Shown: positions 1 through 64,000 of the stretch, in pieces
Layout of the letters: the number at the start of each line of letters is the position of its first letter
How positions within the stretch are numbered: position 1 is the first letter of the stretch
Assembly: GCF_000348785.1 (NCBI RefSeq)
Contig: NC_020520.1
Location: forward strand, 3,224,001-3,288,000
Length of the DNA stretch: 64,000 nt
DNA from: Ilumatobacter coccineus YM16-304
Lineage (GTDB): Bacteria > Actinomycetota > Acidimicrobiia > Acidimicrobiales > Ilumatobacteraceae
Reading direction: 5' to 3'
The notes under the pieces: model-generated
Seen by the model: only the letters and a program-made list of their open reading frames with translations
Database searches by the model: none
Told to the model about the DNA's origin: nothing
Made by a program: the position numbers and the translations under genes

Positions 1-413
1 GAGTTGATCGTCATCGACGTCGACACCTTGTCGAGCGGCAGATCGGCGAGGAGGAGACGCATGTCCTCCATCGAGTCGATGGCCACGCCGACCTTGCCGA
101 CCTCTCCCTCGGCTCGGCCGTGGTCGGAGTCGTAGCCCATCTGCGTCGGGAGGTCGAACGCGCAGCTCAGACCGGTCTGGCCGGCGTCGAGGAGGAACTT
201 GAAGCGCTCGTTGGTGGCTTCGGCGTTGCCGAACCCCGAGTACTGACGCATCGTCCAGAGGCGCCCCGTGTACATCGACGAGTAGACGCCTCGCGTGTAG
301 GGCTCCTCACCCGGTGCACCGAGCTTCTCGGTCGGATCCCAACCGGCGAGATCGTCGTGGTCGTACAGCTTCTTGATGGGGATACCGGAGTCGGTCTGCG
401 GGAGGTCGGCCAT
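1..413 (-). CDS. Acyl-CoA mutase large subunit (methylmalonyl-CoA mutase family), 5' part only
   Basis: Gene reads leftward off the window edge; only the first 137 codons are present. The start is ATG at 413-411 and the protein begins [15 protein letters not shown]. The conserved N-terminal substrate-barrel stretch of B12-dependent acyl-CoA mutases is clear: [20 protein letters not shown], then [16 protein letters not shown], then [20 protein letters not shown]. These residues line the acyl-CoA channel and the radical active site in the family. The short N-terminus fits the stand-alone large subunit seen in isobutyryl-CoA mutase, MeaA and archaeal-type methylmalonyl-CoA mutase, where a separate small protein binds cobalamin. 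The exact substrate (methylmalonyl-, ethylmalonyl- or isobutyryl-CoA) cannot be decided from this fragment. Confidence 0.9.
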
Positions 414-484
414 GGCCCCGATCGTATTCCGGCCGACCCCGACCGACCTGATCCGCGACCAATCCCTCCGCGCATCATGTCTCG

Positions 485-554
485 CGGTCATCGGGTGTCT
501 GACACCGTTTGACGGGCGGCGTTGCGGTCACCGGGTGTCTGACACCGTTTGACG
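485..554. repeat. Two tandem copies of a 30-nt unit containing palindrome GGTGTCTGACACC
   Basis: Two near-identical units with a 40-base period (485-514 and 525-554) each contain GGTGTCTGACACC (494-506 and 534-546), a 13-base palindrome with one central base, followed by GTTTGACG. The same motif recurs at 23857-23869 and, on the opposite strand, at 47014-47066 and 47139-47152. It lies between the divergent or tandem gene ends upstream of the mutase. It could be a protein-binding palindrome or a short mobile repeat; no gene here is obviously controlled by it. Confidence 0.7.
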
Positions 555-573
555 TGCGCAGTTGCAGCGGTGT

Positions 574-966
574 TCAGCGGGCGGCGACGATCGCCACTTC
601 CATCCGCCACTGGGGCTGCGCCAGCTCGGGCACGGTCACGAGCGTCGATGCGGCGCGATGCTCTCCGAGGAACGCGTCACGCGCGGCCATCACGGGGGCC
701 AACGGCTCGCCGGCGACGACGTAGGTCGTGACCGACACGATGTCGTCGGCTCCCATCTCGGCATCGACGAGCATGGCGGCGATGTTCCGCCACACCACCA
801 CCGCCTGCTCCCCCACCTCGTCCGGTGTCGTCCCGTCGGGTGCGGTCGGCACCACCCCCGACGTGTGCAGCCAGCGTTCGGGTGCCACGGTGAGCACGGC
901 GTGTGCGTAGTTCGCCGCCGGGGCGGCGATCGACGAGGGATTGATCTGACGGTTCACGCTCGACAT
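574..966 (-). CDS. RidA (YjgF/YER057c/UK114) family protein
   Basis: The 130-residue length is typical of the Rid family, trimeric cytosolic proteins whose best known members hydrolyse reactive enamine/imine intermediates of amino-acid metabolism. The C-terminus has the family pattern TYVVAG...ARDAFLGEHR...STLVTVPELAQPQW followed by RMEVAIVAAR; the Arg in PQWRMEV corresponds to the carboxylate-binding arginine of active RidA. The start is ATG at 966. It is a single-gene unit reading toward the mutase gene, with about 160 bases of repeat-containing DNA between them. Substrate is unknown; it may belong to a Rid subgroup other than RidA proper. Confidence 0.88.
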   Translation of the reverse strand: MSSVNRQINPSSIAAPAANYAHAVLTVAPERWLHTSGVVPTAPDGTTPDEVGEQAVVVWRNIAAMLVDAEMGADDIVSVTTYVVAGEPLAPVMAARDAFLGEHRAASTLVTVPELAQPQWRMEVAIVAAR

Positions 967-1013
967 CTTGGCGGATCACGGCCGCTCGCGGTGCGCTCGT
1001 CGCCTCCGACCGG

Positions 1014-1148
1014 TCAGCCCGGGATCACGTCGAACATCGAGACCGAGGCCATGTTGCCGCGGTAGTCGCGGAGGACGAGTTCGGCGAATCGACGCACCGC
1101 GATCGGTCGTCGTCGGGCAAGATGGCCCGGTGCAGGCCGCTCCGACAC
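1014..1148 (-). CDS. Possible 44-residue protein, antisense to the EamA start
   Basis: A short minus-strand frame starts with GTG at 1148 and stops at TGA 1014. It encodes 44 residues ending ELVLRDYRGNMASVSMFDV. Nearly every codon ends in G or C, as in true genes of this window, and the C-terminal half looks protein-like rather than like a shadow frame. It would overlap the first 19 bases of the EamA gene on the other strand. I recognise no family. It could be a real small protein, a remnant of a larger gene, or chance. Confidence 0.25.
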   Translation of the reverse strand: MSERPAPGHLARRRPIAVRRFAELVLRDYRGNMASVSMFDVIPG

Positions 1149-2035
1149 CTCAGGGTCCGATCAGTCGCTGGCTGAGCACGGCGCAACCCGAAGCGTTGTT
1201 CGTCCTGTCGGCCGTGGCGCAGTACGTCGGTGCTGCGCTGGCCGTGGTGTTGTTCGACGAAGTCGAACCGCAGACGGTCGCCTGGTTCCGCATCATCGGC
1301 GCGGCCGCCGCCCTGCTCCTGGTGTCACGCGGCTGGTGGCGAGGCTGGACCCGGCGCCAACTCGTCGGCGTGGCGGTGTTCGGTCTCGCGACGTCGTTGA
1401 TGAACATCTTCTTCTACCTGGCGATCAACCGCATCGACCTCGGCAAGGGCGTCACCATCGAGTTCATCGGCCCGATCGCTGTGGCCGCGGCAACGACGAG
1501 ATCCGGTCGCAATGCGTTGGCGTTGGCGTTCGCGATCGCCGGTGTCGCCGTGCTCGGCGGGGTCGAACTCGCCGACAACGCCGTCGGGCTCGTCTACATC
1601 CTCATCGCATCGGCGCTCTGGGCGGCGTACATCGTCGTCGGGTCGCGCGTGGCCCAGGTCGACCGCGGTGTGGCCGGGCTCGGTCTCGGGCTGGCGATCG
1701 GATCGATCCTCACCGCGCCGATCGGTGCGCCGTGGAGCGGACCGGTCTGGGTGGCGCCATCGCTGCTGGCGATGTGTCTGCTCGTCGGCGTGTTCTCCAA
1801 CGCGATCGGGTACGGCATCGACCAGTTCACGATGCGCCGCATCCCGATTCGACGCTTCTCCCTGCTCCTCGCGCTGCTCCCGGTCACCGCGTCACTCATC
1901 GGCTGGATCGCGCTCGATCAGCGGCCGACCACCATCGACCTGCTCGGTATCGCCCTGGTCCTGGTCGGCGTGACGGTGCAAGAGCGCGACCAGATCGAAC
2001 GCGTCGAAGCCACCGTCCGCACCGATCCCGCCTGA
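1130..2035 (+). CDS. EamA-family (DMT superfamily) transporter, RhtA-like
   Basis: About 301 residues if GTG at 1130 is the start, which gives VQAAPTPQGPISRWLST before the first membrane segment. An upstream in-frame ATG exists at 968 but adds a highly basic, non-protein-like stretch. The protein has about ten hydrophobic segments in two EamA halves; INRIDLGKGVTIEFIGPI matches the loop of RhtA-type exporters of threonine/homoserine and similar small metabolites. It should lie in the cytoplasmic membrane as a drug/metabolite exporter. It is monocistronic. The substrate is not predictable. Two more EamA proteins occur in the window (7370 and 51971). Confidence 0.85.
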   Translation: MQAAPTPQGPISRWLSTAQPEALFVLSAVAQYVGAALAVVLFDEVEPQTVAWFRIIGAAAALLLVSRGWWRGWTRRQLVGVAVFGLATSLMNIFFYLAINRIDLGKGVTIEFIGPIAVAAATTRSGRNALALAFAIAGVAVLGGVELADNAVGLVYILIASALWAAYIVVGSRVAQVDRGVAGLGLGLAIGSILTAPIGAPWSGPVWVAPSLLAMCLLVGVFSNAIGYGIDQFTMRRIPIRRFSLLLALLPVTASLIGWIALDQRPTTIDLLGIALVLVGVTVQERDQIERVEATVRTDPA

Positions 2036-2172
2036 GCTGCGCGGCCACGCCCTGAAGCGCGATCGACCGCCGCCGACCACCACCCGCCAAACACGACGCC
2101 GCCGTACACGATGTCGCCGAACACGATGCCGCCGAGGGCGATGGGGTGGTCGGGGCCGACTACCATCGAGAC

Positions 2173-2961
2173 ATGGCGAACACCTACGACGAAACGATGG
2201 CCGAACTCGAGAAGCAGGCGACTGCGGTCGAGCAGGACTTCGAAGCCGAGCGTCTCAAGCGCAAACAGCGCCTCGCCGCCGGACTCCGAACCATGGGTCG
2301 ACTCCATCTCGCGGAGGGCGTCGCCGGACACGTGACCGTCCGCGACCCCGAGTTCCCCGACCGCTTCTGGGTCAACCCGTTCGGCCACAACTTCAAGTTG
2401 ATGAAGGTCAGCGACCTGATCTGCGTCGACCATGCCGGTGACGTCGTCGTCGGTGACCGGCCGGTCAACGCCGCGGCGTTCGCGATCCACAGCCGCCTCC
2501 ACGCCGCGCGCCCCGACGTGATGGCGGCGGCCCACTCACACTCGATGTACGGCCGCACGTTCTCCACCCTCGGCAAGCCGCTGAAGATGATCAGTCAGGA
2601 CGCCACGATGTTCTACAACGACGTGGCGCTGTGCAACGACGGATCGGGTGCCGTGGTGCTCGACACCGCGGTCGGCGATCTCATGGCCAAGGCGCTCGGC
2701 GACAAGAAGGCGCTCATCCACCAGAACCACGGGCTCATCACCACGGGCGGCTCGGTCGACGCCGCCGTGTGGTGGTTCATCGCACTCGAGCGCCTGTGCC
2801 AGAGCCAGCTCCTCGCCGAGTCGGCCGGTGACCCGATCGAGATTCCCGAGGCGTACTGCGAAGACGGGTACAAAGCGCAGGGCCACGACCTCGCCGGCTG
2901 GTTCCAGTTCCAACCGTTCTGGGACGAACTCGTCGCTCGCGAGCCCGAGTTCCTCGACTGA
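2173..2961 (+). CDS. Class II aldolase/adducin-domain protein
   Basis: About 262 residues; the start is taken as ATG 2173 (MANTYDETMAELEK), although an in-frame start lies 27 bases upstream. The class II aldolase fold is shown by AGLRTMGRLHLAEGVAGHVT near the N-terminus, the zinc-binding HSHS in AAAHSHSMYGRTFSTL, and a distal HQNHG. These histidines bind the divalent metal in fuculose-phosphate aldolase and relatives. Members include aldolases, epimerases and decarboxylases, so the substrate is open. A charged N-terminal helix (about residues 8-35) precedes the domain. It converges with the dioxygenase gene 24 bases downstream. Confidence 0.85.
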   Translation: MANTYDETMAELEKQATAVEQDFEAERLKRKQRLAAGLRTMGRLHLAEGVAGHVTVRDPEFPDRFWVNPFGHNFKLMKVSDLICVDHAGDVVVGDRPVNAAAFAIHSRLHAARPDVMAAAHSHSMYGRTFSTLGKPLKMISQDATMFYNDVALCNDGSGAVVLDTAVGDLMAKALGDKKALIHQNHGLITTGGSVDAAVWWFIALERLCQSQLLAESAGDPIEIPEAYCEDGYKAQGHDLAGWFQFQPFWDELVAREPEFLD

Positions 2962-2985
2962 CGATCCTCGACTGCCGCGGCCGGC

Positions 2986-3825
2986 TCAGCCGGCGATGGT
3001 GGTGCGATGCAGCAGACGGTCGTGCCCGTCGTACCCGCCGGTTGCTCGGTGCAGCACCGAGCGGTTGTCCCACATGACGAGCATGTTCTCGCTCCACACG
3101 TGGCGGTACTGGAACTCTTCGCGCGTCTGCCAGTGGTAGAGGTCGAACAACAACTCGCGGCCCTCGTCGTCTGACATGCCCTCGACGCCGATGATGTAGC
3201 CGATGCAGCCGAAGATCCCGAGGCGCCCGGTCTCGGGATGCTCACGGATGATCGAGTGCGTCTGGGTCGCCATCGCCGTGTCGGACGGCCTGATCGCCAT
3301 CGACCGGTCGGTCTTCTGGTCGTCGTCGCCGTACGTACCGCTGGGCGCGTACCCGCCGCGTGCGGAGTGCACGGCCAGGCGGCCCTCGAGACGAGCGCGC
3401 AGGTCGGCGGGCATGGCGTCGAGTGCGGCGTGCTGGTCGGCGTACAGCGTGTCACCCCCGGTGGGCGGGATGGTGATGCCGAGCAGGCAGGTTCCCGATG
3501 GTGGCGTCGCCTGGAACGACCAGTCGGTGTGCCAGTTCTCGGCGAACAGCGGAGCGGTCTCGGTGGCGCTGCGTGCGACCGCGATGATGTGCTCCCGGCC
3601 GTCGATCGGGGCGATGAACGGGTCGTCGCCGAACCCACCGAACGACTGGGTGAAGCGTTCGAGGTCGTCGTCACTCATCGCCTGGTCGGGGAAGGCGAGC
3701 ACATGGTGCTCGAGCCACGCTGCCCTGATCTCGGCAACGGTGGCCGGATCGAGCGGCGCCGTGAGGTCGACCCCGGTGACGGTTGCCCCACACGACTGCC
3801 CCGACGCTTCGACATCCATTCCCAT
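2986..3825 (-). CDS. TauD/TfdA-family Fe(II)/2-oxoglutarate dioxygenase
   Basis: 279 residues, the usual family length. The iron ligands are visible: HxD in NWHTDWSF (His99, Asp101) and the distal His259 in RSVLHRAT; Arg274 in LLHRTTI should bind 2-oxoglutarate. These enzymes hydroxylate substrates such as taurine, sulfonates, aryloxyacids or amino-acid derivatives with loss of CO2. The gene is monocistronic, starts at ATG 3825, and converges with the class II aldolase. No sulfonate transporter lies beside it, so taurine should not be assumed as substrate. Confidence 0.88.
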   Translation of the reverse strand: MGMDVEASGQSCGATVTGVDLTAPLDPATVAEIRAAWLEHHVLAFPDQAMSDDDLERFTQSFGGFGDDPFIAPIDGREHIIAVARSATETAPLFAENWHTDWSFQATPPSGTCLLGITIPPTGGDTLYADQHAALDAMPADLRARLEGRLAVHSARGGYAPSGTYGDDDQKTDRSMAIRPSDTAMATQTHSIIREHPETGRLGIFGCIGYIIGVEGMSDDEGRELLFDLYHWQTREEFQYRHVWSENMLVMWDNRSVLHRATGGYDGHDRLLHRTTIAG

Positions 3826-3939
3826 GACTCCACCGTAGGCGACTCGCCGCGATGGCCGACGAGGCCGGATCGAACCGACGATTCGACCGACGTCAGTGCC
3901 CCGCTCGAAGTCGGTCCGTCCAGCGTTCGTCGTGGGGGT

Positions 3940-5769
3940 TCAGAGTCCCAGGTCGGGCAGGGAGATCTTCGGCAGGGTGATCTCGGGCAGCGTGATCACG
4001 GGCAGGGTCACGTCTGGCAGCGTCACGTCTGGGAGCGTGATCTCCGGCAACGTCACGATGTCGGGCAACGTGATCTCCGGCAACGTGATGATGTCGGGCA
4101 ACGTGATCTCCGGCAGCGTGATGATGTCGGGCAACGTGATCTCCGGCAAGGTGATGATGTCGGGCAACGTGATCTCCGGCAGCGTGATCTCGGGGAGCGT
4201 GATCTCGGGCAGCGTGATGCCCGGTGTGGTCGTCCCTGGGGCCGGAGCGACCGACGTGGTGGTCGTCGAACTCGATCCCGCCACCGTCGTGGTCGTCTGC
4301 GTACCGACCGCGGACGTGGTCGTCGTCTGCTGCGTACCGACCGTGGTGACCGGTCCGCTCGTGCTCGGTGGCGTCGAGTCCGGCGACGACGGGTCGGTGG
4401 TGGTCGGCCCGCGGCGCACCGTGGTGACCGGGTCGGGAAGCGTCGTGTCACCCGCCGGGCTGCCGGGGTCGTCGGATGTCGGCGGCTCGGAGTCGGTCTC
4501 CGAGGCCGCTGGCTCCACCAGAGTCGCACCCGGAGCAGGCGACGGCGAACCGGTGGGCGAGCCACCCGGCGACGCGACGCCGTTGGCGCCGCGAACGTTC
4601 GATCGCTCGTCGACGTCGACCTCGGTGGTGGTGATCTCACCGTCGTCGACGAAGACGGTCTCGGTCGGCTGCGTTGCGTTCGCCACCACGCCGGCGGCGC
4701 CTGCCGTGGTGCCGACGGCGACGACGGCGAGGGCCGGCCCGATCGCAGCACCGACCTGTGTCACGATCGCCTGAGGCAGGAGGGCTGCCTGCGAGAGCCA
4801 CCGCGACGGACGCGTGAGGCGACTGGTAGCGCCGAGCGACGCATTGAGGAACGCGCGCACCACGTCGGGGTCGAACTGGGTGCCGGCATGCTTCGACAGT
4901 TCGGCCCGAGCAGCTTCGCTGGTCATCGGGTCCTTGTACGAGCGAGTCGACGTCATGACGTCGTAGGCGTCGGCGACCGAGACGATCCGTGACGCCATCG
5001 CGATCCGCGTGCCGCTGAGACCGTTCGGGTAGCCACCTCCGTCGAAGCGCTCGTGGTGTTCCCAGACCGCCCGAACCGATTCTCCGATCCATCGTGCGAG
5101 GGGTTGCACGTACGCCTTGCCGGCGAGCGGGTGCGACTTGATGATCTCGAACTCGTCGTCGGTCAGACGGTCGGGCTTGTTGAGGATGGAGCCGGGCACG
5201 TCGATCTTGCCGATGTCGTGCAGCAGCGCCGCCCACCGCAGACGATCGAGGTCACGGCCGGTGATGCCCATCTCGACGCCGATCATGTGGGCGTAGCCAC
5301 GGACCCGTTCGGAGTGACCCCGAGTCATGCGGTCGTGACGGCTCAACAGGCCGACGAGTTCGAGCAGGCGTCGTGCCGCGTCGCCTGGCAACTCACCATC
5401 GGGACTGACCCGATGCTCCTCGATGCGCTTCTTCAGTTGGCTGGTGGTGCCGATCTTCATCGCCAGACCGAGCCGCGACGGGACCTGGTCGGGGAAGGCG
5501 AGACCGAGCTTGAACAGCGTCGCCAGTGGGACGACGCGGCGAGCGATGCGCTCGGCAGCGACCATGGCGGTGAGGGAGGCGAGCGCAACGATCGCCCAGC
5601 GGACGATGCCCCACAGCGTCGACGGTGGCGACGGCAACAGCCCCGTCACCACGTAGCCGGTCGCCAACGAGATCGCGATCGGCGTGACGAACGCTGCACC
5701 CCGGATCATGCGAGCAAGACCAGGACGCTCTTGCCAGCCCTGGTCCTCCGGCGACTCCTTGCGCTTCAT
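3940..5769 (-). CDS. Membrane HD-GYP phosphodiesterase-like protein with extracellular ITLPE/ITLPD repeat tail
   Basis: About 609 residues from ATG 5769 (a GTG directly before it is equally possible; AGGAGG lies 6-9 bases upstream). Order of parts: two membrane segments (about 25-45 and 54-74); a cytoplasmic HD-GYP domain (about 130-310) with HSERVRGYA, LLHDIGKIDVP (HD 185-186) and HHERFDGGGYPNG (239-251), the complete set for c-di-GMP hydrolysis; a third membrane segment (about 340-362); a Thr/Pro/Ser-rich stretch; and about 95 residues of ITLPE/ITLPD repeats at the C-terminus. The topology puts the repeat tail outside. Cyclic-di-GMP breakdown coupled to a surface or wall-spanning tail is an inference. 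Confidence 0.88.
   Translation of the reverse strand: MKRKESPEDQGWQERPGLARMIRGAAFVTPIAISLATGYVVTGLLPSPPSTLWGIVRWAIVALASLTAMVAAERIARRVVPLATLFKLGLAFPDQVPSRLGLAMKIGTTSQLKKRIEEHRVSPDGELPGDAARRLLELVGLLSRHDRMTRGHSERVRGYAHMIGVEMGITGRDLDRLRWAALLHDIGKIDVPGSILNKPDRLTDDEFEIIKSHPLAGKAYVQPLARWIGESVRAVWEHHERFDGGGYPNGLSGTRIAMASRIVSVADAYDVMTSTRSYKDPMTSEAARAELSKHAGTQFDPDVVRAFLNASLGATSRLTRPSRWLSQAALLPQAIVTQVGAAIGPALAVVAVGTTAGAAGVVANATQPTETVFVDDGEITTTEVDVDERSNVRGANGVASPGGSPTGSPSPAPGATLVEPAASETDSEPPTSDDPGSPAGDTTLPDPVTTVRRGPTTTDPSSPDSTPPSTSGPVTTVGTQQTTTTSAVGTQTTTTVAGSSSTTTTSVAPAPGTTTPGITLPEITLPEITLPEITLPDIITLPEITLPDIITLPEITLPDIITLPEITLPDIVTLPEITLPDVTLPDVTLPVITLPEITLPKISLPDLGL
3950..4222 (-). repeat. In-frame tandem repeat coding ITLPE/ITLPD units
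   Basis: Part of the HD-GYP gene. The central portion (about 4035-4180) repeats a unit of roughly 36 bases encoding LPEITLPDIIT, with only one- or two-base differences between copies; flanking units are shorter 15-base versions. Units vary in ITLPE, ITLPD, VTLPD and ISLPD at the edges, which suggests repeat expansion and contraction from a five-residue ancestor. Repeat number probably varies between strains. Confidence 0.85.
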
Positions 5770-5959
5770 CACACCGCCCCTCCTCGTTGGTGATTCGTTG
5801 ACACCTCTTCATCGGCCGCGGAACGCGACATCTGAACGCGGAGCGAGAGATCTTGACGGAGTCGTGATGATGGTCACGCGGGGTGACCGACCCGTCGACG
5901 CAGGGGCAGCGGCGACGTGGTTCAGCGACGCAGACGGACGTCGCGACCAGCGGTTCCGG

Positions 5960-7120
5960 TCAGTCGAGACCGGGGGCGCAGAGCCCCTCGAGCTCGCGGA
6001 TCTGGATCCGATCGCGGTTGTCGTAGGTGACCTGGTTGTCGGGGTTCGCCTTGAGGTTGAACACCCGGAACTCCATGTCGTTGGTGTCGACGGTGAGGAT
6101 GCGACCGATCAGCGGGTCGCCGAGGCCGAGGATGACCTTGATCGTCTCGAGCGCCTGGATCGATCCGATGATGCCGGGCAGCACGCCGAGCACACCGGCC
6201 TCGGCGCACGACGGGGCGAGTTCGGCGGGAGGCGGCTCCGGGACCATGTCGCGATAGGTCGGGCCCTCGGTCGGGTGGAACACGCTGACCATGCCTTCGA
6301 ACCGGAAGATCGAGCCGTGCACGACCGGGATGCCCAGCTTGACGCTGGCGTCGTTGAGCAGGTAGCGGCTCGGGAAGTTGTCGGCACCGTCGACGATCAC
6401 GTCGTAGCCCTCGATGATCTCCATGATGTTCGACGCGTCGAGGCGCGTGTCGTAGGTGACGACGTCGACGTCGGGGTTCAGCCCCACCAGCGTCTTCTTC
6501 GCCGAGTCGACCTTGCGGTCGCCGATGCGGTCGACGTTGTGGAGGATCTGGCGCTGCAGGTTCGACGAGTCGACGTCGTCCATGTCGACGATGCCGAGCG
6601 TGCCGACGCCTGCGGCTGCGAGGTAGAGCGCGGCGGGCGAGCCGAGACCACCCGCACCGAGCAGGAGCACCTTCGCTTCGAGCAGCTTGATCTGTCCGGC
6701 GACACCGACTTCGGGGAGCAGCAGGTGACGCTTGTAGCGGTTGTTCTGCTCCGGCGTGAGCGACGCCGGCTTCTTCCAGTCACGACCTTCGTCCTTCCAG
6801 CGCCCGTAGCCACCGTCCATCGACATGGCGTTGGTGTAACCGAGCTCTTCCATCGTCTGCACGGCGAACGCCGAACGAACGCCGCCGGCGCAGTACACGA
6901 CGACGGGGGCCGTCTTGTCGATGATCTTGCCTTCGATCTGTGCTTCGAGGTGACCGCGGGGGATGTGAACGGCGCCGGGGATCGCACCTTCCTCGTACTC
7001 GTCGGGCTCACGGACGTCGAGGACGAGCGCCCCCTCGTCGATCTTGGCCGACGCGGTGTCGGTGTCGATCTCGGTGATCGAGGACTTTGCGGCGGAGAGC
7101 AGGTCGCGGAACGTAGCCAT
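5960..7120 (-). CDS. Rhodanese-MoeB/ThiF fusion (adenylyltransferase/sulfurtransferase)
   Basis: 386 residues. A rhodanese domain comes first (about 20-115; catalytic Cys77 in VVYCAGGVRS), followed by an E1-like MoeB/ThiF domain with the nucleotide-binding GAGGLGS (155-161), DMDDVDSSNLQRQ and catalytic Cys305 in APSCAEAGVLG. Such proteins activate ubiquitin-like sulfur carriers (MoaD, ThiS, CysO) by C-terminal adenylation and thiocarboxylation. The domain order is the reverse of mycobacterial MoeZ, where rhodanese is C-terminal. The MoeB zinc cysteines are missing: GPTYRDMVPEPPP stands where MoeB has a CxxC, and the C-terminal pair is also absent. The start is ATG 7120. No carrier gene lies nearby. 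Confidence 0.88.
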   Translation of the reverse strand: MATFRDLLSAAKSSITEIDTDTASAKIDEGALVLDVREPDEYEEGAIPGAVHIPRGHLEAQIEGKIIDKTAPVVVYCAGGVRSAFAVQTMEELGYTNAMSMDGGYGRWKDEGRDWKKPASLTPEQNNRYKRHLLLPEVGVAGQIKLLEAKVLLLGAGGLGSPAALYLAAAGVGTLGIVDMDDVDSSNLQRQILHNVDRIGDRKVDSAKKTLVGLNPDVDVVTYDTRLDASNIMEIIEGYDVIVDGADNFPSRYLLNDASVKLGIPVVHGSIFRFEGMVSVFHPTEGPTYRDMVPEPPPAELAPSCAEAGVLGVLPGIIGSIQALETIKVILGLGDPLIGRILTVDTNDMEFRVFNLKANPDNQVTYDNRDRIQIRELEGLCAPGLD

Positions 7121-7369
7121 GGGAAAAGCCTAACGGTGAAAGGTGATCTATTGGGTCGGGAATAGATGAACCGGTCCGGCGACCGATCCATTCCCGTTCG
7201 GGCCACCCGGTGACTCGACACCCTCATCACCTCGTCACCACGTCACCGGGTCGACGACGGTCGCCGACATCGTTGCTTCGAGCGATGGGCCGACGGCATG
7301 GCAGGAACGGCGACTGCCCTGTCCGAAACCCGCTGACGTGCCGTCTCGGCCTGCTGTTACGTTGCCCGG

Positions 7370-8287
7370 GTGAGTCAGGCAACCACGCCACACCGCAAGA
7401 TGTTCGAGCAGTCGACGGCCGCCAACGACGGGTCGTTCACGCCGCAGGACTGGGGCCTGTTCTTCGCCGTCGCGGCGATCTGGGGCTCGTCGTTTCTGTT
7501 CATCGACATCGGGCTCGACGCATTTCCGCCGGGTCTGATCACACTGCTGCGCGTGGCGTCGGGGGCCGCTGCGCTGCTCCTGTTGCCGAAGCCCTCGGTC
7601 ACCATCGCCGCCGACGATCGGCCGCGCCTGTTGCTGCTCTCGGTGATCTGGGTCGCGGTGCCGTTCACGTTGTTCCCCATCGCGGAGCAGTACATCAACT
7701 CGTCGGTCACCGGACTGCTCAACGGAGCGACCCCGATCTTCGCCGCGACGGTCGCCGCACTGCTGCTCCGCCAACGGGCGCGCGGGCCGTTGCTCGCGGG
7801 CATCGTCGTCGGGTTCGTCGGCATCACGTTGATCAGCCTTCCGTCGATCGGTGACGGAGCGAGCGAGAGCCGCGGCGTGTTCCTCGTGCTCGCCGCGACC
7901 GTCTGCTACGGCTTTGCGATCAACCTGGCGGCGCCGCTCCAGCAGCGATACGGCTCGCTCCCGCTGATGGCCCGCATGCTCACGCTCGCCACCGTCTGGA
8001 CACTGCCCTACGGCCTGTGGGAGATCGGCGACGCCTCGTGGGAGATCGGCCCGCTCGTGGCGGTGCTGGTGCTCGGCGTGTTCGGCACGGGCATCGCATT
8101 CGCCATCATGGGATCGCTCGTCGGGCGCGTCGGGTCGACGCGAGCCTCGTTCATCACCTATCTCATCCCGGTGGTGTCTCTCGCGCTCGGCGTTGCGTTC
8201 CGGAACGACACGGTCGCCCCGCTGGCCATCGCCGGCATCGGCCTCGTGATCGGCGGCGCACTGCTCGCCAGCCGCGCCAAACGCTGA
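7370..8287 (+). CDS. EamA-family (DMT superfamily) transporter
   Basis: 305 residues starting at GTG 7370. Ten predicted membrane segments in two EamA repeats; IWGSSFLFIDIGL and LRVASGAAAL in the first half are typical of YdcZ/RhaT-like EamA exporters. The region upstream (7121-7369) is shared with the rhodanese-MoeB gene reading the other way and must hold both promoters; I see no clear operator in it. It converges with the sirtuin gene, and the junction contains two large hairpins. Substrate unknown. Confidence 0.85.
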   Translation: MSQATTPHRKMFEQSTAANDGSFTPQDWGLFFAVAAIWGSSFLFIDIGLDAFPPGLITLLRVASGAAALLLLPKPSVTIAADDRPRLLLLSVIWVAVPFTLFPIAEQYINSSVTGLLNGATPIFAATVAALLLRQRARGPLLAGIVVGFVGITLISLPSIGDGASESRGVFLVLAATVCYGFAINLAAPLQQRYGSLPLMARMLTLATVWTLPYGLWEIGDASWEIGPLVAVLVLGVFGTGIAFAIMGSLVGRVGSTRASFITYLIPVVSLALGVAFRNDTVAPLAIAGIGLVIGGALLASRAKR

Positions 8288-8318
8288 GCCACACCGCCCC
8301 TCGCACCCACCGTCAGCC

Positions 8319-8428
8319 GTTTGTGTGACCGATACCGCGCCCCACGCGCACAATCGGTCACACAAACCTTGGGGCGTTGGATCTGTGTGACCGAATCCGC
8401 GCCCCACGCGAAGGTTCGGTCACACAAA
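8319..8428. repeat. Two hairpins with GTTTGTGTGACCGAT arms and a shared loop
   Basis: Copy 1 (8319-8367) has perfect 15-base arms GTTTGTGTGACCGAT / ATCGGTCACACAAAC around a 19-base loop. Copy 2 (8384-8428) has 12 matching arm bases. Both loops contain CCGCGCCCCACGCG, so stem and loop are conserved together. They fill the convergent junction between the EamA and sirtuin genes and could end transcription from both sides. Confidence 0.75.
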
Positions 8429-8466
8429 CCCTGGATCGGCGAGATGGCGGCCGATCGGGCTTCAGG

Positions 8467-9237
8467 TCAGGTGGCGGGAGCGACGATCGCCGGGACGATG
8501 TCGCCGATGCTGCCCTGCAGCAGGTGGGTGGCGTAGCGATCCATGTTGGTCTCGTCGCCGTTGACGATGATCACGTCGGCTCCTCCGGCGTTGGCCCGTG
8601 GAACACAGTTGGCAGCGGGATACACCGAGAGCGTCGAGCCGACGGCGAGCATCACGTCGCACTCGTCGCTCACCCGCATCGCACGGTCGATCACCTCCGG
8701 GATCAGGGACTGCCCGAAGCTGATCGTGTCGGACTTCAGGATCCCACCGCATTCGAGACACGCCGGGTCGACGTCTCCCGCACGGACACGAGCGAGGGCC
8801 TGCTCCATCGGCCGACGATCCTCGCACTCCCAACAGCGGGTGAACCACACGGTGCCGTGGACCTCGATCACCTTCGCCGGGTCGTTGCCCGCCTTCTGAT
8901 GCAGCCCGTCGATGTTCTGCGTGACGATGGCGTGGAGCCGCCCCTGACGTTCGAGTTCGACGATGGCCGCGTGCCCACGGTTCGGCTCCGCCGTCCACGC
9001 CGGCGTGGTCAGCCGGTTCTGCCACGCCGCCTGGCGCACCTCCGGCTCGTTCAGATAGTGGGTGATGTTCGACGCCTTCTCGGCGGCCGGGTTCTTGGTC
9101 CACACCCCGTTCGGGCCACGGAAGTCGGGAATCCCCGAGTCGGTACTGATACCGGCTCCCGTCAGCACCACGACGCGCCCGGCATCGCGGAGTACCTCAC
9201 GGACGCGAGAGATCTGTTCGCCGTCGATCGCTTCCAT
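8467..9237 (-). CDS. Sir2-family NAD-dependent protein deacylase
   Basis: 256 residues from ATG 9237 (GTG 9240 is adjacent). Sirtuin signatures: VLTGAGISTDSGIPDFRGPN for NAD binding, TQNIDGLHQKAG, catalytic His in EVHGT, and two zinc CxxC pairs (CWEC and CLEC). The C-terminal AVGSTLSVYPAAN matches the GTSL region. These enzymes remove acetyl or other acyl groups from lysine using NAD, often tuning acyl-CoA synthetases. No acyltransferase is adjacent. The upstream region holds repeated CACCATC/CTCACC tracts only. Confidence 0.93.
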   Translation of the reverse strand: MEAIDGEQISRVREVLRDAGRVVVLTGAGISTDSGIPDFRGPNGVWTKNPAAEKASNITHYLNEPEVRQAAWQNRLTTPAWTAEPNRGHAAIVELERQGRLHAIVTQNIDGLHQKAGNDPAKVIEVHGTVWFTRCWECEDRRPMEQALARVRAGDVDPACLECGGILKSDTISFGQSLIPEVIDRAMRVSDECDVMLAVGSTLSVYPAANCVPRANAGGADVIIVNGDETNMDRYATHLLQGSIGDIVPAIVAPAT

Positions 9238-9375
9238 CACCGTCTCACCATCACCATCACACGCACCATCTCACCTGCACCATCTCACCTTGCCCGATCC
9301 GAACGTGTCGCCGCCACTCCCGCCCCAGATCGCGTCCGACGCCGCTCGCGGCGATCGTTGCGGAATACTGGAGCA

Positions 9376-10245
9376 GTGCGTCGCCGTCGCTTCACCATCT
9401 CACTGCTCGCGTCGATGCTCCCCGTCGCAGCCGTCGGAGAACGGGTCGAAGCCGGATGGCTCGACGGGCTCGGTGCGTCGGAGGAAGCAGCCGAGCGAGG
9501 CGTGGCGTATCCGACCGAAGCGACGTGCAACCTCAAGACGGTGCGAGCGCTGGCCACTCGCCACCCCGACGTGCGCCAGTTCGTGGTGCTGGTGACCGAC
9601 TCGTTCACCGACACGACCGGCGACGGGTACGTGGCCGCCCAGCGCAGCTCGGGCGACTGGGTGTGTCAGACCTCCGCCGCCGACGCCCGGTTCGGCCGCA
9701 ACGGCACGCGACTGCTGCTCGACCGGCGCAGCGGCGACGGCACCACACCAGCCGGCGTGTTCCCGATGGGCGCGATCACCGCGTGGGACGGCGAGCGTCT
9801 CAACGTGTTCGGCAACTCCCCCGATCCCGGCGTGAAGAACGGCGTCCTGTACCGAGACGTGCAGCCCGAAGACTGCTGGGGCGCGACGCCCAACGATCCC
9901 GACTACAACCACCTGGTCAACGATCCGGGTTGCGCCGGACCCGACGACGAGTGGCTCCCCCGATTCGGCGGCGTCTACTCGCATGCGGCCGTGATCGGCG
10001 CCAACCTCGACCCGGTCACCGAAGCGACCTCGGGCGATGCCCCGGGAGAGACCCCGTATGCCGCGGCGATCTTCCTGCACCGACACAGCTACGGGAGCGG
10101 ACGCACGAGTGGACCCACGCGTGCAACGAGCGGCTGCGTCTCGCTCGCTGCGGCCGAACTGGTCGAGGTGATCACCGCACTCGACCCCGATCTGAACCCG
10201 CACTTCGCGATCGGGCCGATCGACCACCTCGTCCAGAGCGCCTGA
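9376..10245 (+). CDS. Secreted L,D-transpeptidase-fold (YkuD) protein
   Basis: 289 residues from GTG 9376 (VRRRRFTISLLASML), which gives a basic N-terminus and a hydrophobic signal. Longer in-frame extension upstream runs antisense to the sirtuin and is not credible. The C-terminal half carries the YkuD catalytic pattern: His in FLHRHSYGSG and Cys in ATSGCVSLAA, with GVYSHAAVIG before it. YkuD enzymes form 3-3 peptidoglycan cross-links or attach proteins, but many actinobacterial relatives are uncharacterised. Several extra cysteines (ATCNLK, DWVCQT, EDCWG, PGCAG) fit an exported, disulfide-bonded protein. It is followed closely by prfC. Confidence 0.75.
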   Translation: MRRRRFTISLLASMLPVAAVGERVEAGWLDGLGASEEAAERGVAYPTEATCNLKTVRALATRHPDVRQFVVLVTDSFTDTTGDGYVAAQRSSGDWVCQTSAADARFGRNGTRLLLDRRSGDGTTPAGVFPMGAITAWDGERLNVFGNSPDPGVKNGVLYRDVQPEDCWGATPNDPDYNHLVNDPGCAGPDDEWLPRFGGVYSHAAVIGANLDPVTEATSGDAPGETPYAAAIFLHRHSYGSGRTSGPTRATSGCVSLAAAELVEVITALDPDLNPHFAIGPIDHLVQSA

Positions 10246-10337
10246 CCGATCACCTTCCCGGTCAGGCGTCGCCTCGGCCGGAACCGGCTCGGGCCGCCCG
10301 GCTCTCATCGCGGAGCGCGGCGGTAGCGTGGTCGGCC

Positions 10338-11915
10338 GTGTCCCAGGTGATCGAAGAAGCAGCACGTCGTCGGACGTTCGCCATCATCTCGCACCCCGAC
10401 GCGGGCAAGACCACGCTCACCGAGAAGTTCCTCCTGTACGCCGGAGCGATCCAATCGGGTGGCGCGGTGAAGGCCCGCGAAGACCGCCGGTCGGCCACGT
10501 CCGACTGGATGGAGATGGAGCAGAAGCGCGGCATCTCGATCTCGTCGACGGCGCTCAACTTCCCGTACCGCGAGCAAGAACTCAACCTGCTCGACACCCC
10601 TGGTCACCGCGACTTCTCCGAAGACACCTACCGCGTCCTGTCGGCCGTCGACGCCGTCGTCATGGTCCTCGACGCGGCGAAGGGCATCGAGCCGCAGACG
10701 CTGAAGTTGTTCGAGGTCTGCCGCTCACGCGAACTGCCGGTCATCACGTTCCTCAACAAACTCGACCGACCGGGCCTCGAACCGCTCGAACTGCTCGACC
10801 AGATCGAAGAACAGATCGGCCTGCGTCCGACACCGGCGACGTGGCCGGTGGGCTCGTACGGCGACCTGCGCGGCGTGCTCGATCGCCGCACCGACGTGTT
10901 CACGAGGTTCACCCGCACGGCGCGGGGCTCGAAGATCGCTCCCGAAGAAGACATGGCCGCCGAGCAAGCCGCCGCCGAAGAGGGCGACGCATGGCTCAAG
11001 TGCGCCGAGGAGTCGGAGTTGCTCGACGCGATGGGCGCCGACGTCGACATGGAGTCGTTCCTCGCCGGCCAGTCCACGCCGATCTTCGCCGGGTCTGCGC
11101 TCACCAACTTCGGCGTGCGCCATCTGCTCGATGCCATCGTCGACCTCGCTCCGGCGCCGCTCCCCCGTGACGACATCGACGGTGAACCCCGCCCGCTCGA
11201 AACCGCCTGTTCGGCGTTCGTGTTCAAGGTGCAGGCCAACATGGACCGCAATCACCGTGACCGCATCGCGTTCGCCCGCATCTGCTCGGGCAAGTTCGAT
11301 CGCGGCATGGTGATGACCTGCGAGCGAACCGGCAAGCCGTTCGCCACGAAGTACGCGTCGACCGTGTTCGGTGCCGAGCGCACGACCATCGACGAGGCGT
11401 TTCCCGGCGATGTCGTCGGACTGGTCAACGCCACCGGCCTCAACATCGGCGACACGCTGTACGACGAGACCGGCCCTCGAGTCGAGTTCCCGAAGCTGCC
11501 GCAGTTCGCGCCCGAAGTGTTCGCGTCGGCTCGCCCGCAGGATTCGGGCAAGGTCAAGCAGTTCCGCAAGGGCCTCGATCAGCTCGGCGAAGAGGGCGTG
11601 GTGCAGGTGCTGCGCGATCCCGACTGGGGTGAGGCATCACCGGTGCTCGCTGCCGTCGGCCAGCTCCAGTTCGACGTGTTCGCCAACCGGCTCGACGTCG
11701 AGTTCAACGCGCCGATCGAACTGCTCAGCTCGCCGTACCAGGCGATCCGTCTCACCGACTCCGAGTCGGCCACTGCGCTTCGCGAGAAGCCAGGCGTTCG
11801 CATCCTGCAGCGCACCGACGGCGCACTGGTCGCGCTGTTCGAGAACAAGTACGCGCTGCAGCGCATCGAACAGAACGAACCCGAGCTCATGCTCGACCCC
11901 ATCATCGCCGGCTGA
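10338..11915 (+). CDS. prfC: Peptide chain release factor 3
   Basis: 525 residues from GTG 10338; E. coli RF3 has 529. GTPase motifs: G1 SHPDAGKTTLTEK, switch II LLDTPGHRDFSEDTYR, and NKLDRPG. The QKRGISISS switch I and the C-terminal DPIIAG are RF3-type rather than EF-G-type. RF3 is a GTPase that releases RF1/RF2 from the ribosome after peptide release and takes part in post-peptidyl-transfer quality control. It is 92 bases downstream of the YkuD gene and may share its transcript. It ends in a convergent junction with three tandem palindromic repeats. Confidence 0.95.
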   Translation: MSQVIEEAARRRTFAIISHPDAGKTTLTEKFLLYAGAIQSGGAVKAREDRRSATSDWMEMEQKRGISISSTALNFPYREQELNLLDTPGHRDFSEDTYRVLSAVDAVVMVLDAAKGIEPQTLKLFEVCRSRELPVITFLNKLDRPGLEPLELLDQIEEQIGLRPTPATWPVGSYGDLRGVLDRRTDVFTRFTRTARGSKIAPEEDMAAEQAAAEEGDAWLKCAEESELLDAMGADVDMESFLAGQSTPIFAGSALTNFGVRHLLDAIVDLAPAPLPRDDIDGEPRPLETACSAFVFKVQANMDRNHRDRIAFARICSGKFDRGMVMTCERTGKPFATKYASTVFGAERTTIDEAFPGDVVGLVNATGLNIGDTLYDETGPRVEFPKLPQFAPEVFASARPQDSGKVKQFRKGLDQLGEEGVVQVLRDPDWGEASPVLAAVGQLQFDVFANRLDVEFNAPIELLSSPYQAIRLTDSESATALREKPGVRILQRTDGALVALFENKYALQRIEQNEPELMLDPIIAG

Positions 11916-11932
11916 CCGACCAGCCATCACCG

Positions 11933-12104
11933 TTCTGCCCCTCCGATCCGTCACGGATGACGATTCGGCGGGGCAAAACCCGGCCTGCCGCTCACGGTTT
12001 TGCCCCTGCGAACCGTCACGGATGACGATTTGGCGGGGCAAAACCCGAAGCTCACTGTTTTGCCCCTGCGAACCGTCACGGATGACGGATTGGAGGGGTA
12101 AAAC
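11933..12104. repeat. Three tandem 47-nt palindromic repeats (TTTTGCCCC...GGGGCAAAAC)
   Basis: Copies at 11933-11979, 11998-12044 and 12058-12104. Each has outer arms TTTTGCCCC / GGGGCAAAA and an inner palindrome CGTCACGGATGACG, so each could form a hairpin with an internal bulge. Copies 2 and 3 share the first 30 bases exactly; copy 3 has compensating-type changes (GGGGTAAAAC). They fill the convergent junction between prfC and the DUF3048 gene. Not a CRISPR: only three units, short variable gaps and palindromic structure. Confidence 0.8.
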
Positions 12105-12121
12105 CTGCAGGTGGGGGGGCG

Positions 12122-13405
12122 TCAGCGGTCGCGGACGAGTTCGACGAAGGTGGTGCCGACGTCGAGCGGGATCCACTCGCCGGTGGCCTCGTCGGCGAAC
12201 GTGAACGGGTCCTGTGCCGTACGCCGGGCCCAGATCGCCTCGATCGCCACGCCGTTGCGGTGGATGACGGCGCGACCGCGGCCGATCGTGACCGGGTTCG
12301 GCGAACGGGCATCGACCGGTGACGGCGCGTGGAACACGTACATCTCGACGACGTTGTTCATCGAGATCTGCGCTCCGGACGCAGAGACGTGAGCTCGGCC
12401 GTTCTGCGAGCGACGGTAGAGCCCGGCGTCGGCGTCCCACACCCAGCCGGCGCGGTTGCCGTCCATCTGCACGTCGAACGACGCATCGGGTGACGTGATG
12501 AAGTACTCCGGCGCGGACCAGTCGTCGACGATCGGCCACAGTGACCGGGCCGGACCGGCGTCGGCGACGTTGTCGAGCGCGCACGACGGGTTCAGCTGCA
12601 GGTTGTGCGGAGCGCTGCGGCTCGAGTTGCGGTTGTAACACGGGCTCTTCTGTGCGGTGAAGTTGACGAGCACTTGTGAACGAGCGGCCGACTCGATCCA
12701 GTTGGTCACGCCGCGGTTGCCGCCCGACCAGGCGAGGATCGGACGGTTCATGCTGGCGAAGAGATCGAGGTCACCGGTTCGGGCCGACCGGACCGGACCG
12801 GCACGATCGGGCAAACGGGTGTGGAACAGCGCCACGAAGCGCGTCGCCTGCTCGACGTTCTCCTCGATGATCACGTCGGCGAGGTCGAGCCCCCACTGAG
12901 GGCGAGCGCTCCCGACGTTGTCGACCTTGACGGCGATGATGGGCGACGCCGCGAGTGCGTCGTCGGCGGGCGTGCCGGTCAGCGCGGCGATGCCGTCGAG
13001 TGGTGGCAGCGTCTCGTACGGCGGCCAGACCGGTACGCCGTTCTCGAGCAGCGTCGTGACCGGGGCCATGGTCGTCGTGGTGGACGACGTGGTCGTCGTG
13101 GACGTCGTCGTCGTGGTGGTTGTCGTCGGCGGAACCGTCGTGGTCGTCGTGGTGGGGGCGACCGTGGTGCTGGTCGTGGTCGTCTGCGGAACGGTGGTGG
13201 CCAACACGACTGCGTCATCTCCGTCGCCATCTCCGCCCGTCAGCCAGACGAGGCCCCCGACGAGGAGCGCCACTGTTCCGAGCAGTGCGCCGCCGACGGC
13301 GAGCCGACGACGCGTGAAGTTCGGCTCGCTCTGGCCATCGTCCCCCGACGGATTCGCGGTGCTGGCGTCGTTTCCGAGTTCCACGCCGGACGACGGTACT
13401 GCCAT
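12122..13405 (-). CDS. DUF3048-domain membrane-anchored protein
   Basis: 427 residues from ATG 13405. The N-terminus is cytoplasmic, then a membrane anchor (ALLGTVALLVGGLVWL), a long Thr-rich linker (runs of TTTT), and an extracytoplasmic DUF3048 (YerB-like) domain: IIAVKVDNVGSARPQWGL, ADVIIEENVEQATRF, and LPDRAGPVRSARTGD are typical. YerB-like proteins are exported lipoproteins or anchored proteins without established function. The Thr-rich linker may be glycosylated. It is divergent from the next gene, with about 150 bases between them. Confidence 0.82.
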   Translation of the reverse strand: MAVPSSGVELGNDASTANPSGDDGQSEPNFTRRRLAVGGALLGTVALLVGGLVWLTGGDGDGDDAVVLATTVPQTTTTSTTVAPTTTTTTVPPTTTTTTTTSTTTTSSTTTTMAPVTTLLENGVPVWPPYETLPPLDGIAALTGTPADDALAASPIIAVKVDNVGSARPQWGLDLADVIIEENVEQATRFVALFHTRLPDRAGPVRSARTGDLDLFASMNRPILAWSGGNRGVTNWIESAARSQVLVNFTAQKSPCYNRNSSRSAPHNLQLNPSCALDNVADAGPARSLWPIVDDWSAPEYFITSPDASFDVQMDGNRAGWVWDADAGLYRRSQNGRAHVSASGAQISMNNVVEMYVFHAPSPVDARSPNPVTIGRGRAVIHRNGVAIEAIWARRTAQDPFTFADEATGEWIPLDVGTTFVELVRDR

Positions 13406-13556
13406 CTCGAACGCCGACGTCGGCAGCGCGGCGAGGTTCTGCGACGGCCCTGATCGAGAGTGTCGGTGAACTGGGTCTTTCCCCTTTCGGCCACGTGTCA
13501 CCCACTGTCGGACTGCCGACTTCCCTCCCGTGCGTCGACTCGCCTGGAAGGCATCC

Positions 13557-14186
13557 ATGACCGAAACACTCGAACAACCACTCCCCTCGTCCTCGACCGA
13601 TCGCTCGACTCCGAACGCCCGCAGCGCCGACCACACCGCACTGCCCGAGGTGATCCACGTACGTCCGTGGATCGACCCCGTGGTCGACGACAGCGGCCAT
13701 GACCCGCGCTCGCGTTACGTGGAACGCTTCTGGCTCGGCGTGCTCGGCCCGACGGCGACCTGGCTGCTCCGGCGACTCGTCGCCGGGCTCGACCGGTCGC
13801 CCGATGGCTACGAGGTCGACCTCGTCGACACTGCGCGGGCGATGGGGCTCTCGTACACGTCGGGCAGGTCGTCACCCTTCGCCAAAGCGCTCCAGCGGTG
13901 CGTGATGTTCGGCCTCGCTCACCAGACCTCAGACGGCCTGGCGATCCGACGACGTGTGCCCACGGTGGCCCATCGCCATCTCCGCCGACTCCCCGCCGCC
14001 GTGCAGACCGAGCACGAGACCTGGAGCCAGACCGTGACGCTCGACGAACTCAGCCGGGCCCACCAGCTCGCGATCGCGATGATCGACGCCGGAGACGATC
14101 CCGACGCCATCGAGCACCAGTTGATCGCCGTGGGCGTCGGCAACGCCACGGCCGCCGACGTGGCCGACAACCTCGCCCGCCTCTGA
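13557..14186 (+). CDS. Conserved actinobacterial-type protein, possible winged helix
   Basis: 209 residues from ATG 13557. I do not recognise a named family. The core (about 45-125) runs SRYVERFWLGVLGPTATWLL, LDRSPDGYEVDLVDTARAMG and SPFAKALQRCVMFGLAHQ, a helical layout like a winged-helix module. The C-terminal part (about 150-209) is a small helical bundle around LSRAHQLAIAMIDAGDDPDA. No signal peptide. It is divergent from DUF3048 and converges on the beta-helix gene across a perfect palindrome. Confidence 0.6.
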   Translation: MTETLEQPLPSSSTDRSTPNARSADHTALPEVIHVRPWIDPVVDDSGHDPRSRYVERFWLGVLGPTATWLLRRLVAGLDRSPDGYEVDLVDTARAMGLSYTSGRSSPFAKALQRCVMFGLAHQTSDGLAIRRRVPTVAHRHLRRLPAAVQTEHETWSQTVTLDELSRAHQLAIAMIDAGDDPDAIEHQLIAVGVGNATAADVADNLARL

Positions 14187-14191
14187 ACGCG

Positions 14192-14238
14192 CAACGACCT
14201 GGTTGTCTCCATCCGGGATGGAGACAACCAGGTCGTTG
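14192..14238. terminator. Perfect 47-nt palindrome, repeat family A copy 1
   Basis: Two exact 23-base arms around one G: left arm CAACGACCTGGTTGTCTCCA then TCC, right arm its complement. It sits 5 bases after a plus-strand stop and 49 bases before a minus-strand stop, so it can serve as a two-way transcription terminator. Related copies lie at 20777, 28637, 35241 and 48194. Confidence 0.7.
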
Positions 14239-14247
14239 GTACGCAGT

Positions 14248-14278
14248 CGGTGGCGTCGCTCGGGGAGCGTCGTCACCG
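14248..14278. repeat. Imperfect hairpin, repeat family B (CGCTC...GAGCG)
   Basis: Arms of about 14 bases (CGGTGGCGTCGCTC / GAGCGTCGTCACCG) with two mismatches and a 3-base loop. It lies between the family A palindrome and the beta-helix gene stop. Similar hairpins with a GCTCC-GGAGC tip occur at 20824, 41297 and 44520. Confidence 0.5.
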
Positions 14279-14286
14279 CGTGATGA

Positions 14287-17200
14287 TCAGCGGATGAAGG
14301 CGACGACGTCGACGGCGAGGTGAGTCGCCGACGACGAGAACAAGCAGATCTCACCGTCGTCGTTCACCTCGGCGATGATCTCGTTGCCACCGCTCACACC
14401 CGCCTCGTAGTTCAACGACGACGCCGTCGGCGTCGGAAGCACACACGGCGACACCGTCACATACCCACGCGACGACGGATTGATCGCCGTCACGTTCGCA
14501 ACGACCGCCTTGACGTCGGCCGGGATTCCGGCTCGGCCGGCGATCGGCAGCGTCGTGGTCGAACCCGGGGTGACCGGCCCGCCACCCTGGCTTTCGCCAT
14601 CGGCGGTGACCTGACCGTCACGGGTCTCGAGCAGACGAGCCGGTGTGATCGATTCGATCGCTCCGGCCGGCAGGTAGCCGACGACGTCGATGGTGACGTC
14701 GGTGGCGGTGCTCGCGAACACGCACATGTCGCCGAACTCGTCGAGCTGCACGACGACCTCGTTGCCACGAACTGCGCCGGCGGCGAAGTTGAGGCTCGAG
14801 GCCAGCGGCGTCTCGGGCAGGCAGGCGTGCAACGTCAGGTACCCGTTGGTCTCGGGCTTGATCGCGGTGACGTTGACGATCACCGCAGCAGCGTCGTCGG
14901 GCACGCCGTTGCGACCGGCCATACCGACGGTCTGCGTCGACCCCGCAACCATCCGGCCGACGCCTTCGAAGCGTCCGTCGGCGGTGTCTTTGCCGGTGCG
15001 GGTCTCGAGGGCACGTGCCGGCACGAGCGGACGAACCGCCGACAACTCGGTGGCGTAGGCCACGACGTCGACCGTGAGGTGCGTCGTGCCCTGCGTGAAC
15101 AAGCACACCTTGCCGTCGGCGCTGAGACCGGTGACGATCTCGTTGCCGACGTTGGAGCCCGGAGCGAAGTTGAGGCTCGACGCATCGGGTCGAGCGGCAT
15201 CGCAGTCGTAGGCGGTCACGTACCCCGGTCCGTCGGGAGCGATCGCCGTGATGTTCATCACCACCGCGGTCGCACCAGCCGGCACCTCGTCACGTCCGGC
15301 GATCTGCACTTCGTAGACCGAGCCCGACGTGCGCTTGCCGCCACCTTCGAACTCACCGTCGATCGTCTCCTGCCCGTCTCGGGTGTCGACGAACCGAGCC
15401 GGTGCGATCGATTCGAGCAGCGTCGTGGACTCGACGGAACCGATGTCGATCGTGTCGACGATTCGCTCCTGTCCCCGCTGATCGAGTGCCGGGGCATCGG
15501 CGATGGCTGCGTCGCCAGCGTCGATCGCCGGTGAGCCGGGCAGCGGAAGCACCGTGTCGAGCGTTCCGCCGTTGTCGCCCAACGAACCGAGTCGCGGGTC
15601 GTCGGTCTCGACGTTCGAGTCGGCGAGGCCGAGATCGGCGACCACTCCGGTCGGCAGCAGCGAGTACTCGGCCTCGACCGTGAGCTCGGGCACCTCCTCG
15701 CCGGGGGTAGCCGCGTCTGGCTGCAGCAGTCGCAGGCGGAAGTCATCGATGCCGTGCTCGGCGAGGGTTCCGGCGACGCCGGTGTCGGCGATGATGGTGT
15801 GATCGAGTGCGAGCCATCCGCCAGCGGCCTGGATGGGCGCTCCACTGACCGTGTTGTCGCCGATCGTCGAGTGCGCTATGGAGACATCGGCGTAGGCCGT
15901 CGACACGATGTGCTCGGAGTCGAAACCGGCAACGGTGACCTGGTCGAAGCTCACCACGCTGTACGCGACCGACACCGGGATGTCGTCGGTGGGCCCCGAC
16001 GGTGTGAAGTCGACTTCGTCGAGCAGCGGTCGGCCCATGCTGTAGAGACCGACGAAACGGTCGAAGCCTTCGGCCGGGGCGGCGATGGTGACGTTGCTCA
16101 GTTCGACGTTGGACTCGTACACCGTCAGACCGCCGTGCCACTGCATGTCGCTCAGCGCCAGCGGTGGATCGACGAGATCGCCGTCGAGTTCGTCGCCCGG
16201 TTCGTCGGGGAAGACCTGGAAGTCGCCGATTCCTCGGACGAACACGTGGCTGTTCGAGTTCTCGTCACCGAGTGAGACGTCCGAGACGTTCCACACCTCC
16301 GGCTCCTCGGCCGGTTCGTCGACCGCGTCGGGCCGCAGGAAGATCACGCGTCGCGAGTCCCCCTCCAGGCCGAGGCTCGTGTTCGCTGCATCGAGCACGA
16401 TGCCCGACACGTCGGCCGACGGACCCGAGACCCACATGGATGCTCGGCCGTCGTTGTCTGCGGCCGACAGGACGACATCGCTCACATCGGCGGACCCGTC
16501 GTAGGAACGGGCGCCCCCTCGGGCGCTGAGCTCCGCCGTCAGGTCGACATCGCTCATCTCGACCGTCCCGCCGCGTGCGTAGACGCTGCCGTACGTCGTG
16601 TCGATCGTGGCTCCCGACAGCGTCGACATCTGGCCCTCGACCTGAACGCGGGCATAGAGCGCACCCTCGGAGTCCGACAGGCCGTCGAGGACGACGTCGG
16701 TCACGGTCGTCTCCCCGTCACTCTCGACGTCGATTCGCGCGCCGTCGTAGGCGTTCAGTTGGACACCGCTGACGTCGACGGTCGTGTAGACGTCGTCCGC
16801 CCTCAGTCGAGCGTCGTCGCCGGCGGTGAGGGAGATGTCGGTCATGGCGACCGTGTAGATCTCTTCCACGTAGACGTCGACGTCGCGAGACGCCTCGAGA
16901 TCGAGCCCGGTCAGCACGACGCCGTACGTATCGCCGACGTCGATGGAGATGTTGTTGGCGGTAGCGGTCACGTTCGACACGGTGAGGTACTCGGAGCGAT
17001 AGACATCGATGTCGAGATCCGAGTCCGACAACGCGACGCTGACCTGCGACAGGGTGACCTCGAAGACGTTGTAGAGCTCGACATAGAAGTCGTTCACATC
17101 CGACGCGACCTCGACCGACGTGAGGGCGACCTCGTCGCCGTTGTAGAGCGACACCGTTCCACCGTCGAGTTCGAGGTCGGTCAGCGAGATCTGATCGAAA

Positions 17201-17625
17201 CTGGAGGCGCCGATCGTGTCGAACCCTCCAGAGCTCTCGATCGTCAGACCGCTCACGGTGAGCGAGGCGTCGTGGTACGTGTAGAGCACCTGACCGGTCG
17301 GGTTGGTCAGCGTGATGCTGCCGTCGCCCGGGCCGACGATCGCGACGTCGTACTTGATGGTGAGTTGTGACGTGAGGCTGATCGTGCCGGACAGCCCGTC
17401 GGCGAACGTGATCGTGTCGAGCGCTCCGTCGCTGTTCGCGTCGAGCACCGCCTGTGCGAGGCTTCCCGGTCCGGACGCGTCGGTGTTGGTGACCTCCGAC
17501 GACACGGCACCCGCTGGGCTTCCGTTGACGAGGAGCGTTCCGCCGACGACGGTGACGGCTCCGAGCGCCCCCAACTTCTGACGGGTGGTCGCCGACGAAT
17601 CGATCTGGCCGCTGGTGTCTTTCAT
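14287..17625 (-). CDS. Large secreted beta-helix protein with three C-terminal PARxxETR modules
   Basis: 1112 residues from ATG 17625, chosen because GGGAGGA lies 6 bases upstream. A hydrophobic export signal (about 20-40) is followed by TNTDASGPGSLAQAVLDANS, the usual opening of parallel beta-helix surface proteins, and hundreds of residues of short beta-repeats rich in Asp, Ser, Thr and Val. Next is a 'choice-of-anchor Q' signature (LGSLGDNGGTLDTVLPLPGS, AIDAGDA). The last 360 residues hold three copies of a 110-residue module opening PARFVDTRDG, PARALETRTG and PARLLETRDG and ending HLTVDVVAYA-like. It is probably a cell-surface adhesin or carbohydrate-interacting protein. It is a tandem paralogue of the upstream gene. 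Confidence 0.78.
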   Translation of the reverse strand: MKDTSGQIDSSATTRQKLGALGAVTVVGGTLLVNGSPAGAVSSEVTNTDASGPGSLAQAVLDANSDGALDTITFADGLSGTISLTSQLTIKYDVAIVGPGDGSITLTNPTGQVLYTYHDASLTVSGLTIESSGGFDTIGASSFDQISLTDLELDGGTVSLYNGDEVALTSVEVASDVNDFYVELYNVFEVTLSQVSVALSDSDLDIDVYRSEYLTVSNVTATANNISIDVGDTYGVVLTGLDLEASRDVDVYVEEIYTVAMTDISLTAGDDARLRADDVYTTVDVSGVQLNAYDGARIDVESDGETTVTDVVLDGLSDSEGALYARVQVEGQMSTLSGATIDTTYGSVYARGGTVEMSDVDLTAELSARGGARSYDGSADVSDVVLSAADNDGRASMWVSGPSADVSGIVLDAANTSLGLEGDSRRVIFLRPDAVDEPAEEPEVWNVSDVSLGDENSNSHVFVRGIGDFQVFPDEPGDELDGDLVDPPLALSDMQWHGGLTVYESNVELSNVTIAAPAEGFDRFVGLYSMGRPLLDEVDFTPSGPTDDIPVSVAYSVVSFDQVTVAGFDSEHIVSTAYADVSIAHSTIGDNTVSGAPIQAAGGWLALDHTIIADTGVAGTLAEHGIDDFRLRLLQPDAATPGEEVPELTVEAEYSLLPTGVVADLGLADSNVETDDPRLGSLGDNGGTLDTVLPLPGSPAIDAGDAAIADAPALDQRGQERIVDTIDIGSVESTTLLESIAPARFVDTRDGQETIDGEFEGGGKRTSGSVYEVQIAGRDEVPAGATAVVMNITAIAPDGPGYVTAYDCDAARPDASSLNFAPGSNVGNEIVTGLSADGKVCLFTQGTTHLTVDVVAYATELSAVRPLVPARALETRTGKDTADGRFEGVGRMVAGSTQTVGMAGRNGVPDDAAAVIVNVTAIKPETNGYLTLHACLPETPLASSLNFAAGAVRGNEVVVQLDEFGDMCVFASTATDVTIDVVGYLPAGAIESITPARLLETRDGQVTADGESQGGGPVTPGSTTTLPIAGRAGIPADVKAVVANVTAINPSSRGYVTVSPCVLPTPTASSLNYEAGVSGGNEIIAEVNDDGEICLFSSSATHLAVDVVAFIR

Positions 17626-17779
17626 GAGATCCTCCCTGATCTTTCGCGACACCCCGATCAAGCGCCGCCCGGGGTCACACTAGGCACGCGTCGTCGCGCG
17701 ATGCGATTCTTTCGTGCTGGAGATGACCGAAGAGCTCGGTGAACGTGCAGCTCAGCCCGGGTGTCGTCGCACGCAGCCG

Positions 17780-20674
17780 TCAGCGGATGTAGGCGACGAC
17801 GTCGACGGCGAGATGAGTCGCCGACGACGAGAACAAGCAGATCTCACCGTCGTCGTTCACCTCGGCGATGATCTCGTTACCACCGCTCACACCCGCCTCG
17901 TAGTTCAACGACGACGCCGTCGGCGTCGGAAGCACACACGGCGACACCGTCACATAGCCACGCGACGACGGATTGATCGCCGTCACGTTGACGACGACCG
18001 CCTTGACGTCACTCGGAACATCCGCTCGGCCCGCCACCGGCAACGTCGTCGTGGAGCCCGGAGCGACGGGCCCGCCGCCCTGGGCGATGCCGTCGGTCGT
18101 GGTCTGACCGGTGCGGGTCTCGAGGATTCGGGCGGGCGGAACCGACTGCACGCCGCCCTCCGGCAGGTAGCCGACGAGGTCAATGGTGAGATCGGTGTCA
18201 CCGCTGACGTACACGCACAGATCGCCTGAATCGTCGAGTTGGGCGATGATCTCGTTGCCACGGACCTGACCGGCCGACACGTTGAGGCTCGACGCCAACG
18301 GACGAGTCGGGAGACACGGGTGCACCGTGACGAAGGTGTTGGTGCTCGGCCGGATCGCCGTGATGTTGAGCACGACGGCAGCCGCGTCGGCCGGGACGCC
18401 GAGCCGTGACCGCATCGCGATCTTCTGCTGCGACCCCGCTGACAGACGTCCGATGTTCTGGAATCGGCCGTCGGCCGTTGCTTCACCGAGGCGGGTCTCG
18501 AACGCTCGCGCCGGCACGATCGACTGCAACCGCGACAGCGACGTGGCGTACCCGACGACGTCGACGGTGAGGTGCGTGCGCTGCGAGCTGAACAGACACA
18601 CCTTGCCGTCCGCGCTCAGGCCGGCGACGATCTCGTTGCCGACGTTCGAACCCGGCGCATAGTTGAGGCTCGAGGCCAGCGGGCGCTCGGCGTCGCACGG
18701 GTAGGCGGTGACGTACCCGACCGCGTCGGGCGCGACCGCCGTGACGTTGATGACCACCGACGCCGCATCGGCAGGCACGCCGCCGCGACCGGCGATCTGC
18801 ACCTCGTAGGTGCTCTCGGGGTTGCGCTTCCCGCCCCCTTGCGATTCGCCGTCGAAGGTCGTGGCTCCGTCACGGGTGTCGGCAAACCGGGTCGGCGCGA
18901 TGGATTGGACGATCGCCGGCAGCTCGACCGAGCCGATGTCGATCGCCGAGCCGGAGATCCGCGATCCACCGAGCTGGTCCGCGTCGGGCGCGTCGTCGAT
19001 GGCGAGGTCACCGGCATCGACCGCTGGCGATTCGACTGCGGGGAGCAGCGTCTGGGTGAACCCGCCGTTGTCGGCGAGCGGGCCGAGCAGGGCATCGTCG
19101 GTCTCGAGGTTGGTGCCATCGAAGCCCGAGTCCTCGTCGAAGAGCGAGTACTCGGCGGTGACCGTGCCGTCGCCGGTGTAGACGTCGTCGCCGTCGTTGT
19201 CGACCACGATCGTGTGGTCGAGCAGCAGCGTCGAGTAGCTGTCGACGACGAACACGTAGTCGCTTGCGTTGGTGTTGGACGCGACGGTGCTGTGCGAGAG
19301 CACGAGGTCGGAGCTGTCGACCTCGACCACGTACGCACCCGACTGCGTGTTCTCGGCGAATGTCGAGTTGGTGACCGTGACCACCTCGGTGTTGCTCTCG
19401 ACGTACAACGCGTGGCTCCCGGAGCCGCTCACCGTGACCGCGTCGACGTACGTCGGGCCGCTCATGTCGGAGATGTGCAGCCCTTCGTACGTGGAGCCGG
19501 TGATCTCGACCTGGGAGACGGTGGTCGTTCGGTCGACCTCCCAGAGATACATCCCGTCCTCGCCGGAGTTCTCGATCTCGACGTTCGCGATCGAGACGTT
19601 GCCCTCGATGTCGAGCACTCCGAGACCGAAGTCGCCCGAGTCGGCGATGGTCACGTCGGAGACCTGCACGTCGCCCCCGATGAGGTCGTAGATCGCCATG
19701 CCGTCGACTCCGGAGTCGGAGACCGACACGCGTGCGACGTCGACGCCGCGAGCGGAGTCGTCGGCCCTGAACCCGGTCTGATCGCTCGCCTCGATGGTGA
19801 CGTCGCGGACGACGAACGAGCTCGGGCCGCGCAGGTACATCCCGGTGCCGCCCGAGTCCGCCACATCCACCCGTTCGACCGTGATCAGGTCGGCCTCGTT
19901 GCTGTCGCCGTCGATGTAGATGCCGTCGTCGCCGCTGCCCGTCACGACGACGTCGGCGATCAGTCCGCCGCGCCGAGCAGTGTCGATGTCGATGCCACGG
20001 TCGGTGCTTCCGGTGATGATCGTGTCGGTGATGCTGAACTCGTTCACCCCGTCGACCTCGACGCCGGCCGATGCCTGGTCGACCGTGACGTCGACGAGCG
20101 CCATCTGGAGGCGTTCGTTGCCCGAGTCGTCGGCGCGGACGCCGGCGTCTTCCGGGTCGTCGATGTCGACGTCGGTGAGTTCGAGCGTTCGGTCGTGATC
20201 GGAGAGTGCGATCGCGCTGTTTCCCGGTTTCGAGATCGCCACGTCGGCGAGCACGAGTTCCGATGCTCCGTTGCCGCCGATCGCGTGGGAGCTCGCCTCG
20301 TCGAGGGTGATGCCCGACAACGTGAGCGACGCGTCGTTGTAGAGGTAGAGCAGGTTGCCCGAGCTGTTGGTGACGATGAGTTGCCGCCCTGGGCCGACGA
20401 TCGTGACGTCGTGCTTGATCCGCAACGTCGTGTCGCCGATGTCGATCGTGCCCGACAACGCGTCACCCGAAAACGTGATCGTGTCGGCGTCGGGGTCCTC
20501 GTTGGCCTCCTCGATCGCCCGCTCCAGGCTGCCTGCGCCCGTCGCGTTCGTGTTCGTGACTTCGTACTCGGCGGCGCGGACCGCTCCGCCGTCGGTGACC
20601 ACGACGAGCGTGCCCCCGATGATCGTCACCGTTGCTGCGCTCGCAGCGAATCGCCTGCTGTCGTTGGTGCTCAT
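17780..20674 (-). CDS. Large secreted beta-helix protein, tandem paralogue
   Basis: 964 residues from ATG 20674, with a GGGGAGGGG ribosome site. Built like its downstream neighbour: hydrophobic signal (ASAATVTIIGGTLVVV), YEVTNTNATGAGSLERAIEE, a beta-helix body, the anchor signature LGPLADNGGFTQTLLPAVES, and three modules opening PTRFADTRDG, PARAFETRLG and PARILETRTG. The beta-helix bodies have diverged, but the last 75 codons are almost base-identical in the two genes, which points to recent duplication or gene conversion. The gap to the next gene is 154 bases. The function is presumably at the cell surface; no sorting motif was seen. Confidence 0.78.
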   Translation of the reverse strand: MSTNDSRRFAASAATVTIIGGTLVVVTDGGAVRAAEYEVTNTNATGAGSLERAIEEANEDPDADTITFSGDALSGTIDIGDTTLRIKHDVTIVGPGRQLIVTNSSGNLLYLYNDASLTLSGITLDEASSHAIGGNGASELVLADVAISKPGNSAIALSDHDRTLELTDVDIDDPEDAGVRADDSGNERLQMALVDVTVDQASAGVEVDGVNEFSITDTIITGSTDRGIDIDTARRGGLIADVVVTGSGDDGIYIDGDSNEADLITVERVDVADSGGTGMYLRGPSSFVVRDVTIEASDQTGFRADDSARGVDVARVSVSDSGVDGMAIYDLIGGDVQVSDVTIADSGDFGLGVLDIEGNVSIANVEIENSGEDGMYLWEVDRTTTVSQVEITGSTYEGLHISDMSGPTYVDAVTVSGSGSHALYVESNTEVVTVTNSTFAENTQSGAYVVEVDSSDLVLSHSTVASNTNASDYVFVVDSYSTLLLDHTIVVDNDGDDVYTGDGTVTAEYSLFDEDSGFDGTNLETDDALLGPLADNGGFTQTLLPAVESPAVDAGDLAIDDAPDADQLGGSRISGSAIDIGSVELPAIVQSIAPTRFADTRDGATTFDGESQGGGKRNPESTYEVQIAGRGGVPADAASVVINVTAVAPDAVGYVTAYPCDAERPLASSLNYAPGSNVGNEIVAGLSADGKVCLFSSQRTHLTVDVVGYATSLSRLQSIVPARAFETRLGEATADGRFQNIGRLSAGSQQKIAMRSRLGVPADAAAVVLNITAIRPSTNTFVTVHPCLPTRPLASSLNVSAGQVRGNEIIAQLDDSGDLCVYVSGDTDLTIDLVGYLPEGGVQSVPPARILETRTGQTTTDGIAQGGGPVAPGSTTTLPVAGRADVPSDVKAVVVNVTAINPSSRGYVTVSPCVLPTPTASSLNYEAGVSGGNEIIAEVNDDGEICLFSSSATHLAVDVVAYIR

Positions 20675-20771
20675 CGAGCCACCCCTCCCCGTTCGTGTCT
20701 GGTCAAGTTGTACCAGGTGTCACGATCGGCCGTCGATGGTGCAGCCATCTCGACGCCCCGGGTGCAGGCAC

Positions 20772-20820
20772 CCCCGAACCTGGTTATTTCCATCCGGGAT
20801 GGAAATAACCAGGTTTCGGG
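20772..20820. terminator. Palindrome, repeat family A copy 2
   Basis: Exact 19-base arms AACCTGGTTATTTCCATCC around one G (20777-20815), extended by CCCGA/TCGGG with a one-base bulge. It is downstream of leucyl aminopeptidase (minus strand) and upstream of the beta-helix start, so it fits a terminator for the aminopeptidase. Confidence 0.65.
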
Positions 20821-20823
20821 CGA

Positions 20824-20860
20824 AGTTGATGACATCGCTCCGGGAGCGACGTCGTCAACT
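20824..20860. repeat. Hairpin, repeat family B
   Basis: Arms AGTTGATGACATCGCTCC / GGAGCGACGTCGTCAACT of 18 bases around one G, with two G-U-type mismatches. It lies directly after the family A palindrome and 10 bases before the aminopeptidase stop. Confidence 0.6.
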
Positions 20861-20870
20861 CGGCGGCGGG

Positions 20871-22352
20871 TCAGGCGGTGGGGGGTGTGAAGTTGCAGGC
20901 GAGGTCGATGAGCGTGCGGGTGCCGAAACCGCTGGCGCCCTTCGAGTAGATGCCGGTGTCGGCGTCGATCTTCATCGGGCCGGCGATGTCGAGGTGGGCG
21001 TACGGAACGTCACCCGTGAACTCCGACAGGAAGATCGTCGCGGTGATCGTGCCCGCGTAGGGGCCTCCGATGTTCTTCATGTCGGCGTACGGCGTGTCGA
21101 GCAGCTTGCGGTAGCGCTTGCGGTCGAGCGGGAGCTGCCAGGTCGGCTCGTCGACGCGCTCCGACGACTCCTTCACCTGATCGACGAAGCTCTGGTCGGT
21201 GCCGAGCAACCCGGCGATGTCGGGGCCCAGCGCACCGAGCACGGCGCCGGTGAGCGTGGCGATGTCGACGATCGCGTCGACGCCTTCCTCGACGGCGAGC
21301 GACAGACCGTCGGCGAGCACGAGTCGACCTTCGGCGTCGGTGTTGAGCACTTCGACGGTCTTGCCGTTGCGCATCGTGAGCACGTCGCCGAGCTTGAGGG
21401 CCGAACCCGACGGCATGTTGTCGGTGCACATGAGCCACGCGGTCACCTTCGACTTGCAACCGAGCGCCTTGAGCGACGACATGGTGGCGAGCACGGCGGC
21501 GGCACCCGACATGTCCATCTTCATCGCCTGGTGGAACGCATCACCGCCCTTGATGCTGATGCCGCCCGAGTCGTACATGATGCCCTTGCCGACGAGCGCG
21601 AGGTGGCCCTTCGGGTTGCGCGGCGAGTAGGTGAGCTTGACCATGCGCGGCGGCTCGGTGGAGCCGCGGTTGACACCGATCATGCCGCCGCAGCCCATCG
21701 CCTCGAGTTGGTCCTTGTTGAACACCTCCACCGTGAGCCCAGCGTCGCTGCCGAGCGCGACGGCCTTGTCGGCGATGTCTTTGGCGTTGAGGTAGGTCGG
21801 CGGTGTGTTGGCGAGTTCGCGGGCGAACGCGGCGGCCGAGGCGATGGTCTGGCCGGTGGCGGCTCCGAGTTCGGCGCCCTTCGACCGCTTCGAGCCGGCG
21901 ACGACCGCGAGCGACTCCAGCTTCGAGCCGGCGTCGTCGGCGGTCTTGAGGCCGACGTAGCGGTATGACGCCAACAGCACACCTTCGACGACCGCTTGGG
22001 CGGCTTCGGCCGGGTCGACGCCGTCGACGTCGGCGAGCGTGGTGGCCAGGTCGGCATGCTTGGCGGCACAGCGCCCGAACGCTGCCGCAGCGTCGCGGAG
22101 TGCGTTCGTGTCGAGTTCGTCGGGGTCGCCGATACCGACCGCGACGGCGATCCCGTCGTTCGACGGGACGACGAGCGTCTGGCCGACCTTCCCGTCGAAT
22201 CCGTTGGCCGACAGCGACGAACGGTTCACCCCGAGTTGCCGGGCGACCGATCCCTTCGTGGCGACGGCGTACCCGACCGCCGTGGCGGTCTTGGGCACCG
22301 AACGCACGGTGCTGACGTTGACGGCTGTGACTGCTTCGCTCGCATCGATCAT
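20871..22352 (-). CDS. pepA: Leucyl aminopeptidase (M17 family)
   Basis: 493 residues from ATG 22352; an in-frame start further upstream adds only an unlikely MCRCGV extension. C-terminal catalytic domain: GKGIMYDSGGISIKGG, MKMDMSGAAAVLA and the M17 signature NTDAEGRLVLADGL, with the metal-binding Lys, Asp and Glu in place. The N-terminal domain is divergent, as usual. These di-metal hexamers release N-terminal residues from peptides in the cytosol. The upstream region to the amino-acid importer is divergent and about 276 bases, so peptide breakdown and amino-acid uptake sit back to back. Confidence 0.95.
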   Translation of the reverse strand: MIDASEAVTAVNVSTVRSVPKTATAVGYAVATKGSVARQLGVNRSSLSANGFDGKVGQTLVVPSNDGIAVAVGIGDPDELDTNALRDAAAAFGRCAAKHADLATTLADVDGVDPAEAAQAVVEGVLLASYRYVGLKTADDAGSKLESLAVVAGSKRSKGAELGAATGQTIASAAAFARELANTPPTYLNAKDIADKAVALGSDAGLTVEVFNKDQLEAMGCGGMIGVNRGSTEPPRMVKLTYSPRNPKGHLALVGKGIMYDSGGISIKGGDAFHQAMKMDMSGAAAVLATMSSLKALGCKSKVTAWLMCTDNMPSGSALKLGDVLTMRNGKTVEVLNTDAEGRLVLADGLSLAVEEGVDAIVDIATLTGAVLGALGPDIAGLLGTDQSFVDQVKESSERVDEPTWQLPLDRKRYRKLLDTPYADMKNIGGPYAGTITATIFLSEFTGDVPYAHLDIAGPMKIDADTGIYSKGASGFGTRTLIDLACNFTPPTA

Positions 22353-22403
22353 CCCGACAGTCTGGCGTGTCGATACCCCACACCTGCACATCCTCTTCGC
22401 GGT

Positions 22404-22577
22404 GCGCCGCCGCGTACCGGCGGCGCCCCCGACCCGTCCGCGCCGACGACACGCTGGGGTTCGACGCCTGCGACGCGATCGGCGAAGTGTGAACGCCGGG
22501 TCACGACGGCGTGAACCGAGGTCGGTCTTGTTCGGGCGTTGTCTGATCCGTGTTAATTTGCGCCCCGCGATCGGGGC
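22404..22577. promoter_or_regulatory. Divergent regulatory region with two GC-rich hairpins
   Basis: Hairpin 1, 22404-22426: nine-base arms GCGCCGCCG / CGGCGGCGC around CGTAC. Hairpin 2, 22562-22577: GCCCCG-CGAT-CGGGGC. Between them lies TTGTTC (about 22529) and the AT-rich TTAATTT (about 22553), which could form a promoter for the importer, although the 19-base spacing is long. Hairpin 2 would lie in the 5' leader of the binding-protein mRNA. A regulatory role is inferred only. Confidence 0.35.
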
Positions 22578-22628
22578 AGTCCCGTTCCGGTCGCCGATTC
22601 ACCGTGAACACTCCAAGGAGGAGCACAC

Positions 22629-23822
22629 ATGATCAACAGGGGGAAAGCTTCAATGGCGAAGCGCACCGCAGGTGTCCTGATGGCACTCGGCCTCGTGGCC
22701 GGCGCCTGCTCGAGCAGCAGTGGCGAAGACAGCGAGAGCGACGATTCGGTCGCGACCGAAGACGACGCACCCGCCGACGAGCCTGCTGACGACAGCGAGC
22801 CCGCCGACGAGCCCGCCGACTCGACCGACACGACCGACGAGCCCGAAGAGGTCGAGCAGACCCAGTCCGACGGCAGCCGTCTCCAGGCGGTCATCGACGC
22901 CGACGTCGTCCGCTGCGGCGGCAACGAAACGCTTCCGGGCTTCGGCATCGTCGACAGCGACGGCGCGTACTCCGGTTTCGACATCGACTACTGCCGTGTC
23001 GTCGCAGCCGCCGTGCTCGGCGATGCCGAAAAGGTCGAAGTCGTCCCGCTCAACGCCGACGCGCGCTTCCCGTCGCTCCAGTCGGGCGACGTCGACGTGC
23101 TCATCCGCAACACCACCTGGACCGCGAGCCGTGACGGCGAGCAGGGCGCGAACTTCCTGTTCACGACCTTCTACGACGGCCAGGGCATGATGGTCCCCGC
23201 TTCGACGGGCTTCACCGCCCTCGAGGACCTCGCCGACGCCAGCATCTGCGTGCTGTCGGGTACGACCACCGAACTGAACCTCACCTCGGTCTTCAACGCC
23301 CGTGGCATCCCGTTCACCCCGGTCGTCTTCGCCGACAACACGGCGCTGCAGCCGGCCTACGAGTCGGGTCAGTGTGAGGCCTGGACCTCCGACGCCTCGC
23401 AGCTCGCTGCGTTCAAGTCGTCGATCGAAGGCGAAGGTGGCGAAGAGCAGTTCATCATGGCCGAAGTCATCTCGAAGGAGCCCCTGGGCCCCGTGGTCGC
23501 CGACGGCGACACCGAGTGGGCACAGGCCGTGAACTGGGCCGTCATGTCGACGGTGCAGGCGTGGGAGTTCGGCCTCGATTCGTCGAACATCGGCAGCTAC
23601 AGCGGTGACGACCCGAGCATCCTGGCCTTCACCGGCCAGGCCGAGAACCCGGCTGCGGGCATCGGTCTGCCCGACGACTTCGCCGTGCAGGTCGTGAGCC
23701 AGGTCGGCAACTACGAAGAGATCTACAACGAGCACATCGTGCCGATCGGTCTCTCGCTCGAGGGTTCGCCGAACGATCTCTGGACCAACGGTGGCCTCAT
23801 GTACGTGCCGCCGTTCCGCTGA
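22629..23822 (+). CDS. aapJ: Amino-acid ABC transporter substrate-binding lipoprotein (AapJ/BztA-like)
   Basis: 397 residues from ATG 22629, with AAGGAGG 8 bases upstream. A short basic N-terminus, hydrophobic core and lipobox LVAGAC put it as a lipoprotein on the outer face of the membrane. A very acidic linker (about 28-75; repeated DEPAD) follows, then a type II periplasmic-binding fold: CGGNETLPGFGIVDSDGAYS, DVDVLIRNTTWTASRDG, and CEAWTSDASQLAAF. These match AapJ/BztA, which bind many L-amino acids, with preference for Glu, Asp, Gln and Asn. It is the first gene of the importer operon. Confidence 0.92.
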   Translation: MINRGKASMAKRTAGVLMALGLVAGACSSSSGEDSESDDSVATEDDAPADEPADDSEPADEPADSTDTTDEPEEVEQTQSDGSRLQAVIDADVVRCGGNETLPGFGIVDSDGAYSGFDIDYCRVVAAAVLGDAEKVEVVPLNADARFPSLQSGDVDVLIRNTTWTASRDGEQGANFLFTTFYDGQGMMVPASTGFTALEDLADASICVLSGTTTELNLTSVFNARGIPFTPVVFADNTALQPAYESGQCEAWTSDASQLAAFKSSIEGEGGEEQFIMAEVISKEPLGPVVADGDTEWAQAVNWAVMSTVQAWEFGLDSSNIGSYSGDDPSILAFTGQAENPAAGIGLPDDFAVQVVSQVGNYEEIYNEHIVPIGLSLEGSPNDLWTNGGLMYVPPFR

Positions 23823-23856
23823 TCGATCAGCAACCGAACACCTGAACACGTCATTC

Positions 23857-23905
23857 GGTGTCTGACACCGGATGACCGAACACCTGAACACCTGAACACC
23901 TGAGA
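23857..23905. repeat. GGTGTCTGACACC palindrome and GAACACCT repeats
   Basis: The 160-base gap between binding protein and first permease holds GGTGTCTGACACC (23857-23869; same motif as at 494 and 534) and four to five copies of the direct repeat GAACACCT at about 23836-23905. Such a gap with structure could allow processing or partial termination, giving more binding protein than permease, as is common in importers. Confidence 0.55.
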
Positions 23906-23982
23906 ACGGTCGGGGTCGTCGCAGCGTCGACGACCCCGACCCGACTCACTCTCGTTTCTCTACTTCCTGGGGGGAAGCCCGC

Positions 23983-25239
23983 GTGGCGGAAACCATGACC
24001 GCGTCGCCCGCAGCGACGCCACCCGGCGGCTCGACACCGTCGAGTCCGACCAAACCACCGTTCTGGCGCAACGTCCGCACACTGCGGATCATCGCTCAGG
24101 TACTGACGCTCGGCATCGTCGTCGGGCTGATCTACGTGCTGCAGAACAACCTGCTCAACAACCTCAACCGGTTGGGCATCAGCACCGATTTCGACTTCCT
24201 GAGCAGCGAGGCGAAGTTCACCGTCCGCGACTCGGGTTTCACCGCCGACCAGTCGGTCCTGCGGATGATCCTCATCGGTGTGCAGAACACCGCCGCTGCC
24301 GCGTTCGTCGGCATCGCCGTGGCACTCGTGCTCGGCACCCTCATCGGCATCGGCCGACTCTCGTCGAACTGGGTGCTGCGCAAGCTCGCCACCCTCTACG
24401 TCGAGACCTTCCGCAACATCCCGCCACTCGTCATCATCATCTTCGTCGGCGTCGCCCTCTTCACCGCCGGGCCACTCCCCCTCTTCACCCCCACGAATCC
24501 GCCCGGCGAACTCCAGATCCCGGGCACCGACAGCAATTTCCTCATCTACTCGAACACTCGCCTCGGATTCCCGTCGTTGATGAACGACGACAACGCGGGC
24601 ACGTTCTGGATCGTGATGCTGATCGCGCTCGTCATCGCCGCCATCGTCTGGCGCTGGCGGACCAAGGTGAACGAACTCACCGGCGCCGACCACCACCGCG
24701 TGCTGTACTCGCTCGGCACGCTGCTGGGCATCGGCCTCATCGCCTACATCGCGCTCGGCGGCCCGGTCGACTTCTCGTTCCCCGCCGTGTCGGAGTCGGG
24801 CCGCAAGATCGACGGCGGCCTGGCCACCAACGACGGCTACGTCGCCCTCACCCTGGCGCTCGCGCTCTACACCGCGAGCCACATCGCCGAGATCGTCCGA
24901 GGCTCGATCCTCGCCGTGGCCAAGGGGCAGAACGAGGCGGCCAATGCGCTCGCCCTCTCCGGCTTCCAGCGCTACCGGTTCGTGGTGCTCCCGCAGGCGG
25001 CCCGTATCGCGCTCCCCTCGATCATCAACCAGTTCCTCAACCTCACCAAGAACACCTCGCTCGCCACCGTCGTCGCGTATCCCGAGATCACCTCGCTCAC
25101 ACAGTCGTTGATCGGCAACGACCAGCCGGCACCGCAGATGATCTTGATCTTGATGTTGCTGTACCTCTCGTTCTCGCTCACCATCTCGTTCATCCTCAAC
25201 ATCGTCAATCGACGATTCCAGCTCGAAGGGAGGACGTGA
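23983..25239 (+). CDS. aapQ: Amino-acid ABC transporter permease (AapQ/BztB-like)
   Basis: 418 residues from GTG 23983, with a GGGGGGAAG ribosome site. A hydrophilic N-terminus (about 1-30) precedes TM1 (about 38-58); a large loop follows, then the conserved permease block. EAANALALSGFQRYRF is the EAA loop that docks on the ATPase. VETFRNIPPLVIIIF and the long insert between the first and later TMs are typical of AapQ/BztB rather than of short GlnP-type permeases. The stop at 25239 is 1 base before the next start: tight coupling with the second permease. Confidence 0.9.
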   Translation: MAETMTASPAATPPGGSTPSSPTKPPFWRNVRTLRIIAQVLTLGIVVGLIYVLQNNLLNNLNRLGISTDFDFLSSEAKFTVRDSGFTADQSVLRMILIGVQNTAAAAFVGIAVALVLGTLIGIGRLSSNWVLRKLATLYVETFRNIPPLVIIIFVGVALFTAGPLPLFTPTNPPGELQIPGTDSNFLIYSNTRLGFPSLMNDDNAGTFWIVMLIALVIAAIVWRWRTKVNELTGADHHRVLYSLGTLLGIGLIAYIALGGPVDFSFPAVSESGRKIDGGLATNDGYVALTLALALYTASHIAEIVRGSILAVAKGQNEAANALALSGFQRYRFVVLPQAARIALPSIINQFLNLTKNTSLATVVAYPEITSLTQSLIGNDQPAPQMILILMLLYLSFSLTISFILNIVNRRFQLEGRT

Positions 25240-25240
25240 C

Positions 25241-26998
25241 ATGACCAACGAGACCGGATACACCGTGGCCGCCGTCGACGGCGGTGGCGACATCATGAAA
25301 GGCCTCGCCGAGGCGGACCGACCGCGGCACAGCGATCAGACGCCGAGCGAGTGGGTCAAGTCCAACCTGTTCAACAACTGGTACAACAGCGTCATCACCG
25401 TCGTGTTCGGTGCGGTGTCGCTGTACCTGGCCTTCGTCTTCGGTCGGTTCGTCCTCGTCAACGCTCGGTGGGAGCCGGTACGAGACAACCTCGAACTGTT
25501 CCTCGTCGGACGCTTCCCCCGTGAGGAACGGACCCGACTCATCGTGCAGGCGCTCCTGCTCTCAGGGGCAGCCGGACTGTTCATCGGCTGGCTCCGGCAA
25601 CGGTCGCACGCCGCAGCCGACCTGGCCGGAATCGAGCCGCCCGAGACGAGCATCCGTGAGCTGATCGGCTCGTACTGGGCGCTCGCACTGTTCCTCGTCG
25701 TGTCGCTCGCCATCGGTGTCGGGCTCGATGCGTTCCGCCCCTGGCTGTTGCTCGTCGGCTGCGGTGCCGCCGCTGCCACCGGCTACGCCGTCACGCTCAC
25801 CCCGCGACGCGGCGCCGTCGGCATTGCGCTCGCACTGGTGCCGCTGGTGCCGTTGGCCATCGCCGCCGGCGTGCTCAGCACGGTGCAAGACCTGCCGAAC
25901 GGATCGTCGTACCTCATCGCCGTCGTCGCGGTGATCGCACTCGCGCTCGTCCAGTACTTCAAGCGCCCGGCGTTCACGCTCTCGGCCGCAGCGCTCACCG
26001 GCGTCATCGCCTTCCAGGTGCTCAGCGGCTCGCAGCAACTGGCGTGGGTATACCTCACCGCAGCGCTCATGCCGGCCGCCTTCGACCTCGTCGATCGGCG
26101 TGACAGCACGTCGCCGACGCTCGGCCTCGTCGGGGCCATCGCATTCGGCGCCGGCACGGTCTTCTACGTGTTGTCGGCAGGCGTCACTCCGCTGCGACTC
26201 ATCGCCCTCGTCGTCGGTGTCGGCATCGCCGTGTTCGCTGCCGTCGCTGCGACCGGCGGTGACTCGAGCGCCGGGATGCGACTCGGCGCCTTCGCCGTGC
26301 TCGGCATGGTCACGTGGTACCTCGGGCGCCTCGTCGGTCTCGACGGCGTCGTCTGGTCGGAATGGGGCGGCCTCCACCTCAACCTCGTCTTCGCCGCTGC
26401 CTCCACCGCGCTGGCGTTCCCGATCGGTCTGCTCCTCGCACTCGGGCGCCGATCGTCGCTCCCGGTGATGCGTTGGCTGTGCACCGCCTACATCGAGCTC
26501 ATCCGCGGTGTGCCGCTGATCTCGCTGCTCCTCATGGCCCAACTCTTCGTCGGCTTCTTCCTGTCGTCGGGCTCGAACAGCCTCGTACTCACCACGAAGG
26601 CACTCTTCGTCATCACGATGTTCTCGTCGGCCTACATCGCCGAGATCGTTCGTGGCGGCCTGCAAGCCGTGCCGCAGGGCCAGACCGAAGCCGGCCAGGC
26701 CATGGGCATGTCGCCCGCCAAGATCACCCGACTGCTCGTGTTGCCGCAGGCGCTCCGAGCGGTCATCCCCGCGATGGTCGGGCAGTTCATCTCGCTGTTC
26801 AAAGACACGTCGCTGCTCACGATCATCGGCGTGCTCGAATTCCTCGGGGTTCGAGAAATCGTCCACTCGCAGCCCGACTTCCGTGGCTTCGGCCTCGTCG
26901 AGACGCTCGTCTTCGTCGCCTTCGGATTCTGGGCGTTCTCCTTCACCATGTCCCGCGAGAGTCAGCGACTCGAACGTCGCCTCAACGTCAGCAACTGA
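25241..26998 (+). CDS. aapM: Amino-acid ABC transporter permease, enlarged (AapM/BztC-like)
   Basis: 585 residues from ATG 25241, about 200 longer than usual AapM. The N-terminal part (FNNWYNSVITVVFGAVSLYL, about 46-70) and the C-terminal MetI-like block (about 370-575; IELIRGVPLISLLLM, EAGQAMGMSPAKITRLL) are normal. Between them, residues about 130-370 hold an extra hydrophobic region with about eight membrane segments (for example LLLVGCGAAAATGYAVTLT) that is not part of the permease fold. Whether that insert is regulatory or structural is unknown. It lies in the operon between the other permease and the ATPase. Confidence 0.88.
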   Translation: MTNETGYTVAAVDGGGDIMKGLAEADRPRHSDQTPSEWVKSNLFNNWYNSVITVVFGAVSLYLAFVFGRFVLVNARWEPVRDNLELFLVGRFPREERTRLIVQALLLSGAAGLFIGWLRQRSHAAADLAGIEPPETSIRELIGSYWALALFLVVSLAIGVGLDAFRPWLLLVGCGAAAATGYAVTLTPRRGAVGIALALVPLVPLAIAAGVLSTVQDLPNGSSYLIAVVAVIALALVQYFKRPAFTLSAAALTGVIAFQVLSGSQQLAWVYLTAALMPAAFDLVDRRDSTSPTLGLVGAIAFGAGTVFYVLSAGVTPLRLIALVVGVGIAVFAAVAATGGDSSAGMRLGAFAVLGMVTWYLGRLVGLDGVVWSEWGGLHLNLVFAAASTALAFPIGLLLALGRRSSLPVMRWLCTAYIELIRGVPLISLLLMAQLFVGFFLSSGSNSLVLTTKALFVITMFSSAYIAEIVRGGLQAVPQGQTEAGQAMGMSPAKITRLLVLPQALRAVIPAMVGQFISLFKDTSLLTIIGVLEFLGVREIVHSQPDFRGFGLVETLVFVAFGFWAFSFTMSRESQRLERRLNVSN

Positions 26999-27013
26999 GA
27001 AAGGTTCTGATCA

Positions 27014-27820
27014 ATGACCGATGCACCAGCTCCCAGCACCCAGGCTCACGAGGTCTTCGCCGATGCGACCCAGATGATGGGCAAGTCGGCCGAGGTGATG
27101 ATCGACGTCACCGGTGTCGACAAGTTCTTCGGTGACTTCCAAGCACTCAAGAACATCAACATGAAGGTCGGCAAGCAGGAGGTCGTCGTCGTGATCGGCC
27201 CATCGGGTTCGGGCAAGTCGACGCTCATCCGCTGCATCAACCGACTCGAGAAGCACGACCACGGCCAGATCGTCGTCGACGGCGTCGAGTTGGGTGACGA
27301 CATCCGCAACATCCAGGAGATCCGCCGCGAGACCGGCATGGTGTTCCAGAGCTTCAACCTGTTTCCGCACCTCACCGTGCTCGACAACATCACACTCGCG
27401 CCGCGCCAGGTGCGCAAGATCCCCAAGGCCGAAGCCGAAGCCACCGCGATGGAACTCCTCGAACGCGTCAAGATCCCCGATCAGGCGCGCAAGTACCCCG
27501 GCCAACTGTCGGGTGGCCAGCAGCAGCGTGTGGCCATCGCCCGTTCGCTGGCGATGCGTCCGAAGGTGATGCTGTTCGACGAGCCGACCTCGGCGCTCGA
27601 CCCCGAGATGATCAAAGAGGTGCTCGACACCATGAAGGATCTCGCTGAAGAAGGCATGACGATGATCTGCGTCACGCACGAGATGGGCTTCGCTCGCGAG
27701 GTCGCCGACCGTGTCGTGTTCATGGCCGACGGCCAAGTCGTCGAAGTCGGCACGCCCGAGCACTTCTTCGAGAACCCGCAGGAAGAGCGCACCCAGCTCT
27801 TCCTCAGCCAGATCCTCTGA
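27014..27820 (+). CDS. aapP: Amino-acid ABC transporter ATP-binding protein (AapP/GlnQ-like)
   Basis: 268 residues from ATG 27014, with GAGAAAGG about 8 bases upstream. All ATPase motifs are intact: Walker [10 protein letters not shown], signature [13 protein letters not shown], Walker B VMLFDEP and H-loop VTHEMGF. About 30 extra N-terminal residues precede the usual [14 protein letters not shown] start. It powers import by the two permeases upstream and is the last gene of the four-gene operon 22629-27820. Confidence 0.95.
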
Positions 27821-27859
27821 GCTGCTGACACCCAGCGGTCTGAGCGCGCCCCGGACCGT

Positions 27860-28618
27860 ATGGACCTTCCCACCGCCGTCGGCCTGTTCCTGCTCGCGTT
27901 CGCCGTGGGCACGTACGGGTCGATCATCGGCGCGGGCGGCGGCTTCCTCATGGTCGCCGGACTGGTCCTCCTCTTCGACCTGACGGGAGCGACCGCCGTC
28001 GGCACCAGCATCGTCACCACGCTCGCCATCCAGCTCACTGGTGCGTACACCTACGACCGCAAAGGGCTCGTCGATCGTCCGACGGCGATGTGGTTCGTGC
28101 TCGGGTCGATGCCCGTCGCGTTGCTCAGCGCCGTGGTGGTGGCCGACCGGGTCCCCCAGGAGTCGTTCGAGGTGCTGATCGGCGTGTTCCTGCTCGTCCT
28201 CGCCGGCTTCGTGGTGTTCACTCCCCGACCCGATGTGCCGCCGGGGAAGGCGCGTGCGCCACGTCGTGTCGCGCTCGCCACGTCCGGCAGTGCGATGGGC
28301 GTGCTGTCGGGCGGGCTCGGCGTCGGTGCCGGGCTCGTGACCGTGCCGCTGCTCGGATGGCTCCAGCGGCTTCCCGCCCACCGGGCCGCCGCGACCACGA
28401 CGATGATCGGTTCGATGTCGGGACTCGCCGCTGCCGCCGGTCACGCGGCCGTCGGCAATCCACGGTGGAGCCACCTCCCGTTCCTCATCACCGGCGCTGT
28501 GATCGGCGGCCGTCTCGGGTCGTCGAGCGCCGGACGACTCAGCGAACGCACCGTGCTCGCGCTGCTCGCCGCCGGCCTCGTCGGCGCCGGCGTTCCGCTC
28601 CTCGTCAACGCCCTCTGA
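27860..28618 (+). CDS. TSUP-family (TauE/SafE) membrane protein
   Basis: 252 residues from ATG 27860. About eight membrane segments in two repeated halves; GSIIGAGGGFLMVAGLVLLF and GVLSGGLGVGAGLVTVPLL are the paired TSUP signatures. The family moves sulfite, sulfonates or other organic anions. It is 39 bases after the importer ATPase and could be cotranscribed; a role with amino acids (for example sulfur compounds) is only suggested by position. Terminated by a family A palindrome. Confidence 0.85.
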   Translation: MDLPTAVGLFLLAFAVGTYGSIIGAGGGFLMVAGLVLLFDLTGATAVGTSIVTTLAIQLTGAYTYDRKGLVDRPTAMWFVLGSMPVALLSAVVVADRVPQESFEVLIGVFLLVLAGFVVFTPRPDVPPGKARAPRRVALATSGSAMGVLSGGLGVGAGLVTVPLLGWLQRLPAHRAAATTTMIGSMSGLAAAAGHAAVGNPRWSHLPFLITGAVIGGRLGSSSAGRLSERTVLALLAAGLVGAGVPLLVNAL

Positions 28619-28636
28619 CCGACCTGCCTGTTTCCC

Positions 28637-28673
28637 ACCTGGTTATTTCCATCCCGGATGGAAATAACCAGGT
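28637..28673. terminator. Perfect palindrome, repeat family A copy 3
   Basis: Exact 18-base arms ACCTGGTTATTTCCATCC around one C. It sits in a convergent junction 18 bases after the TSUP stop and 18 bases before the next minus-strand stop, in keeping with a two-way terminator. Confidence 0.72.
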
Positions 28674-28690
28674 TGGTGGGCGTGGGGGCG

Positions 28691-29662
28691 TCAGTCGGCG
28701 ATGCCGTTGCGCACGGCGATCGGCAGACCGCGGCGGAACAGGGTGACCGGGCCGTCTTCGCTCACGACGAAGGCCACGGTGTGGTGGTGGTCCCACGTGT
28801 AGCGGGCAGCCGAACGGTGCCGCATGCCGGTGGCCATCTGCACGGCTCGTTCCGATTCGACCGAACTCCGAAGACCGACGCCGAGCGAACCGACCGCACC
28901 GTTGATGTCGACGAGCGTGGCCAAGTCGGTCTGGGCGAGGACCGCGAACAGCGGCGGATAGTGATGGCGTTCGAGCACCGACAGCGCCGGCGAGTCGAGC
29001 GCTGCGCTCATGTCGAAGCCGTGCGCGTCGTCGGGGACCGGGTCGAGATCGAGCAGGAAGGTGGCGCCGATCCGGGCCGGGCTCAGCCAGTGGACTGCGA
29101 GGTCGAGCAGGCCACGGAGCAGCGGCTTCGGCGCTTCCGGAACCGCGGCACTCAGCGCCGGCAGGTGCATACGCGCCGACGGACGGAACTGCCAACGATG
29201 ACCGTTCCATTCGACGGCGCCGCTCGGCGTGAACACGCGGGTCGTGCCCATGATCGTGCGCTGCACGATCGAGGCGCCCGTCGAACTCTCGATGTCGACG
29301 AGATCGGCCTCGTACTGGATCGTCCGCCGGAAACACGCGAGCTGCGGGCAGCCGTCGGCGCGGCGGACCACGAACGACGACCGTCCGTCGGAGAATCGTC
29401 GGGCCTGCTCGATCGGCATCGGGAGGTCGAGGATCTCGACGAGGTTGTCGATGTTGATCAGCGACCGCTCCCCCGGCAGTACGAACGAACCGTAGATGTT
29501 CGGTCGGCCTTCGAACGGCGGCGGTCGCCGGGCGTGTTCGAGTTCGGTGAGCAGGATGTCGACCTCGAGCGGAGAGCCGGGCAGGGTGACGCCGTCGTCG
29601 CTGAGTTCTTCACGCAGACGTTCGTGAGCCCGGGTCAACTGCAGATCGGGCCGATGCGTCAC
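28691..29662 (-). CDS. Divergent diadenylate-cyclase-like (DisA_N/DAC) protein
   Basis: 323 residues from GTG 29662. The C-terminal third (about 200-323) resembles the DAC domain that makes c-di-AMP: LFAVLAQTDLATLVDINGAV followed by GMRHRSAARYTW, VAFVVSEDGPVTLFRRG. RHR is the classical ATP-contacting motif, but the DGA motif appears as NGA, losing the Asp that positions the metal and 3'-hydroxyl. The first 190 residues are an unknown domain with a few Cys and Arg-rich strands; the DisA helix-hairpin-helix part is absent. It could be a nucleotide sensor or weak cyclase rather than a true c-di-AMP synthase. Confidence 0.6.
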   Translation of the reverse strand: MTHRPDLQLTRAHERLREELSDDGVTLPGSPLEVDILLTELEHARRPPPFEGRPNIYGSFVLPGERSLINIDNLVEILDLPMPIEQARRFSDGRSSFVVRRADGCPQLACFRRTIQYEADLVDIESSTGASIVQRTIMGTTRVFTPSGAVEWNGHRWQFRPSARMHLPALSAAVPEAPKPLLRGLLDLAVHWLSPARIGATFLLDLDPVPDDAHGFDMSAALDSPALSVLERHHYPPLFAVLAQTDLATLVDINGAVGSLGVGLRSSVESERAVQMATGMRHRSAARYTWDHHHTVAFVVSEDGPVTLFRRGLPIAVRNGIAD

Positions 29663-29681
29663 AGCTGCAACGATACGCCGC

Positions 29682-30038
29682 TCAGCTCATGGCGAGAACG
29701 AGGTCGCCGGCGAGTTCGGTCACCGCACGCTCGTACTTGCCCTTCATCCCGGCTTTGGTGCCGACGCCCATGGAATCGGCGACATGGAGGGTGATCTCCG
29801 TGCCGTTCGCGGTCGGGACGAACGTCGCGTTCGCTTTGACCGGAAACGACTTGGTCGGCATCAGCCAGCCGCCGACGATGCGCAGCATCACCTGCGAACC
29901 GAACTTGGCCGACAGCTCGTCTCCGGCGATGATCTTGCCCTTCCGGGCGACCATCGCTTGCTGCATGGCCTCGCGCGCCGCCTCCGGCGCTCCGGCGAAT
30001 TCGATGGTGCGGGTCGTGTTGATCGTGTTGCTTGCCAT
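29682..30038 (-). CDS. Small conserved-looking protein of unknown function
   Basis: 118 residues from ATG 30038 (MASNTINTTRTIEFAGAPEA); GAGAGTGG upstream is a weak ribosome site. Longer frames reaching into the ABC exporter gene are antisense or shadow. The sequence mixes Lys/Ala-rich helices (AREAMQQAMVARKGKIIAGD) and beta strands (SQVMLRIVGGWLMPTKSFPV, TEITLHVADSMG). It has no cysteine and no signal peptide. It resembles small SRPBCC-like or lipid-binding folds only vaguely. It lies between the DAC-like gene and the ABC exporter, all on the same strand. Confidence 0.6.
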   Translation of the reverse strand: MASNTINTTRTIEFAGAPEAAREAMQQAMVARKGKIIAGDELSAKFGSQVMLRIVGGWLMPTKSFPVKANATFVPTANGTEITLHVADSMGVGTKAGMKGKYERAVTELAGDLVLAMS

Positions 30039-30115
30039 GTGGCCACTCTCCCAGGATCGCGTCAACGACGCGTGAACCGGTCGCTCGCGGGTCGATCGCG
30101 TTCGACCAGGTGGCG

Positions 30116-31894
30116 TCAGCGGGGTAGCGAGGATTCCCAGGCCGACGAGAGTTCGGCATAGTGGCCGCCGAGGTCGACGAGTTCGTCGTGGCTGCCCAAC
30201 TCGGTGAGCCGGCCGCCGGAGATGACGGCGATCCGGTCGGCGCGCTTGATGGTCGACAGCCGGTGCGCCACGACGATCGTGGTGCGACCGTTCATCAATC
30301 GGTCGAGCGCGCGTTCGACGATGACTTCGGTACCGGGGTCGAGATTGCTCGTGGCCTCGTCGAGTACGAGCACCGCCGGGTCGACGAGTGCGGCGCGGGC
30401 GAGCGACACGAGTTGCCGCTCCCCTGCCGAAAGGCGCGATCCCCGCTCGCGCACTTCGGTGTCGATGCCGTCCTCGAACTCTTCGAAGCGTTCGAGCGCA
30501 CCGATCGCGTCGAGTGCCGCTCGCAGCTCGGCGTCGGTGGCGCCGGGTCGGGCGATGCGTACGTTGTCGGCGATCGAGCCGCCGAACAGGAATCCCTCCT
30601 GAGGGACGACCACGATGCGTTCGCGCAGCGAGTCGAGCGTGGCGTCGCGCAGGTCGATCCCGCCGAGCGAGATGCTGCCGACGGTCGGGTCGTACAACCG
30701 GGCCATCAGCTTCGCGACGGTCGACTTGCCAGCACCGGTCGGCCCGACGAGCGCCAGTCGTTCGCCGTCGGCGACGCGCAGCGACACACCGCCCAGTACG
30801 GGCGTGTCGGTCGCCGGATACGTGAAGCCGATGTCGTCGACGACCAGCTCGCCGCGGTGCGGCAGGTCGTGTGTGCCGTCTTGGATGTCGGGCTCGGTGT
30901 CGAGGATCGTGAACAGCTTGTTGAGCGCCGCGGCCGACGACTGCACCGTGTTGTAGAGCTGCGAGAGCTGTTGGACGGGTTCGAACAGCGCCGACAGGAG
31001 GAGCACGAAGGCGACGATCGTTCCGACCGACACGTCGCCACGATTCTCCAACCAGCCGCCGATGCCGATGGCCAGCGCGGTGGCGAACACGCCCATCGCT
31101 TCGACGAGTCCGAAGTACCAGGTCGACACGCGGATGCTGTGCACGTGCGACTTGTAGAGCGACCGGTTCGATTCGACGAACTGCCGGGTCTGCTCGCCCT
31201 CCTGGGCATACGCCTGGATGACCCGAACGCCGGAGATGCCTTCCTGCAGCTCGGCGAGGTTCTGCCCGACTCGCTCGCGGACCACGAGGTACGCGGCATT
31301 GGAATCGCGCTGGAACTTGCGCGAGGCGATGATGATGATCGGCATCACCAGCAGTGCCACCAGCGTGAGTTCCCACGACAGCGCGAGCATCAGCAGGAGC
31401 GCGATCGAGATGAGGAACACCGCGGCGACGAACTGCAGCAGTCCCCACTGGACGAGTTCGGCCATCGACTCGATGTCGGCGGTCATGCGCGAGATCAGCA
31501 CGCCCGACTGGTAGCGGTCGAAGAAGGCCAGCGATTGCTTCTGGATGTGATCGAACGTCCGCACGCGTAACGCTTGGAGGAGACCCTCGCCCGCGCGGTT
31601 GACGAAGATGTACTGCTGCCTGGCGGCGACGTACGCGACGACGACCACGATCGCGTAGGCGATCACGGCGTTGCGCAGCACGTCACGGTCGCCGCCGTCG
31701 ATGCCGTTGTCGATGCCGTAGCGGACGATCACCGGGCCGAGCAACAGCCCGGTCGTCGAGAGCGCAACGAACGCGAGCGCTGTGAAGACGGTCTTCTTGA
31801 ACGGCGCACCCATCCGGATGGCGCGGCGGAGGACGCGCTTGGTCGCCTCGGAGTCGAGCTTGTCGTCGTCGTCGATTCCACCCATGCGGAACAT
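30116..31894 (-). CDS. ABC exporter half-transporter (subunit 2)
   Basis: 592 residues: a six-helix exporter membrane domain (about 30-330) then a nucleotide-binding domain. Walker A VGPTGAGKST and Walker B VLVLDEATSNLD are canonical with the catalytic Glu, but the signature is LSAGERQ instead of LSGGQ. The start overlaps the stop of the preceding gene by one base (TGATG), so it is translated with its partner. Together they look like a heterodimeric exporter of the BmrCD/TmrAB type, exporting lipids, drugs or peptides; substrate unknown. Confidence 0.9.
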   Translation of the reverse strand: MFRMGGIDDDDKLDSEATKRVLRRAIRMGAPFKKTVFTALAFVALSTTGLLLGPVIVRYGIDNGIDGGDRDVLRNAVIAYAIVVVVAYVAARQQYIFVNRAGEGLLQALRVRTFDHIQKQSLAFFDRYQSGVLISRMTADIESMAELVQWGLLQFVAAVFLISIALLLMLALSWELTLVALLVMPIIIIASRKFQRDSNAAYLVVRERVGQNLAELQEGISGVRVIQAYAQEGEQTRQFVESNRSLYKSHVHSIRVSTWYFGLVEAMGVFATALAIGIGGWLENRGDVSVGTIVAFVLLLSALFEPVQQLSQLYNTVQSSAAALNKLFTILDTEPDIQDGTHDLPHRGELVVDDIGFTYPATDTPVLGGVSLRVADGERLALVGPTGAGKSTVAKLMARLYDPTVGSISLGGIDLRDATLDSLRERIVVVPQEGFLFGGSIADNVRIARPGATDAELRAALDAIGALERFEEFEDGIDTEVRERGSRLSAGERQLVSLARAALVDPAVLVLDEATSNLDPGTEVIVERALDRLMNGRTTIVVAHRLSTIKRADRIAVISGGRLTELGSHDELVDLGGHYAELSSAWESSLPR

Positions 31895-33711
31895 CAGGCG
31901 TCACTCCCGATCTGCGTGGCGCCGTGCTCAGCGGCTGCATGTTCGGCGGCAGTGTCGTCGTCGGACGTCTCCATCGCTGCCAGCACGTCGCGATAGCGCG
32001 GCTCGGTGACGAGCAGGTCGTCGTGGCGGCCGCGGGCCACGACCCGCCCGCCGTCGAGCAGCACGACCGTGTCGGCCAGTGCGATGGTGCCGGGGCGGTG
32101 CGCGATGACCACGGTCGTGCGACCGTCCATCACCGTCGACATCGCCGATCGGATCTCGTGCTCTTTCGACGGGTCGACCGCCGAGGTCGCGTCGTCGAGG
32201 ACCAGCACTCGTGGGTCGGCGAGGATCGCACGGGCGATCGCGATCCGCTGGCGCTGCCCACCCGACAGTGAGAAGCCGCGCTCGCCCAGCATCGTCTCGT
32301 ACCCGTCGGGCAGGTCGGTGATGAACTCGTGCGCCCCGGCGAGTCGGGCGGCGCGCTCGACCGTCGCCGCGTCGGCGTCGGGGTGAGCGAAGGCGATGTT
32401 GGCGCTGACCGTGTCGTGGAACAGCAGCGTGTCTTCGAACACGATGCCGACCGAGCGGCGCACGTCGTGGAGCGCGAGGTCGCGGACGTCGACACCGTCG
32501 ATGCGCACGCTGCCGGCCTCGACGTCGTAGAAGCGGACGAGGAGCCGGGCGATCGTCGACTTGCCCGAACCGGTTCCACCGACGATGGCCACCGACTCCC
32601 CGGCGTCGAGTTCGAGGTCGAAGCCGTCGAGCACCGGGGGCTGACCGGGGTCGTTGCCGTACCCGAAGCGCACCGACTCGAACGACACGGCGCCCCGGTC
32701 GGGACCGCCGGGAAGCTGTGCCGGTCGTGCCGGGTCGGCGACCTCTGGTGCGATGTCGAGGATCTCGTTCACGCGTTCGAGCGCTGCGGCGGCCCGCTGA
32801 GCGAACGCGATGGTCATGCCGATCATCCGCAGCGGCTGCACGAGCAGTGCCACGAAGACGTTGAACTGCACGAGTTGACCGAGGGTGAGATCGCCGTCGA
32901 TCACACGGTTGCCTCCGAACCACAGCACCGCGATCAACCCGAGTTGGGGCAGCAATTCGATCGCCGGGAGGAACTTCGCACGGATGCGAGCAGCGTTGAT
33001 CGACACGCCCTTGATGCGCTCGGCTGCCGTGCGAAGTTTGTCGGACTGCACTCGTTCGGCGCCGAACCCCTTGATGACCCGCACGCCGCCGACCGACTCC
33101 TCGACCACGGTGGCGAGTTCGGCCTGCTCGGCCTGGATCGCCAGCACCGCCGGGTGGATCGCCTGCGAGAACCGTCGACCGGCGATCTGGATCAGGGGCA
33201 GCGATGCGAGCGCGAGCAGCGCCAGGAACCAGTCGGTGACGAACAGGATCACGACCACTGCGGTGATCATCGCGAGGTTCGACAGCGTGATCGGGATCAT
33301 CACGACGAACATCTGGATCGAGTTGAGGTCGCTCGACGATCGGCTCATCAGCTGACCGGTCTGCGCTCGGTCGTGATAGCCGATGTGCAGCGACATGATG
33401 TGGCCGAACAGTTGCTCGCGCAGGCGCGTCTCGGTCCAGCGCGCTTCGCGGAACGCGTAGAACCGACGAAGCGCCGTGAAGAATCCGGCGACGCAGCCGG
33501 CCACGCCGATCAGACCCGCCCACAGCCACAGCAGTTCGTCGTTGCGGATACCGCGGTCGATGCCGTAGCGCACCAATACTGGCGACGCGACCTTGCCGAC
33601 GGTCCAGGCGAGTCCGATCAGCGTGCCGATCGTCAGATTGCGACGCTGTGCCCTCAGCGTGGATGCGAGCAAGCTCCACCGTGTGGATGTTGGTGGAGTC
33701 GTGTCGGTCAT
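31894..33711 (-). CDS. ABC exporter half-transporter (subunit 1)
   Basis: 605 residues from ATG 33711 (MTDTTPPTSTRWSLLAS). Membrane domain about 25-330, ATPase domain about 355-590. Walker A VGGTGSGKST and signature LSGGQRQR are canonical, but Walker B reads VLVLDDATSAVD: Asp replaces the catalytic Glu. With the partner's LSAGE signature, the pair has one consensus and one degenerate ATP site, the hallmark of heterodimeric exporters. (Glu in subunit 2 pairs with the good signature here.) Transcription probably starts in the 61-base gap below the ArsC-like gene. Confidence 0.9.
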   Translation of the reverse strand: MTDTTPPTSTRWSLLASTLRAQRRNLTIGTLIGLAWTVGKVASPVLVRYGIDRGIRNDELLWLWAGLIGVAGCVAGFFTALRRFYAFREARWTETRLREQLFGHIMSLHIGYHDRAQTGQLMSRSSSDLNSIQMFVVMIPITLSNLAMITAVVVILFVTDWFLALLALASLPLIQIAGRRFSQAIHPAVLAIQAEQAELATVVEESVGGVRVIKGFGAERVQSDKLRTAAERIKGVSINAARIRAKFLPAIELLPQLGLIAVLWFGGNRVIDGDLTLGQLVQFNVFVALLVQPLRMIGMTIAFAQRAAAALERVNEILDIAPEVADPARPAQLPGGPDRGAVSFESVRFGYGNDPGQPPVLDGFDLELDAGESVAIVGGTGSGKSTIARLLVRFYDVEAGSVRIDGVDVRDLALHDVRRSVGIVFEDTLLFHDTVSANIAFAHPDADAATVERAARLAGAHEFITDLPDGYETMLGERGFSLSGGQRQRIAIARAILADPRVLVLDDATSAVDPSKEHEIRSAMSTVMDGRTTVVIAHRPGTIALADTVVLLDGGRVVARGRHDDLLVTEPRYRDVLAAMETSDDDTAAEHAAAEHGATQIGSDA

Positions 33712-33723
33712 GGAGTGCGGCCT

Positions 33724-33754
33724 CGCAGGCGTTGTGTTTCGTGTCTCGCCTGCG
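33724..33754 (-). terminator. Hairpin after the ArsC-like gene
   Basis: Perfect eight-base arms CGCAGGCG / CGCCTGCG with a 15-base loop rich in T, between the ArsC-like stop (33773) and the ABC exporter start (33711). It could end the ArsC-like transcript; there is no U-tract on either side. Confidence 0.4.
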
Positions 33755-33772
33755 GCACGGACCGCGCGAGTT

Positions 33773-34126
33773 CTAGCTGAGCAGTTCGGTGACGCGCGTC
33801 TTCGGGCGCCCGATGATCGCCTTGTCGGCGGTGACCACGAGCGGGCGTTGGAGCAGTTGCTTGTGCTTGACGAGGATCTCGACGATCTGGTCGTCGGTGG
33901 CGACGTCGTCGTCGGTCAGTTCCAGCTTCTTGAACTTGCTGTCGCGCCGAACCAGGTCGGTGGCAGGGTCCTCGAGTTTGGAGATGATGTCTCGCAACGT
34001 GTCCTCGTCTGGCGGTTCTTTGATGTACAGCACGACGTTGGCGTCGACGCCGAGTTCTTCTGCAATGCGCACGGCATTGACCGAAGAGTTTCAATGCTGG
34101 TTGTGGTAGATCGTCACGTCCGACAT
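33773..34126 (-). CDS. ArsC-family reductase, probable selenoprotein (UGA at codon 12)
   Basis: Reading from ATG 34126 gives MSDVTIYHNQH, then TGA (34093-34091), then NSSVNAVRIAEELGVDANVV and on to TAG at 33773: 117 residues if UGA is read as selenocysteine. Aligned with E. coli ArsC (MSNITIYHNPAC), the UGA is residue 12, exactly the catalytic Cys12. The three catalytic arginines also align: LVRRD, QRPLVV and GRPKT. Codon usage on both sides of the TGA is normal. A start after the TGA (GTG 34072) would lack the first strand and active site. The family reduces arsenate or protein/glutathione disulfides. The sel genes are not in this window. Confidence 0.8.
34056..34087 (-). promoter_or_regulatory. 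Candidate bacterial SECIS stem-loop
   Basis: Starting four bases after the UGA, minus-strand mRNA can fold: lower stem UCUUC/GAAGA (5 pairs), internal loop GGU/CA, upper stem CAAUGC/GCAUUG (6 pairs), apical loop CGUGC. The loop begins 17 bases after the UGA and has G as its second base. Known bSECIS elements place a short apical loop with a G in its first two bases about 16-37 bases after UGA. The stem lies inside the coding sequence, as required in bacteria, where SelB binds it. Confidence 0.7.
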
Positions 34127-34190
34127 GGAGTCGAGACTACGCCGGATGCGTCGGCATCCCCGGATCGATACCAGCCGACGACCTGTGACG

Positions 34191-34748
34191 TCAGTCGGCG
34201 GTGACTTCGTTGATGCAACCGATCGTCACGTCGTACACGAACCCGCGAATGTGATCTTTGTGCTGGACGAACGGTGTGAGCTGCAGCCGCTTCATCGACT
34301 GGGCAACGTCGACGTACGGGTCGGTGAACGACTCGACGGCCCACCACGGTTTGATGCCGAGTTCTTCTTGCATCTCGCTCTTGAACGCGTCTTCGGTGAC
34401 GAGTTGGAGACCGCAGTCGGTGTGGTGCACGAGCACGATCTCGCGGGTGCCGAGGTAGCGCTGCGACAGGCACAGTGACCGGATGACGTCGTCGGTGATG
34501 ACGCCGCCCGCGTTGCGGATGATGTGTGCTTCGCCGTGGGCCAACCCGAGCAGCGGGAAGATGTCCATACGCGAGTCCATGCAGGTGACCACGGCGAGGT
34601 TGCGTGTGGGGCTGACCTGGAGGTCGTGGTCGGCGAACTCGGCCGCGTAGCGGGCGTTGCCGGCGATGAGCTCGTCGGCCATCGGCACGAACGATCCGGC
34701 GTCGGGGGTCTGGTGGTGATCGGACACCGCAACAGTGTTGCAGGGCAT
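34191..34748 (-). CDS. Beta-carbonic anhydrase, Rv1284-like
   Basis: 185 residues from ATG 34748 (GTG 34727 is an alternative; neither has a strong ribosome site). Zinc ligands: Cys in VVTCMDSRMD and His/Cys in HHTDCGLQL; the Asp-Arg dyad (DSR) is intact. IIRNAGGVITDDVIRSLCLS and GTREIVLVHHTDCG closely match the mycobacterial Rv1284 type. It interconverts CO2 and bicarbonate for carboxylations and pH. It is divergent from the gene at 34806 with 57 bases between starts. Confidence 0.92.
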   Translation of the reverse strand: MPCNTVAVSDHHQTPDAGSFVPMADELIAGNARYAAEFADHDLQVSPTRNLAVVTCMDSRMDIFPLLGLAHGEAHIIRNAGGVITDDVIRSLCLSQRYLGTREIVLVHHTDCGLQLVTEDAFKSEMQEELGIKPWWAVESFTDPYVDVAQSMKRLQLTPFVQHKDHIRGFVYDVTIGCINEVTAD

Positions 34749-34805
34749 CTGTACCGTTCGTGAAACCGACTCCCTCCCCGACACACACCTGTTCAGGGAG
34801 ACATC

Positions 34806-35240
34806 ATGTACGGCGCGTTCACGTCCGCTCGCTTTCCGCGAGCTCACCTCGATCCGATCGTCACGTCGCACAGCGCGCAACTGCTGCTCGATCGACTCAT
34901 CGATCTACCGCATCGCCACGAGACGCTGGCCGTCCTGCTCGACGGCGAACGTCGCGGCGTGTCGATCATCGCGGTCGGCAACACGGTCGATCACGACGCC
35001 GTGCTCGACGTTGCCGAACTCGTCACCGAGTCGGTCCGCTGGTCGGTCGACGTCGACGGTGTGATCCTCGCGTCGGTCAGGCCGGGCGCTGGCGACGAAC
35101 TCGACGACCTCGAACGGTGGGCCGAACTCTCACTGCGGTTCGACGAAGCGGCACTCGAACTCGTCGAGTGGTACGTGATCGGCAACGGCGTCTCGTGCCC
35201 CCGAGCTCTGCTCGGCGAGCCGCCGCGCTGGACGCTCTGA
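34806..35240 (+). CDS. Hypothetical protein, possible degenerate JAB/RadC-like fold
   Basis: 144 residues from ATG 34806, with CAGGGAGA upstream. No certain family. The layout TLAVLLDGERRGVSIIAVGN, VLDVAELVTESV, DGVILASVRPGAG, and LVEWYVIGNG resembles the strand/helix order of JAB/MPN domains (RadC), where a strand with HxH and a later D follow, but the metal ligands are missing. It may therefore be a non-catalytic relative. It ends in a family A palindrome and converges with DUF4031. Confidence 0.5.
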   Translation: MYGAFTSARFPRAHLDPIVTSHSAQLLLDRLIDLPHRHETLAVLLDGERRGVSIIAVGNTVDHDAVLDVAELVTESVRWSVDVDGVILASVRPGAGDELDDLERWAELSLRFDEAALELVEWYVIGNGVSCPRALLGEPPRWTL

Positions 35241-35294
35241 CCAACCTGGATATTTCGATCCCTGGTTATTTCGATCCCGGATGGAAATAACCAG
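35241..35294. terminator. Palindrome, repeat family A copy 4, with duplicated left arm
   Basis: Begins at the base after the stop codon. Right arm GGATGGAAATAACCAGGT (35277-35294) can pair with either of two left arms, CCTGGATATTTCGATCC or CTGGTTATTTCGATCC, each with one mismatch. The duplicated arm suggests replication slippage. Convergent junction. Confidence 0.65.
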
Positions 35295-35299
35295 GTGCG

Positions 35300-35602
35300 T
35301 CAGTCGGGGTCGTTCTTCGCTGCTGCGGCGGTGCGGGCTCGGCGTTCGGTCGGGCTGAGTCGGAGGCCGGCACCGCGCAGCCGGCGCAGCAGTTCGCGAC
35401 TCTCCACTTCCACGGCGCCCGCGGCGATCATGTCGGGCCGGTACTCCTGGGGAATGTCGTAGTGGTCGCCTTGGAAGCCACGTCGCGGGATGCCCAGGCC
35501 GTCGGCGAACGCGATGAGTTCGTCGTACGACACGTCGCTCACCATGTGGCACCACTTGCGTCCGTCGAACCACCAGCGAGCTTCGTCGATCAAGATCGTC
35601 AC
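35300..35602 (-). CDS. DUF4031-domain protein
   Basis: 100 residues from GTG 35602 (VTILIDEARWWFDGRKWCHM). The conserved DUF4031 pattern is visible: W-DGRKWCHMVSD, DELIAFADGLGIPRRGFQ, GDHYDIP. These small proteins of actinobacteria and proteobacteria have no established function. A longer frame upstream would overlap the HD gene on the other strand. The starts of this gene and the HD gene are 42 bases apart, so they share a divergent promoter region. Confidence 0.82.
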   Translation of the reverse strand: MTILIDEARWWFDGRKWCHMVSDVSYDELIAFADGLGIPRRGFQGDHYDIPQEYRPDMIAAGAVEVESRELLRRLRGAGLRLSPTERRARTAAAAKNDPD

Positions 35603-35643
35603 CCGTCGATCATGCCAGCGGCCCGATCCTGAGGCACACTCGC

Positions 35644-36267
35644 ATGGTGAGCGAACATCTTCTCGAACTCGAGGTGGCGTGGCAGCAGCACGTCGGCTCC
35701 GACATGCAACTGTTCGAACGCTTGATGGGCCGACATCGTGAGAAGCACCGGAAGTACCACACGGCTCAGCACGTGTCGTGGGTGGTTCGCCACGTCGACG
35801 AACTCGCTGCCGACGAGTCGCCGGACGATCTCGGCGCCATCGTTGCCGCCGCGTTGTATCACGATGCGATCTACGAGCCGGCCTCACCGGCCAACGAGCG
35901 GGCGAGTGCCCGATTGGCTCGTCGAGACCTCGCCGCGCTCGGCTGGGACGACGAGCGCGTGTCGGCGGTGTCCGACATGATCGAGGGGACGAAGCACCAT
36001 CTCGACCCGGCCGACACCGACACCGCGATCCTGTTCGACGCCGACCTCGCGGTCCTCGCAGCCGACCCGGCGTCGTACGGCGACTACACGCGCGGAGTCC
36101 GAGCGGAGTATCGACACGTCGACGACGACGATTGGGTCACCGGGCGAATCGCCGTGCTCGACGGGTTCCTCGACCGACCGAGCATCTATGCGACGGCGTC
36201 GGGCCGCGAGCGGTGGGAAGATCGTGCCCGAGCGAACCTTGCTGCCGAACTCGCCACGCTGCGCTGA
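35644..36267 (+). CDS. HD-domain metal-dependent phosphohydrolase-like protein
   Basis: 207 residues from ATG 35644. HD-superfamily signature: RKYHTAQHVSWVVRHVDEL (first His), AAALYHDAIYEP (HD pair) and later AILFDADLAVLAAD with the distal Asp. This variant (predicted metal-dependent HD phosphohydrolase) is widespread and its substrates, probably nucleotides or phosphate monoesters, are not known. It converges with the MFS gene with no spacer: the two stops abut at 36267/36268. Confidence 0.85.
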   Translation: MVSEHLLELEVAWQQHVGSDMQLFERLMGRHREKHRKYHTAQHVSWVVRHVDELAADESPDDLGAIVAAALYHDAIYEPASPANERASARLARRDLAALGWDDERVSAVSDMIEGTKHHLDPADTDTAILFDADLAVLAADPASYGDYTRGVRAEYRHVDDDDWVTGRIAVLDGFLDRPSIYATASGRERWEDRARANLAAELATLR

Positions 36268-37689
36268 TCAGCCGGCGGGCAACGACCCGGGCGGCTGGGC
36301 GGCCCGGCTGTCGATCTCGGCATCGCTGCCGGCGCGTTCGAGCAGCACGTAGGCCATCGATGCTGTGACGGCGACGATTCCCATGAGCGCCATCGCGTAG
36401 CGGAGACCGATCGCCTCGGCGAGCAGCCCGAGCGGAAGTGCGGCGATGCCGAATCCGGCAAAGCTGAGCATCAGCAGCGACTGCACGCGGCCCTGGTGCG
36501 AGTCTTCGGTCATCGCCAACGCGATCGTGTTCGACAGCGACTGGTACCCGGCTGCGCCTGCGCCGACGAACGACACGGCGAGCACGGCCAGCGCGAAGAC
36601 CGGGGCCACCGACAACGCCACGACCGCGCCGCCGAAGCAGACGCCCGAGATGATCATGAGGCGCCGGGCGTGCGGACCGTCGGCGTGGCGGGCGAGGAGG
36701 AACGACACCGCGATCGCTCCGACGGCGCTCCCCGACATCAGCAGGCCGACGAAGCCGTCGGACAGTTCGAACACGTCCTTGACGAGTGCCGGGATGAAGG
36801 CGACGTAGTTGAAGCCGAACATGATGACGAAGAACGAGCTGATGATGAGACGGCGCAGTGGCGGGTCGGCCTTGACGTAGCGAACGCCGTTGGCGATCTC
36901 GGTGAACGGCCCCGAGGTCGACGTCGACACCACGACCTCGCCTTCCGGGCATCGCATCAGGAAGAGCAGCGAGAGGATCGAGAACATCGCGCTGACGAGG
37001 TAGGCGCCACCGATCCCGAAGAAGGCGATGCCGGCGAGCATGCCGGCGAATGCCGGGGCGAACACTCTGGTGCCGTTGAGGCTGAGCATCGACAGGGTGA
37101 TGGCGTTGCCGAGTTGGTCACGTCCGACGAGCTTGGCGGCGAAGGCGATGCGGGCCGGGCCGTAGAACCCGAACGCCGTGCCGGTGGCGACGGCGGCGAC
37201 GATGAGCATCCACAACTGGGCGATGTCGGCGACGACCACGACACCCATGCCGGTCGCTCCGGCCACGAGCACCACCTGGCTGCCCATCAGCACCTTGCGA
37301 TTCGGGAGGCGGTCGGCAGCGACTCCGCCGAGTGGCGTGGCGATCAGCATCGACACGCCGAAGAACAGATAGACGAGTCCGAGCGCACCTTCACGCTCGG
37401 TGAGGTCCCAGGCCAGGATGCCTCTGAGCAGGAACTGCATCTGCACTGCCATGAACGAGAACGTTCCGGCCCACCACAGCATGCGGTAGCTGTGGATCGA
37501 CAACGACGAGAACGCGCTGGTGACCTCGACGGGTCCGTCAGCGACGGCGTCGGCGACCGCGCCGGCCTGCGTGGCCGGGTCGGGATCGACGTCGACGTTC
37601 GCAGTCGGCGCGCCGCTTGCAGCGGTTTGCGAACGGGTGCTGCTCTGGCCATCGATGCCGCTGTCGGCAGATGTTTCTCGAGGGGCCAT
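36268..37689 (-). CDS. Major facilitator superfamily transporter
   Basis: 473 residues from ATG 37689. A long hydrophilic N-terminus (about 1-65) precedes twelve membrane segments; GGVAADRLPNRKVLMGSQVV is the MFS loop 2-3 motif. This subgroup (MFS_3/enterobactin exporter-like) usually exports drugs or siderophores. Monocistronic; no regulator adjacent. Substrate unknown. Confidence 0.88.
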   Translation of the reverse strand: MAPRETSADSGIDGQSSTRSQTAASGAPTANVDVDPDPATQAGAVADAVADGPVEVTSAFSSLSIHSYRMLWWAGTFSFMAVQMQFLLRGILAWDLTEREGALGLVYLFFGVSMLIATPLGGVAADRLPNRKVLMGSQVVLVAGATGMGVVVVADIAQLWMLIVAAVATGTAFGFYGPARIAFAAKLVGRDQLGNAITLSMLSLNGTRVFAPAFAGMLAGIAFFGIGGAYLVSAMFSILSLLFLMRCPEGEVVVSTSTSGPFTEIANGVRYVKADPPLRRLIISSFFVIMFGFNYVAFIPALVKDVFELSDGFVGLLMSGSAVGAIAVSFLLARHADGPHARRLMIISGVCFGGAVVALSVAPVFALAVLAVSFVGAGAAGYQSLSNTIALAMTEDSHQGRVQSLLMLSFAGFGIAALPLGLLAEAIGLRYAMALMGIVAVTASMAYVLLERAGSDAEIDSRAAQPPGSLPAG

Positions 37690-37786
37690 CCGACAAGCCT
37701 GCCCGAATCGAGGCGCTGACGAGCGATCGGACGGTGTGGCATGCGTCCCTGCTGAAGCGTCGAACCCGCTGTTGCGGGAGGGTTCG

Positions 37787-37921
37787 TCAGTCGTCGGCGG
37801 AGCGACGTGGCCGCTTGACCGGAATCGGAATGAGTGCCGGTTCGGGCTCGCGCTGACCTGCGATCACCCCGGCGGCGACCGCAGCAGCGGCCCCGACAGC
37901 GACGATGATGGTGATCAACAC
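37787..37921 (-). CDS. Possible 44-residue single-TM protein
   Basis: Short frame from GTG 37921 to TGA 37787. Translation is MLITIIVAVGAAAAVAAGVI then AGQREPEPALIPIPVKRPRR and SADD: one membrane segment and a basic, Pro-rich tail, GC-rich at third positions. This looks like the small membrane proteins often missed in annotation. It lies alone between the MFS start and the HNH gene end. No known family; the ribosome site is weak. Confidence 0.4.
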   Translation of the reverse strand: MLITIIVAVGAAAAVAAGVIAGQREPEPALIPIPVKRPRRSADD

Positions 37922-38032
37922 AACGTTGACCGTACCCCAATCTCGGTGAGTTGAACAGGTCAGCTCCCGAGTTCATCGTTGATTCACACCTCTGAGTGCT
38001 ACCGACCGGGTGTGGAAGGGGTGTCCGCCGCC

Positions 38033-39271
38033 TCAGGCGGCGTTGCGTCTGGGTGGCCCGGTGTTCATGATCTGACCGTCGGGCAACGTGAGCGTGAGCT
38101 CCCGATTCGGCCCGAGTTCCACCACCCAATCGCTGTTGTGGATCTTGGCGTGATGCTTCGAGCACACCGGGAGCAGATTGTCGAGATCGGTGCGGCCCCC
38201 GTTGCGCCACCACACGACGTGGTGGAGCTTGCAGCGGTCGTAGTTGGTGGTGCAGCCGTGGACCGCGCAGGTTGCGTAGAGGGCTCGGAGGGCTCGTCGT
38301 TGTGCCCGGTTGGCGAGGCGGGTGGAGCGTCCGAGGTTCAGGTTGCCGGGGGCATGGAGTACGACTCCGTTGCGGACGACGACTCCGACGACGTCGGCGG
38401 TGGCGGCGAGGTCGGCGAGGATTCGTGCGGGGAGTTCGACGGGGATGTTGAACTCGACCGCAGGCCCGGACGCCGACGATGAGGAAGACGGAGCTGGTGG
38501 CGCGTCGGCGTCGATGACCGCGACGAACTCGGGGCGGCCCGTTGCTGCGGCCCCGCCTCCTCTCTCGATGAGGTGGGCGAGGGCGTGCGCGGCGAGGAAC
38601 TTGTTCTTCTCGACGCCATCGGTCGGGCAGTACTCGGGTGTTTGTTTGGCGAAGAGGGCTTGGGTTGCGGCATCGATTTTGTTGGCGAGACGGAGTCCGG
38701 TGACCGGGTCGAATCGGCCGCGGATGTTCCACATGCCGTCGAGGTCGACCCACGTCGACAGTCGAGTGTTCTTCTTCTGGCGGGTGAGCCGTTCTTCGCC
38801 GTCGTCGGACTGCAGCTTCTTGATCTCCAGGTCGAGCCGCTTGCCGAACTGCTCGATCGTGCCGTGCTCGGCAACACCCGCGAGCTGATCAGCACGGTCC
38901 AAGAACTCGGCGCGCTGCTCGTCGTCGTCGAGCCGCTTCGACCCACGCGTGACCGCATCGACATGGCCGGCGGTGATCGCACCCTCGGCGAGCGAGTCGG
39001 CAAGCGTGGGTGTGGCGGCCAAGGTGTCGGATCGCTCTTTGGTCTTGGTGGCAGCACCGACCGAACATCGATTGGTGTCGGCAATGGTCGCCTCGGGAAA
39101 CGAATCGACCCGTGACAGTTGGGCGACCAGACGCGCCTCGTGCGCATCGGCCCATGCCCGGATGGAGCGCACATCGACCAACGCCGTAGCCACCTGCTCG
39201 CGCTCGGCATGAGCGTCGGCGAGCACCGCAGCCACGTTGGCCACCCGCTTGCCGATCACCGCTGAACTCAT
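38033..39271 (-). CDS. DUF222/HNH endonuclease (13E12-type repeat protein)
   Basis: 412 residues from ATG 39271. An N-terminal DUF222 helical region (about 1-260; RSIRAWADAHEARLVAQL, LAEGAITAGHVDAV) is followed by an HNH domain at about 345-395: CAVHGCTTNYDRCKLHH, then LLPVCSKHHAKIHN, with zinc-binding cysteines and the HH catalytic pair. This multicopy family of actinobacteria (mycobacterial 13E12) is thought to be mobile or repeated in genomes; enzyme activity has rarely been shown. No transposase or inverted repeats flank this copy. Confidence 0.88.
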   Translation of the reverse strand: MSSAVIGKRVANVAAVLADAHAEREQVATALVDVRSIRAWADAHEARLVAQLSRVDSFPEATIADTNRCSVGAATKTKERSDTLAATPTLADSLAEGAITAGHVDAVTRGSKRLDDDEQRAEFLDRADQLAGVAEHGTIEQFGKRLDLEIKKLQSDDGEERLTRQKKNTRLSTWVDLDGMWNIRGRFDPVTGLRLANKIDAATQALFAKQTPEYCPTDGVEKNKFLAAHALAHLIERGGGAAATGRPEFVAVIDADAPPAPSSSSSASGPAVEFNIPVELPARILADLAATADVVGVVVRNGVVLHAPGNLNLGRSTRLANRAQRRALRALYATCAVHGCTTNYDRCKLHHVVWWRNGGRTDLDNLLPVCSKHHAKIHNSDWVVELGPNRELTLTLPDGQIMNTGPPRRNAA

Positions 39272-39483
39272 ACCCCCATCATGACGAAGGGGTGTCACAG
39301 AGTTGAGGGGGCTGCGACCTCCTCGCGAGCGAGCGATCTGCTCAGGCATGGTGTCCGAGACCCATGCTCCAGACCGGCGGTGTGTGTATCTGCTCGAAGG
39401 CACCGGCTCGCCACGGTGGAGCGACGCCCACCCGGCGGCACTCGTCCGTCATCTCTCCTGCGGACCCAAGCTCCGATGGAGGG

Positions 39484-40740
39484 TCACGTCGACTCAGCGG
39501 CGGTGATCGACGTGATGTGTTCGACGACGTCGGCGGAGCCGTCGACCACGGTGACGTAGACGAAGAAGCGGAGGCCGAGTTCGTCGTTCACCTCGCCAGT
39601 CGGAACCGTCACCGTCTCACCCGTCGCGAGCGTGATGGCGACGTTGTCGATGCTCGGCAGGGTCACACCGGCGAGGCGCACGATCGTGGTGACGATTGCC
39701 GCATCTGGATCGGTGGAGTTCTGCGGGATGCCGAGGCCGCCCTGCGAGAGCACGGCGATGCCCGTGTCCAACTCGGGGCCGTCGGCCGAGACATCATCGA
39801 ACGGATCTCGAGCACAACCGCGAGTGGAGAAGACCGTTGGCGACATCGACCAGCACAGGTGATCTCCTACCGCTGCCGCTCGGAGCGACACATCATCGGA
39901 GTCGCCGGCTGCCGCGACCGTGCCATCTACCTGTGCATCGAACGCTCCGGCCGGATGTTGTGCCCGGTCGCCGACCGTGAGCCCGAGCAGGAACTCGTCG
40001 AAGTCGAGCAGGAAGTCGTCGAACAGCGCCGGGTCGGACCCGATGACGGTGACGGCGACTTGGTCGTTGGTATCTGCCCGTGCCGTATAGACGCGGAACA
40101 TTTCTTGGCTCATCTCGACACTCCAACGGACCGGTTCACCGCTCGGGCGGTCGGCGGCGTCGGCCACGACGTCAGGGGCGCTGTATGCCCTCACCGAGCC
40201 GGATGCCTTGCGTGCCGGATTCTCGAACGTCCATCGTTGGCTGCCGTCGCCGATCAACGACGGGGTGATGGTCCATCCGTCGGGCACGACCGAGGGCACG
40301 ACGAGATGCGTGCTGTCGAGCAGTCCCAGGTCACCGAGGGCCGGAGCAGGGAACGACGTCGGGATCGGAATCGTCGTCGTCGCAATGGCGGTCGAGGTGG
40401 TCGAGTCAGGAGTGGACGCGACCGTCGTCGATGGCACGGCACTGTCGGCGGTGTCCGGCACGGTCGCGGCGGGCAACGGCTCCGTGTCGTCGGGCTGCCG
40501 ATTCGCGACGACGTAGGCCGACGCGCCGAGCGCGATCACGACGAGGCTCGCTGCAGCCACGCTGACGAGGGTTCGCCCGGGACGCGACGGCGCTGCCATC
40601 TCGCTCGACGCCGCTGCGTCGAACGCCTTGGCTACCGCACCTTCGGCATCGGCGGGTGAACCGCGTCGCGACAACCGGTCGAGTTCGTCCACGATGCGGT
40701 CGTCACGGTGGTCGGCCGATTTGCCAGTCGTGTCGTCCAT
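39484..40740 (-). CDS. Anti-sigma-factor-like membrane protein
   Basis: 418 residues from ATG 40740. The N-terminus (about 1-55) is cytoplasmic and charged, then one membrane segment (LVSVAAASLVVIALGASAYV), a Thr/Pro linker and an extracellular domain of about 290 residues. I see no zinc HxxxCxxC motif. Its start overlaps the stop of the ECF sigma gene by one base (TGATG), so the two are translated together. By arrangement it should bind the sigma factor in the cytoplasm and respond to an outside signal through the extracellular part; sequence alone does not prove it. Confidence 0.6.
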   Translation of the reverse strand: MDDTTGKSADHRDDRIVDELDRLSRRGSPADAEGAVAKAFDAAASSEMAAPSRPGRTLVSVAAASLVVIALGASAYVVANRQPDDTEPLPAATVPDTADSAVPSTTVASTPDSTTSTAIATTTIPIPTSFPAPALGDLGLLDSTHLVVPSVVPDGWTITPSLIGDGSQRWTFENPARKASGSVRAYSAPDVVADAADRPSGEPVRWSVEMSQEMFRVYTARADTNDQVAVTVIGSDPALFDDFLLDFDEFLLGLTVGDRAQHPAGAFDAQVDGTVAAAGDSDDVSLRAAAVGDHLCWSMSPTVFSTRGCARDPFDDVSADGPELDTGIAVLSQGGLGIPQNSTDPDAAIVTTIVRLAGVTLPSIDNVAITLATGETVTVPTGEVNDELGLRFFVYVTVVDGSADVVEHITSITAAEST

Positions 40741-41234
40741 CAGTCGTCTCCGTTCAATCGACGCAGCGCCCGTCGGGCGCGAGTGGCGATCTGACGCACC
40801 GACGAGGGGCGCAGATCCAGATCCTGAGCGATGGTCTCGAACGAGTCTCCATCGACGTAGTGAGCGAAGAGCACCACGCGCTCCTTCGCCGACAGTTCCG
40901 CGAGGTGAGCGAGGTCCGAGGGATACGAATCGTCGTCGTGCCCCGATACGTCAGCCGACAACGCCCGGATCGCGCTGCGGCGCCGACCGAGCCGGCGCCG
41001 CTCGTTCGATGCGAGGTTCACCATGGCTCGCTTGACGTACGCCGCGGGATACTCGATGCCGTCGAAGCCGCCCGAGCGAAGCACCGCGACGATCGCGTCG
41101 TGGAGCAAGTCGTCCGGGGCCACCTCCGGCGGAGCGGCCACGGCCGCGTAGCGCCGGAGTGCGGGATATGACCGGACGAGCAGCGCCTCGCTGCTGTCGG
41201 GCCTTCGACGTTCGGACACGATTGCCATCATCAT
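40740..41234 (-). CDS. ECF-family RNA polymerase sigma factor
   Basis: 164 residues from ATG 41234 (MMMAIVSERRRPD); ATG 41276 in frame gives 14 more residues and has AAGG 8 bases upstream, so it is a fair alternative. Sigma region 2: LVRSYPALRRYAAVAAPPEV and PDDLLHDAIVAVL. Region 4: LSAKERVVLFAHYVDGDSFE with a helix-turn-helix ending SSVRQIATRARRALRRL. It directs RNA polymerase to stress or envelope promoters and is coupled to the anti-sigma-like gene downstream. Upstream lies a long perfect palindrome. Confidence 0.88.
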   Translation of the reverse strand: MMMAIVSERRRPDSSEALLVRSYPALRRYAAVAAPPEVAPDDLLHDAIVAVLRSGGFDGIEYPAAYVKRAMVNLASNERRRLGRRRSAIRALSADVSGHDDDSYPSDLAHLAELSAKERVVLFAHYVDGDSFETIAQDLDLRPSSVRQIATRARRALRRLNGDD

Positions 41235-41296
41235 CCAGACACCGAACCCGCCCACAACGCGACACGCCGACGACATCACATGACCTTCGAGCGATA

Positions 41297-41339
41297 CAAA
41301 GTTGGTTACATCGCTCCCGGAGCGATGTAACCAACTTTG
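41297..41339. repeat. Perfect 43-nt palindrome, repeat family B
   Basis: Exact 21-base arms, AAAGTTGGTTACATCGCTCC after an initial C, around one C. Unlike family A copies, this one lies between two divergent starts (sigma gene and methyltransferase), so it cannot be a normal terminator for either. It may be an operator, a cruciform or a small mobile repeat. Confidence 0.7.
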
Positions 41340-41453
41340 CGTCGCGCCGCCGCTGCCATCCGCTCGTCGTCGCTCGACTCCTGGCTCGTCCACGTGTGGT
41401 TCCCGATCGGAACTGTCCGCCGAAGGCGTCGGGTAGCTTTCGGTGAGAGGGTC

Positions 41454-42191
41454 ATGGGAGCACAGAACATCTACGACGATCCCGAGTTCCTGGCCGGATA
41501 CGTCACGCTCGACCGGCAGGTACGCGGCCTCGATGGCGCTGCCGAGTGGCCCGAGTTGCGCGACATGGTCGGCGACGTCGGGGGTCGACGTGTGGTCGAC
41601 CTCGGCTGCGGGTTCGGTTGGTTCAGCAGGTGGGCCGCAGCACAGCACGCGGCGTCGGTGCTCGGCTTCGACGTCTCGGCCAAGATGCTCGAACGTGCCG
41701 TCGCCGATTCTCCCGCCACCGTCGAGTACCAGCGCGTCGACCTCGACGAACTCGAGCTCGACGTGACCTCGTGCGACGTCGTGTTCAGCTCGCTCGCACT
41801 GCACTACGTGCGCGACCTCGGCCGCCTGCTGGGCACCATCGCCGGCGCCGTCGCACCCGGCGGGTCGCTCGTCTTCTCGGTCGAGCATCCGATCTACAGC
41901 GCCCCGACGACGCAGCAGTTCGACACGAGCGAGCGCGGCGATCGGATCTGGCCGCTCGACAACTACCTCGTCGAGGGCGAGCGGGTCACCAGTTGGTTCG
42001 TCGACGGCGTCGTCAAGCAGCACCGAACGGTGGCGACCTACGTCAATGCAGTCATCGACGCCGGGTTCTCGATCGACCGCCTCGTCGAGTTCGGTGCCAC
42101 GGCCGCCGAAGCCGCCGCCGACCCCGCCCGCGTCGACGACCGACACCGCCCCTGGTTCCTCCTGCTCCGAGCGACTCGCGCCGGGGCGTGA
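41454..42191 (+). CDS. Class I SAM-dependent methyltransferase
   Basis: 245 residues from ATG 41454 (MGAQNIYDDPEFLAGYVTLD), with GAGAGG just upstream. Rossmann methyltransferase motif I VVDLGCGFGWFSRW, motif II GFDVSAKMLERA, then VEYQRVDLDEL and CDVVFSSLALHYVRDL. The opening IYDDPEFLAGY and VEHPIYSAP pattern matches the UbiE/COQ5-like small-molecule group. Substrate unknown. Followed 66 bases later by DUF3039. Confidence 0.85.
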   Translation: MGAQNIYDDPEFLAGYVTLDRQVRGLDGAAEWPELRDMVGDVGGRRVVDLGCGFGWFSRWAAAQHAASVLGFDVSAKMLERAVADSPATVEYQRVDLDELELDVTSCDVVFSSLALHYVRDLGRLLGTIAGAVAPGGSLVFSVEHPIYSAPTTQQFDTSERGDRIWPLDNYLVEGERVTSWFVDGVVKQHRTVATYVNAVIDAGFSIDRLVEFGATAAEAAADPARVDDRHRPWFLLLRATRAGA

Positions 42192-42257
42192 ACCACGGGA
42201 GCGAACGGTTCCGCGAACACCGTGCGCTCCCCCGCTCTCGGATGGCACACTGGACCA

Positions 42258-42548
42258 ATGACCGATCTCGAAACGATGCCGGTGATCGATCACGATCCCG
42301 TGACCGACGAAGTCACCGAAACCGAAGAGCCCACGTCGGCCCACATCGTCAAGACCGATCCGGGCGAGAACGCTGCGGCCAAGGTCCTCGAAGCGCGCAT
42401 CATGGGCACGCCGATCGAAGCGCTGTGCGGATTCGTCTGGGTGCCGTCGCGCGACCCGAAGCAACTCCCGGTCTGCGAGCAGTGCAAAGCGGTCTACGGC
42501 ATGTACCAGGCGTTCAACGACGGCTTGCGCGACACGCCGAGCGACTGA
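42258..42548 (+). CDS. DUF3039 protein
   Basis: 96 residues from ATG 42258. Typical actinobacterial DUF3039: acidic N-terminus, then HIVKTDPGENAAAKVLEARI, ALCGFVWVPSRDPKQLPVCE and QCKAVYGM. The two cysteine sites (ALCGF and CEQC) could bind zinc. Function unknown; often next to helicase or housekeeping genes in other actinobacteria. Confidence 0.88.
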   Translation: MTDLETMPVIDHDPVTDEVTETEEPTSAHIVKTDPGENAAAKVLEARIMGTPIEALCGFVWVPSRDPKQLPVCEQCKAVYGMYQAFNDGLRDTPSD

Positions 42549-42642
42549 ACGGTCGAGCAGCCGCCGACCGGCGGCCGACCGGCCGACGCTCCGATCGAAC
42601 CCGGCTCGTCGGCCGATCACCGTTTCCGCGACACTCGGGCAC

Positions 42643-42978
42643 ATGATCGTTGTCGCAGGAAACATCTTCATTCCCGCCGAGAAGCGCGCCGCGTGCCTCG
42701 AAGCCACCGCCACGCTGCAGCAGGCCACCCGTGACAAGGAGCCGGGCTGCCTCGCCTACGTGTTCGGTGCCGATCCGTGTCGTGACGACGTGATCGCCGT
42801 CTACGAACTGTGGGAGACCCCGCCCGACCTGGCCGCGCACTTTCTCCACCCCAACTACACCAACATGCGCGCCAAGCTCGGCGAGATGGGCATCACCGGA
42901 GCCGACGTGAAGAAGTACCGCGTCGACGCCGTCGCCCCCGTGTACAACAGCGATCAGATCGCCACCGTCGACTTCTGA
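42643..42978 (+). CDS. Antibiotic-biosynthesis-monooxygenase (ABM) fold protein
   Basis: 111 residues from ATG 42643. The ferredoxin-like ABM pattern is visible: MIVVAGNIFIPAEKRAACLE, KEPGCLAYVFGADPC, VYELWETPPDLAAHFLHPN. These dimeric proteins act as cofactor-free monooxygenases, haem degraders or quinol oxidases (YgiN-like). Which one cannot be told from sequence. Small gene among unrelated plus-strand genes. Confidence 0.82.
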   Translation: MIVVAGNIFIPAEKRAACLEATATLQQATRDKEPGCLAYVFGADPCRDDVIAVYELWETPPDLAAHFLHPNYTNMRAKLGEMGITGADVKKYRVDAVAPVYNSDQIATVDF

Positions 42979-43066
42979 GCACTACCTCCGGAACCTCGCC
43001 GATTCCGACCACGGCGGGCGCAGCGCACCTGTCGACTCGAACGCGCCGCCCGCTACCGTCACCGAC

Positions 43067-43558
43067 GTGACCGAGCTCCGAATCCGGCAGGCCGTCAGGG
43101 CCGTCCTGTTCACTCCCGATGCGTCGGTGCTCCTGTGCCGCTTCGAGTTCCCGACCGGCACGGTCTGGGCGGTGCCCGGTGGCGGGCTCGACCCGGGTGA
43201 AGATCACATCACCGCGCTGCACCGCGAACTCGTCGAGGAGGTGGGGCTGCACGACGTCACGCTCGGCCCGCACATCTGGGATCGCGAGCACATCATCCCG
43301 TTCATCGACGGGCAGTGGGACGGTCAGCGCGATCGCTACTACCTCGTGCCCGTGACCGACCGTTTCGAACCGAGACCAGCGCTGAGCTGGGAGCAACTAC
43401 GCGACGAGCGCCTCCACGAACTGCGCTGGTGGACTCCCGAGCAGATCGACGAAGCCGCGTCGACCGGCACGCGTTTCGCCCCCGGGCGACTCGGTCGACT
43501 CGTCCGTGCCCTCGCCGTCGACGGGCCGCCCACCACGCCGCTCGACACCGGCATCTGA
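43067..43558 (+). CDS. NUDIX hydrolase
   Basis: 163 residues from GTG 43067. The Nudix box GX5EX7REXXEEXGL is complete, starting at GGGLDPGED and ending ELVEEVGL. It hydrolyses nucleoside diphosphates linked to another group; the RQAVRAVLFTPDASVLLCRF start and WAVPGGG are common in MutT-like housecleaning or ADP-ribose-type members. It converges with the thioesterase gene 16 bases downstream. Substrate unknown. Confidence 0.9.
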   Translation: MTELRIRQAVRAVLFTPDASVLLCRFEFPTGTVWAVPGGGLDPGEDHITALHRELVEEVGLHDVTLGPHIWDREHIIPFIDGQWDGQRDRYYLVPVTDRFEPRPALSWEQLRDERLHELRWWTPEQIDEAASTGTRFAPGRLGRLVRALAVDGPPTTPLDTGI

Positions 43559-43574
43559 GCAGCTGACGCCGCGG

Positions 43575-44429
43575 TCAGGCGTTGGCAGGCGGTTGGTGGT
43601 GGCTCGTGCGCAGGATCGCCGACTGCTGTGCGATGCCGAGCGGCCGTCCGTCTTGCGACCAGATCTTCACCGTGCTGTGGCCGACCGACCGATGCAGTCC
43701 GTCGGCGTCGAGTTCGAGCAGCACCCAGTCCGTGGGCGTGGGGTCGACGATGCGCAGCGTGTTGTCGAGGCTGGTGCCACCGAGCGGTCGGCCGAGGCGA
43801 GCGCACACGGCCAACGGCCCGAGGTCGGCGACGTACGCCTGCGTGGCCGCGCTACCGATGTCGGAGTCGACCAGTCGGCACCACATCGCGATGAGACCGG
43901 GTTGCACGTCGCCGTCGCCGAGCGGCGTGTCGAAACGGATCGTGCCGGCGGCCACGCGGCGTTCGAGCGTGGAGAAGAACGAGTCCGGCGGGTCGACGTG
44001 AAACGGCTCGGCGAAGTCAGGGCAGTCGAGCGGTGCCGGCACGTCGGGCATCGTCGAGAACGCCGTCTCGTCGCCGGCCGGGCGCACGTTGTGAGCGGAC
44101 AGCGACGTGAACATCAGCGCACCGTCGACCGTGCCGCTCACCTGCGTCTGGCTCGATGCCCGGCCGGTCACGGCGACGTTGACGTGGAGATCGATGACGT
44201 CGCCGGGTGATGGCGAGCCGAGGAACTGTGTCGTGATCCACTGGAGCGGGCGGCCGGTCGCTCGCTCCGACGCCTCGGCCGATGCGGCGATGCCCGATCC
44301 GCCGTAGAGGAAGCCGAACGGCGTGCACAAACGAGTGGAGGCCGGCATGCGGTAGGTCGTCGCGCCGTCGACGGGTTCGAGGTCGAGCAGATCGAAAGCT
44401 GGAAGATCGGTCGAGAGTTCGTCGGTCAT
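43575..44429 (-). CDS. Acyl-CoA thioesterase, double hot-dog family
   Basis: 284 residues from ATG 44429 (MTDELSTDLPAFDLLD). Two hot-dog halves: RLCTPFGFLYGGSGIAASAE with HxxG-less first half, and ARLGRPLGGTSLDNTLRIVD in the second. Matches the TesB/4HBT_3 thioesterase-like superfamily that frees fatty acids or aromatic acids from CoA. A longer upstream frame includes unlikely Arg-rich sequence. The region upstream holds a small hairpin (44520). Substrate unknown. Confidence 0.75.
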   Translation of the reverse strand: MTDELSTDLPAFDLLDLEPVDGATTYRMPASTRLCTPFGFLYGGSGIAASAEASERATGRPLQWITTQFLGSPSPGDVIDLHVNVAVTGRASSQTQVSGTVDGALMFTSLSAHNVRPAGDETAFSTMPDVPAPLDCPDFAEPFHVDPPDSFFSTLERRVAAGTIRFDTPLGDGDVQPGLIAMWCRLVDSDIGSAATQAYVADLGPLAVCARLGRPLGGTSLDNTLRIVDPTPTDWVLLELDADGLHRSVGHSTVKIWSQDGRPLGIAQQSAILRTSHHQPPANA

Positions 44430-44519
44430 CGCTCGACAGCCTGCCCGCTCGACAGCGCTCGACGGAAATCGCCGACGATGAATTGCTTTGCCGATCGAGC
44501 CGGACCGGACGACGTCGGT

Positions 44520-44542
44520 GACGTCGCTCCGGGAGCAACGTC
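44520..44542. repeat. Small hairpin, repeat family B
   Basis: GACGTCGCTCC-G-GGAGCAACGTC, eleven-base arms with one mismatch. It lies in the divergent region between the thioesterase and SnoaL-like genes and shares its GCTCC-GGAGC tip with the hairpins at 20824 and 41297. Confidence 0.5.
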
Positions 44543-44657
44543 GTCGACCTCGGATCGAGCCTGCTGGTATGGCGTCCGCCTCGGGTCGCATCGACCAGCA
44601 TCAATACAGTCGGTGTCACCACCACGTCAACACACCATCATGAGAAATGGGGATTCC

Positions 44658-45266
44658 ATGACATCATCACCCGACAACCCGAGCCGTCGGTCGGTCGCCC
44701 GGCGAGCGGTCATCGGCGGAGGCGGGGCCGCGCTGGTCGCCGGTTCCGCGGCTGCGCTGCTTCCGAGCGGAACGGTCAGCGCCGGCCGGAGCTCCAACCC
44801 GGCGCGAGCCGCCGACGAACTCGCCATCCGCCAACTCAGCGTCAACTACGCGCTGGGCACTGATGCGATCGGCGCCGGCGACATCGCCGGCGGCAGAGCG
44901 CTGTACGAGCAGGCCTTCACCGCCGAGGCGACGATCGCGGCCGGTTTCGATCGCGCTGCGCCCGCCCTCGTCGCCAACGGACGCGACGAGTGGGCCGACG
45001 TCGTGATCGGTGCCTTCCAGTCGTACTCGGCCACGCAGCATCTGCTCGGCACCATCAACATCACGATCGACCAGCGAGGCCGCTCGGCGCAGATGACCTC
45101 GTATCTCGAGGCCACGCACGTCCTCCGCGCGAGCCAGGAACTCCTGATCGTGAAGGGCACGTACATCGACACGGTCGAGTCCGACCGTGGCGACTGGCGG
45201 ATCACCGAGAGATTCCTCCAGTTCATGTCGTACAACACGGTGCCTCGCACGCTGCCCGCGCTCTGA
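44658..45266 (+). CDS. Exported SnoaL/NTF2-like protein with Tat signal
   Basis: 202 residues from ATG 44658, chosen for GGGGAT 3 bases upstream; ATG 44640 is an alternative. A twin-arginine leader is clear: RRSVARRAVIGGGGAALVAG followed by SAAALLPSG. After it, DELAIRQLSVNYALGTDAIG, GRALYEQAFTAEATI and RSAQMTSYLEATHVL match the SnoaL-like NTF2 cone fold used by steroid isomerases, polyketide cyclases and hydratases. Exported, folded in the cytoplasm. 88 bases upstream of the enolase-superfamily gene, perhaps cotranscribed. Confidence 0.78.
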   Translation: MTSSPDNPSRRSVARRAVIGGGGAALVAGSAAALLPSGTVSAGRSSNPARAADELAIRQLSVNYALGTDAIGAGDIAGGRALYEQAFTAEATIAAGFDRAAPALVANGRDEWADVVIGAFQSYSATQHLLGTINITIDQRGRSAQMTSYLEATHVLRASQELLIVKGTYIDTVESDRGDWRITERFLQFMSYNTVPRTLPAL

Positions 45267-45353
45267 TCCGAGGCGCCCGCTGCGGGCACGCCTTCACCGA
45301 ACACCGTCCTGTCACCTTCCTGCATCGCGAGTCCGATGTGGGAAGGTGGCGGG

Positions 45354-46547
45354 GTGAAGATCTCCGACGTCACGACGTTCGTCATCAAGAACCCGCCGCC
45401 CGCGTTCGGCGGCAAGTACTTCATCGTGGTCAAGGTCACGACCGACACCGGCATCGTCGGATACGGCGAGATCTACGCCGCCACGTTCGGCCCGCACACG
45501 ATCAAGGCGATGGTCGACGACGTGGCCGCTCGCTGGGTGTTCGACCAGGATCCGAGCCAGATCGAGCTGATGTGGCGGCGGATCTATTCGAGCGGCTACT
45601 CGCTGCGCCCCGACCCGACCCTCGTCGGCATCATGAGCGGTATCGAGATGGCCTGCTGGGACATCGTCGGCAAGGAGGTCGGCAAACCGATCGCCGATCT
45701 CCTCGGCGGGCGGGTGCACGACCGTCTCCGCACCTACACCTACCTCTACCCGAGCGCGGGTTGGCGCGAGGTGTACACGAACCCCGAGCACGCTGCTGCT
45801 CGTGCGGTCAACGAGGTCGAGCGCGGGTTCACCGCGTTGAAGTTCGACCCGGCGGGGCCGTACACGGCGTTCGACGGCCACCAGCCGAGCCTCGACGACC
45901 TGGCGCTGTCGACGCAGATGATCTCGGCGATCAAGGGCGCGGTCGGCACGAAGGCCGATCTGCTGTTCGGCACGCACGGTCAGTTCACGGCGTCGGGTGC
46001 GATCCGCATGGCCAAGGCGATCGAGCCGTACGGCCCACTGTGGTTCGAGGAGCCGACCGCCCCAGATCAGCCGGAGGAGATGGCGAAGGTCGCACGGCAG
46101 ACCACGATTCCCATCGCGACCGGTGAGCGCCTGACCACCATCTCGGAGTTCGCCGCGCTGGCTCGCCACGGGGCCGCGTCGATCTGGCAGCCGAACCTCG
46201 GACGCTGCGGCGGCATCCTGGCGGGCAAGAAGATCGCGGCGATCGCCGAGGCCAACGGCTGCCAGATCGCTCCGCATCTGTACTCAGGCCCGATCCTCGG
46301 TGCGGCGAACGTGCAACTCGCGGCCACCTTGCCGAACCTGCTCATCATCGAAGGCATCCGTGAGTGGGGCGGCTTCCACGCCGACCTCCTCACCACGCCG
46401 ATTCAGTGGGAGGAGGGTTACGTCATCCCGTCTCGCGAGCCCGGGCTCGGCGTCGAGTTGAACGAAGAGGTGGCGCTCGCCAACCCCTGGCCCGACGGCG
46501 ACGGCGGCCCCCTCCACCTCAGCATGGAACCCACCCCCATCCGTTGA
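45354..46547 (+). CDS. Enolase-superfamily (mandelate racemase/MLE group) protein
   Basis: 397 residues from GTG 45354, with GGAAGG about 10 bases upstream. N-terminal capping domain, then the barrel: GFTALKFDPAGPYTAF (catalytic Lys strand), LLFGTHGQFT, LWFEEPTAPD, IATGERLTT, and NGCQIAPHLYSG. Second and third metal-binding Glu (EEP, TGE) and the distal His are present. In most members the first metal ligand is D or E directly before xHG; here Gly stands there (FGTHGQ). Sugar-acid dehydratases of the galactonate/gluconate type are nearest. Activity uncertain. Confidence 0.8.
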   Translation: MKISDVTTFVIKNPPPAFGGKYFIVVKVTTDTGIVGYGEIYAATFGPHTIKAMVDDVAARWVFDQDPSQIELMWRRIYSSGYSLRPDPTLVGIMSGIEMACWDIVGKEVGKPIADLLGGRVHDRLRTYTYLYPSAGWREVYTNPEHAAARAVNEVERGFTALKFDPAGPYTAFDGHQPSLDDLALSTQMISAIKGAVGTKADLLFGTHGQFTASGAIRMAKAIEPYGPLWFEEPTAPDQPEEMAKVARQTTIPIATGERLTTISEFAALARHGAASIWQPNLGRCGGILAGKKIAAIAEANGCQIAPHLYSGPILGAANVQLAATLPNLLIIEGIREWGGFHADLLTTPIQWEEGYVIPSREPGLGVELNEEVALANPWPDGDGGPLHLSMEPTPIR

Positions 46548-46954
46548 TGCACGCGATCCTCGGTATCGCACTGTTCGCATTCATTGCCGAACTGATCTTC
46601 GAGTTGATCTTCGAACTCGTCGGGCAGATCATCGTCGAACTGTTCGGCGAACTGCTCCGCAAGATCTTCAGCGATCCGGATCTGCGAACGGCACTTCCGT
46701 GGGTGGCCGCCGTGTTCTCGGGGCTCGGCACCGGTGTGTGGCGCGGTTCGCTCGCCGACGAATTGACGTGGGGACTCGTCGCAGCGTTCACCATCGCCGT
46801 CATCGCGACCGTCGCTGCGCTCTGGTTCCGGCCGACGGGTTCACCGCCGAACTCGGTCGTCCGCCGCGTGTTCGTGTGGTGGCCAGCGAAGCGATCAGCC
46901 TGGTTCGCTGCGTTCAACCTGTGCTTCGTCATCGGATACCTGCTCGCGGCCTGA
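46547..46954 (+). CDS. Small integral membrane protein of unknown function
   Basis: 135 residues from ATG 46547, overlapping the previous stop by one base (TGATG), so translationally coupled to the enolase-superfamily gene. About four membrane segments; the first (ILGIALFAFIAELIFELIFE) has regularly spaced acidic residues. The second part carries a basic stretch (RRVFVWWPAKR) that should face the cytoplasm. No family recognised. Confidence 0.6.
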   Translation: MHAILGIALFAFIAELIFELIFELVGQIIVELFGELLRKIFSDPDLRTALPWVAAVFSGLGTGVWRGSLADELTWGLVAAFTIAVIATVAALWFRPTGSPPNSVVRRVFVWWPAKRSAWFAAFNLCFVIGYLLAA

Positions 46955-47268
46955 CCCGGAGCGACGGCTCCGTATCATCGACCCCATGACGTCCGAGACA
47001 CACCGCCGCAAACGGTGTCAGACACGGCCTGACATCCGTTGACCCCGTCATCCGGTGTCAGACACCGATTGACCGAACTCGGCACCGGCATCGCTCCGTA
47101 TCATCCACCCATGACGTCTGAGACAACCCGCCGCAAACGGTGTCAGACACGGCCTGACACAGGAAACCCTCACCGACTCGGCCCAGCGGCCGGCGCCGCG
47201 AGCGCCAGCGAGCCAGCCTGGCGTCATTGCTCGCACCTCCCATTCGCAAACGCACGTCTTGGCGGGCA
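46955..47268. repeat. 314-nt gap with a 68-nt direct repeat and four GGTGTC palindromes
   Basis: Copies at 46967-47034 and 47093-47160 (period about 126) are about 90 percent identical and begin GCTCCGTATCAT. Each contains ATGACGTC, then AAACGGTGTCAGACACGG (palindromes at 47014-47027 and 47139-47152). Another GGTGTCAGACACC lies at 47054-47066. Both repeats contain an ATG that opens a short frame (MTSETHRRKRCQTR and MTSETTRRKRCQTR), but the first stops after 17 codons and I do not call a gene. The rest of the gap, 47161-47268, shows nothing recognisable. Confidence 0.7.
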
Positions 47269-48192
47269 ATGACTGCCTATACCGAGCCGGAGTTCTTGCC
47301 GTGGGACGGGCGGCGGGTGCCGTTGACGTTCGTCGGCGGCTACCTGGGAGCCGGCAAGACGTCGGCGATCAACGAGTTGTTGGCGGCATCTGATCGGCCG
47401 ATCGCGGTGATCGTCAACGATGTCGGGGCGATCAACATCGACGCCCGCCTGGTGAAGAAGCGCAACGGCGACACGTTGGAATTGACCGACGGCTGTGTGT
47501 GCTGTTCGTCGATCGACGGGTTCGGTGCGGCGTTCGATCAGATCCGGGCGCGTGCGGTGCCGCCCGAGCACATCATCGTCGAGCTCAGCGGTGTGGCCGA
47601 GGCGTCGAACGTGATCCCGTGGGGCAACTCGGCGGGCTTCCTGCTCGACGGCGTGGTGATCGTTGCGGCGGTCGATCAGTTGGTCGACACCGGTCTGCCC
47701 GGCTGGGTCCGTCAGCACATCGATCGGCAGGTGTCGGAGGCCGACATGATCGTGTTGACGAAGACCGACCTGGCCGATCGTCCGACGACGACCGCGGCGA
47801 TCGCCCGTCTGGGCGAGCTCGCTCCCGGGGTGCCGGTGGTCGACGGTGGTCTCGGTCGCCGCGAGCCGGAAGCGCTCGGCCGGTTCCTCGCGCTCGGCGG
47901 GCACCGGGCGGGCGACATCGCCGCCGTGCCGGGGCCGACGCTGTTCGACCTGCACCAGACCGACATGATGCCGATCGACGGTCCGCTCGACCGGGGCGAA
48001 CTCGAGGCGCTGCTCGATCAGCTCCCTCGCCACTTCGGCGGACAGATCGTGCGAGCGAAGGGCGTGGTGGCGACGCCCGACGACGAACGGTTGCTGGTGC
48101 AGATCGTCGGTTCGCGACGCGAGATCTCGGTGCTGCTCCCGTCGGAGCGGCAGGATCCGACCGACCTCGTCGTCATCTCGCTCCGTCAGTGA
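47269..48192 (+). CDS. CobW/G3E-family GTPase (COG0523)
   Basis: 307 residues from ATG 47269. G3E GTPase motifs: Walker A GGYLGAGKTS, metal site GCVCC, VELSGVAE, and TKTDLAD. Members insert zinc, cobalt or nickel into targets or act in low-zinc survival; subgroup is unclear, and the C-terminal CobW_C domain is reduced. No zinc-uptake or cobalamin genes adjoin it, though B12-using genes occur elsewhere in the window. Ends in a family A palindrome. Confidence 0.88.
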   Translation: MTAYTEPEFLPWDGRRVPLTFVGGYLGAGKTSAINELLAASDRPIAVIVNDVGAINIDARLVKKRNGDTLELTDGCVCCSSIDGFGAAFDQIRARAVPPEHIIVELSGVAEASNVIPWGNSAGFLLDGVVIVAAVDQLVDTGLPGWVRQHIDRQVSEADMIVLTKTDLADRPTTTAAIARLGELAPGVPVVDGGLGRREPEALGRFLALGGHRAGDIAAVPGPTLFDLHQTDMMPIDGPLDRGELEALLDQLPRHFGGQIVRAKGVVATPDDERLLVQIVGSRREISVLLPSERQDPTDLVVISLRQ

Positions 48193-48193
48193 C

Positions 48194-48234
48194 CAACCTG
48201 GTTATTTCGATCCGGGATGGAAACAACCAGGTTG
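48194..48234. terminator. Palindrome, repeat family A copy 5
   Basis: Arms CAACCTGGTTATTTCGATCC and its partner around one G, 20 bases with two mismatches. It fills the whole 42-base convergent gap between the CobW and dnaE2 stops. Confidence 0.7.
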
Positions 48235-51200
48235 TCAGCGGAAGTCGCGGCTGGTGGTCTTGCCGGGGAGCGGCAGGGGTGCGAGGTGATCGGCGACGAT
48301 GTTGATGACGCCTTCGCTGCGTTCGAGCCTGCCGCGGATCAGCATCGCCGGGGCACCTCGGGCCACCTTGCGGAACCGAGCCCAACAGCCTTTCGACACC
48401 ACCACGTTGATGAGACCGAACTCGTCTTCGAGGTTGAGGAACGTGGTGCCCTGCGCGGTCATCGGCCGTTGACGATGGGTGACCACGCCAGCGACTCTGA
48501 CCGTGGAGGTCGGCTCGGCGTCCCACAGCTGCCGCGAGGTGAGCACGCCCAACTCCTCGAGCTCGCGACGCACGAAGATCGTCGGATGCCCCTCGGGTGA
48601 CACGCCCGTCGCCCACAGATCGGCGATCGCTTCTTCGACCGGGGTCATCCCCGGCAACCGCGGTGCATCGGCACCGGTGACGATCCCCGCGAGCCGTCCG
48701 GGCCGCGACTGCGCGGTGGCGCCCACCGACCACAGCGCTTCGCGACGGTCGAGGCCGAGCGACTCTTCGAACACGCCTGCCGTCGCCATGGCTTCGAGTT
48801 GGCCGAGCGTGAGCATCGGTACGCGTCGCACCAGGTCTTCGGTGCTGGTGTACGGGCCGCCACGATCGCGTTCGGCTTCGATCTCGTCGGCGAGTTCTTT
48901 GCCGATGCCGCGCACCGACGAGAGCCCCAGCCTGACCGCGAGCCCTTCGTCGAGCGACCGGTCGACCGCCGGTGCGGTGGCGAATCCGTGCGACACCGGC
49001 CGGGCCGTCGACCCGAGCGAGTCGGCGTGCGGTTCGAGCGTCGCCCACGACAACGACGCATTGAGATCGGGGGTGAGCACCACCACACCGTGGCGGCGAG
49101 CATCTTGCACCAGCGTGTGCGGCGACCAGAACCCCATCGGCTGCGCGTTGAGCAGCGCCGCGCAGAACGCCGCCGGCTCGTAGTGCTTGATCCAACTCGA
49201 TGCGTAGACCAGGTAGGCGAACGACACCGAGTGCGACTCCGGGAACCCGTAGTTGGCGAACGCCTTCAGCTTCACGAAGAGCTGGTCGGCGATGTCGCCG
49301 GTGATCCCGTTCTGTTCCATCCCTTCGTAGAGACGGGTCTTCAACGCCTCCATCCGGCGAGCCGACCGCTTCGACCCCATCGCTTGGCGCAGCTCGTCGG
49401 ATTCGGCCGGCGTGAACCCGGCGATGTCGATCGCCATCTGCATCATCTGCTCTTGGAACAACGGCACGCCCAGGGTCTTGGCCAACGAGTTCTCGAGCAG
49501 CGGATGCAGATACGTGACCGCCTCCTGGCCATTGCGGCGACGGATGTACGGGTGCACCGACCCGCCCTGGATCGGCCCCGGCCGGATGAGCGCCACCTCG
49601 ACGACGAGGTCGTAGAACTTGCGCGGCTTGAGCCGCGGCAGCGTCGCCATCTGCGCTCTCGACTCGATCTGGAACACCCCGACGGTGTCGGCGCGGCACA
49701 ACATCGCGTACACGTCGTCGTCCTGCGGGATCGTGGCCAGGTCGACGTGATACTTCCGATGTTCGGCAATGAGGTCGACCGCGTAGTGCAGCGCCGAGAG
49801 CATGCCGAGCCCGAGCAGGTCGAACTTCACCAGGCCGGTCGCCGCACAGTCGTCTTTGTCCCACTGCAGCACCGAGCGCTTCTCCATCCGCCCCCACTCG
49901 ACCGGGCAGACCTCGATGACCGGCCGATCGCAGATGACCATGCCGCCGGAGTGGATGCCGAGATGACGCGGCGCGTCTTCGACCTCGGCCGCAAGCTGAA
50001 GAACCGGAAGTGGGATCGTGCAATCGGGTTGGTCGGCGGTGGCGCCGACGTTGCCCCAGGCGTCGACTTCCTTCGACCAGGCATCTTGCTGACCGGGTTC
50101 GTACCCGAGCGCCTTCGCCATGTCACGGATCGACGAACGCGACCGATAGGTGATGACGTTGGCGACCTGTGCCGTGTGATGGCGTCCGTACGTCTCGTAC
50201 ACGTACTGGATGACCTCCTCACGGCGGTCGCTCTCGATGTCGATGTCGATGTCGGGCGGACCGTCTCGCTCCGGTGACAGGAACCGTTCGAACAGCAGAC
50301 CGAGCGACACCGCATCGGCGGCGGTGACCCCGAGGGCGTAGCAGACCGCCGAGTTCGCGGCGCTGCCTCTCCCCTGGCAGTAGATGTTCGATCGGCGGCA
50401 GAACTCGACGAGGTCCCACACGATGAGGAAGTAGCCGGCGAAGTCGAGTTGCTCGATCAACGCGAGTTCGTGGTCGATCGTCTTCCAGGCTCGGGCGCGC
50501 AACGACATGTCTTCGTGCGGTGGCGGCCGATCGCCGTACCGCTGCCCGGCCCCTCGGGCCACGACCTCGCGCAAGAACTCCATCTCCGACAGACGCGACC
50601 CGTCGGGCTGCTCCGGACACGGGAACGGCGGCAGCTTCGGGGCGACGAGGGCGAGGTCGAACGCTGCGGCTCGTCCGACCTCGGCCGCGATCTCGACCGC
50701 ACCCGGGAACCGCTTGAACCGTTCGGCCTGCTCGGCACCCGACCGCAGATGTGCACCCGCCGACGACGGGAGCCACGCATCGACGTCGGTCAGGCTGCGC
50801 CGAGACCGCACCGCTGCGAGCGCGGTGGCCAGCTTGCGCTGTGCGGGAGTGGCGTAGTGGACGTTGTTGGTCGCCACGCACTCGACGCCGACTCGCTGGG
50901 CGAGCTCGTGGAGGCCGTCGTTGCGTTCGGAGTCGGCGGGGTCTCCGTGATCCCACAGTTCGACGAGCACTCGGTCGGAGCCGAACGCATCGACGAGTCG
51001 ACGCAGTTCGCGTTCGGCGGCCGCCGGCCCGTCGTTGACCAACGCTGCGGGTACCGCACCTTTGCGACAACCGGTGAGCACCCAGCCGTGGCAGTGCGTG
51101 TCGGTGACCAACCCGTCGACGATGTCGTCGAATGCGAACTGTGGAGCCCCCTTCTCCCCCGCCAGATGGCCCTGACTGAGCAACCGCGACAACCTGGCGT

Positions 51201-51798
51201 AGCCGTCGGGACCGTCGGCGAGGACCACGAGGTGTGTGCCGGCCGGGTCGGGAGCGTGCGAGTCGGGCACCAAGCCGGTGTCTATCTGCATCTGCGTGTC
51301 GGCTTCGGTCCGGGCGACTCGGCGGTCGAGCAGTCGCCCGTCGGGGCGAGCGGTGAGGGTGATCTCGGTGCCGAACACCGTCGGCAACCCGACGGCCTTG
51401 GCCGCTTCGGCGAACCGGACGATCCCGTAGAACCCGTTGTGGTCGGTGACCGCCAACGCCTCGAGGCCGAGACGGGCCGCTTCGCTCGCGAGCTCTTCCG
51501 GGTGCGAGGCGCCGTCGAGGAACGAGAAGTTGGTGTGGCAGTGCAGTTCGGCATAGGGAACGCGGCACTCGCCTCCACGATCAGCGGAGCGGCCAGACAG
51601 ATCGTCGGGTGCTTCGAACGGCTGGCGTTTGCGGCTCCAGGCCGGACCGTCGCCACCGGCGTTCCACGACGGCGATCCGGGGGCGCGACCGTCTCGTCCG
51701 GTGCGCGGAGCCTTCGGTGTCGGACTGCGCCCGGTGGGCGTGTCGGACAACGTGGCCTCGAGTTCACTCCATGACCAGGAGGGGTTGTTGAAGCCCAT
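48235..51798 (-). CDS. dnaE2: Error-prone DNA polymerase III alpha subunit, DnaE2/ImuC
   Basis: 1187 residues from ATG 51798 (MGFNNPSWSWSELEATLS); a start 7 codons earlier (51819) is possible but falls inside the LexA region. N-terminal PHP domain: YAELHCHTNFSFLDGASH, VTDHNGFYG. Polymerase acidic residues: PPDIDIDIESDRREEV and LVKFDLLGLG. C-terminal OB part VRVAGVVTHRQRPMT ends KTTSRDFR. DnaE2 is the SOS-induced translesion polymerase working with ImuA' and ImuB, whose genes lie 3 kb away here. The promoter carries LexA boxes. Confidence 0.95.
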   Translation of the reverse strand: MGFNNPSWSWSELEATLSDTPTGRSPTPKAPRTGRDGRAPGSPSWNAGGDGPAWSRKRQPFEAPDDLSGRSADRGGECRVPYAELHCHTNFSFLDGASHPEELASEAARLGLEALAVTDHNGFYGIVRFAEAAKAVGLPTVFGTEITLTARPDGRLLDRRVARTEADTQMQIDTGLVPDSHAPDPAGTHLVVLADGPDGYARLSRLLSQGHLAGEKGAPQFAFDDIVDGLVTDTHCHGWVLTGCRKGAVPAALVNDGPAAAERELRRLVDAFGSDRVLVELWDHGDPADSERNDGLHELAQRVGVECVATNNVHYATPAQRKLATALAAVRSRRSLTDVDAWLPSSAGAHLRSGAEQAERFKRFPGAVEIAAEVGRAAAFDLALVAPKLPPFPCPEQPDGSRLSEMEFLREVVARGAGQRYGDRPPPHEDMSLRARAWKTIDHELALIEQLDFAGYFLIVWDLVEFCRRSNIYCQGRGSAANSAVCYALGVTAADAVSLGLLFERFLSPERDGPPDIDIDIESDRREEVIQYVYETYGRHHTAQVANVITYRSRSSIRDMAKALGYEPGQQDAWSKEVDAWGNVGATADQPDCTIPLPVLQLAAEVEDAPRHLGIHSGGMVICDRPVIEVCPVEWGRMEKRSVLQWDKDDCAATGLVKFDLLGLGMLSALHYAVDLIAEHRKYHVDLATIPQDDDVYAMLCRADTVGVFQIESRAQMATLPRLKPRKFYDLVVEVALIRPGPIQGGSVHPYIRRRNGQEAVTYLHPLLENSLAKTLGVPLFQEQMMQMAIDIAGFTPAESDELRQAMGSKRSARRMEALKTRLYEGMEQNGITGDIADQLFVKLKAFANYGFPESHSVSFAYLVYASSWIKHYEPAAFCAALLNAQPMGFWSPHTLVQDARRHGVVVLTPDLNASLSWATLEPHADSLGSTARPVSHGFATAPAVDRSLDEGLAVRLGLSSVRGIGKELADEIEAERDRGGPYTSTEDLVRRVPMLTLGQLEAMATAGVFEESLGLDRREALWSVGATAQSRPGRLAGIVTGADAPRLPGMTPVEEAIADLWATGVSPEGHPTIFVRRELEELGVLTSRQLWDAEPTSTVRVAGVVTHRQRPMTAQGTTFLNLEDEFGLINVVVSKGCWARFRKVARGAPAMLIRGRLERSEGVINIVADHLAPLPLPGKTTSRDFR

Positions 51799-51810
51799 CC
51801 ACCCCAGTAT

Positions 51811-51839
51811 CGAACACATGTGCTACGAACACAAGTTCG
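51811..51839 (-). promoter_or_regulatory. LexA box pair and -10 of dnaE2
   Basis: 51826-51839 reads CGAACACAAGTTCG, a perfect actinobacterial SOS box (GAAC-N4-GTTC). A second, degenerate box (GAACACATGTGC) lies 15 bases away at 51812-51823. On the minus strand, GATACT (51811-51806), overlapping the second box, could be the -10, placing the RNA start within a few bases of ATG 51798, so the mRNA may be leaderless. Confidence 0.75.
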
Positions 51840-51970
51840 ATCGAGTTGGATTCTCGGCGGCATCCACACGGTGCTCAGGCGGCACTCTCCATGCAGTGGT
51901 CGAACGTCACGCCGACCGGGCGCTCGTGGGGCATCGCATCGGTGACGCGCTGCGTCATGATGGGCCGTTC

Positions 51971-52876
51971 ATGAGTTCCGAGTCGGCGGCGAGACTGCAC
52001 CCCAAGGTCGTGTTGGCGCTCGTCTGCCTGATCGCGGCGTTGATCGGTCTCAACTTCACCGTCATCAAGTTCGCCCTCGAACGCACCACACCACTGCTGT
52101 TGGCGGGCATGCGCACCGTGGCGGGTGGCACGGCGCTGCTGACCTTCGCGTTGGCTCGCGGTCAGCGACTCCCGACGAAGCTCGGCGACTACGGCCGCAT
52201 CTTCGTCGTGTCGTTCAGCATCACCACCGTGTCGAGCGCCCTGCTGGTCTTGGGCATCGAGCGGGTACCGGCCGGCGTGGCGTCGCTGGTGTCGAGCACG
52301 ATGCCGCTGTTCACCGCACTGCTCTCGTTCGCGCTCCTCGGAGCCAGAGTGAACCGGCTCGGAGCGGTCGGACTGATCGTCGGCTTCGCCGGCACGGCCG
52401 TCTTGGCATCGCCGTCGCTGTCGGGCGACGCGGCGGCCACCGGTATCGGGATGCTCGTGCTGTCGGCGGTGGCCTGGGCCTTCGGCACCGTGTTCATGCG
52501 GTGGAAGGACTTCGGCGGGATCAGCCCGATCATGATCGTCGGCGTCCAGTTGTACATGTCGGCGGCGATCCTGATCCCTCTCGCCCTCGTCACCGAGGGC
52601 ACTGCCGACACGACCTGGTCGTGGAAGCTGCTACTCCCGGTGCTGTACGCCGGGATTCCGGCCAACGCCGTCACGTTCGCGTTGATGGCGTTCGTCACGC
52701 AGCGTGCCTCACCGACGCAGGCAGCGGCGAGCGCCTATCTGATTCCGGTGTTCGGCGTGGTGTTCGCCTGGCTGATCCGTGACGAGGTGCTCGGTCTGAC
52801 CGAGTTCGTCGGCGGTCTCCTCGTGATCGCCGGCGTCTACGTCGTGGTCACCGCCAACACCCGCCGCCACGCCTGA
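51971..52876 (+). CDS. EamA-family (DMT superfamily) transporter
   Basis: 301 residues from ATG 51971 (MSSESAARLHPKVVLALVCL). Two EamA repeats, ten membrane segments; NFTVIKFALERTTPLLLAGM and TQRASPTQAAASAYLIPVFG are family hallmarks. Start region is divergent from dnaE2 (173 bases). The LexA boxes lie about 130-160 bases from this start and are unlikely to serve it. Converges with a NUDIX gene through triple repeats. Confidence 0.85.
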   Translation: MSSESAARLHPKVVLALVCLIAALIGLNFTVIKFALERTTPLLLAGMRTVAGGTALLTFALARGQRLPTKLGDYGRIFVVSFSITTVSSALLVLGIERVPAGVASLVSSTMPLFTALLSFALLGARVNRLGAVGLIVGFAGTAVLASPSLSGDAAATGIGMLVLSAVAWAFGTVFMRWKDFGGISPIMIVGVQLYMSAAILIPLALVTEGTADTTWSWKLLLPVLYAGIPANAVTFALMAFVTQRASPTQAAASAYLIPVFGVVFAWLIRDEVLGLTEFVGGLLVIAGVYVVVTANTRRHA

Positions 52877-52885
52877 GACCGTCAC

Positions 52886-53026
52886 GACGATTTTCGGCCA
52901 GGCCAGATATCACCCTGTCGCCGCCGGCCACCACCCTGGGTGACGTGAAGGTGATTTTCGGCCAGGCCAGAAATCACCTTCTCGGTCGGTCTGAGGGTGA
53001 TTTTTGGCCAGGCCAGAAATCATCCC
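52886..53026. repeat. Three palindromic repeats with GGCCAGGCCAG core
   Basis: Copies at about 52886-52914, 52948-52980 and 52995-53026. Copy 2 reads AAGGTGATTTTCGGCC then AGGCCAGAAATCACCTT, an inverted repeat with 14-base arms and slight mismatches. Copy 3 runs over the end of the neighbouring NUDIX gene, supplying its stop codon (53020-53022). Confidence 0.7.
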
Positions 53027-53604
53027 GAGGGGGCGAGGTGGCGCAGGATGGTCTCGACGCCGGGGTCGGCCAACTCGATCGCGTCGTGCCAGGAGAACCA
53101 ACCGATCTCTTGACTCTCACCGTCCGGCGGCGCAGGGTCGGATGTTCCACCGTCGATCAGATAGCGCAGGTCGAGGTGCGTGTGGCCACGGCCTCCGGCG
53201 TGGACGTCGAGGTGGATCAACTCCGGCACCCCATCGGCATCGAACGGACCGGCGAACGACACGTCGAGGCCGGTTTCTTCTGCCGATTCGCGCAGTGCGG
53301 CAGCCCACGGCGTCTCGCCGGGATCGACGTGACCACCGGGTTGCAACCAGATGCCGAGGCGCTTGTGCTTGAGCATGACCACTCCGCGTGGCCCCACCAC
53401 GATGCCCGATCCGGTGACGTGGATCGGGCTGGATTCCTGCGACAGCGGATCGTCGAGATCGTCATACGCCGCAAGGAATCGCGCTCTCGACGTGACCTCG
53501 CGTTCGTCGAGTCCGACACGGGCCTCGACGTCGTCTCGAATCCGGGAGCGAAGCGCGTCGTCGATCACCTCGTCAGGTGTAGCAGGCGCCGCCGGAAATG
53601 ACAT
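53020..53604 (-). CDS. NUDIX hydrolase
   Basis: 194 residues from ATG 53604. The Nudix box GX5EX7REXXEEXGL is complete, opening at GGHVDPGET; WLQPGGHV and HLDLRYLIDGG are common in the RppH/MutT-like set with an N-terminal helical extension (about 1-50). Substrate unknown. Its stop codon lies inside the last intergenic repeat copy, so the repeat seems to have inserted at or grown into the gene end. Shares a 117-base divergent, AT-richer region with the response regulator. Confidence 0.9.
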   Translation of the reverse strand: MSFPAAPATPDEVIDDALRSRIRDDVEARVGLDEREVTSRARFLAAYDDLDDPLSQESSPIHVTGSGIVVGPRGVVMLKHKRLGIWLQPGGHVDPGETPWAAALRESAEETGLDVSFAGPFDADGVPELIHLDVHAGGRGHTHLDLRYLIDGGTSDPAPPDGESQEIGWFSWHDAIELADPGVETILRHLAPSG

Positions 53605-53721
53605 CTCCGTAATTTGTCAACATTTCATCTTCAAGTTCAGACAGAACGGGGCCGATACAAGCTCATACCTCAGAACACATCAACCTTGAACACCGGTTCG
53701 GCGGATCCGGAAGGGCTCCCA

Positions 53722-54486
53722 ATGCACAACGACATCAACATCTCATCTCGGATCATGGTCGCAGTCGACGATCACGACCTGCGCCGTGTGGCCGTGGCGG
53801 GCCTCAGAGCCTCCGGGTTCTGCGTCAGCGCACCGACCGATGGAGATGCTGCCATCCTCCTCGCGGAGTCGTTCTCCCCCGATGTCGTCGTGGTGGATTC
53901 GTTTCTCTTCGCCCCCGACGGACGACCACTGCACGAGAAACTGCGCGAGTCGTCCGAGCAGTACCTGATCTGCATCACCAACGAAGGCCAGCATCGCCTC
54001 CGCACCTCGGTCATCCAGTCGGGTGCCGACGATGCGATGTCGATGCCGGTCCACGCCGACGAACTCGCCGCACGCTGCCACGCGCTTCTCCGCCGACCGC
54101 GCCAGATGCAGCAACGAGTGGATTCTCAGGTCGCCTCGACGATCGTCCTCGGACCGCTCGTGATCGATCTCGGCCGCCGTGAGGTGCGAGTCGACGACGA
54201 AGAGGTGCAGACCACCCGTATCGAGTTCTCGTTGCTCGAACAGCTCTGCCGCCGCCCGACCGAAGTGTGCACTCGCGAGGACCTCCTCGACGCCGTGTGG
54301 GGTCCGAAGTGGGTGGGCGACACGCACGTCGTCGACGTGCACCTGTCGAACCTGCGTCGCAAGCTCGACAAAGCCGCTCCCGGCACCAAGGTGATCCACA
54401 CCGTTCGCGGTGTCGGCTTCCGCCTCGCCAACGACGTCACCGACGCACTCGAACTGTCGCCGGTTCGCGCCGCGACGTTCGCCTGA
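53722..54486 (+). CDS. Orphan OmpR-type response regulator with atypical receiver
   Basis: 254 residues from ATG 53722, with GGAAGGG 7 bases upstream. Receiver (about 10-128): acidic pair in MVAVDDHDLRR, phospho-acceptor Asp in VVVVDSFLF, Thr in ICITNEG. The invariant Lys of receivers (TKP) is replaced by Met (DAMSMPVHADE). DNA-binding winged helix (about 145-235): VDDEEVQTTRIEFSLLEQLC, and VDVHLSNLRRKLDKA, HTVRGVGFRL. No histidine kinase adjoins it. It may work without normal phosphorylation. Confidence 0.9.
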   Translation: MHNDINISSRIMVAVDDHDLRRVAVAGLRASGFCVSAPTDGDAAILLAESFSPDVVVVDSFLFAPDGRPLHEKLRESSEQYLICITNEGQHRLRTSVIQSGADDAMSMPVHADELAARCHALLRRPRQMQQRVDSQVASTIVLGPLVIDLGRREVRVDDEEVQTTRIEFSLLEQLCRRPTEVCTREDLLDAVWGPKWVGDTHVVDVHLSNLRRKLDKAAPGTKVIHTVRGVGFRLANDVTDALELSPVRAATFA

Positions 54487-54568
54487 ACGACCCGACCCCC
54501 AGACGTCCCCTCGACGTCACCTTCGAGCGACGCGCTCACCCATCTGACGCTGCGCGTTCGCTGTCGCG

Positions 54569-56299
54569 TCAGTCGTACACGGCGGTGAGCCACCAGCGTC
54601 GGTGCTCGGCGACCACCAGCGCCGCGTGACGCTCTCCCGACTCGTCGGCCTCGGTGACCATCTGGAACCGCGCGAGCCGACGATGATTCGCCGGCTCCCA
54701 CCACTGCTGGTCGACCGGCCACGGCCCGGCCCACGACTCGATGCGTCGCACTTTGCCGCGGCGCCACCCCTCCTCTTCGCTGCCCAGCATCACTCGCATG
54801 ACCGCCGGGGGCGCCGACACGATGCCTCTACCGTTGACCGACACCGAGAGACCGTCGGCATCGAGCACTTCGACCGGACGCCCGTCGCCGTACACCGTTG
54901 CCGGTGACGGAGCCGGCAACGAACCCGGCCACGGGCCGTGCGGACCGGCCCCGGTACCGGCACGCGACACCGCTCGTTCACGTTGATCGAGATCGACCGT
55001 GGTCGCCGGCACCCACCGGTACCGATCGGCCGGCAGACGACCGCCGTGCCAGACCGGCACCGTGACCGCCTGCTCGGACGTGAGCGTGGTCAGCCGTGCG
55101 ATCGCCCGGGCCGCTCGCCGGTCGGCTTCCGACTGCCCACCCCACAGCCCGAGTTGCACGCCCTCGTCGGCGCGCACCTCGTCGGGGGTCAACCGGATGA
55201 GCGCAACGCCACCGGTGATCTCGTTCTCGCTGCCGCGCGGCAGGTTGATCCACCCGTCGAGTTGCCATCGCACCCGCTCGACCATCGCCGATGCCGACAT
55301 GCCGGCCGACCGATACCACGACCGTTCGGAACGTTCGCCGTGTTCGGTTTCGAGCAGGACGACGAGACGGGTGCACACTCGCCCGTCGGCGCCGAGCGCA
55401 CCGGCGAGTTCGTCGGCCAACTGCTTGGCGACGAAGACCACGGCGTCGGACTGACCCGCCGCATCGTCGAGCACTCGAGACAGACGCCGTTCGGGCGCCG
55501 GATCGGTGGTGTTGGCCGGGCGATGATCGGCTCCCGACGCCAAGCGATGCGCATGCACGCCGACGTGCCCGAAGCGCCCGAGCACGTCGGCGGCCGACAA
55601 CGCAGCGAGGTCACCGAGGCGACGCATGCCGAGCCGGACGAACAGGTCGGCGAGGTCGGCGTCGACTTCGCCGAGCGTCTGCAACCACCCGACCGGCAAC
55701 GGCGAACAGAAGGTCGCCGACTCCCCCGGTTCGACCACCACGGGCGACGATCGACGCACCGCCAACCGAGCGGCCACGCTCGCCGAGAACCGCCCGTCGG
55801 CCACCCCCACTCCGACCGCCACCTCCCGGTTCGAGAGCGCGCGTCGCACGATGTCGGCCAGGTGCTCGGCGGTGGCCAGGTCGCCTCCGAAGTAGCGCGA
55901 CGGCCCGACTGCGGCCACGGTGAGCCAGCCGGGTTCGACCACGTCGACGCGCGGCGCGACGTCGGCCACCGCCCGGACCACCGACTCGAACTCTCGAGCA
56001 TCACGAGCCGGGTCGTCGTCGAGCAGCTCGATGAGCGGACAACGTTGTTGCGCCTGTCGACGACGCTGCCCGATGACCACGCCCTCACTCGCGGCAGCGG
56101 TCGACCGGGCCACGACCCGATGCGATCGCATGACCGCTGCGGGCACCTCGGGCCGGCAGCCGGCAGCGACGATCGGCCAGTCGGGGCACCAGATGGTGAT
56201 GAATCGCTCCGGACGTTCGGATGGCTCCGACGATCGTGACGGCCCTGACGGCCGTGGCGCTCGTGCGCTGGCATCGTCGACGCCGGTGTCGGCGCTCAT
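54569..56299 (-). CDS. imuB: ImuB, Y-family polymerase-like mutasome adaptor
   Basis: 576 residues from ATG 56299, overlapping the imuA' stop by four bases (ATGA). Y-family fold without the catalytic Asp: the strand FITIWCPDWPIVAAG stands where active polymerases have DxD. A beta-clamp-binding motif QLGLWGG is at about 385. The C-terminus ends HAALVVAEHRRWWLTAVYD, typical of actinobacterial ImuB. It tethers DnaE2 to the sliding clamp in SOS translesion synthesis. The N-terminal 30 residues are poorly conserved and the true start could be a little further in. Confidence 0.9.
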   Translation of the reverse strand: MSADTGVDDASARAPRPSGPSRSSEPSERPERFITIWCPDWPIVAAGCRPEVPAAVMRSHRVVARSTAAASEGVVIGQRRRQAQQRCPLIELLDDDPARDAREFESVVRAVADVAPRVDVVEPGWLTVAAVGPSRYFGGDLATAEHLADIVRRALSNREVAVGVGVADGRFSASVAARLAVRRSSPVVVEPGESATFCSPLPVGWLQTLGEVDADLADLFVRLGMRRLGDLAALSAADVLGRFGHVGVHAHRLASGADHRPANTTDPAPERRLSRVLDDAAGQSDAVVFVAKQLADELAGALGADGRVCTRLVVLLETEHGERSERSWYRSAGMSASAMVERVRWQLDGWINLPRGSENEITGGVALIRLTPDEVRADEGVQLGLWGGQSEADRRAARAIARLTTLTSEQAVTVPVWHGGRLPADRYRWVPATTVDLDQRERAVSRAGTGAGPHGPWPGSLPAPSPATVYGDGRPVEVLDADGLSVSVNGRGIVSAPPAVMRVMLGSEEEGWRRGKVRRIESWAGPWPVDQQWWEPANHRRLARFQMVTEADESGERHAALVVAEHRRWWLTAVYD

Positions 56300-57183
56300 C
56301 CGGCAGCGAGGTGGTCGTCGTGGAGGCCGGCACGCATCTCGGCCAGGACTTCGGCCTGCGGGTCGAGTTCGACAGCGTCGACGGCACGGCCGACGGCCAG
56401 GTCGTCGCCGGCGACGACGGCGAGCGCCGACTCACCCGAAGCCACCCCCGCACGTAGTGCGACGCGGCCGGCGGCTCCGACCAGCTCCAGCGAGCAGCGC
56501 TGCGCTCGAGGCTGGCGACGACCCGCCGCTTCGATCTCGATCTGACGGCAGCGGAGGTGGCCGAACCCTTGCCCGAGGCCCTCCCAGACGGTCCGCTGCG
56601 TGGTCAGCGTGATGTCGCTCCCCAGGGCACCGGCATCGCCCAACACGAGGACCACCGCCCCGCGTTGCTGCACACGGGAACCGAGCTTGCGGACCGCCGC
56701 CGGGCGGCGATCGGTGCGCAACGACGCCGGGACCCGGGTGACGACGATGTCGAAGCCGTCGACGGCAGCACCCATCACGTCGATCCATTCGGCTGCCAGG
56801 CGATCGGAAGCAGCCTCGGCCGACGCGTCGGAGGACAGCCGCGGGTTGCTCTCGATCCGGACGATGCGTTCGAGTGGCACCCCGAGCTCGGCGGCCGCGT
56901 CGGCTCCGAACGTGTCGACGTCGACCACTGCCATCCACGCGCCCTGCGCCAGCGCCTCGCTCGCCACCGAGAACGCCATCGACGATGCCGCCGTGCCGCA
57001 GCACGACAGCACCCGCCCGCGGACCAGTGCCTGCTCGGGAAACAGGCCGCTGAGCGGCTCGGCGATCGGCAGCGTCCGCTCACGAGCGAACGTGACCGGG
57101 GCGACACGTTCTCCGAGCTGCGCGAGCACGTCGCTCAACGCGTCGTGGTCGGAAGGAATATCATCACGTGCTGCCAGTTCCAT
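56296..57183 (-). CDS. imuA': ImuA', RecA-like mutasome protein
   Basis: 295 residues from ATG 57183. It is homologous to RecA in fold but lacks a clear Walker A: the corresponding loop is LSCCGTAASSMAFSVAS. Strands VVDVDTFGADAAAELGVPLE, FDIVVTRVPASLRTDRRPAA and GAVVLVLGDAGALG match ImuA'. First gene of the imuA'-imuB operon, directly behind a LexA box. AAGG lies directly against the ATG, too close for a normal ribosome site, so the transcript may be leaderless. Confidence 0.88.
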   Translation of the reverse strand: MELAARDDIPSDHDALSDVLAQLGERVAPVTFARERTLPIAEPLSGLFPEQALVRGRVLSCCGTAASSMAFSVASEALAQGAWMAVVDVDTFGADAAAELGVPLERIVRIESNPRLSSDASAEAASDRLAAEWIDVMGAAVDGFDIVVTRVPASLRTDRRPAAVRKLGSRVQQRGAVVLVLGDAGALGSDITLTTQRTVWEGLGQGFGHLRCRQIEIEAAGRRQPRAQRCSLELVGAAGRVALRAGVASGESALAVVAGDDLAVGRAVDAVELDPQAEVLAEMRAGLHDDHLAAG

Positions 57184-57194
57184 CCTTCGAAACC

Positions 57195-57216
57195 GTATCG
57201 AACACCTGTTCGATAC
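57195..57216 (-). promoter_or_regulatory. LexA box of the imuA'B operon
   Basis: GTATCGAAC-ACCT-GTTCGATAC, a perfect 22-base palindrome around GAAC-N4-GTTC, ending 12 bases before the imuA' ATG. On the minus strand GATAC at its edge could be the -10, so LexA would cover the core promoter. The dnaE2 promoter shares the string TGTTCGATAC at the same distance from its start. Confidence 0.88.
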
Positions 57217-57321
57217 GCAAGGGGCCGGCGACGATCGTGCCGTGTCCAGCGGTGACGCCCGCGATGCGTCCGGCGGCGACGTCGAGTGAGCGGCGAATGA
57301 GCGTCGGTGACGGTCGAGCGG

Positions 57322-58146
57322 CTAGCGCGTCAGCCGCGCCCACGACATGAGCAGCGCGTGCAGATCGGCTCCGTTCGCCGCCCAGCCGTCGGCCCCCAGC
57401 GACATCGCATGCTCGCCGTCTCGCACGACGCGACCGCCGACGATGATCTTGGTGGCCGGATCGGCCTCCTTCATGGCCGCGCACGCTGCGGCAGCCGAGT
57501 CCAACGACTCGCTGTTGGTGACGGAGATGCCGACGGCCACGACATCGGCGGCCTTGGCGGCGTAGACGAACGACGCCGACGGCGTGTTGGCCCCGAGGTC
57601 GAGCACGTTCCACCCCCGCAGTCGGAGCAGGTCGCCCAGGATCGCGACAGGAAGGGCATGGGTCTCGTCGGCCGGCGCACCGAGCACCACCGTGCCGCGT
57701 GACCGGCCTCGGCGGGAGAAACGGTGCCCCAGGCGACCCATGATCCGCGTGACGATCCCGCTCGCCGCATGCTCGACCGCCACATCGAGTTCGCCGGTCT
57801 CCCAACGTTCGCCGATCGACACCATCGCCGGTGCGACGACGTCGAGATACAGCCCGTCGAGATCGGCACCGGCAGCGAGCGCCGCTTCGACGACGCCCCA
57901 CGCTCCGGCACCGTCGGCGGCGACCAGACGGGCCTCGAAACGCTCCGCCCAGGGCGCCGGAGTACCACGTTCGACGGGGCCGTTCTGCTCACCGTCTCGA
58001 AAGCGCTCGACCGCATCGGAACCGACCTGCCAGGTGCCACCGACCTTCTCGGCATCGAGGAGTCCGAGCCGCACGTACCGGTACGCGGTCATGTAGTGGA
58101 CGCCGAGTTCTTCGGCGGCTTCGTGAAGAGTCAGCGTCGTTGCCAT
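57322..58146 (-). CDS. CarH/LitR-like B12-dependent photoreceptor regulator
   Basis: 274 residues from ATG 58146. Order: MerR/excisionase-like helix-turn-helix (about 6-50; LTLHEAAEELGVHYMTAYRY), a four-helix B12 cap domain (about 65-145) with the CarH light-sensor motif W-x9-EH (Trp115...Glu125-His126 in ERWETGELDVAVEHAA), and a Rossmann B12 domain with His163 in DETHALPV that can ligate cobalt, plus VVAVGISVTNSESL. CarH proteins bind adenosylcobalamin, repress as tetramers in the dark and fall apart in light, usually controlling carotenoid or photolyase genes. None is adjacent; it sits upstream of imuA'B on the same strand. Confidence 0.85.
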   Translation of the reverse strand: MATTLTLHEAAEELGVHYMTAYRYVRLGLLDAEKVGGTWQVGSDAVERFRDGEQNGPVERGTPAPWAERFEARLVAADGAGAWGVVEAALAAGADLDGLYLDVVAPAMVSIGERWETGELDVAVEHAASGIVTRIMGRLGHRFSRRGRSRGTVVLGAPADETHALPVAILGDLLRLRGWNVLDLGANTPSASFVYAAKAADVVAVGISVTNSESLDSAAAACAAMKEADPATKIIVGGRVVRDGEHAMSLGADGWAANGADLHALLMSWARLTR

Positions 58147-58217
58147 CAGCAAAGGCGCAGGCTAGATCGGCCTCTCGACGACGCGCCCAACCGTGCGCAG
58201 ATTTGGTACTTCGAGGC

Positions 58218-58673
58218 TTACTTGTTGTTCCAGCGCTCGCGAGCTTCGCGAGCACGGACCAGCAGGTGCATCGGCACCTTCTTCGCCGCTTCGGTCAGCG
58301 CGGCGTCGCCACCGGCTGCGGCGGCGTCGTCGCCACCGGCCTCGGGCTCGTCGGGCTGGAGGTCTTCGAACGACGGCGGCGTGACGCCGGGCTTCCAGTA
58401 CTGGTAGAGGTCACGAACGATGTCGGACAGACCGTCGGAGTCGTAGCCCTTCTCGAGGTCGACCGTGATGATGTTCGAGTAGACGTGCACCCCGGCGACA
58501 CGGCCGGTGGCGAACAGTTGGCGAGCCAACTCGTCGGACGGCGACGCGCCGTACGCGTCGAGGACCGAACGGAACCGTTCGTGCCCTTGGCCCGACAGCG
58601 TGCGGTTGACTTCGTAGCGCACCACACCAGGTGTTGCGCTCGGCTTCTCGGTAACGGCGACCAGCTGACCCAT
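58218..58673 (-). CDS. Nfu N-terminal-domain-like (Scaffold_N) protein
   Basis: 151 residues from ATG 58673. The first 90 residues match the Nfu/NifU-associated N-terminal domain: VVRYEVNRTLSGQ, SPSDELARQLFATGRVAGVH, VYSNIITVDLEKGYD. The C-terminal CxxC iron-sulfur scaffold domain is missing; instead there is an acidic/Ala-rich linker and the helix MHLLVRAREARERW. Many actinobacteria have this short form as a hypothetical protein. A role in iron-sulfur cluster handling is only a guess. Confidence 0.65.
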   Translation of the reverse strand: MGQLVAVTEKPSATPGVVRYEVNRTLSGQGHERFRSVLDAYGASPSDELARQLFATGRVAGVHVYSNIITVDLEKGYDSDGLSDIVRDLYQYWKPGVTPPSFEDLQPDEPEAGGDDAAAAGGDAALTEAAKKVPMHLLVRAREARERWNNK

Positions 58674-58706
58674 ATCGCACGCCAGGCTAGTGCGCGGGCC
58701 TCCGAC

Positions 58707-59474
58707 CTACGCAGCCTGGTTGGCGAAGATCATCACGTCGATCGCCACGAGACGGGCATCGGAGGTGCCGGTGACCGCGACGATCACACCCTCTCTGCCC
58801 CCGGCGACGGCGATCGTGTACCCCGCGTCGACCCGGCCGTCGGGGGTGAGGTACGAGCTGAAGCCGACCGCTTCCTCGCCGACTTCACCGACGGGTTCGA
58901 TGCCCGAGCGCAGGTACCAGTCGTTGCGCACCTGGTCGACGGGGACGAAGAACACCTCGGCCGAGACCGATCCCGACTCGATGAGACAGGTCGACTCGTC
59001 GACGTCGGTGCTCGTCGCTGCGGATCCGCCTTCGTCGGCGACGATCTGATCGATGCCGAACGGGTCGAGTCGCTCGCAGGCAGCGGGGGCCGGCTCCACC
59101 GTCGGTGGCGGCGGGGGCTGGGTCGTGTCGGGCGACGGCTGCGGGTCGCCGACCAGTTCGGTCGTGGGCGGCACCGGCGTGGTCGCCGGCTCGTCGGGGT
59201 CGACCTCGGGAGGCGGCGGCGGAACGAGGGTCGGGGCCACTTCGATCACGCCGTCTCCGGAGTCGCCGGTCTGCCCTTCGATGGTCGACGGCGGGACGGT
59301 CGGGACCGGGCGCATCTCACCGGTGGTCTGGGTGAAGGGCTCGTCGTCGGCGTCGGTGGACGGCGTCGATTCCGTCACCGTGACCGGTGCGGACTCCGAC
59401 GACGACTCGTCGTCGCCGCTGCACGCAGCCATCGACAGCGCCGCCACGGACGCGAGCACGATCGATTTCAGCAT
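58707..59474 (-). CDS. Lipoprotein with Pro/Thr-rich linker
   Basis: 255 residues from ATG 59474 (MLKSIVLASVAALSMAACSG). Lipobox SMAAC puts it on the outer face of the membrane. Residues about 25-140 are acidic and Pro/Thr-rich; the C-terminal part (about 145-255) is a small globular domain with two Cys (CERLDPFGID, STCLIESGS) that may form a disulfide. It ends AIDVMIFANQAA. No known family. 57 bases after the VWA gene stop, same strand; possible terminal gene of the VWA/DUF5682 operon. Confidence 0.65.
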   Translation of the reverse strand: MLKSIVLASVAALSMAACSGDDESSSESAPVTVTESTPSTDADDEPFTQTTGEMRPVPTVPPSTIEGQTGDSGDGVIEVAPTLVPPPPPEVDPDEPATTPVPPTTELVGDPQPSPDTTQPPPPPTVEPAPAACERLDPFGIDQIVADEGGSAATSTDVDESTCLIESGSVSAEVFFVPVDQVRNDWYLRSGIEPVGEVGEEAVGFSSYLTPDGRVDAGYTIAVAGGREGVIVAVTGTSDARLVAIDVMIFANQAA

Positions 59475-59531
59475 CACGATCGAACGGTACCGCCCCCGAA
59501 CCCGCCGCACGGGGCACTGCCCACCCGGGGC

Positions 59532-60842
59532 TCAATAGAGCGCGGCGGCCAGCACGTCGGGGAACTCGTCGGGGGTCGTGGCCATGACCGTGGCACCGAG
59601 CGCGACGAGGGCTTCGGCGTGCGCGTGATCGTGCGCCGGGGTGCCTTCGTCGCTGAGCGCGAGCAGCACGATGACGTTGACACCGGAGGCCACCATCTCG
59701 CCCACACGCTGCCGCATCAGGTCGCCGTTGCCACCTTCGTACAGGTCGGAGATGAGCACGAACACGCTCTTGCGCGGGCGCTCGATCTGGCGTTGGCAGT
59801 ACGTGACCGCCGACGCGATGTCGGTGCCGCCGCCCAACTGCACGCCGAACAGCACCTCGACCGGGTCGTGGAGGAACGGCGTGAGGTCGGTGATCGCCGT
59901 GTCGAAGGCGATGAACCGGGTGCGCAGGGTGGGGAGCTGTGCCAGCACCGCGGCGAAGAGCGAGGCGTAGACCACCGACTCGGCCATCGACCCCGACTGG
60001 TCGACGGCGATGACGACGTCTCGCGCCAGGCTCTGCTGGCGGCGCCCGTGGCCGATCAACTGCTCGGGCACGATCGTGCGCTGCTCGGGCAGCCAGTGCT
60101 TGAGGTTGGCAGCGATGGTGTGCGGCCAGTCGATGTCACCGGGCCGCGGCCGCCGGGTCTTGGCCGACCGGGCCAGCGCTCCGGTCACCGCGCGGCGGGT
60201 CTGGTCGGTCAGACGGGCCTCGACGTCGGCCAGCACCTTGGCGATGACCTGCCGGGCGGTGGCCCGGGTCTCGTCGGGCAGCATCTTGTTGAGTTCGACC
60301 AGCAGCGTCACGAGGCCGATGTCGGGTTCGATCGCCTGCAGCAGCTCGGGTTCGAGCATCAACTGCTTGAGGTCGAGTCGTTCGACGGCGTCGCGTTGCA
60401 GCACCTTGACGACGTCGGTCGGGAAGTAGCGGCGGATGTCGCCGAGCCATCGCACGACGCCGGGCTTCGATCGGCCGAGACCACCGCTGCGCTGCCCCGA
60501 CGCCTTGCGGCCGCCGCTGCTCTCGCGGTCTTGGCGGTCGTAGAGCGCACCGAGGGCGGCGTCGATCCGGCGGTCGTCGCCAGTCAGCCCTCCCGGTGCC
60601 CCGGATCGATCGGGTGCCGACGCCGACGAGCCACCATCGGCGCTCCCGTCACCCGGGCCTTCGGCGCTCCCGTCGGCACCGTCGTCCGCCGCTTGAGCGT
60701 CGCCGGTCTCGCTGTCGGCAGGATCGGACTGGCTGCCGAGCACGAGCAGCCATCGGCGACGCCGCTCGGCATCCGACACGCGAGGCAGCGGCAGGTCGTG
60801 GCGCTCGACGGGGGCGAACGTCGGCGGCGTCCGGCCGGTCAT
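59532..60842 (-). CDS. VWA-domain (CoxE-like) protein
   Basis: 436 residues from ATG 60842, overlapping the DUF5682 stop by four bases. The first 130 residues are a variable linker (Asp/Gly/Ser-rich), then a helical CoxE-like region, then a von Willebrand A domain (about 255-436) with the MIDAS metal site VIAVDQSGSMAE and LISDLYEGGN. VWA proteins paired with MoxR ATPases typically help load metals or activate a target. Here the partners are DUF5682 and the MoxR-type ATPase encoded directly upstream. Confidence 0.85.
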   Translation of the reverse strand: MTGRTPPTFAPVERHDLPLPRVSDAERRRRWLLVLGSQSDPADSETGDAQAADDGADGSAEGPGDGSADGGSSASAPDRSGAPGGLTGDDRRIDAALGALYDRQDRESSGGRKASGQRSGGLGRSKPGVVRWLGDIRRYFPTDVVKVLQRDAVERLDLKQLMLEPELLQAIEPDIGLVTLLVELNKMLPDETRATARQVIAKVLADVEARLTDQTRRAVTGALARSAKTRRPRPGDIDWPHTIAANLKHWLPEQRTIVPEQLIGHGRRQQSLARDVVIAVDQSGSMAESVVYASLFAAVLAQLPTLRTRFIAFDTAITDLTPFLHDPVEVLFGVQLGGGTDIASAVTYCQRQIERPRKSVFVLISDLYEGGNGDLMRQRVGEMVASGVNVIVLLALSDEGTPAHDHAHAEALVALGATVMATTPDEFPDVLAAALY

Positions 60843-63172
60843 GTCGGCACCCGTTCCACGGCCACGCCCGACGCAGCACTCGCACGGTGCGGTGTCGATT
60901 GCTCATCGTCGTGTTGCGCGACGCCGAGGAGGTGGCGGACGGTGATCAACACGGCGGCCGCACGGTCGGGGTCGACGTCGTCGCCGAAGCCGGTGGCCCG
61001 TTCGACCGGGCGCCCCATGAGCAGCGCCATCAGCTGGCGACGTTCGGCTGCTTCGAACCCGCCGAACGTGCGCCGCAGCAGTGCCATGACGGCTTCGAAC
61101 GCTTCGGGGCGCAGCGACGACAGCCAGCGGTCGACCACGCCGAGCAGTTCGGTGTCGTGGACGAGCACCGTGCCGGATCCGGCCAGGAACCCCTCGACGA
61201 ACGCTGCGCCGACGAGCGGAGGCGTGCCCGGCGACAGCGCCCGGCCGAGTCGTCGCTCGACCTGTCCGGCATCCCAGACATCGCCGTCGTGCAGCAACCG
61301 GGTGGCGCGGCCGGCGATCAGCCCTCGCCCCGAAGATTCCGACCGCTCCCCCGAACGCTCGGCGAGCTGTGCCAGTACGCGCGGGAACGCCTGCCGGCGG
61401 GCGGGATGATCGAGCATCGAGAGTGCGGTCTGCACGGTGGTGAGCCGCTCGACCATCTGTGCTGCCGCGTCGTCGTCGAGCGACGAGCATGCTGGCACCA
61501 GCGCGGCGAGCACTCGCACGACGAGGCCGTCGAACACGTGGCGCAGCGAGGACGCATCGGTCGCTCGGACGTCGCCGTACCGCATGGCCGACGAGAGCGG
61601 AGCGAGCACGTCCATGAGGTGCCCCACGTCGGGGTCGGTGGCGGCCTGGTCGGCGAGCCGCCGCACGCACGGCTCGACGGCGTCGGGCAGGTCGGCGAAC
61701 AGGCCGAGTTCGAGCACGCCGACCAGCTCGGGGAGGCTCTGCGCCGCTTCGGCCCGCTCGATCAGGCGGGCCTGCGCCGCCGACTCCACGGTGGTGCCGT
61801 ACCCCGATCGCTCGACGAGCCGGACCGACAGCTCGGGTTCCCACGAGAGTCTCCACGTCTCACGGAAGGTGCCCGACGAACCGCGCCCCTCTTCGGGAAC
61901 GCCCCACGGCACCCCGAGTGCGAGCAACCGATGCAGCAGGTGCGACTTGCGTAGTCCCGCCGGGGTGCGCAGATCGACCTCGACGACCTTCGTCCCGGCT
62001 TCGGGTTTGAGACGCGCCGACTTCTGCGACTTGGCGAGATCACGGGCGAGAGGCACCTGCGGCGCACCGTCGGGCACCGCACCGAGCGCGTCACCCACCA
62101 CCAACTCGGCGTCGATCACGTCGAGGCCGCCCATCACCGCGTCGGCAGCGTCGAGCACTTCGCGTAGCCCCGGACGTGGACGATTGCGCATCGACGCCAA
62201 CGTGTCGGCGAGTCGGGTGCCGGCGATGAGGTGGTCGGGCGACGCACTCAGGCCGCGTTCACGGAGTGCGTGCGCCGCATCGACGAAGAACCGTGCGACG
62301 CCGTCACGACCCGGATGATCGAACACGTGCCGGTACCAACCAGGGCTGTCGACCCCGGCGCCATACCCCGACGACGTCGTGAGCCGTCGGTGCGTCCAGG
62401 GCACCCAGGCCGCCGCGACCTTGACCTTCTTCAGCCCGCGCAGGGTTGCTGCGTCGACGCCGACTGCATGCGCATCGAGGTCGAGCGCCGGCACGTGCCA
62501 CGCTCCGCACACCACAGCGATCGTGCGGTGACCGTCTTTGATGGCCGCGCGCATCGCTCGCCGCATGTGCGCCTCGCGACGCTCCTCCGATCGTGACGGC
62601 ACCGTGCCGTCACGAGCTGCCGCCATCGCTTCGGCCACCGCGTCGAACGCGGGCGTTCCGTCGCCGCGGTGTTCGATGACGTCTTCCCACCATCGTTCGG
62701 GGTCGGGGTCGCCTGCCGCGTCGGCCAGTTGGCGCAGCGGATCGGGTGGGGCGCCGTCGGCGACGAGTTCGTCGGCGTCGTCGTCTCGGTTGGCGAACGT
62801 GATGGCGAGCGGCAGGTCGATCGCGCGCACCTCGACCTCACGCTCGTTGGCCCACGCCACCGCCTGCCACTCGGGGCTGAACCGAGCGAACGGGGCGAAG
62901 ATCGCGCGCGCCGGCTCGGCGACGACGTATCCGAGGAGCGCCACCGGAGGTTCGAGCCCGGGTTGCCCGATCCAGGGCAGCGCCGGCTGCACGTCGGCCG
63001 GTGCTTCGACGAGCACGATGTCGGGATCGAGCGCGTCGAGCGCGGCCACGACCGAGCGGGCCGAACCCGGCCCGTGATGGCGGATGCCCAGAAGATGGAC
63101 CTGCACCGGCCGCGCCTCGGATGCGGCGACGGCCTCGGGCGCAGCCTCGGGCGCAGCCTCGGACTCAGGCAT
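60839..63172 (-). CDS. DUF5682-family protein
   Basis: 777 residues; start GTG/ATG region at 63172 (MPESEAAPEAAPEAVAASEA). Opening VHLLGIRHHGPGSARSVVAA and DIVLVEAPADVQPALPW is the DUF5682 hallmark; the GxRHHG pattern and later RTIAVVCGAWHVPALD recall TraB/PrgY-like hydrolase folds. The C-terminal half is mostly helical. The gene overlaps both neighbours by 4-8 bases, so the MoxR-DUF5682-VWA genes are one translation-coupled unit. No biochemical role has been shown that I know of. Confidence 0.85.
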   Translation of the reverse strand: MPESEAAPEAAPEAVAASEARPVQVHLLGIRHHGPGSARSVVAALDALDPDIVLVEAPADVQPALPWIGQPGLEPPVALLGYVVAEPARAIFAPFARFSPEWQAVAWANEREVEVRAIDLPLAITFANRDDDADELVADGAPPDPLRQLADAAGDPDPERWWEDVIEHRGDGTPAFDAVAEAMAAARDGTVPSRSEERREAHMRRAMRAAIKDGHRTIAVVCGAWHVPALDLDAHAVGVDAATLRGLKKVKVAAAWVPWTHRRLTTSSGYGAGVDSPGWYRHVFDHPGRDGVARFFVDAAHALRERGLSASPDHLIAGTRLADTLASMRNRPRPGLREVLDAADAVMGGLDVIDAELVVGDALGAVPDGAPQVPLARDLAKSQKSARLKPEAGTKVVEVDLRTPAGLRKSHLLHRLLALGVPWGVPEEGRGSSGTFRETWRLSWEPELSVRLVERSGYGTTVESAAQARLIERAEAAQSLPELVGVLELGLFADLPDAVEPCVRRLADQAATDPDVGHLMDVLAPLSSAMRYGDVRATDASSLRHVFDGLVVRVLAALVPACSSLDDDAAAQMVERLTTVQTALSMLDHPARRQAFPRVLAQLAERSGERSESSGRGLIAGRATRLLHDGDVWDAGQVERRLGRALSPGTPPLVGAAFVEGFLAGSGTVLVHDTELLGVVDRWLSSLRPEAFEAVMALLRRTFGGFEAAERRQLMALLMGRPVERATGFGDDVDPDRAAAVLITVRHLLGVAQHDDEQSTPHRASAASGVAVERVPT

Positions 63173-64000
63173 CCAACTCGCGGCAGGCGTCGTAGAAGTC
63201 GGCCCAGTCGGGGCGCTCGCTCACCACGCCTTCGAGGTATTCGCGCCAGGCGACGGTGTCGTGGATCGGGTCGCTGACCACGGCTCCGACGATGCCCGAT
63301 GCGACATCGGTGGGCGCCAACTCACCGTCGCCGAAGTGCGCGGCCAACGCCAGCCCGTTGGTGACGACCGAGATCGCCTCGGCCGTGGAGAGCGTGCCGG
63401 TGGGCACCTTGAGGCTCGTCCGCTCGTCGGCGGTCACCCCGTTGCGCAGCTCTCGGAAGATCGTGACGACGCGCCGGATCTCGTCGGCCGCAGCGGGCAC
63501 GTCGGGCAGTGCGAGCGTGGCTCCCAGTTCGCTGACCCGGCGCGACACGATCGCGATCTCCTCTTCGACCGTGGCCGGGAGCGGCAGGACCACGGTGTTG
63601 AAGCGGCGCCGCAGCGCGCTCGAGATGTCGTTGACACCTCGATCACGGTCGTTGGCGGTGGCGATGAGGTTGAACCCGCGCACCGCCGACAGTTCGCTGT
63701 CGAGTTCGGGGATCGGGAGCACCTTCTCGGACAGGACCGTGACGAGCGCGTCTTGCACTTCGGGCGGCATACGGGTGAGTTCTTCGACGCGGACGATGGT
63801 GCCGCGCGACATGCCACGATGGATCGGGCTCGGCACCAGCGCCGCCTCGCTCGGGCCTTCGGCGAGCAGACGCGCGTAGTTCCAGCCATACCGCAGCGTT
63901 TCTTCGGTGGTGCCGGCGGTGCCCTGCACAAGGAGTGTGGAATCGCCGCTGATCGCCGCCGCCAGGTGTTCGCTCACCCACGTCTTCGCCGTGCCGGGCA
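63165..64000 (-). CDS. MoxR-type AAA+ ATPase, 3' part
   Basis: The gene begins beyond the right edge; 278 codons are visible. At the edge PGTAKTW is the end of the Walker A loop. Next TIVRVEELTRMPPEVQDAL is the Walker B/pore region (VEE in place of the usual DE), FNLIATANDRDRG is sensor 1, and ISSALRRRFNTVVLPLP holds the arginine finger. MoxR ATPases work as hexamers with VWA partners. Overlaps DUF5682 by 8 bases. In related actinobacteria the same cluster includes a SWIM zinc-finger protein and DUF5691, which should lie past 64000 (inference). Confidence 0.88.
   Translation of the reverse strand, partial: PGTAKTWVSEHLAAAISGDSTLLVQGTAGTTEETLRYGWNYARLLAEGPSEAALVPSPIHRGMSRGTIVRVEELTRMPPEVQDALVTVLSEKVLPIPELDSELSAVRGFNLIATANDRDRGVNDISSALRRRFNTVVLPLPATVEEEIAIVSRRVSELGATLALPDVPAAADEIRRVVTIFRELRNGVTADERTSLKVPTGTLSTAEAISVVTNGLALAAHFGDGELAPTDVASGIVGAVVSDPIHDTVAWREYLEGVVSERPDWADFYDACRELDA

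Follow-up and report, generated by a model that had tools for sequence, protein, structure and literature searches.

A putative HD-GYP phosphodiesterase of Ilumatobacter coccineus with a repeat tail predicted to lie outside the cell, and its family in Actinomycetota

The HD-GYP enzymes PA4781 (4r8z), 4mcw and V-cGAP3 (5z7c) carry their input parts N-terminal to the enzyme. A plan in which a cytoplasmic enzyme is followed by a membrane span and then by C-terminal wall-facing domains is found in the PASTA Ser/Thr kinases, for example PknB. In the LapD/LapG system, c-di-GMP is linked to adhesins across the membrane, with LapD binding c-di-GMP and holding the adhesin. The HD-GYP proteins HdgA and HdgB of Streptomyces venezuelae, membrane-bound actinobacterial proteins likewise, are listed as 6TM-HD-GYP and 6TM-degHD-GYP; six spans precede the HD-GYP domain there and the table gives no C-terminal outside part (PMC6205966).

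The gene described here was found in a stretch of 64,000 nucleotides from Ilumatobacter coccineus YM16-304 (the window). Its product was similar to PA4781, 4mcw and V-cGAP3 in the HD_5 domain, in the HDxGK and HHExxDGxGYP motifs and in the predicted fold, whereas its large variable part followed the enzyme and was predicted to be outside. The plan of the protein and its relatives resembled that of PknB, and two tails of the family matched PASTA, but the enzyme was a second-messenger hydrolase rather than a kinase and an extra two-span module stood at the N-terminus. The link between c-di-GMP and adhesins was shared with LapD/LapG, whereas in the family the hydrolase was fused to the outside part. 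We proposed, with a probability of about 0.55, that the protein is a transmembrane one-component receptor with a presumed sensing function, which would make the hydrolysis of c-di-GMP depend on contact with the wall or a surface.

The gene and its enzyme domain

The gene (3940..5769; it and all its features below lie on the minus strand) was a single unbroken open reading frame from an ATG at 5769 to a stop codon ending at 3940, encoding 609 amino acids. A Shine-Dalgarno-like sequence, GAGGAGGGG, was located 7 nt upstream of the ATG (5777..5785), and an alternative GTG start 3 bases upstream of the ATG gives the protein P0001, in which the residue numbers are higher by one. Two N-terminal spans were followed by the HD-GYP domain, a third span, a Thr/Pro/Ser linker and a repeat tail. 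Based on open reading frame translations, the neighbouring genes presumably encode a TauD-like dioxygenase and a MoeB/ThiF-rhodanese-like protein. Imperfect direct repeats of ~50 bp were also observed in intergenic DNA of the window, at 8322-8434 (2 copies) and 11925-12098 (3 copies), with a spacing of 60-65 bp and 86-92% alike. The host genome contained 28 GGDEF matches, indicating that a c-di-GMP network is present, and 9 HD-family matches. A search of plasmids matched 552 records, none of which covered 80% of the query.

The HD-GYP domain (PF13487; 4861..5349) was identified by Pfam, alignment and structure comparisons. It matched HD_5 (PF13487) with an E-value of 3.2e-37 and 128.3 bits against a curated cut-off of 27.2, and HD (PF01966) with 4.3e-18 and 66.1 bits against a cut-off of 22; no family beyond these two was found in the whole protein at E 0.1. 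Both signature motifs, HDIGK and HHERFDGGGYP, were present in the alignment. The closest solved structures by sequence were 5z7c, 4mcw and 4r8z, and a Foldseek search with the AlphaFold model returned PA4781 (4r8z) as the best match (E 1.6e-8, TM-score by target 0.70). The preliminary description had read an apparently complete c-di-GMP phosphodiesterase domain, and this was borne out at the sequence level by the intact motifs and the Pfam match. Hence, the protein is probably a c-di-GMP phosphodiesterase of the HD-GYP type. The NCBIfam model 'nitric_RR_NosR' was rejected, since it scored 119.5 bits where its cut-off is 400, and two other NCBIfam matches were weaker still.

A family with a common core and varied C-terminal parts

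The N-terminal part of the protein, two spans and an FPDxxPSR segment (5413..5745), was a family-specific module. Span 1 (residues 27-45; 5635..5691) and span 2 (residues 54-76; 5542..5610) had hydropathies of 1.73 and 1.82 and corresponded to the model helices 16-44 and 51-91, respectively. Searched with the whole protein, 36 of 60 relatives gave matches, many in the HD-GYP region only. At 28 places, its own counted, the score was at least 230 bits, and 27 of these matches started at residue 13 or earlier; this search with a single protein already matched relatives from residue ~9 onward. An alignment of 26 sequences had 36 invariant columns, eight of them ahead of the HD-GYP domain. The module profile matched the protein with an E-value of 6.3e-40, the query itself being one row of the profile.

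Further, the module profile was matched in at least 64 of 298 genomes of the host's order. In a sample of the phylum, at least 21 of 396 genomes had a match, and 18 of the 21 belonged outside the order; the counts are lower bounds and some matches were partial or weak (for example G545, E 2.6e-4). Since 234 of the 298 genomes had no match among the matches listed, the module has no core function in the order. One genome (G061) contained at least 12 matches, which suggests a repertoire. A scan of GTDB contigs gave at least 80 loci; among the matches listed, nine (L090-L098) matched from alignment residue 4-8 and came from Actinomycetota, Actinomycetes, Acidimicrobiales, Acidimicrobiaceae, Thermoleophilia and, in one case, Dormiibacterota.

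The family members were picked by the N-terminal module and not by the tail, giving 117 distinct cores (L173 and L286 are one gene; L271 and L272 are two places with near-identical cores). The HDxGK and HH..GxGYP motifs were kept in 112 of them, while L175 had GYH in place of GYP. Four loci of one genus, g264 (L187, L188, L189 and L197), had the two-span module and a tail without the HD-GYP catalytic motifs and are likely pseudo-enzymes. It was also observed that a single open frame of 849 amino acids (L026:589-3135) comprised a GGDEF domain (149-292) followed by a two-span/HD-GYP/Big_9 chain. This may be a receptor in which cyclase and hydrolase are fused, or else two genes in one frame.

The lengths of the C-terminal parts after the enzyme ranged from 90 to 2,289 amino acids with a median of 362 (102 closed frames among the 117 distinct cores). 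Pfam was run on the C-terminal parts of the 115 out of 119 frames with a tail of at least 40 amino acids, cut to 850 amino acids and with one gene included twice. The matches were Big_9 (45), Cadherin_5 (42), Cadherin_4 (37), Cadherin (10), LTD (7), He_PIG (6), CshA (5), CBM_6 (3), CBM_35_2 (3), PASTA (2), fn3 (2), FG-GAP_3 (1) and Pentapeptide (1), where Ig and cadherin models may match the same repeats, as in L280. Some outside parts were low-complexity tails, and others were Ig/cadherin-like or resembled lamin-tail, CBM, PASTA and CshA domains. The family member L254:120-2483 carried true pentapeptide repeats after a linker (PF00805, E 2e-33).

Of 103 closed family frames, 95 combined a hydrophobic span at most 70 residues away from the enzyme with a tail of at least 90 amino acids, and none of 94 other HD-GYP proteins did so; both sets were closed frames with HDxGK, the controls coming from the fetched loci, and 18 open family frames and none of the others had been dropped. 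The protein from I. coccineus had both features. Eight of the 103 family frames had no span by this measure, and 3 of the 94 other HD-GYP proteins had a tail of such length without a span. Among closed frames, detectably similar tails were recorded for 34 of 73 pairs at 60-70% core identity and for 17 of 23 pairs above 70%, so that core similarity is a poor predictor of tail similarity.

A conserved enzyme with changing outside modules is expected if the members of a receptor family have exchanged their inputs. The pattern would also fit surface proteins that are displayed together with a local removal of c-di-GMP. In such a case, the outside part would be a membrane-anchored adhesin or stalk, the HD-GYP enzyme would work at a constant rate and the fusion would only localise the hydrolysis. 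The C-terminal parts of many relatives are indeed adhesin-like, some exceeding 2,000 amino acids, and the query tail has no sensor-type fold that Pfam matches. However, the catalytic motifs are retained almost throughout the cores, and the two-span module is conserved beside the enzyme (the 8 invariant columns in 26 rows) to an extent that is presumably more than an anchor needs. Display without sensing was therefore considered unlikely.

The linker and the repeat tail

The Thr/Pro/Ser-rich linker (residues 373-517; 4219..4653) consisted of 145 amino acids, among them 35 T, 21 P and 19 S, and was followed by the repeat tail (residues 518-609; 3943..4218) with 17 [IV][TS]LPx units, partly in 11-residue doublets. 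The tail was 92 residues long, in agreement with the earlier description of about 95 residues of five-residue repeats; its period was mostly five, but the register was not strict and slipped by one residue at four points. At the units 538, 549 and 560 (IITLPE) and 571 (IVTLPE) an additional Ile or Val was present, thus forming 11-residue doublets across the middle of the array. Tandem Repeats Finder gave periods of 15 bp and 33 bp for the tail DNA. The T, L and P residues were almost invariant over the 17 units, with one S for T. When the tail was shuffled 10,000 times, [IV][TS]LP occurred 0.16 times on average and never more than 4 times, hence the array with its 17 units was far beyond chance.

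The GC3 value was 0.96 over residues 513-609, compared with 0.82-0.86 in four other measured segments, which is in keeping with the same reading frame through the tail and gives no sign of a frameshift. Comparison of the 12 distinct 15-bp units gave 30 base changes, of which 13 altered the protein, when 20.2 were expected at random; as few protein-changing differences were obtained in 0.003 of 5,000 random trials. This is suggestive of constraint on the reading frame of the tail, while a recent duplication of units alone could keep them alike. A frameshift or a wrong frame was rejected on the unbroken open reading frame, the GC3 and the apparent constraint on the repeat units, and the proposed fusion of the tail to the enzyme held.

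Several assignments of the tail were rejected. No Pfam family matched it, including the pentapeptide repeats (PF00805 or kin), whose beta-solenoids have the five-residue period in common with it and are truly present in the relative L254; in the tail, by contrast, every unit contains Pro and the register slips. The protein ended with ITLPKISLPDLGL and not with the LPxTG, hydrophobic stretch and basic end of a sortase-anchored surface protein. A copy from elsewhere in the genome was dismissed, as a single weak match was obtained (E 0.27), in a frame without an ITLP array.

The preliminary description had suggested a stiff rod or a beta-solenoid. This was neither borne out nor contradicted by structure prediction, since neither AlphaFold run gave a confident fold of the repeat region. 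The last 106 residues alone gave a mean pLDDT of 47 with short strands, and the tail in the full-length model (11 sequences) reached 27-36. The blocks over residues 151-310 of that model had values of 74-92 with one exception at 51, and those of spans 1 and 2 reached 90, while span 3 was without confident structure. Strands at residues 480-505 of the Thr-rich linker (block means 69-72) are probably artefactual and due to its Thr runs.

A tree of 114 cores (without L181, L187, L188, L189 and L197, and with L173/L286 in twice) placed the query in a clade of ten with an SH-aLRT of 95, beside L010, a paralogue from its own genome (match at 1,045,476-1,047,077), and L013 (88). L012 and L043 of this clade were truncated at contig ends. 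The remaining seven relatives were complete and shared a C-terminal domain containing N-[YV]-D-x-D-R-[DN], recognized by eye, which the query did not have; no Pfam family named this domain in the three relatives scanned (L010, L013 and L016). It follows that the Pro-repeat tail probably replaced the domain of the clade after a duplication. An ortholog with the same tail, for comparison of repeat numbers, was not found among the frames read from 60 relatives and 200 genomes of the family.

The density of [hydrophobic]-x-[hydrophobic]-P in the query was by far the highest among 115 tails, 17 in 241 amino acids, followed by L025 (4 in 120), L250 (4 in 131) and L017 (5 in 224). Looser Pro-repeat tails (VPSVTVPSVTVPS..., VTLPSAPVTLP...) were recognized by eye on L311, L313, L017 and L025, which makes 5 of 125 members with the query included (the 117 and L306-L313, some cut by contig or locus ends). 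The earlier remark that no HD-GYP protein with such a tail was known is qualified by these looser tails, and the overall plan runs through the family. When the tail was used as the query, 29 of 298 genomes of the host's order matched, its own included, on varied frames, some of which may not be genes. A search for the repeat on other membrane enzymes had been suggested; the matched frames included, judged by eye, membrane proteins (L063, L068 and L070) and an apparent lipoprotein (L067). Arrays such as VPDVSVPDVA or VPEVS were seen on L061, L067, L068 and L070, some apparently exported or membrane proteins. The repeat class, judged from these sequences, is a recurrent type of spacer or stalk, beyond HD-GYP proteins too.

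The tail may also be regarded as a neutral minisatellite, functionless and expanded by slippage of the 15/33-bp repeat after the query had lost the C-terminal domain that its relatives carry. The near-identical 33-bp units in a tandem array and the length of the terminal branch leading to the query core (0.57, the median being 0.31) are consistent with this, as are the BLAST search, in which the tail matched no other tail of the family with the low-complexity filter on, and the best match elsewhere in the genome of only E 0.27. However, protein-changing differences below random (suggestive only, given a possible recent duplication of units), almost invariant T, L and P and the looser Pro-repeat tails on four relatives and on unrelated proteins of the host's order argue against it, and we judged this origin rather improbable.

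Predicted topology and proposed mechanism

Span 3 (residues 334-363; 4681..4770), the third membrane span of the preliminary description, was recognized by a hydropathy of 2.00 at residues 334-352; it was rich in Ala and Gly and its model helix (340-358) was of low confidence. The sequence after residue 363 contained 5 K/R against 33 D/E, compared with 10 K/R against 5 D/E in the stretch 72-125, predicted to be cytoplasmic. Owing to this acidic bias the tail is predicted outside the cell, as had been proposed. The span candidate lay 20 residues after the enzyme in the query against 75-83 residues in its nearest relatives L010 and L013 (hydropathies 1.67 and 1.98), which had weak peaks (1.04 and 1.08) within 70 residues. 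An intracellular scaffold with no true span 3 would agree with its composition and weak modelling, with its weak or displaced counterparts in L010 and L013 and with similar repeats that precede a membrane span, and are probably inside, in L068 and L070 (by eye), but it is highly improbable in view of the hydropathy followed by the acidic bias, of the span in 95 of 103 family frames against none of the 94 controls and of the adhesin, CBM and PASTA domains that lie beyond the span in relatives.

The receptor was modelled as follows. The N-terminus would be inside, with spans 1 and 2 forming a hairpin and the HD-GYP domain in the cytoplasm. Span 3 would bring the C-terminus out, and the flexible Thr/Pro linker would carry the exposed tail, an extended Pro-interrupted repeat that might reach into or across the actinobacterial wall; the stretched length of 92 residues corresponds to ~30 nm, the linker being extra. 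Polymers of the wall or surface, as the putative ligand, would engage or crowd the tail, and the signal, presumably directed inwards, would pass via span 3 and the two-span module. The arrangement of the HD-GYP domain, its presumed activity and consequently local c-di-GMP would be altered. The receptor is favoured by the HD-GYP motifs and their retention across the cores, by the adhesin-type, carbohydrate-binding and PASTA domains of relatives, by the span and tail of the family against the controls, by the charge bias, by the GGDEF matches of the genome and by the apparent constraint on the tail. Counted against it are the low model confidence for the tail and span 3, the eight family frames with no span by the above measure, the displaced span candidates of L010 and L013, the five members with incomplete catalytic motifs and the 234 genomes with no match to the module. 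Further points against it are the lack of a ligand and of a partner gene among the neighbours as read from open reading frames; and since the C-terminal domain of the nearest relatives is missing from the query, the tail could be a leftover spacer.

The wider family is a more interesting result than the tail itself. The literature was searched for the architecture, with most subscription papers and preprints outside the scope, and neither an HD-GYP protein with a C-terminal adhesin-like ectodomain nor a report joining HD-GYP and 'PASTA domain' was found among the papers listed; within this scope the two-span/HD-GYP/span/ectodomain family is apparently undescribed. We tentatively suggest that it may represent a large receptor class of Actinomycetota, in which a two-span/HD-GYP core is combined with interchangeable outer modules (giant adhesins of the cadherin/Ig type, carbohydrate-binding and PASTA domains, pentapeptide solenoids and Pro-repeat rods) and attachment or wall contact would directly set c-di-GMP hydrolysis. 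The protein of I. coccineus would be its wall-spanning rod version, replacing the C-terminal domain of its relatives. How surface contact of bacteria leads to a change of c-di-GMP is a standing question, studied mostly via flagella, pili and separate adhesin systems. In a protein family whose members unite a c-di-GMP hydrolase and an adhesin-like part in a single chain, the step from contact to signal would be directly testable by swapping or removing domains.
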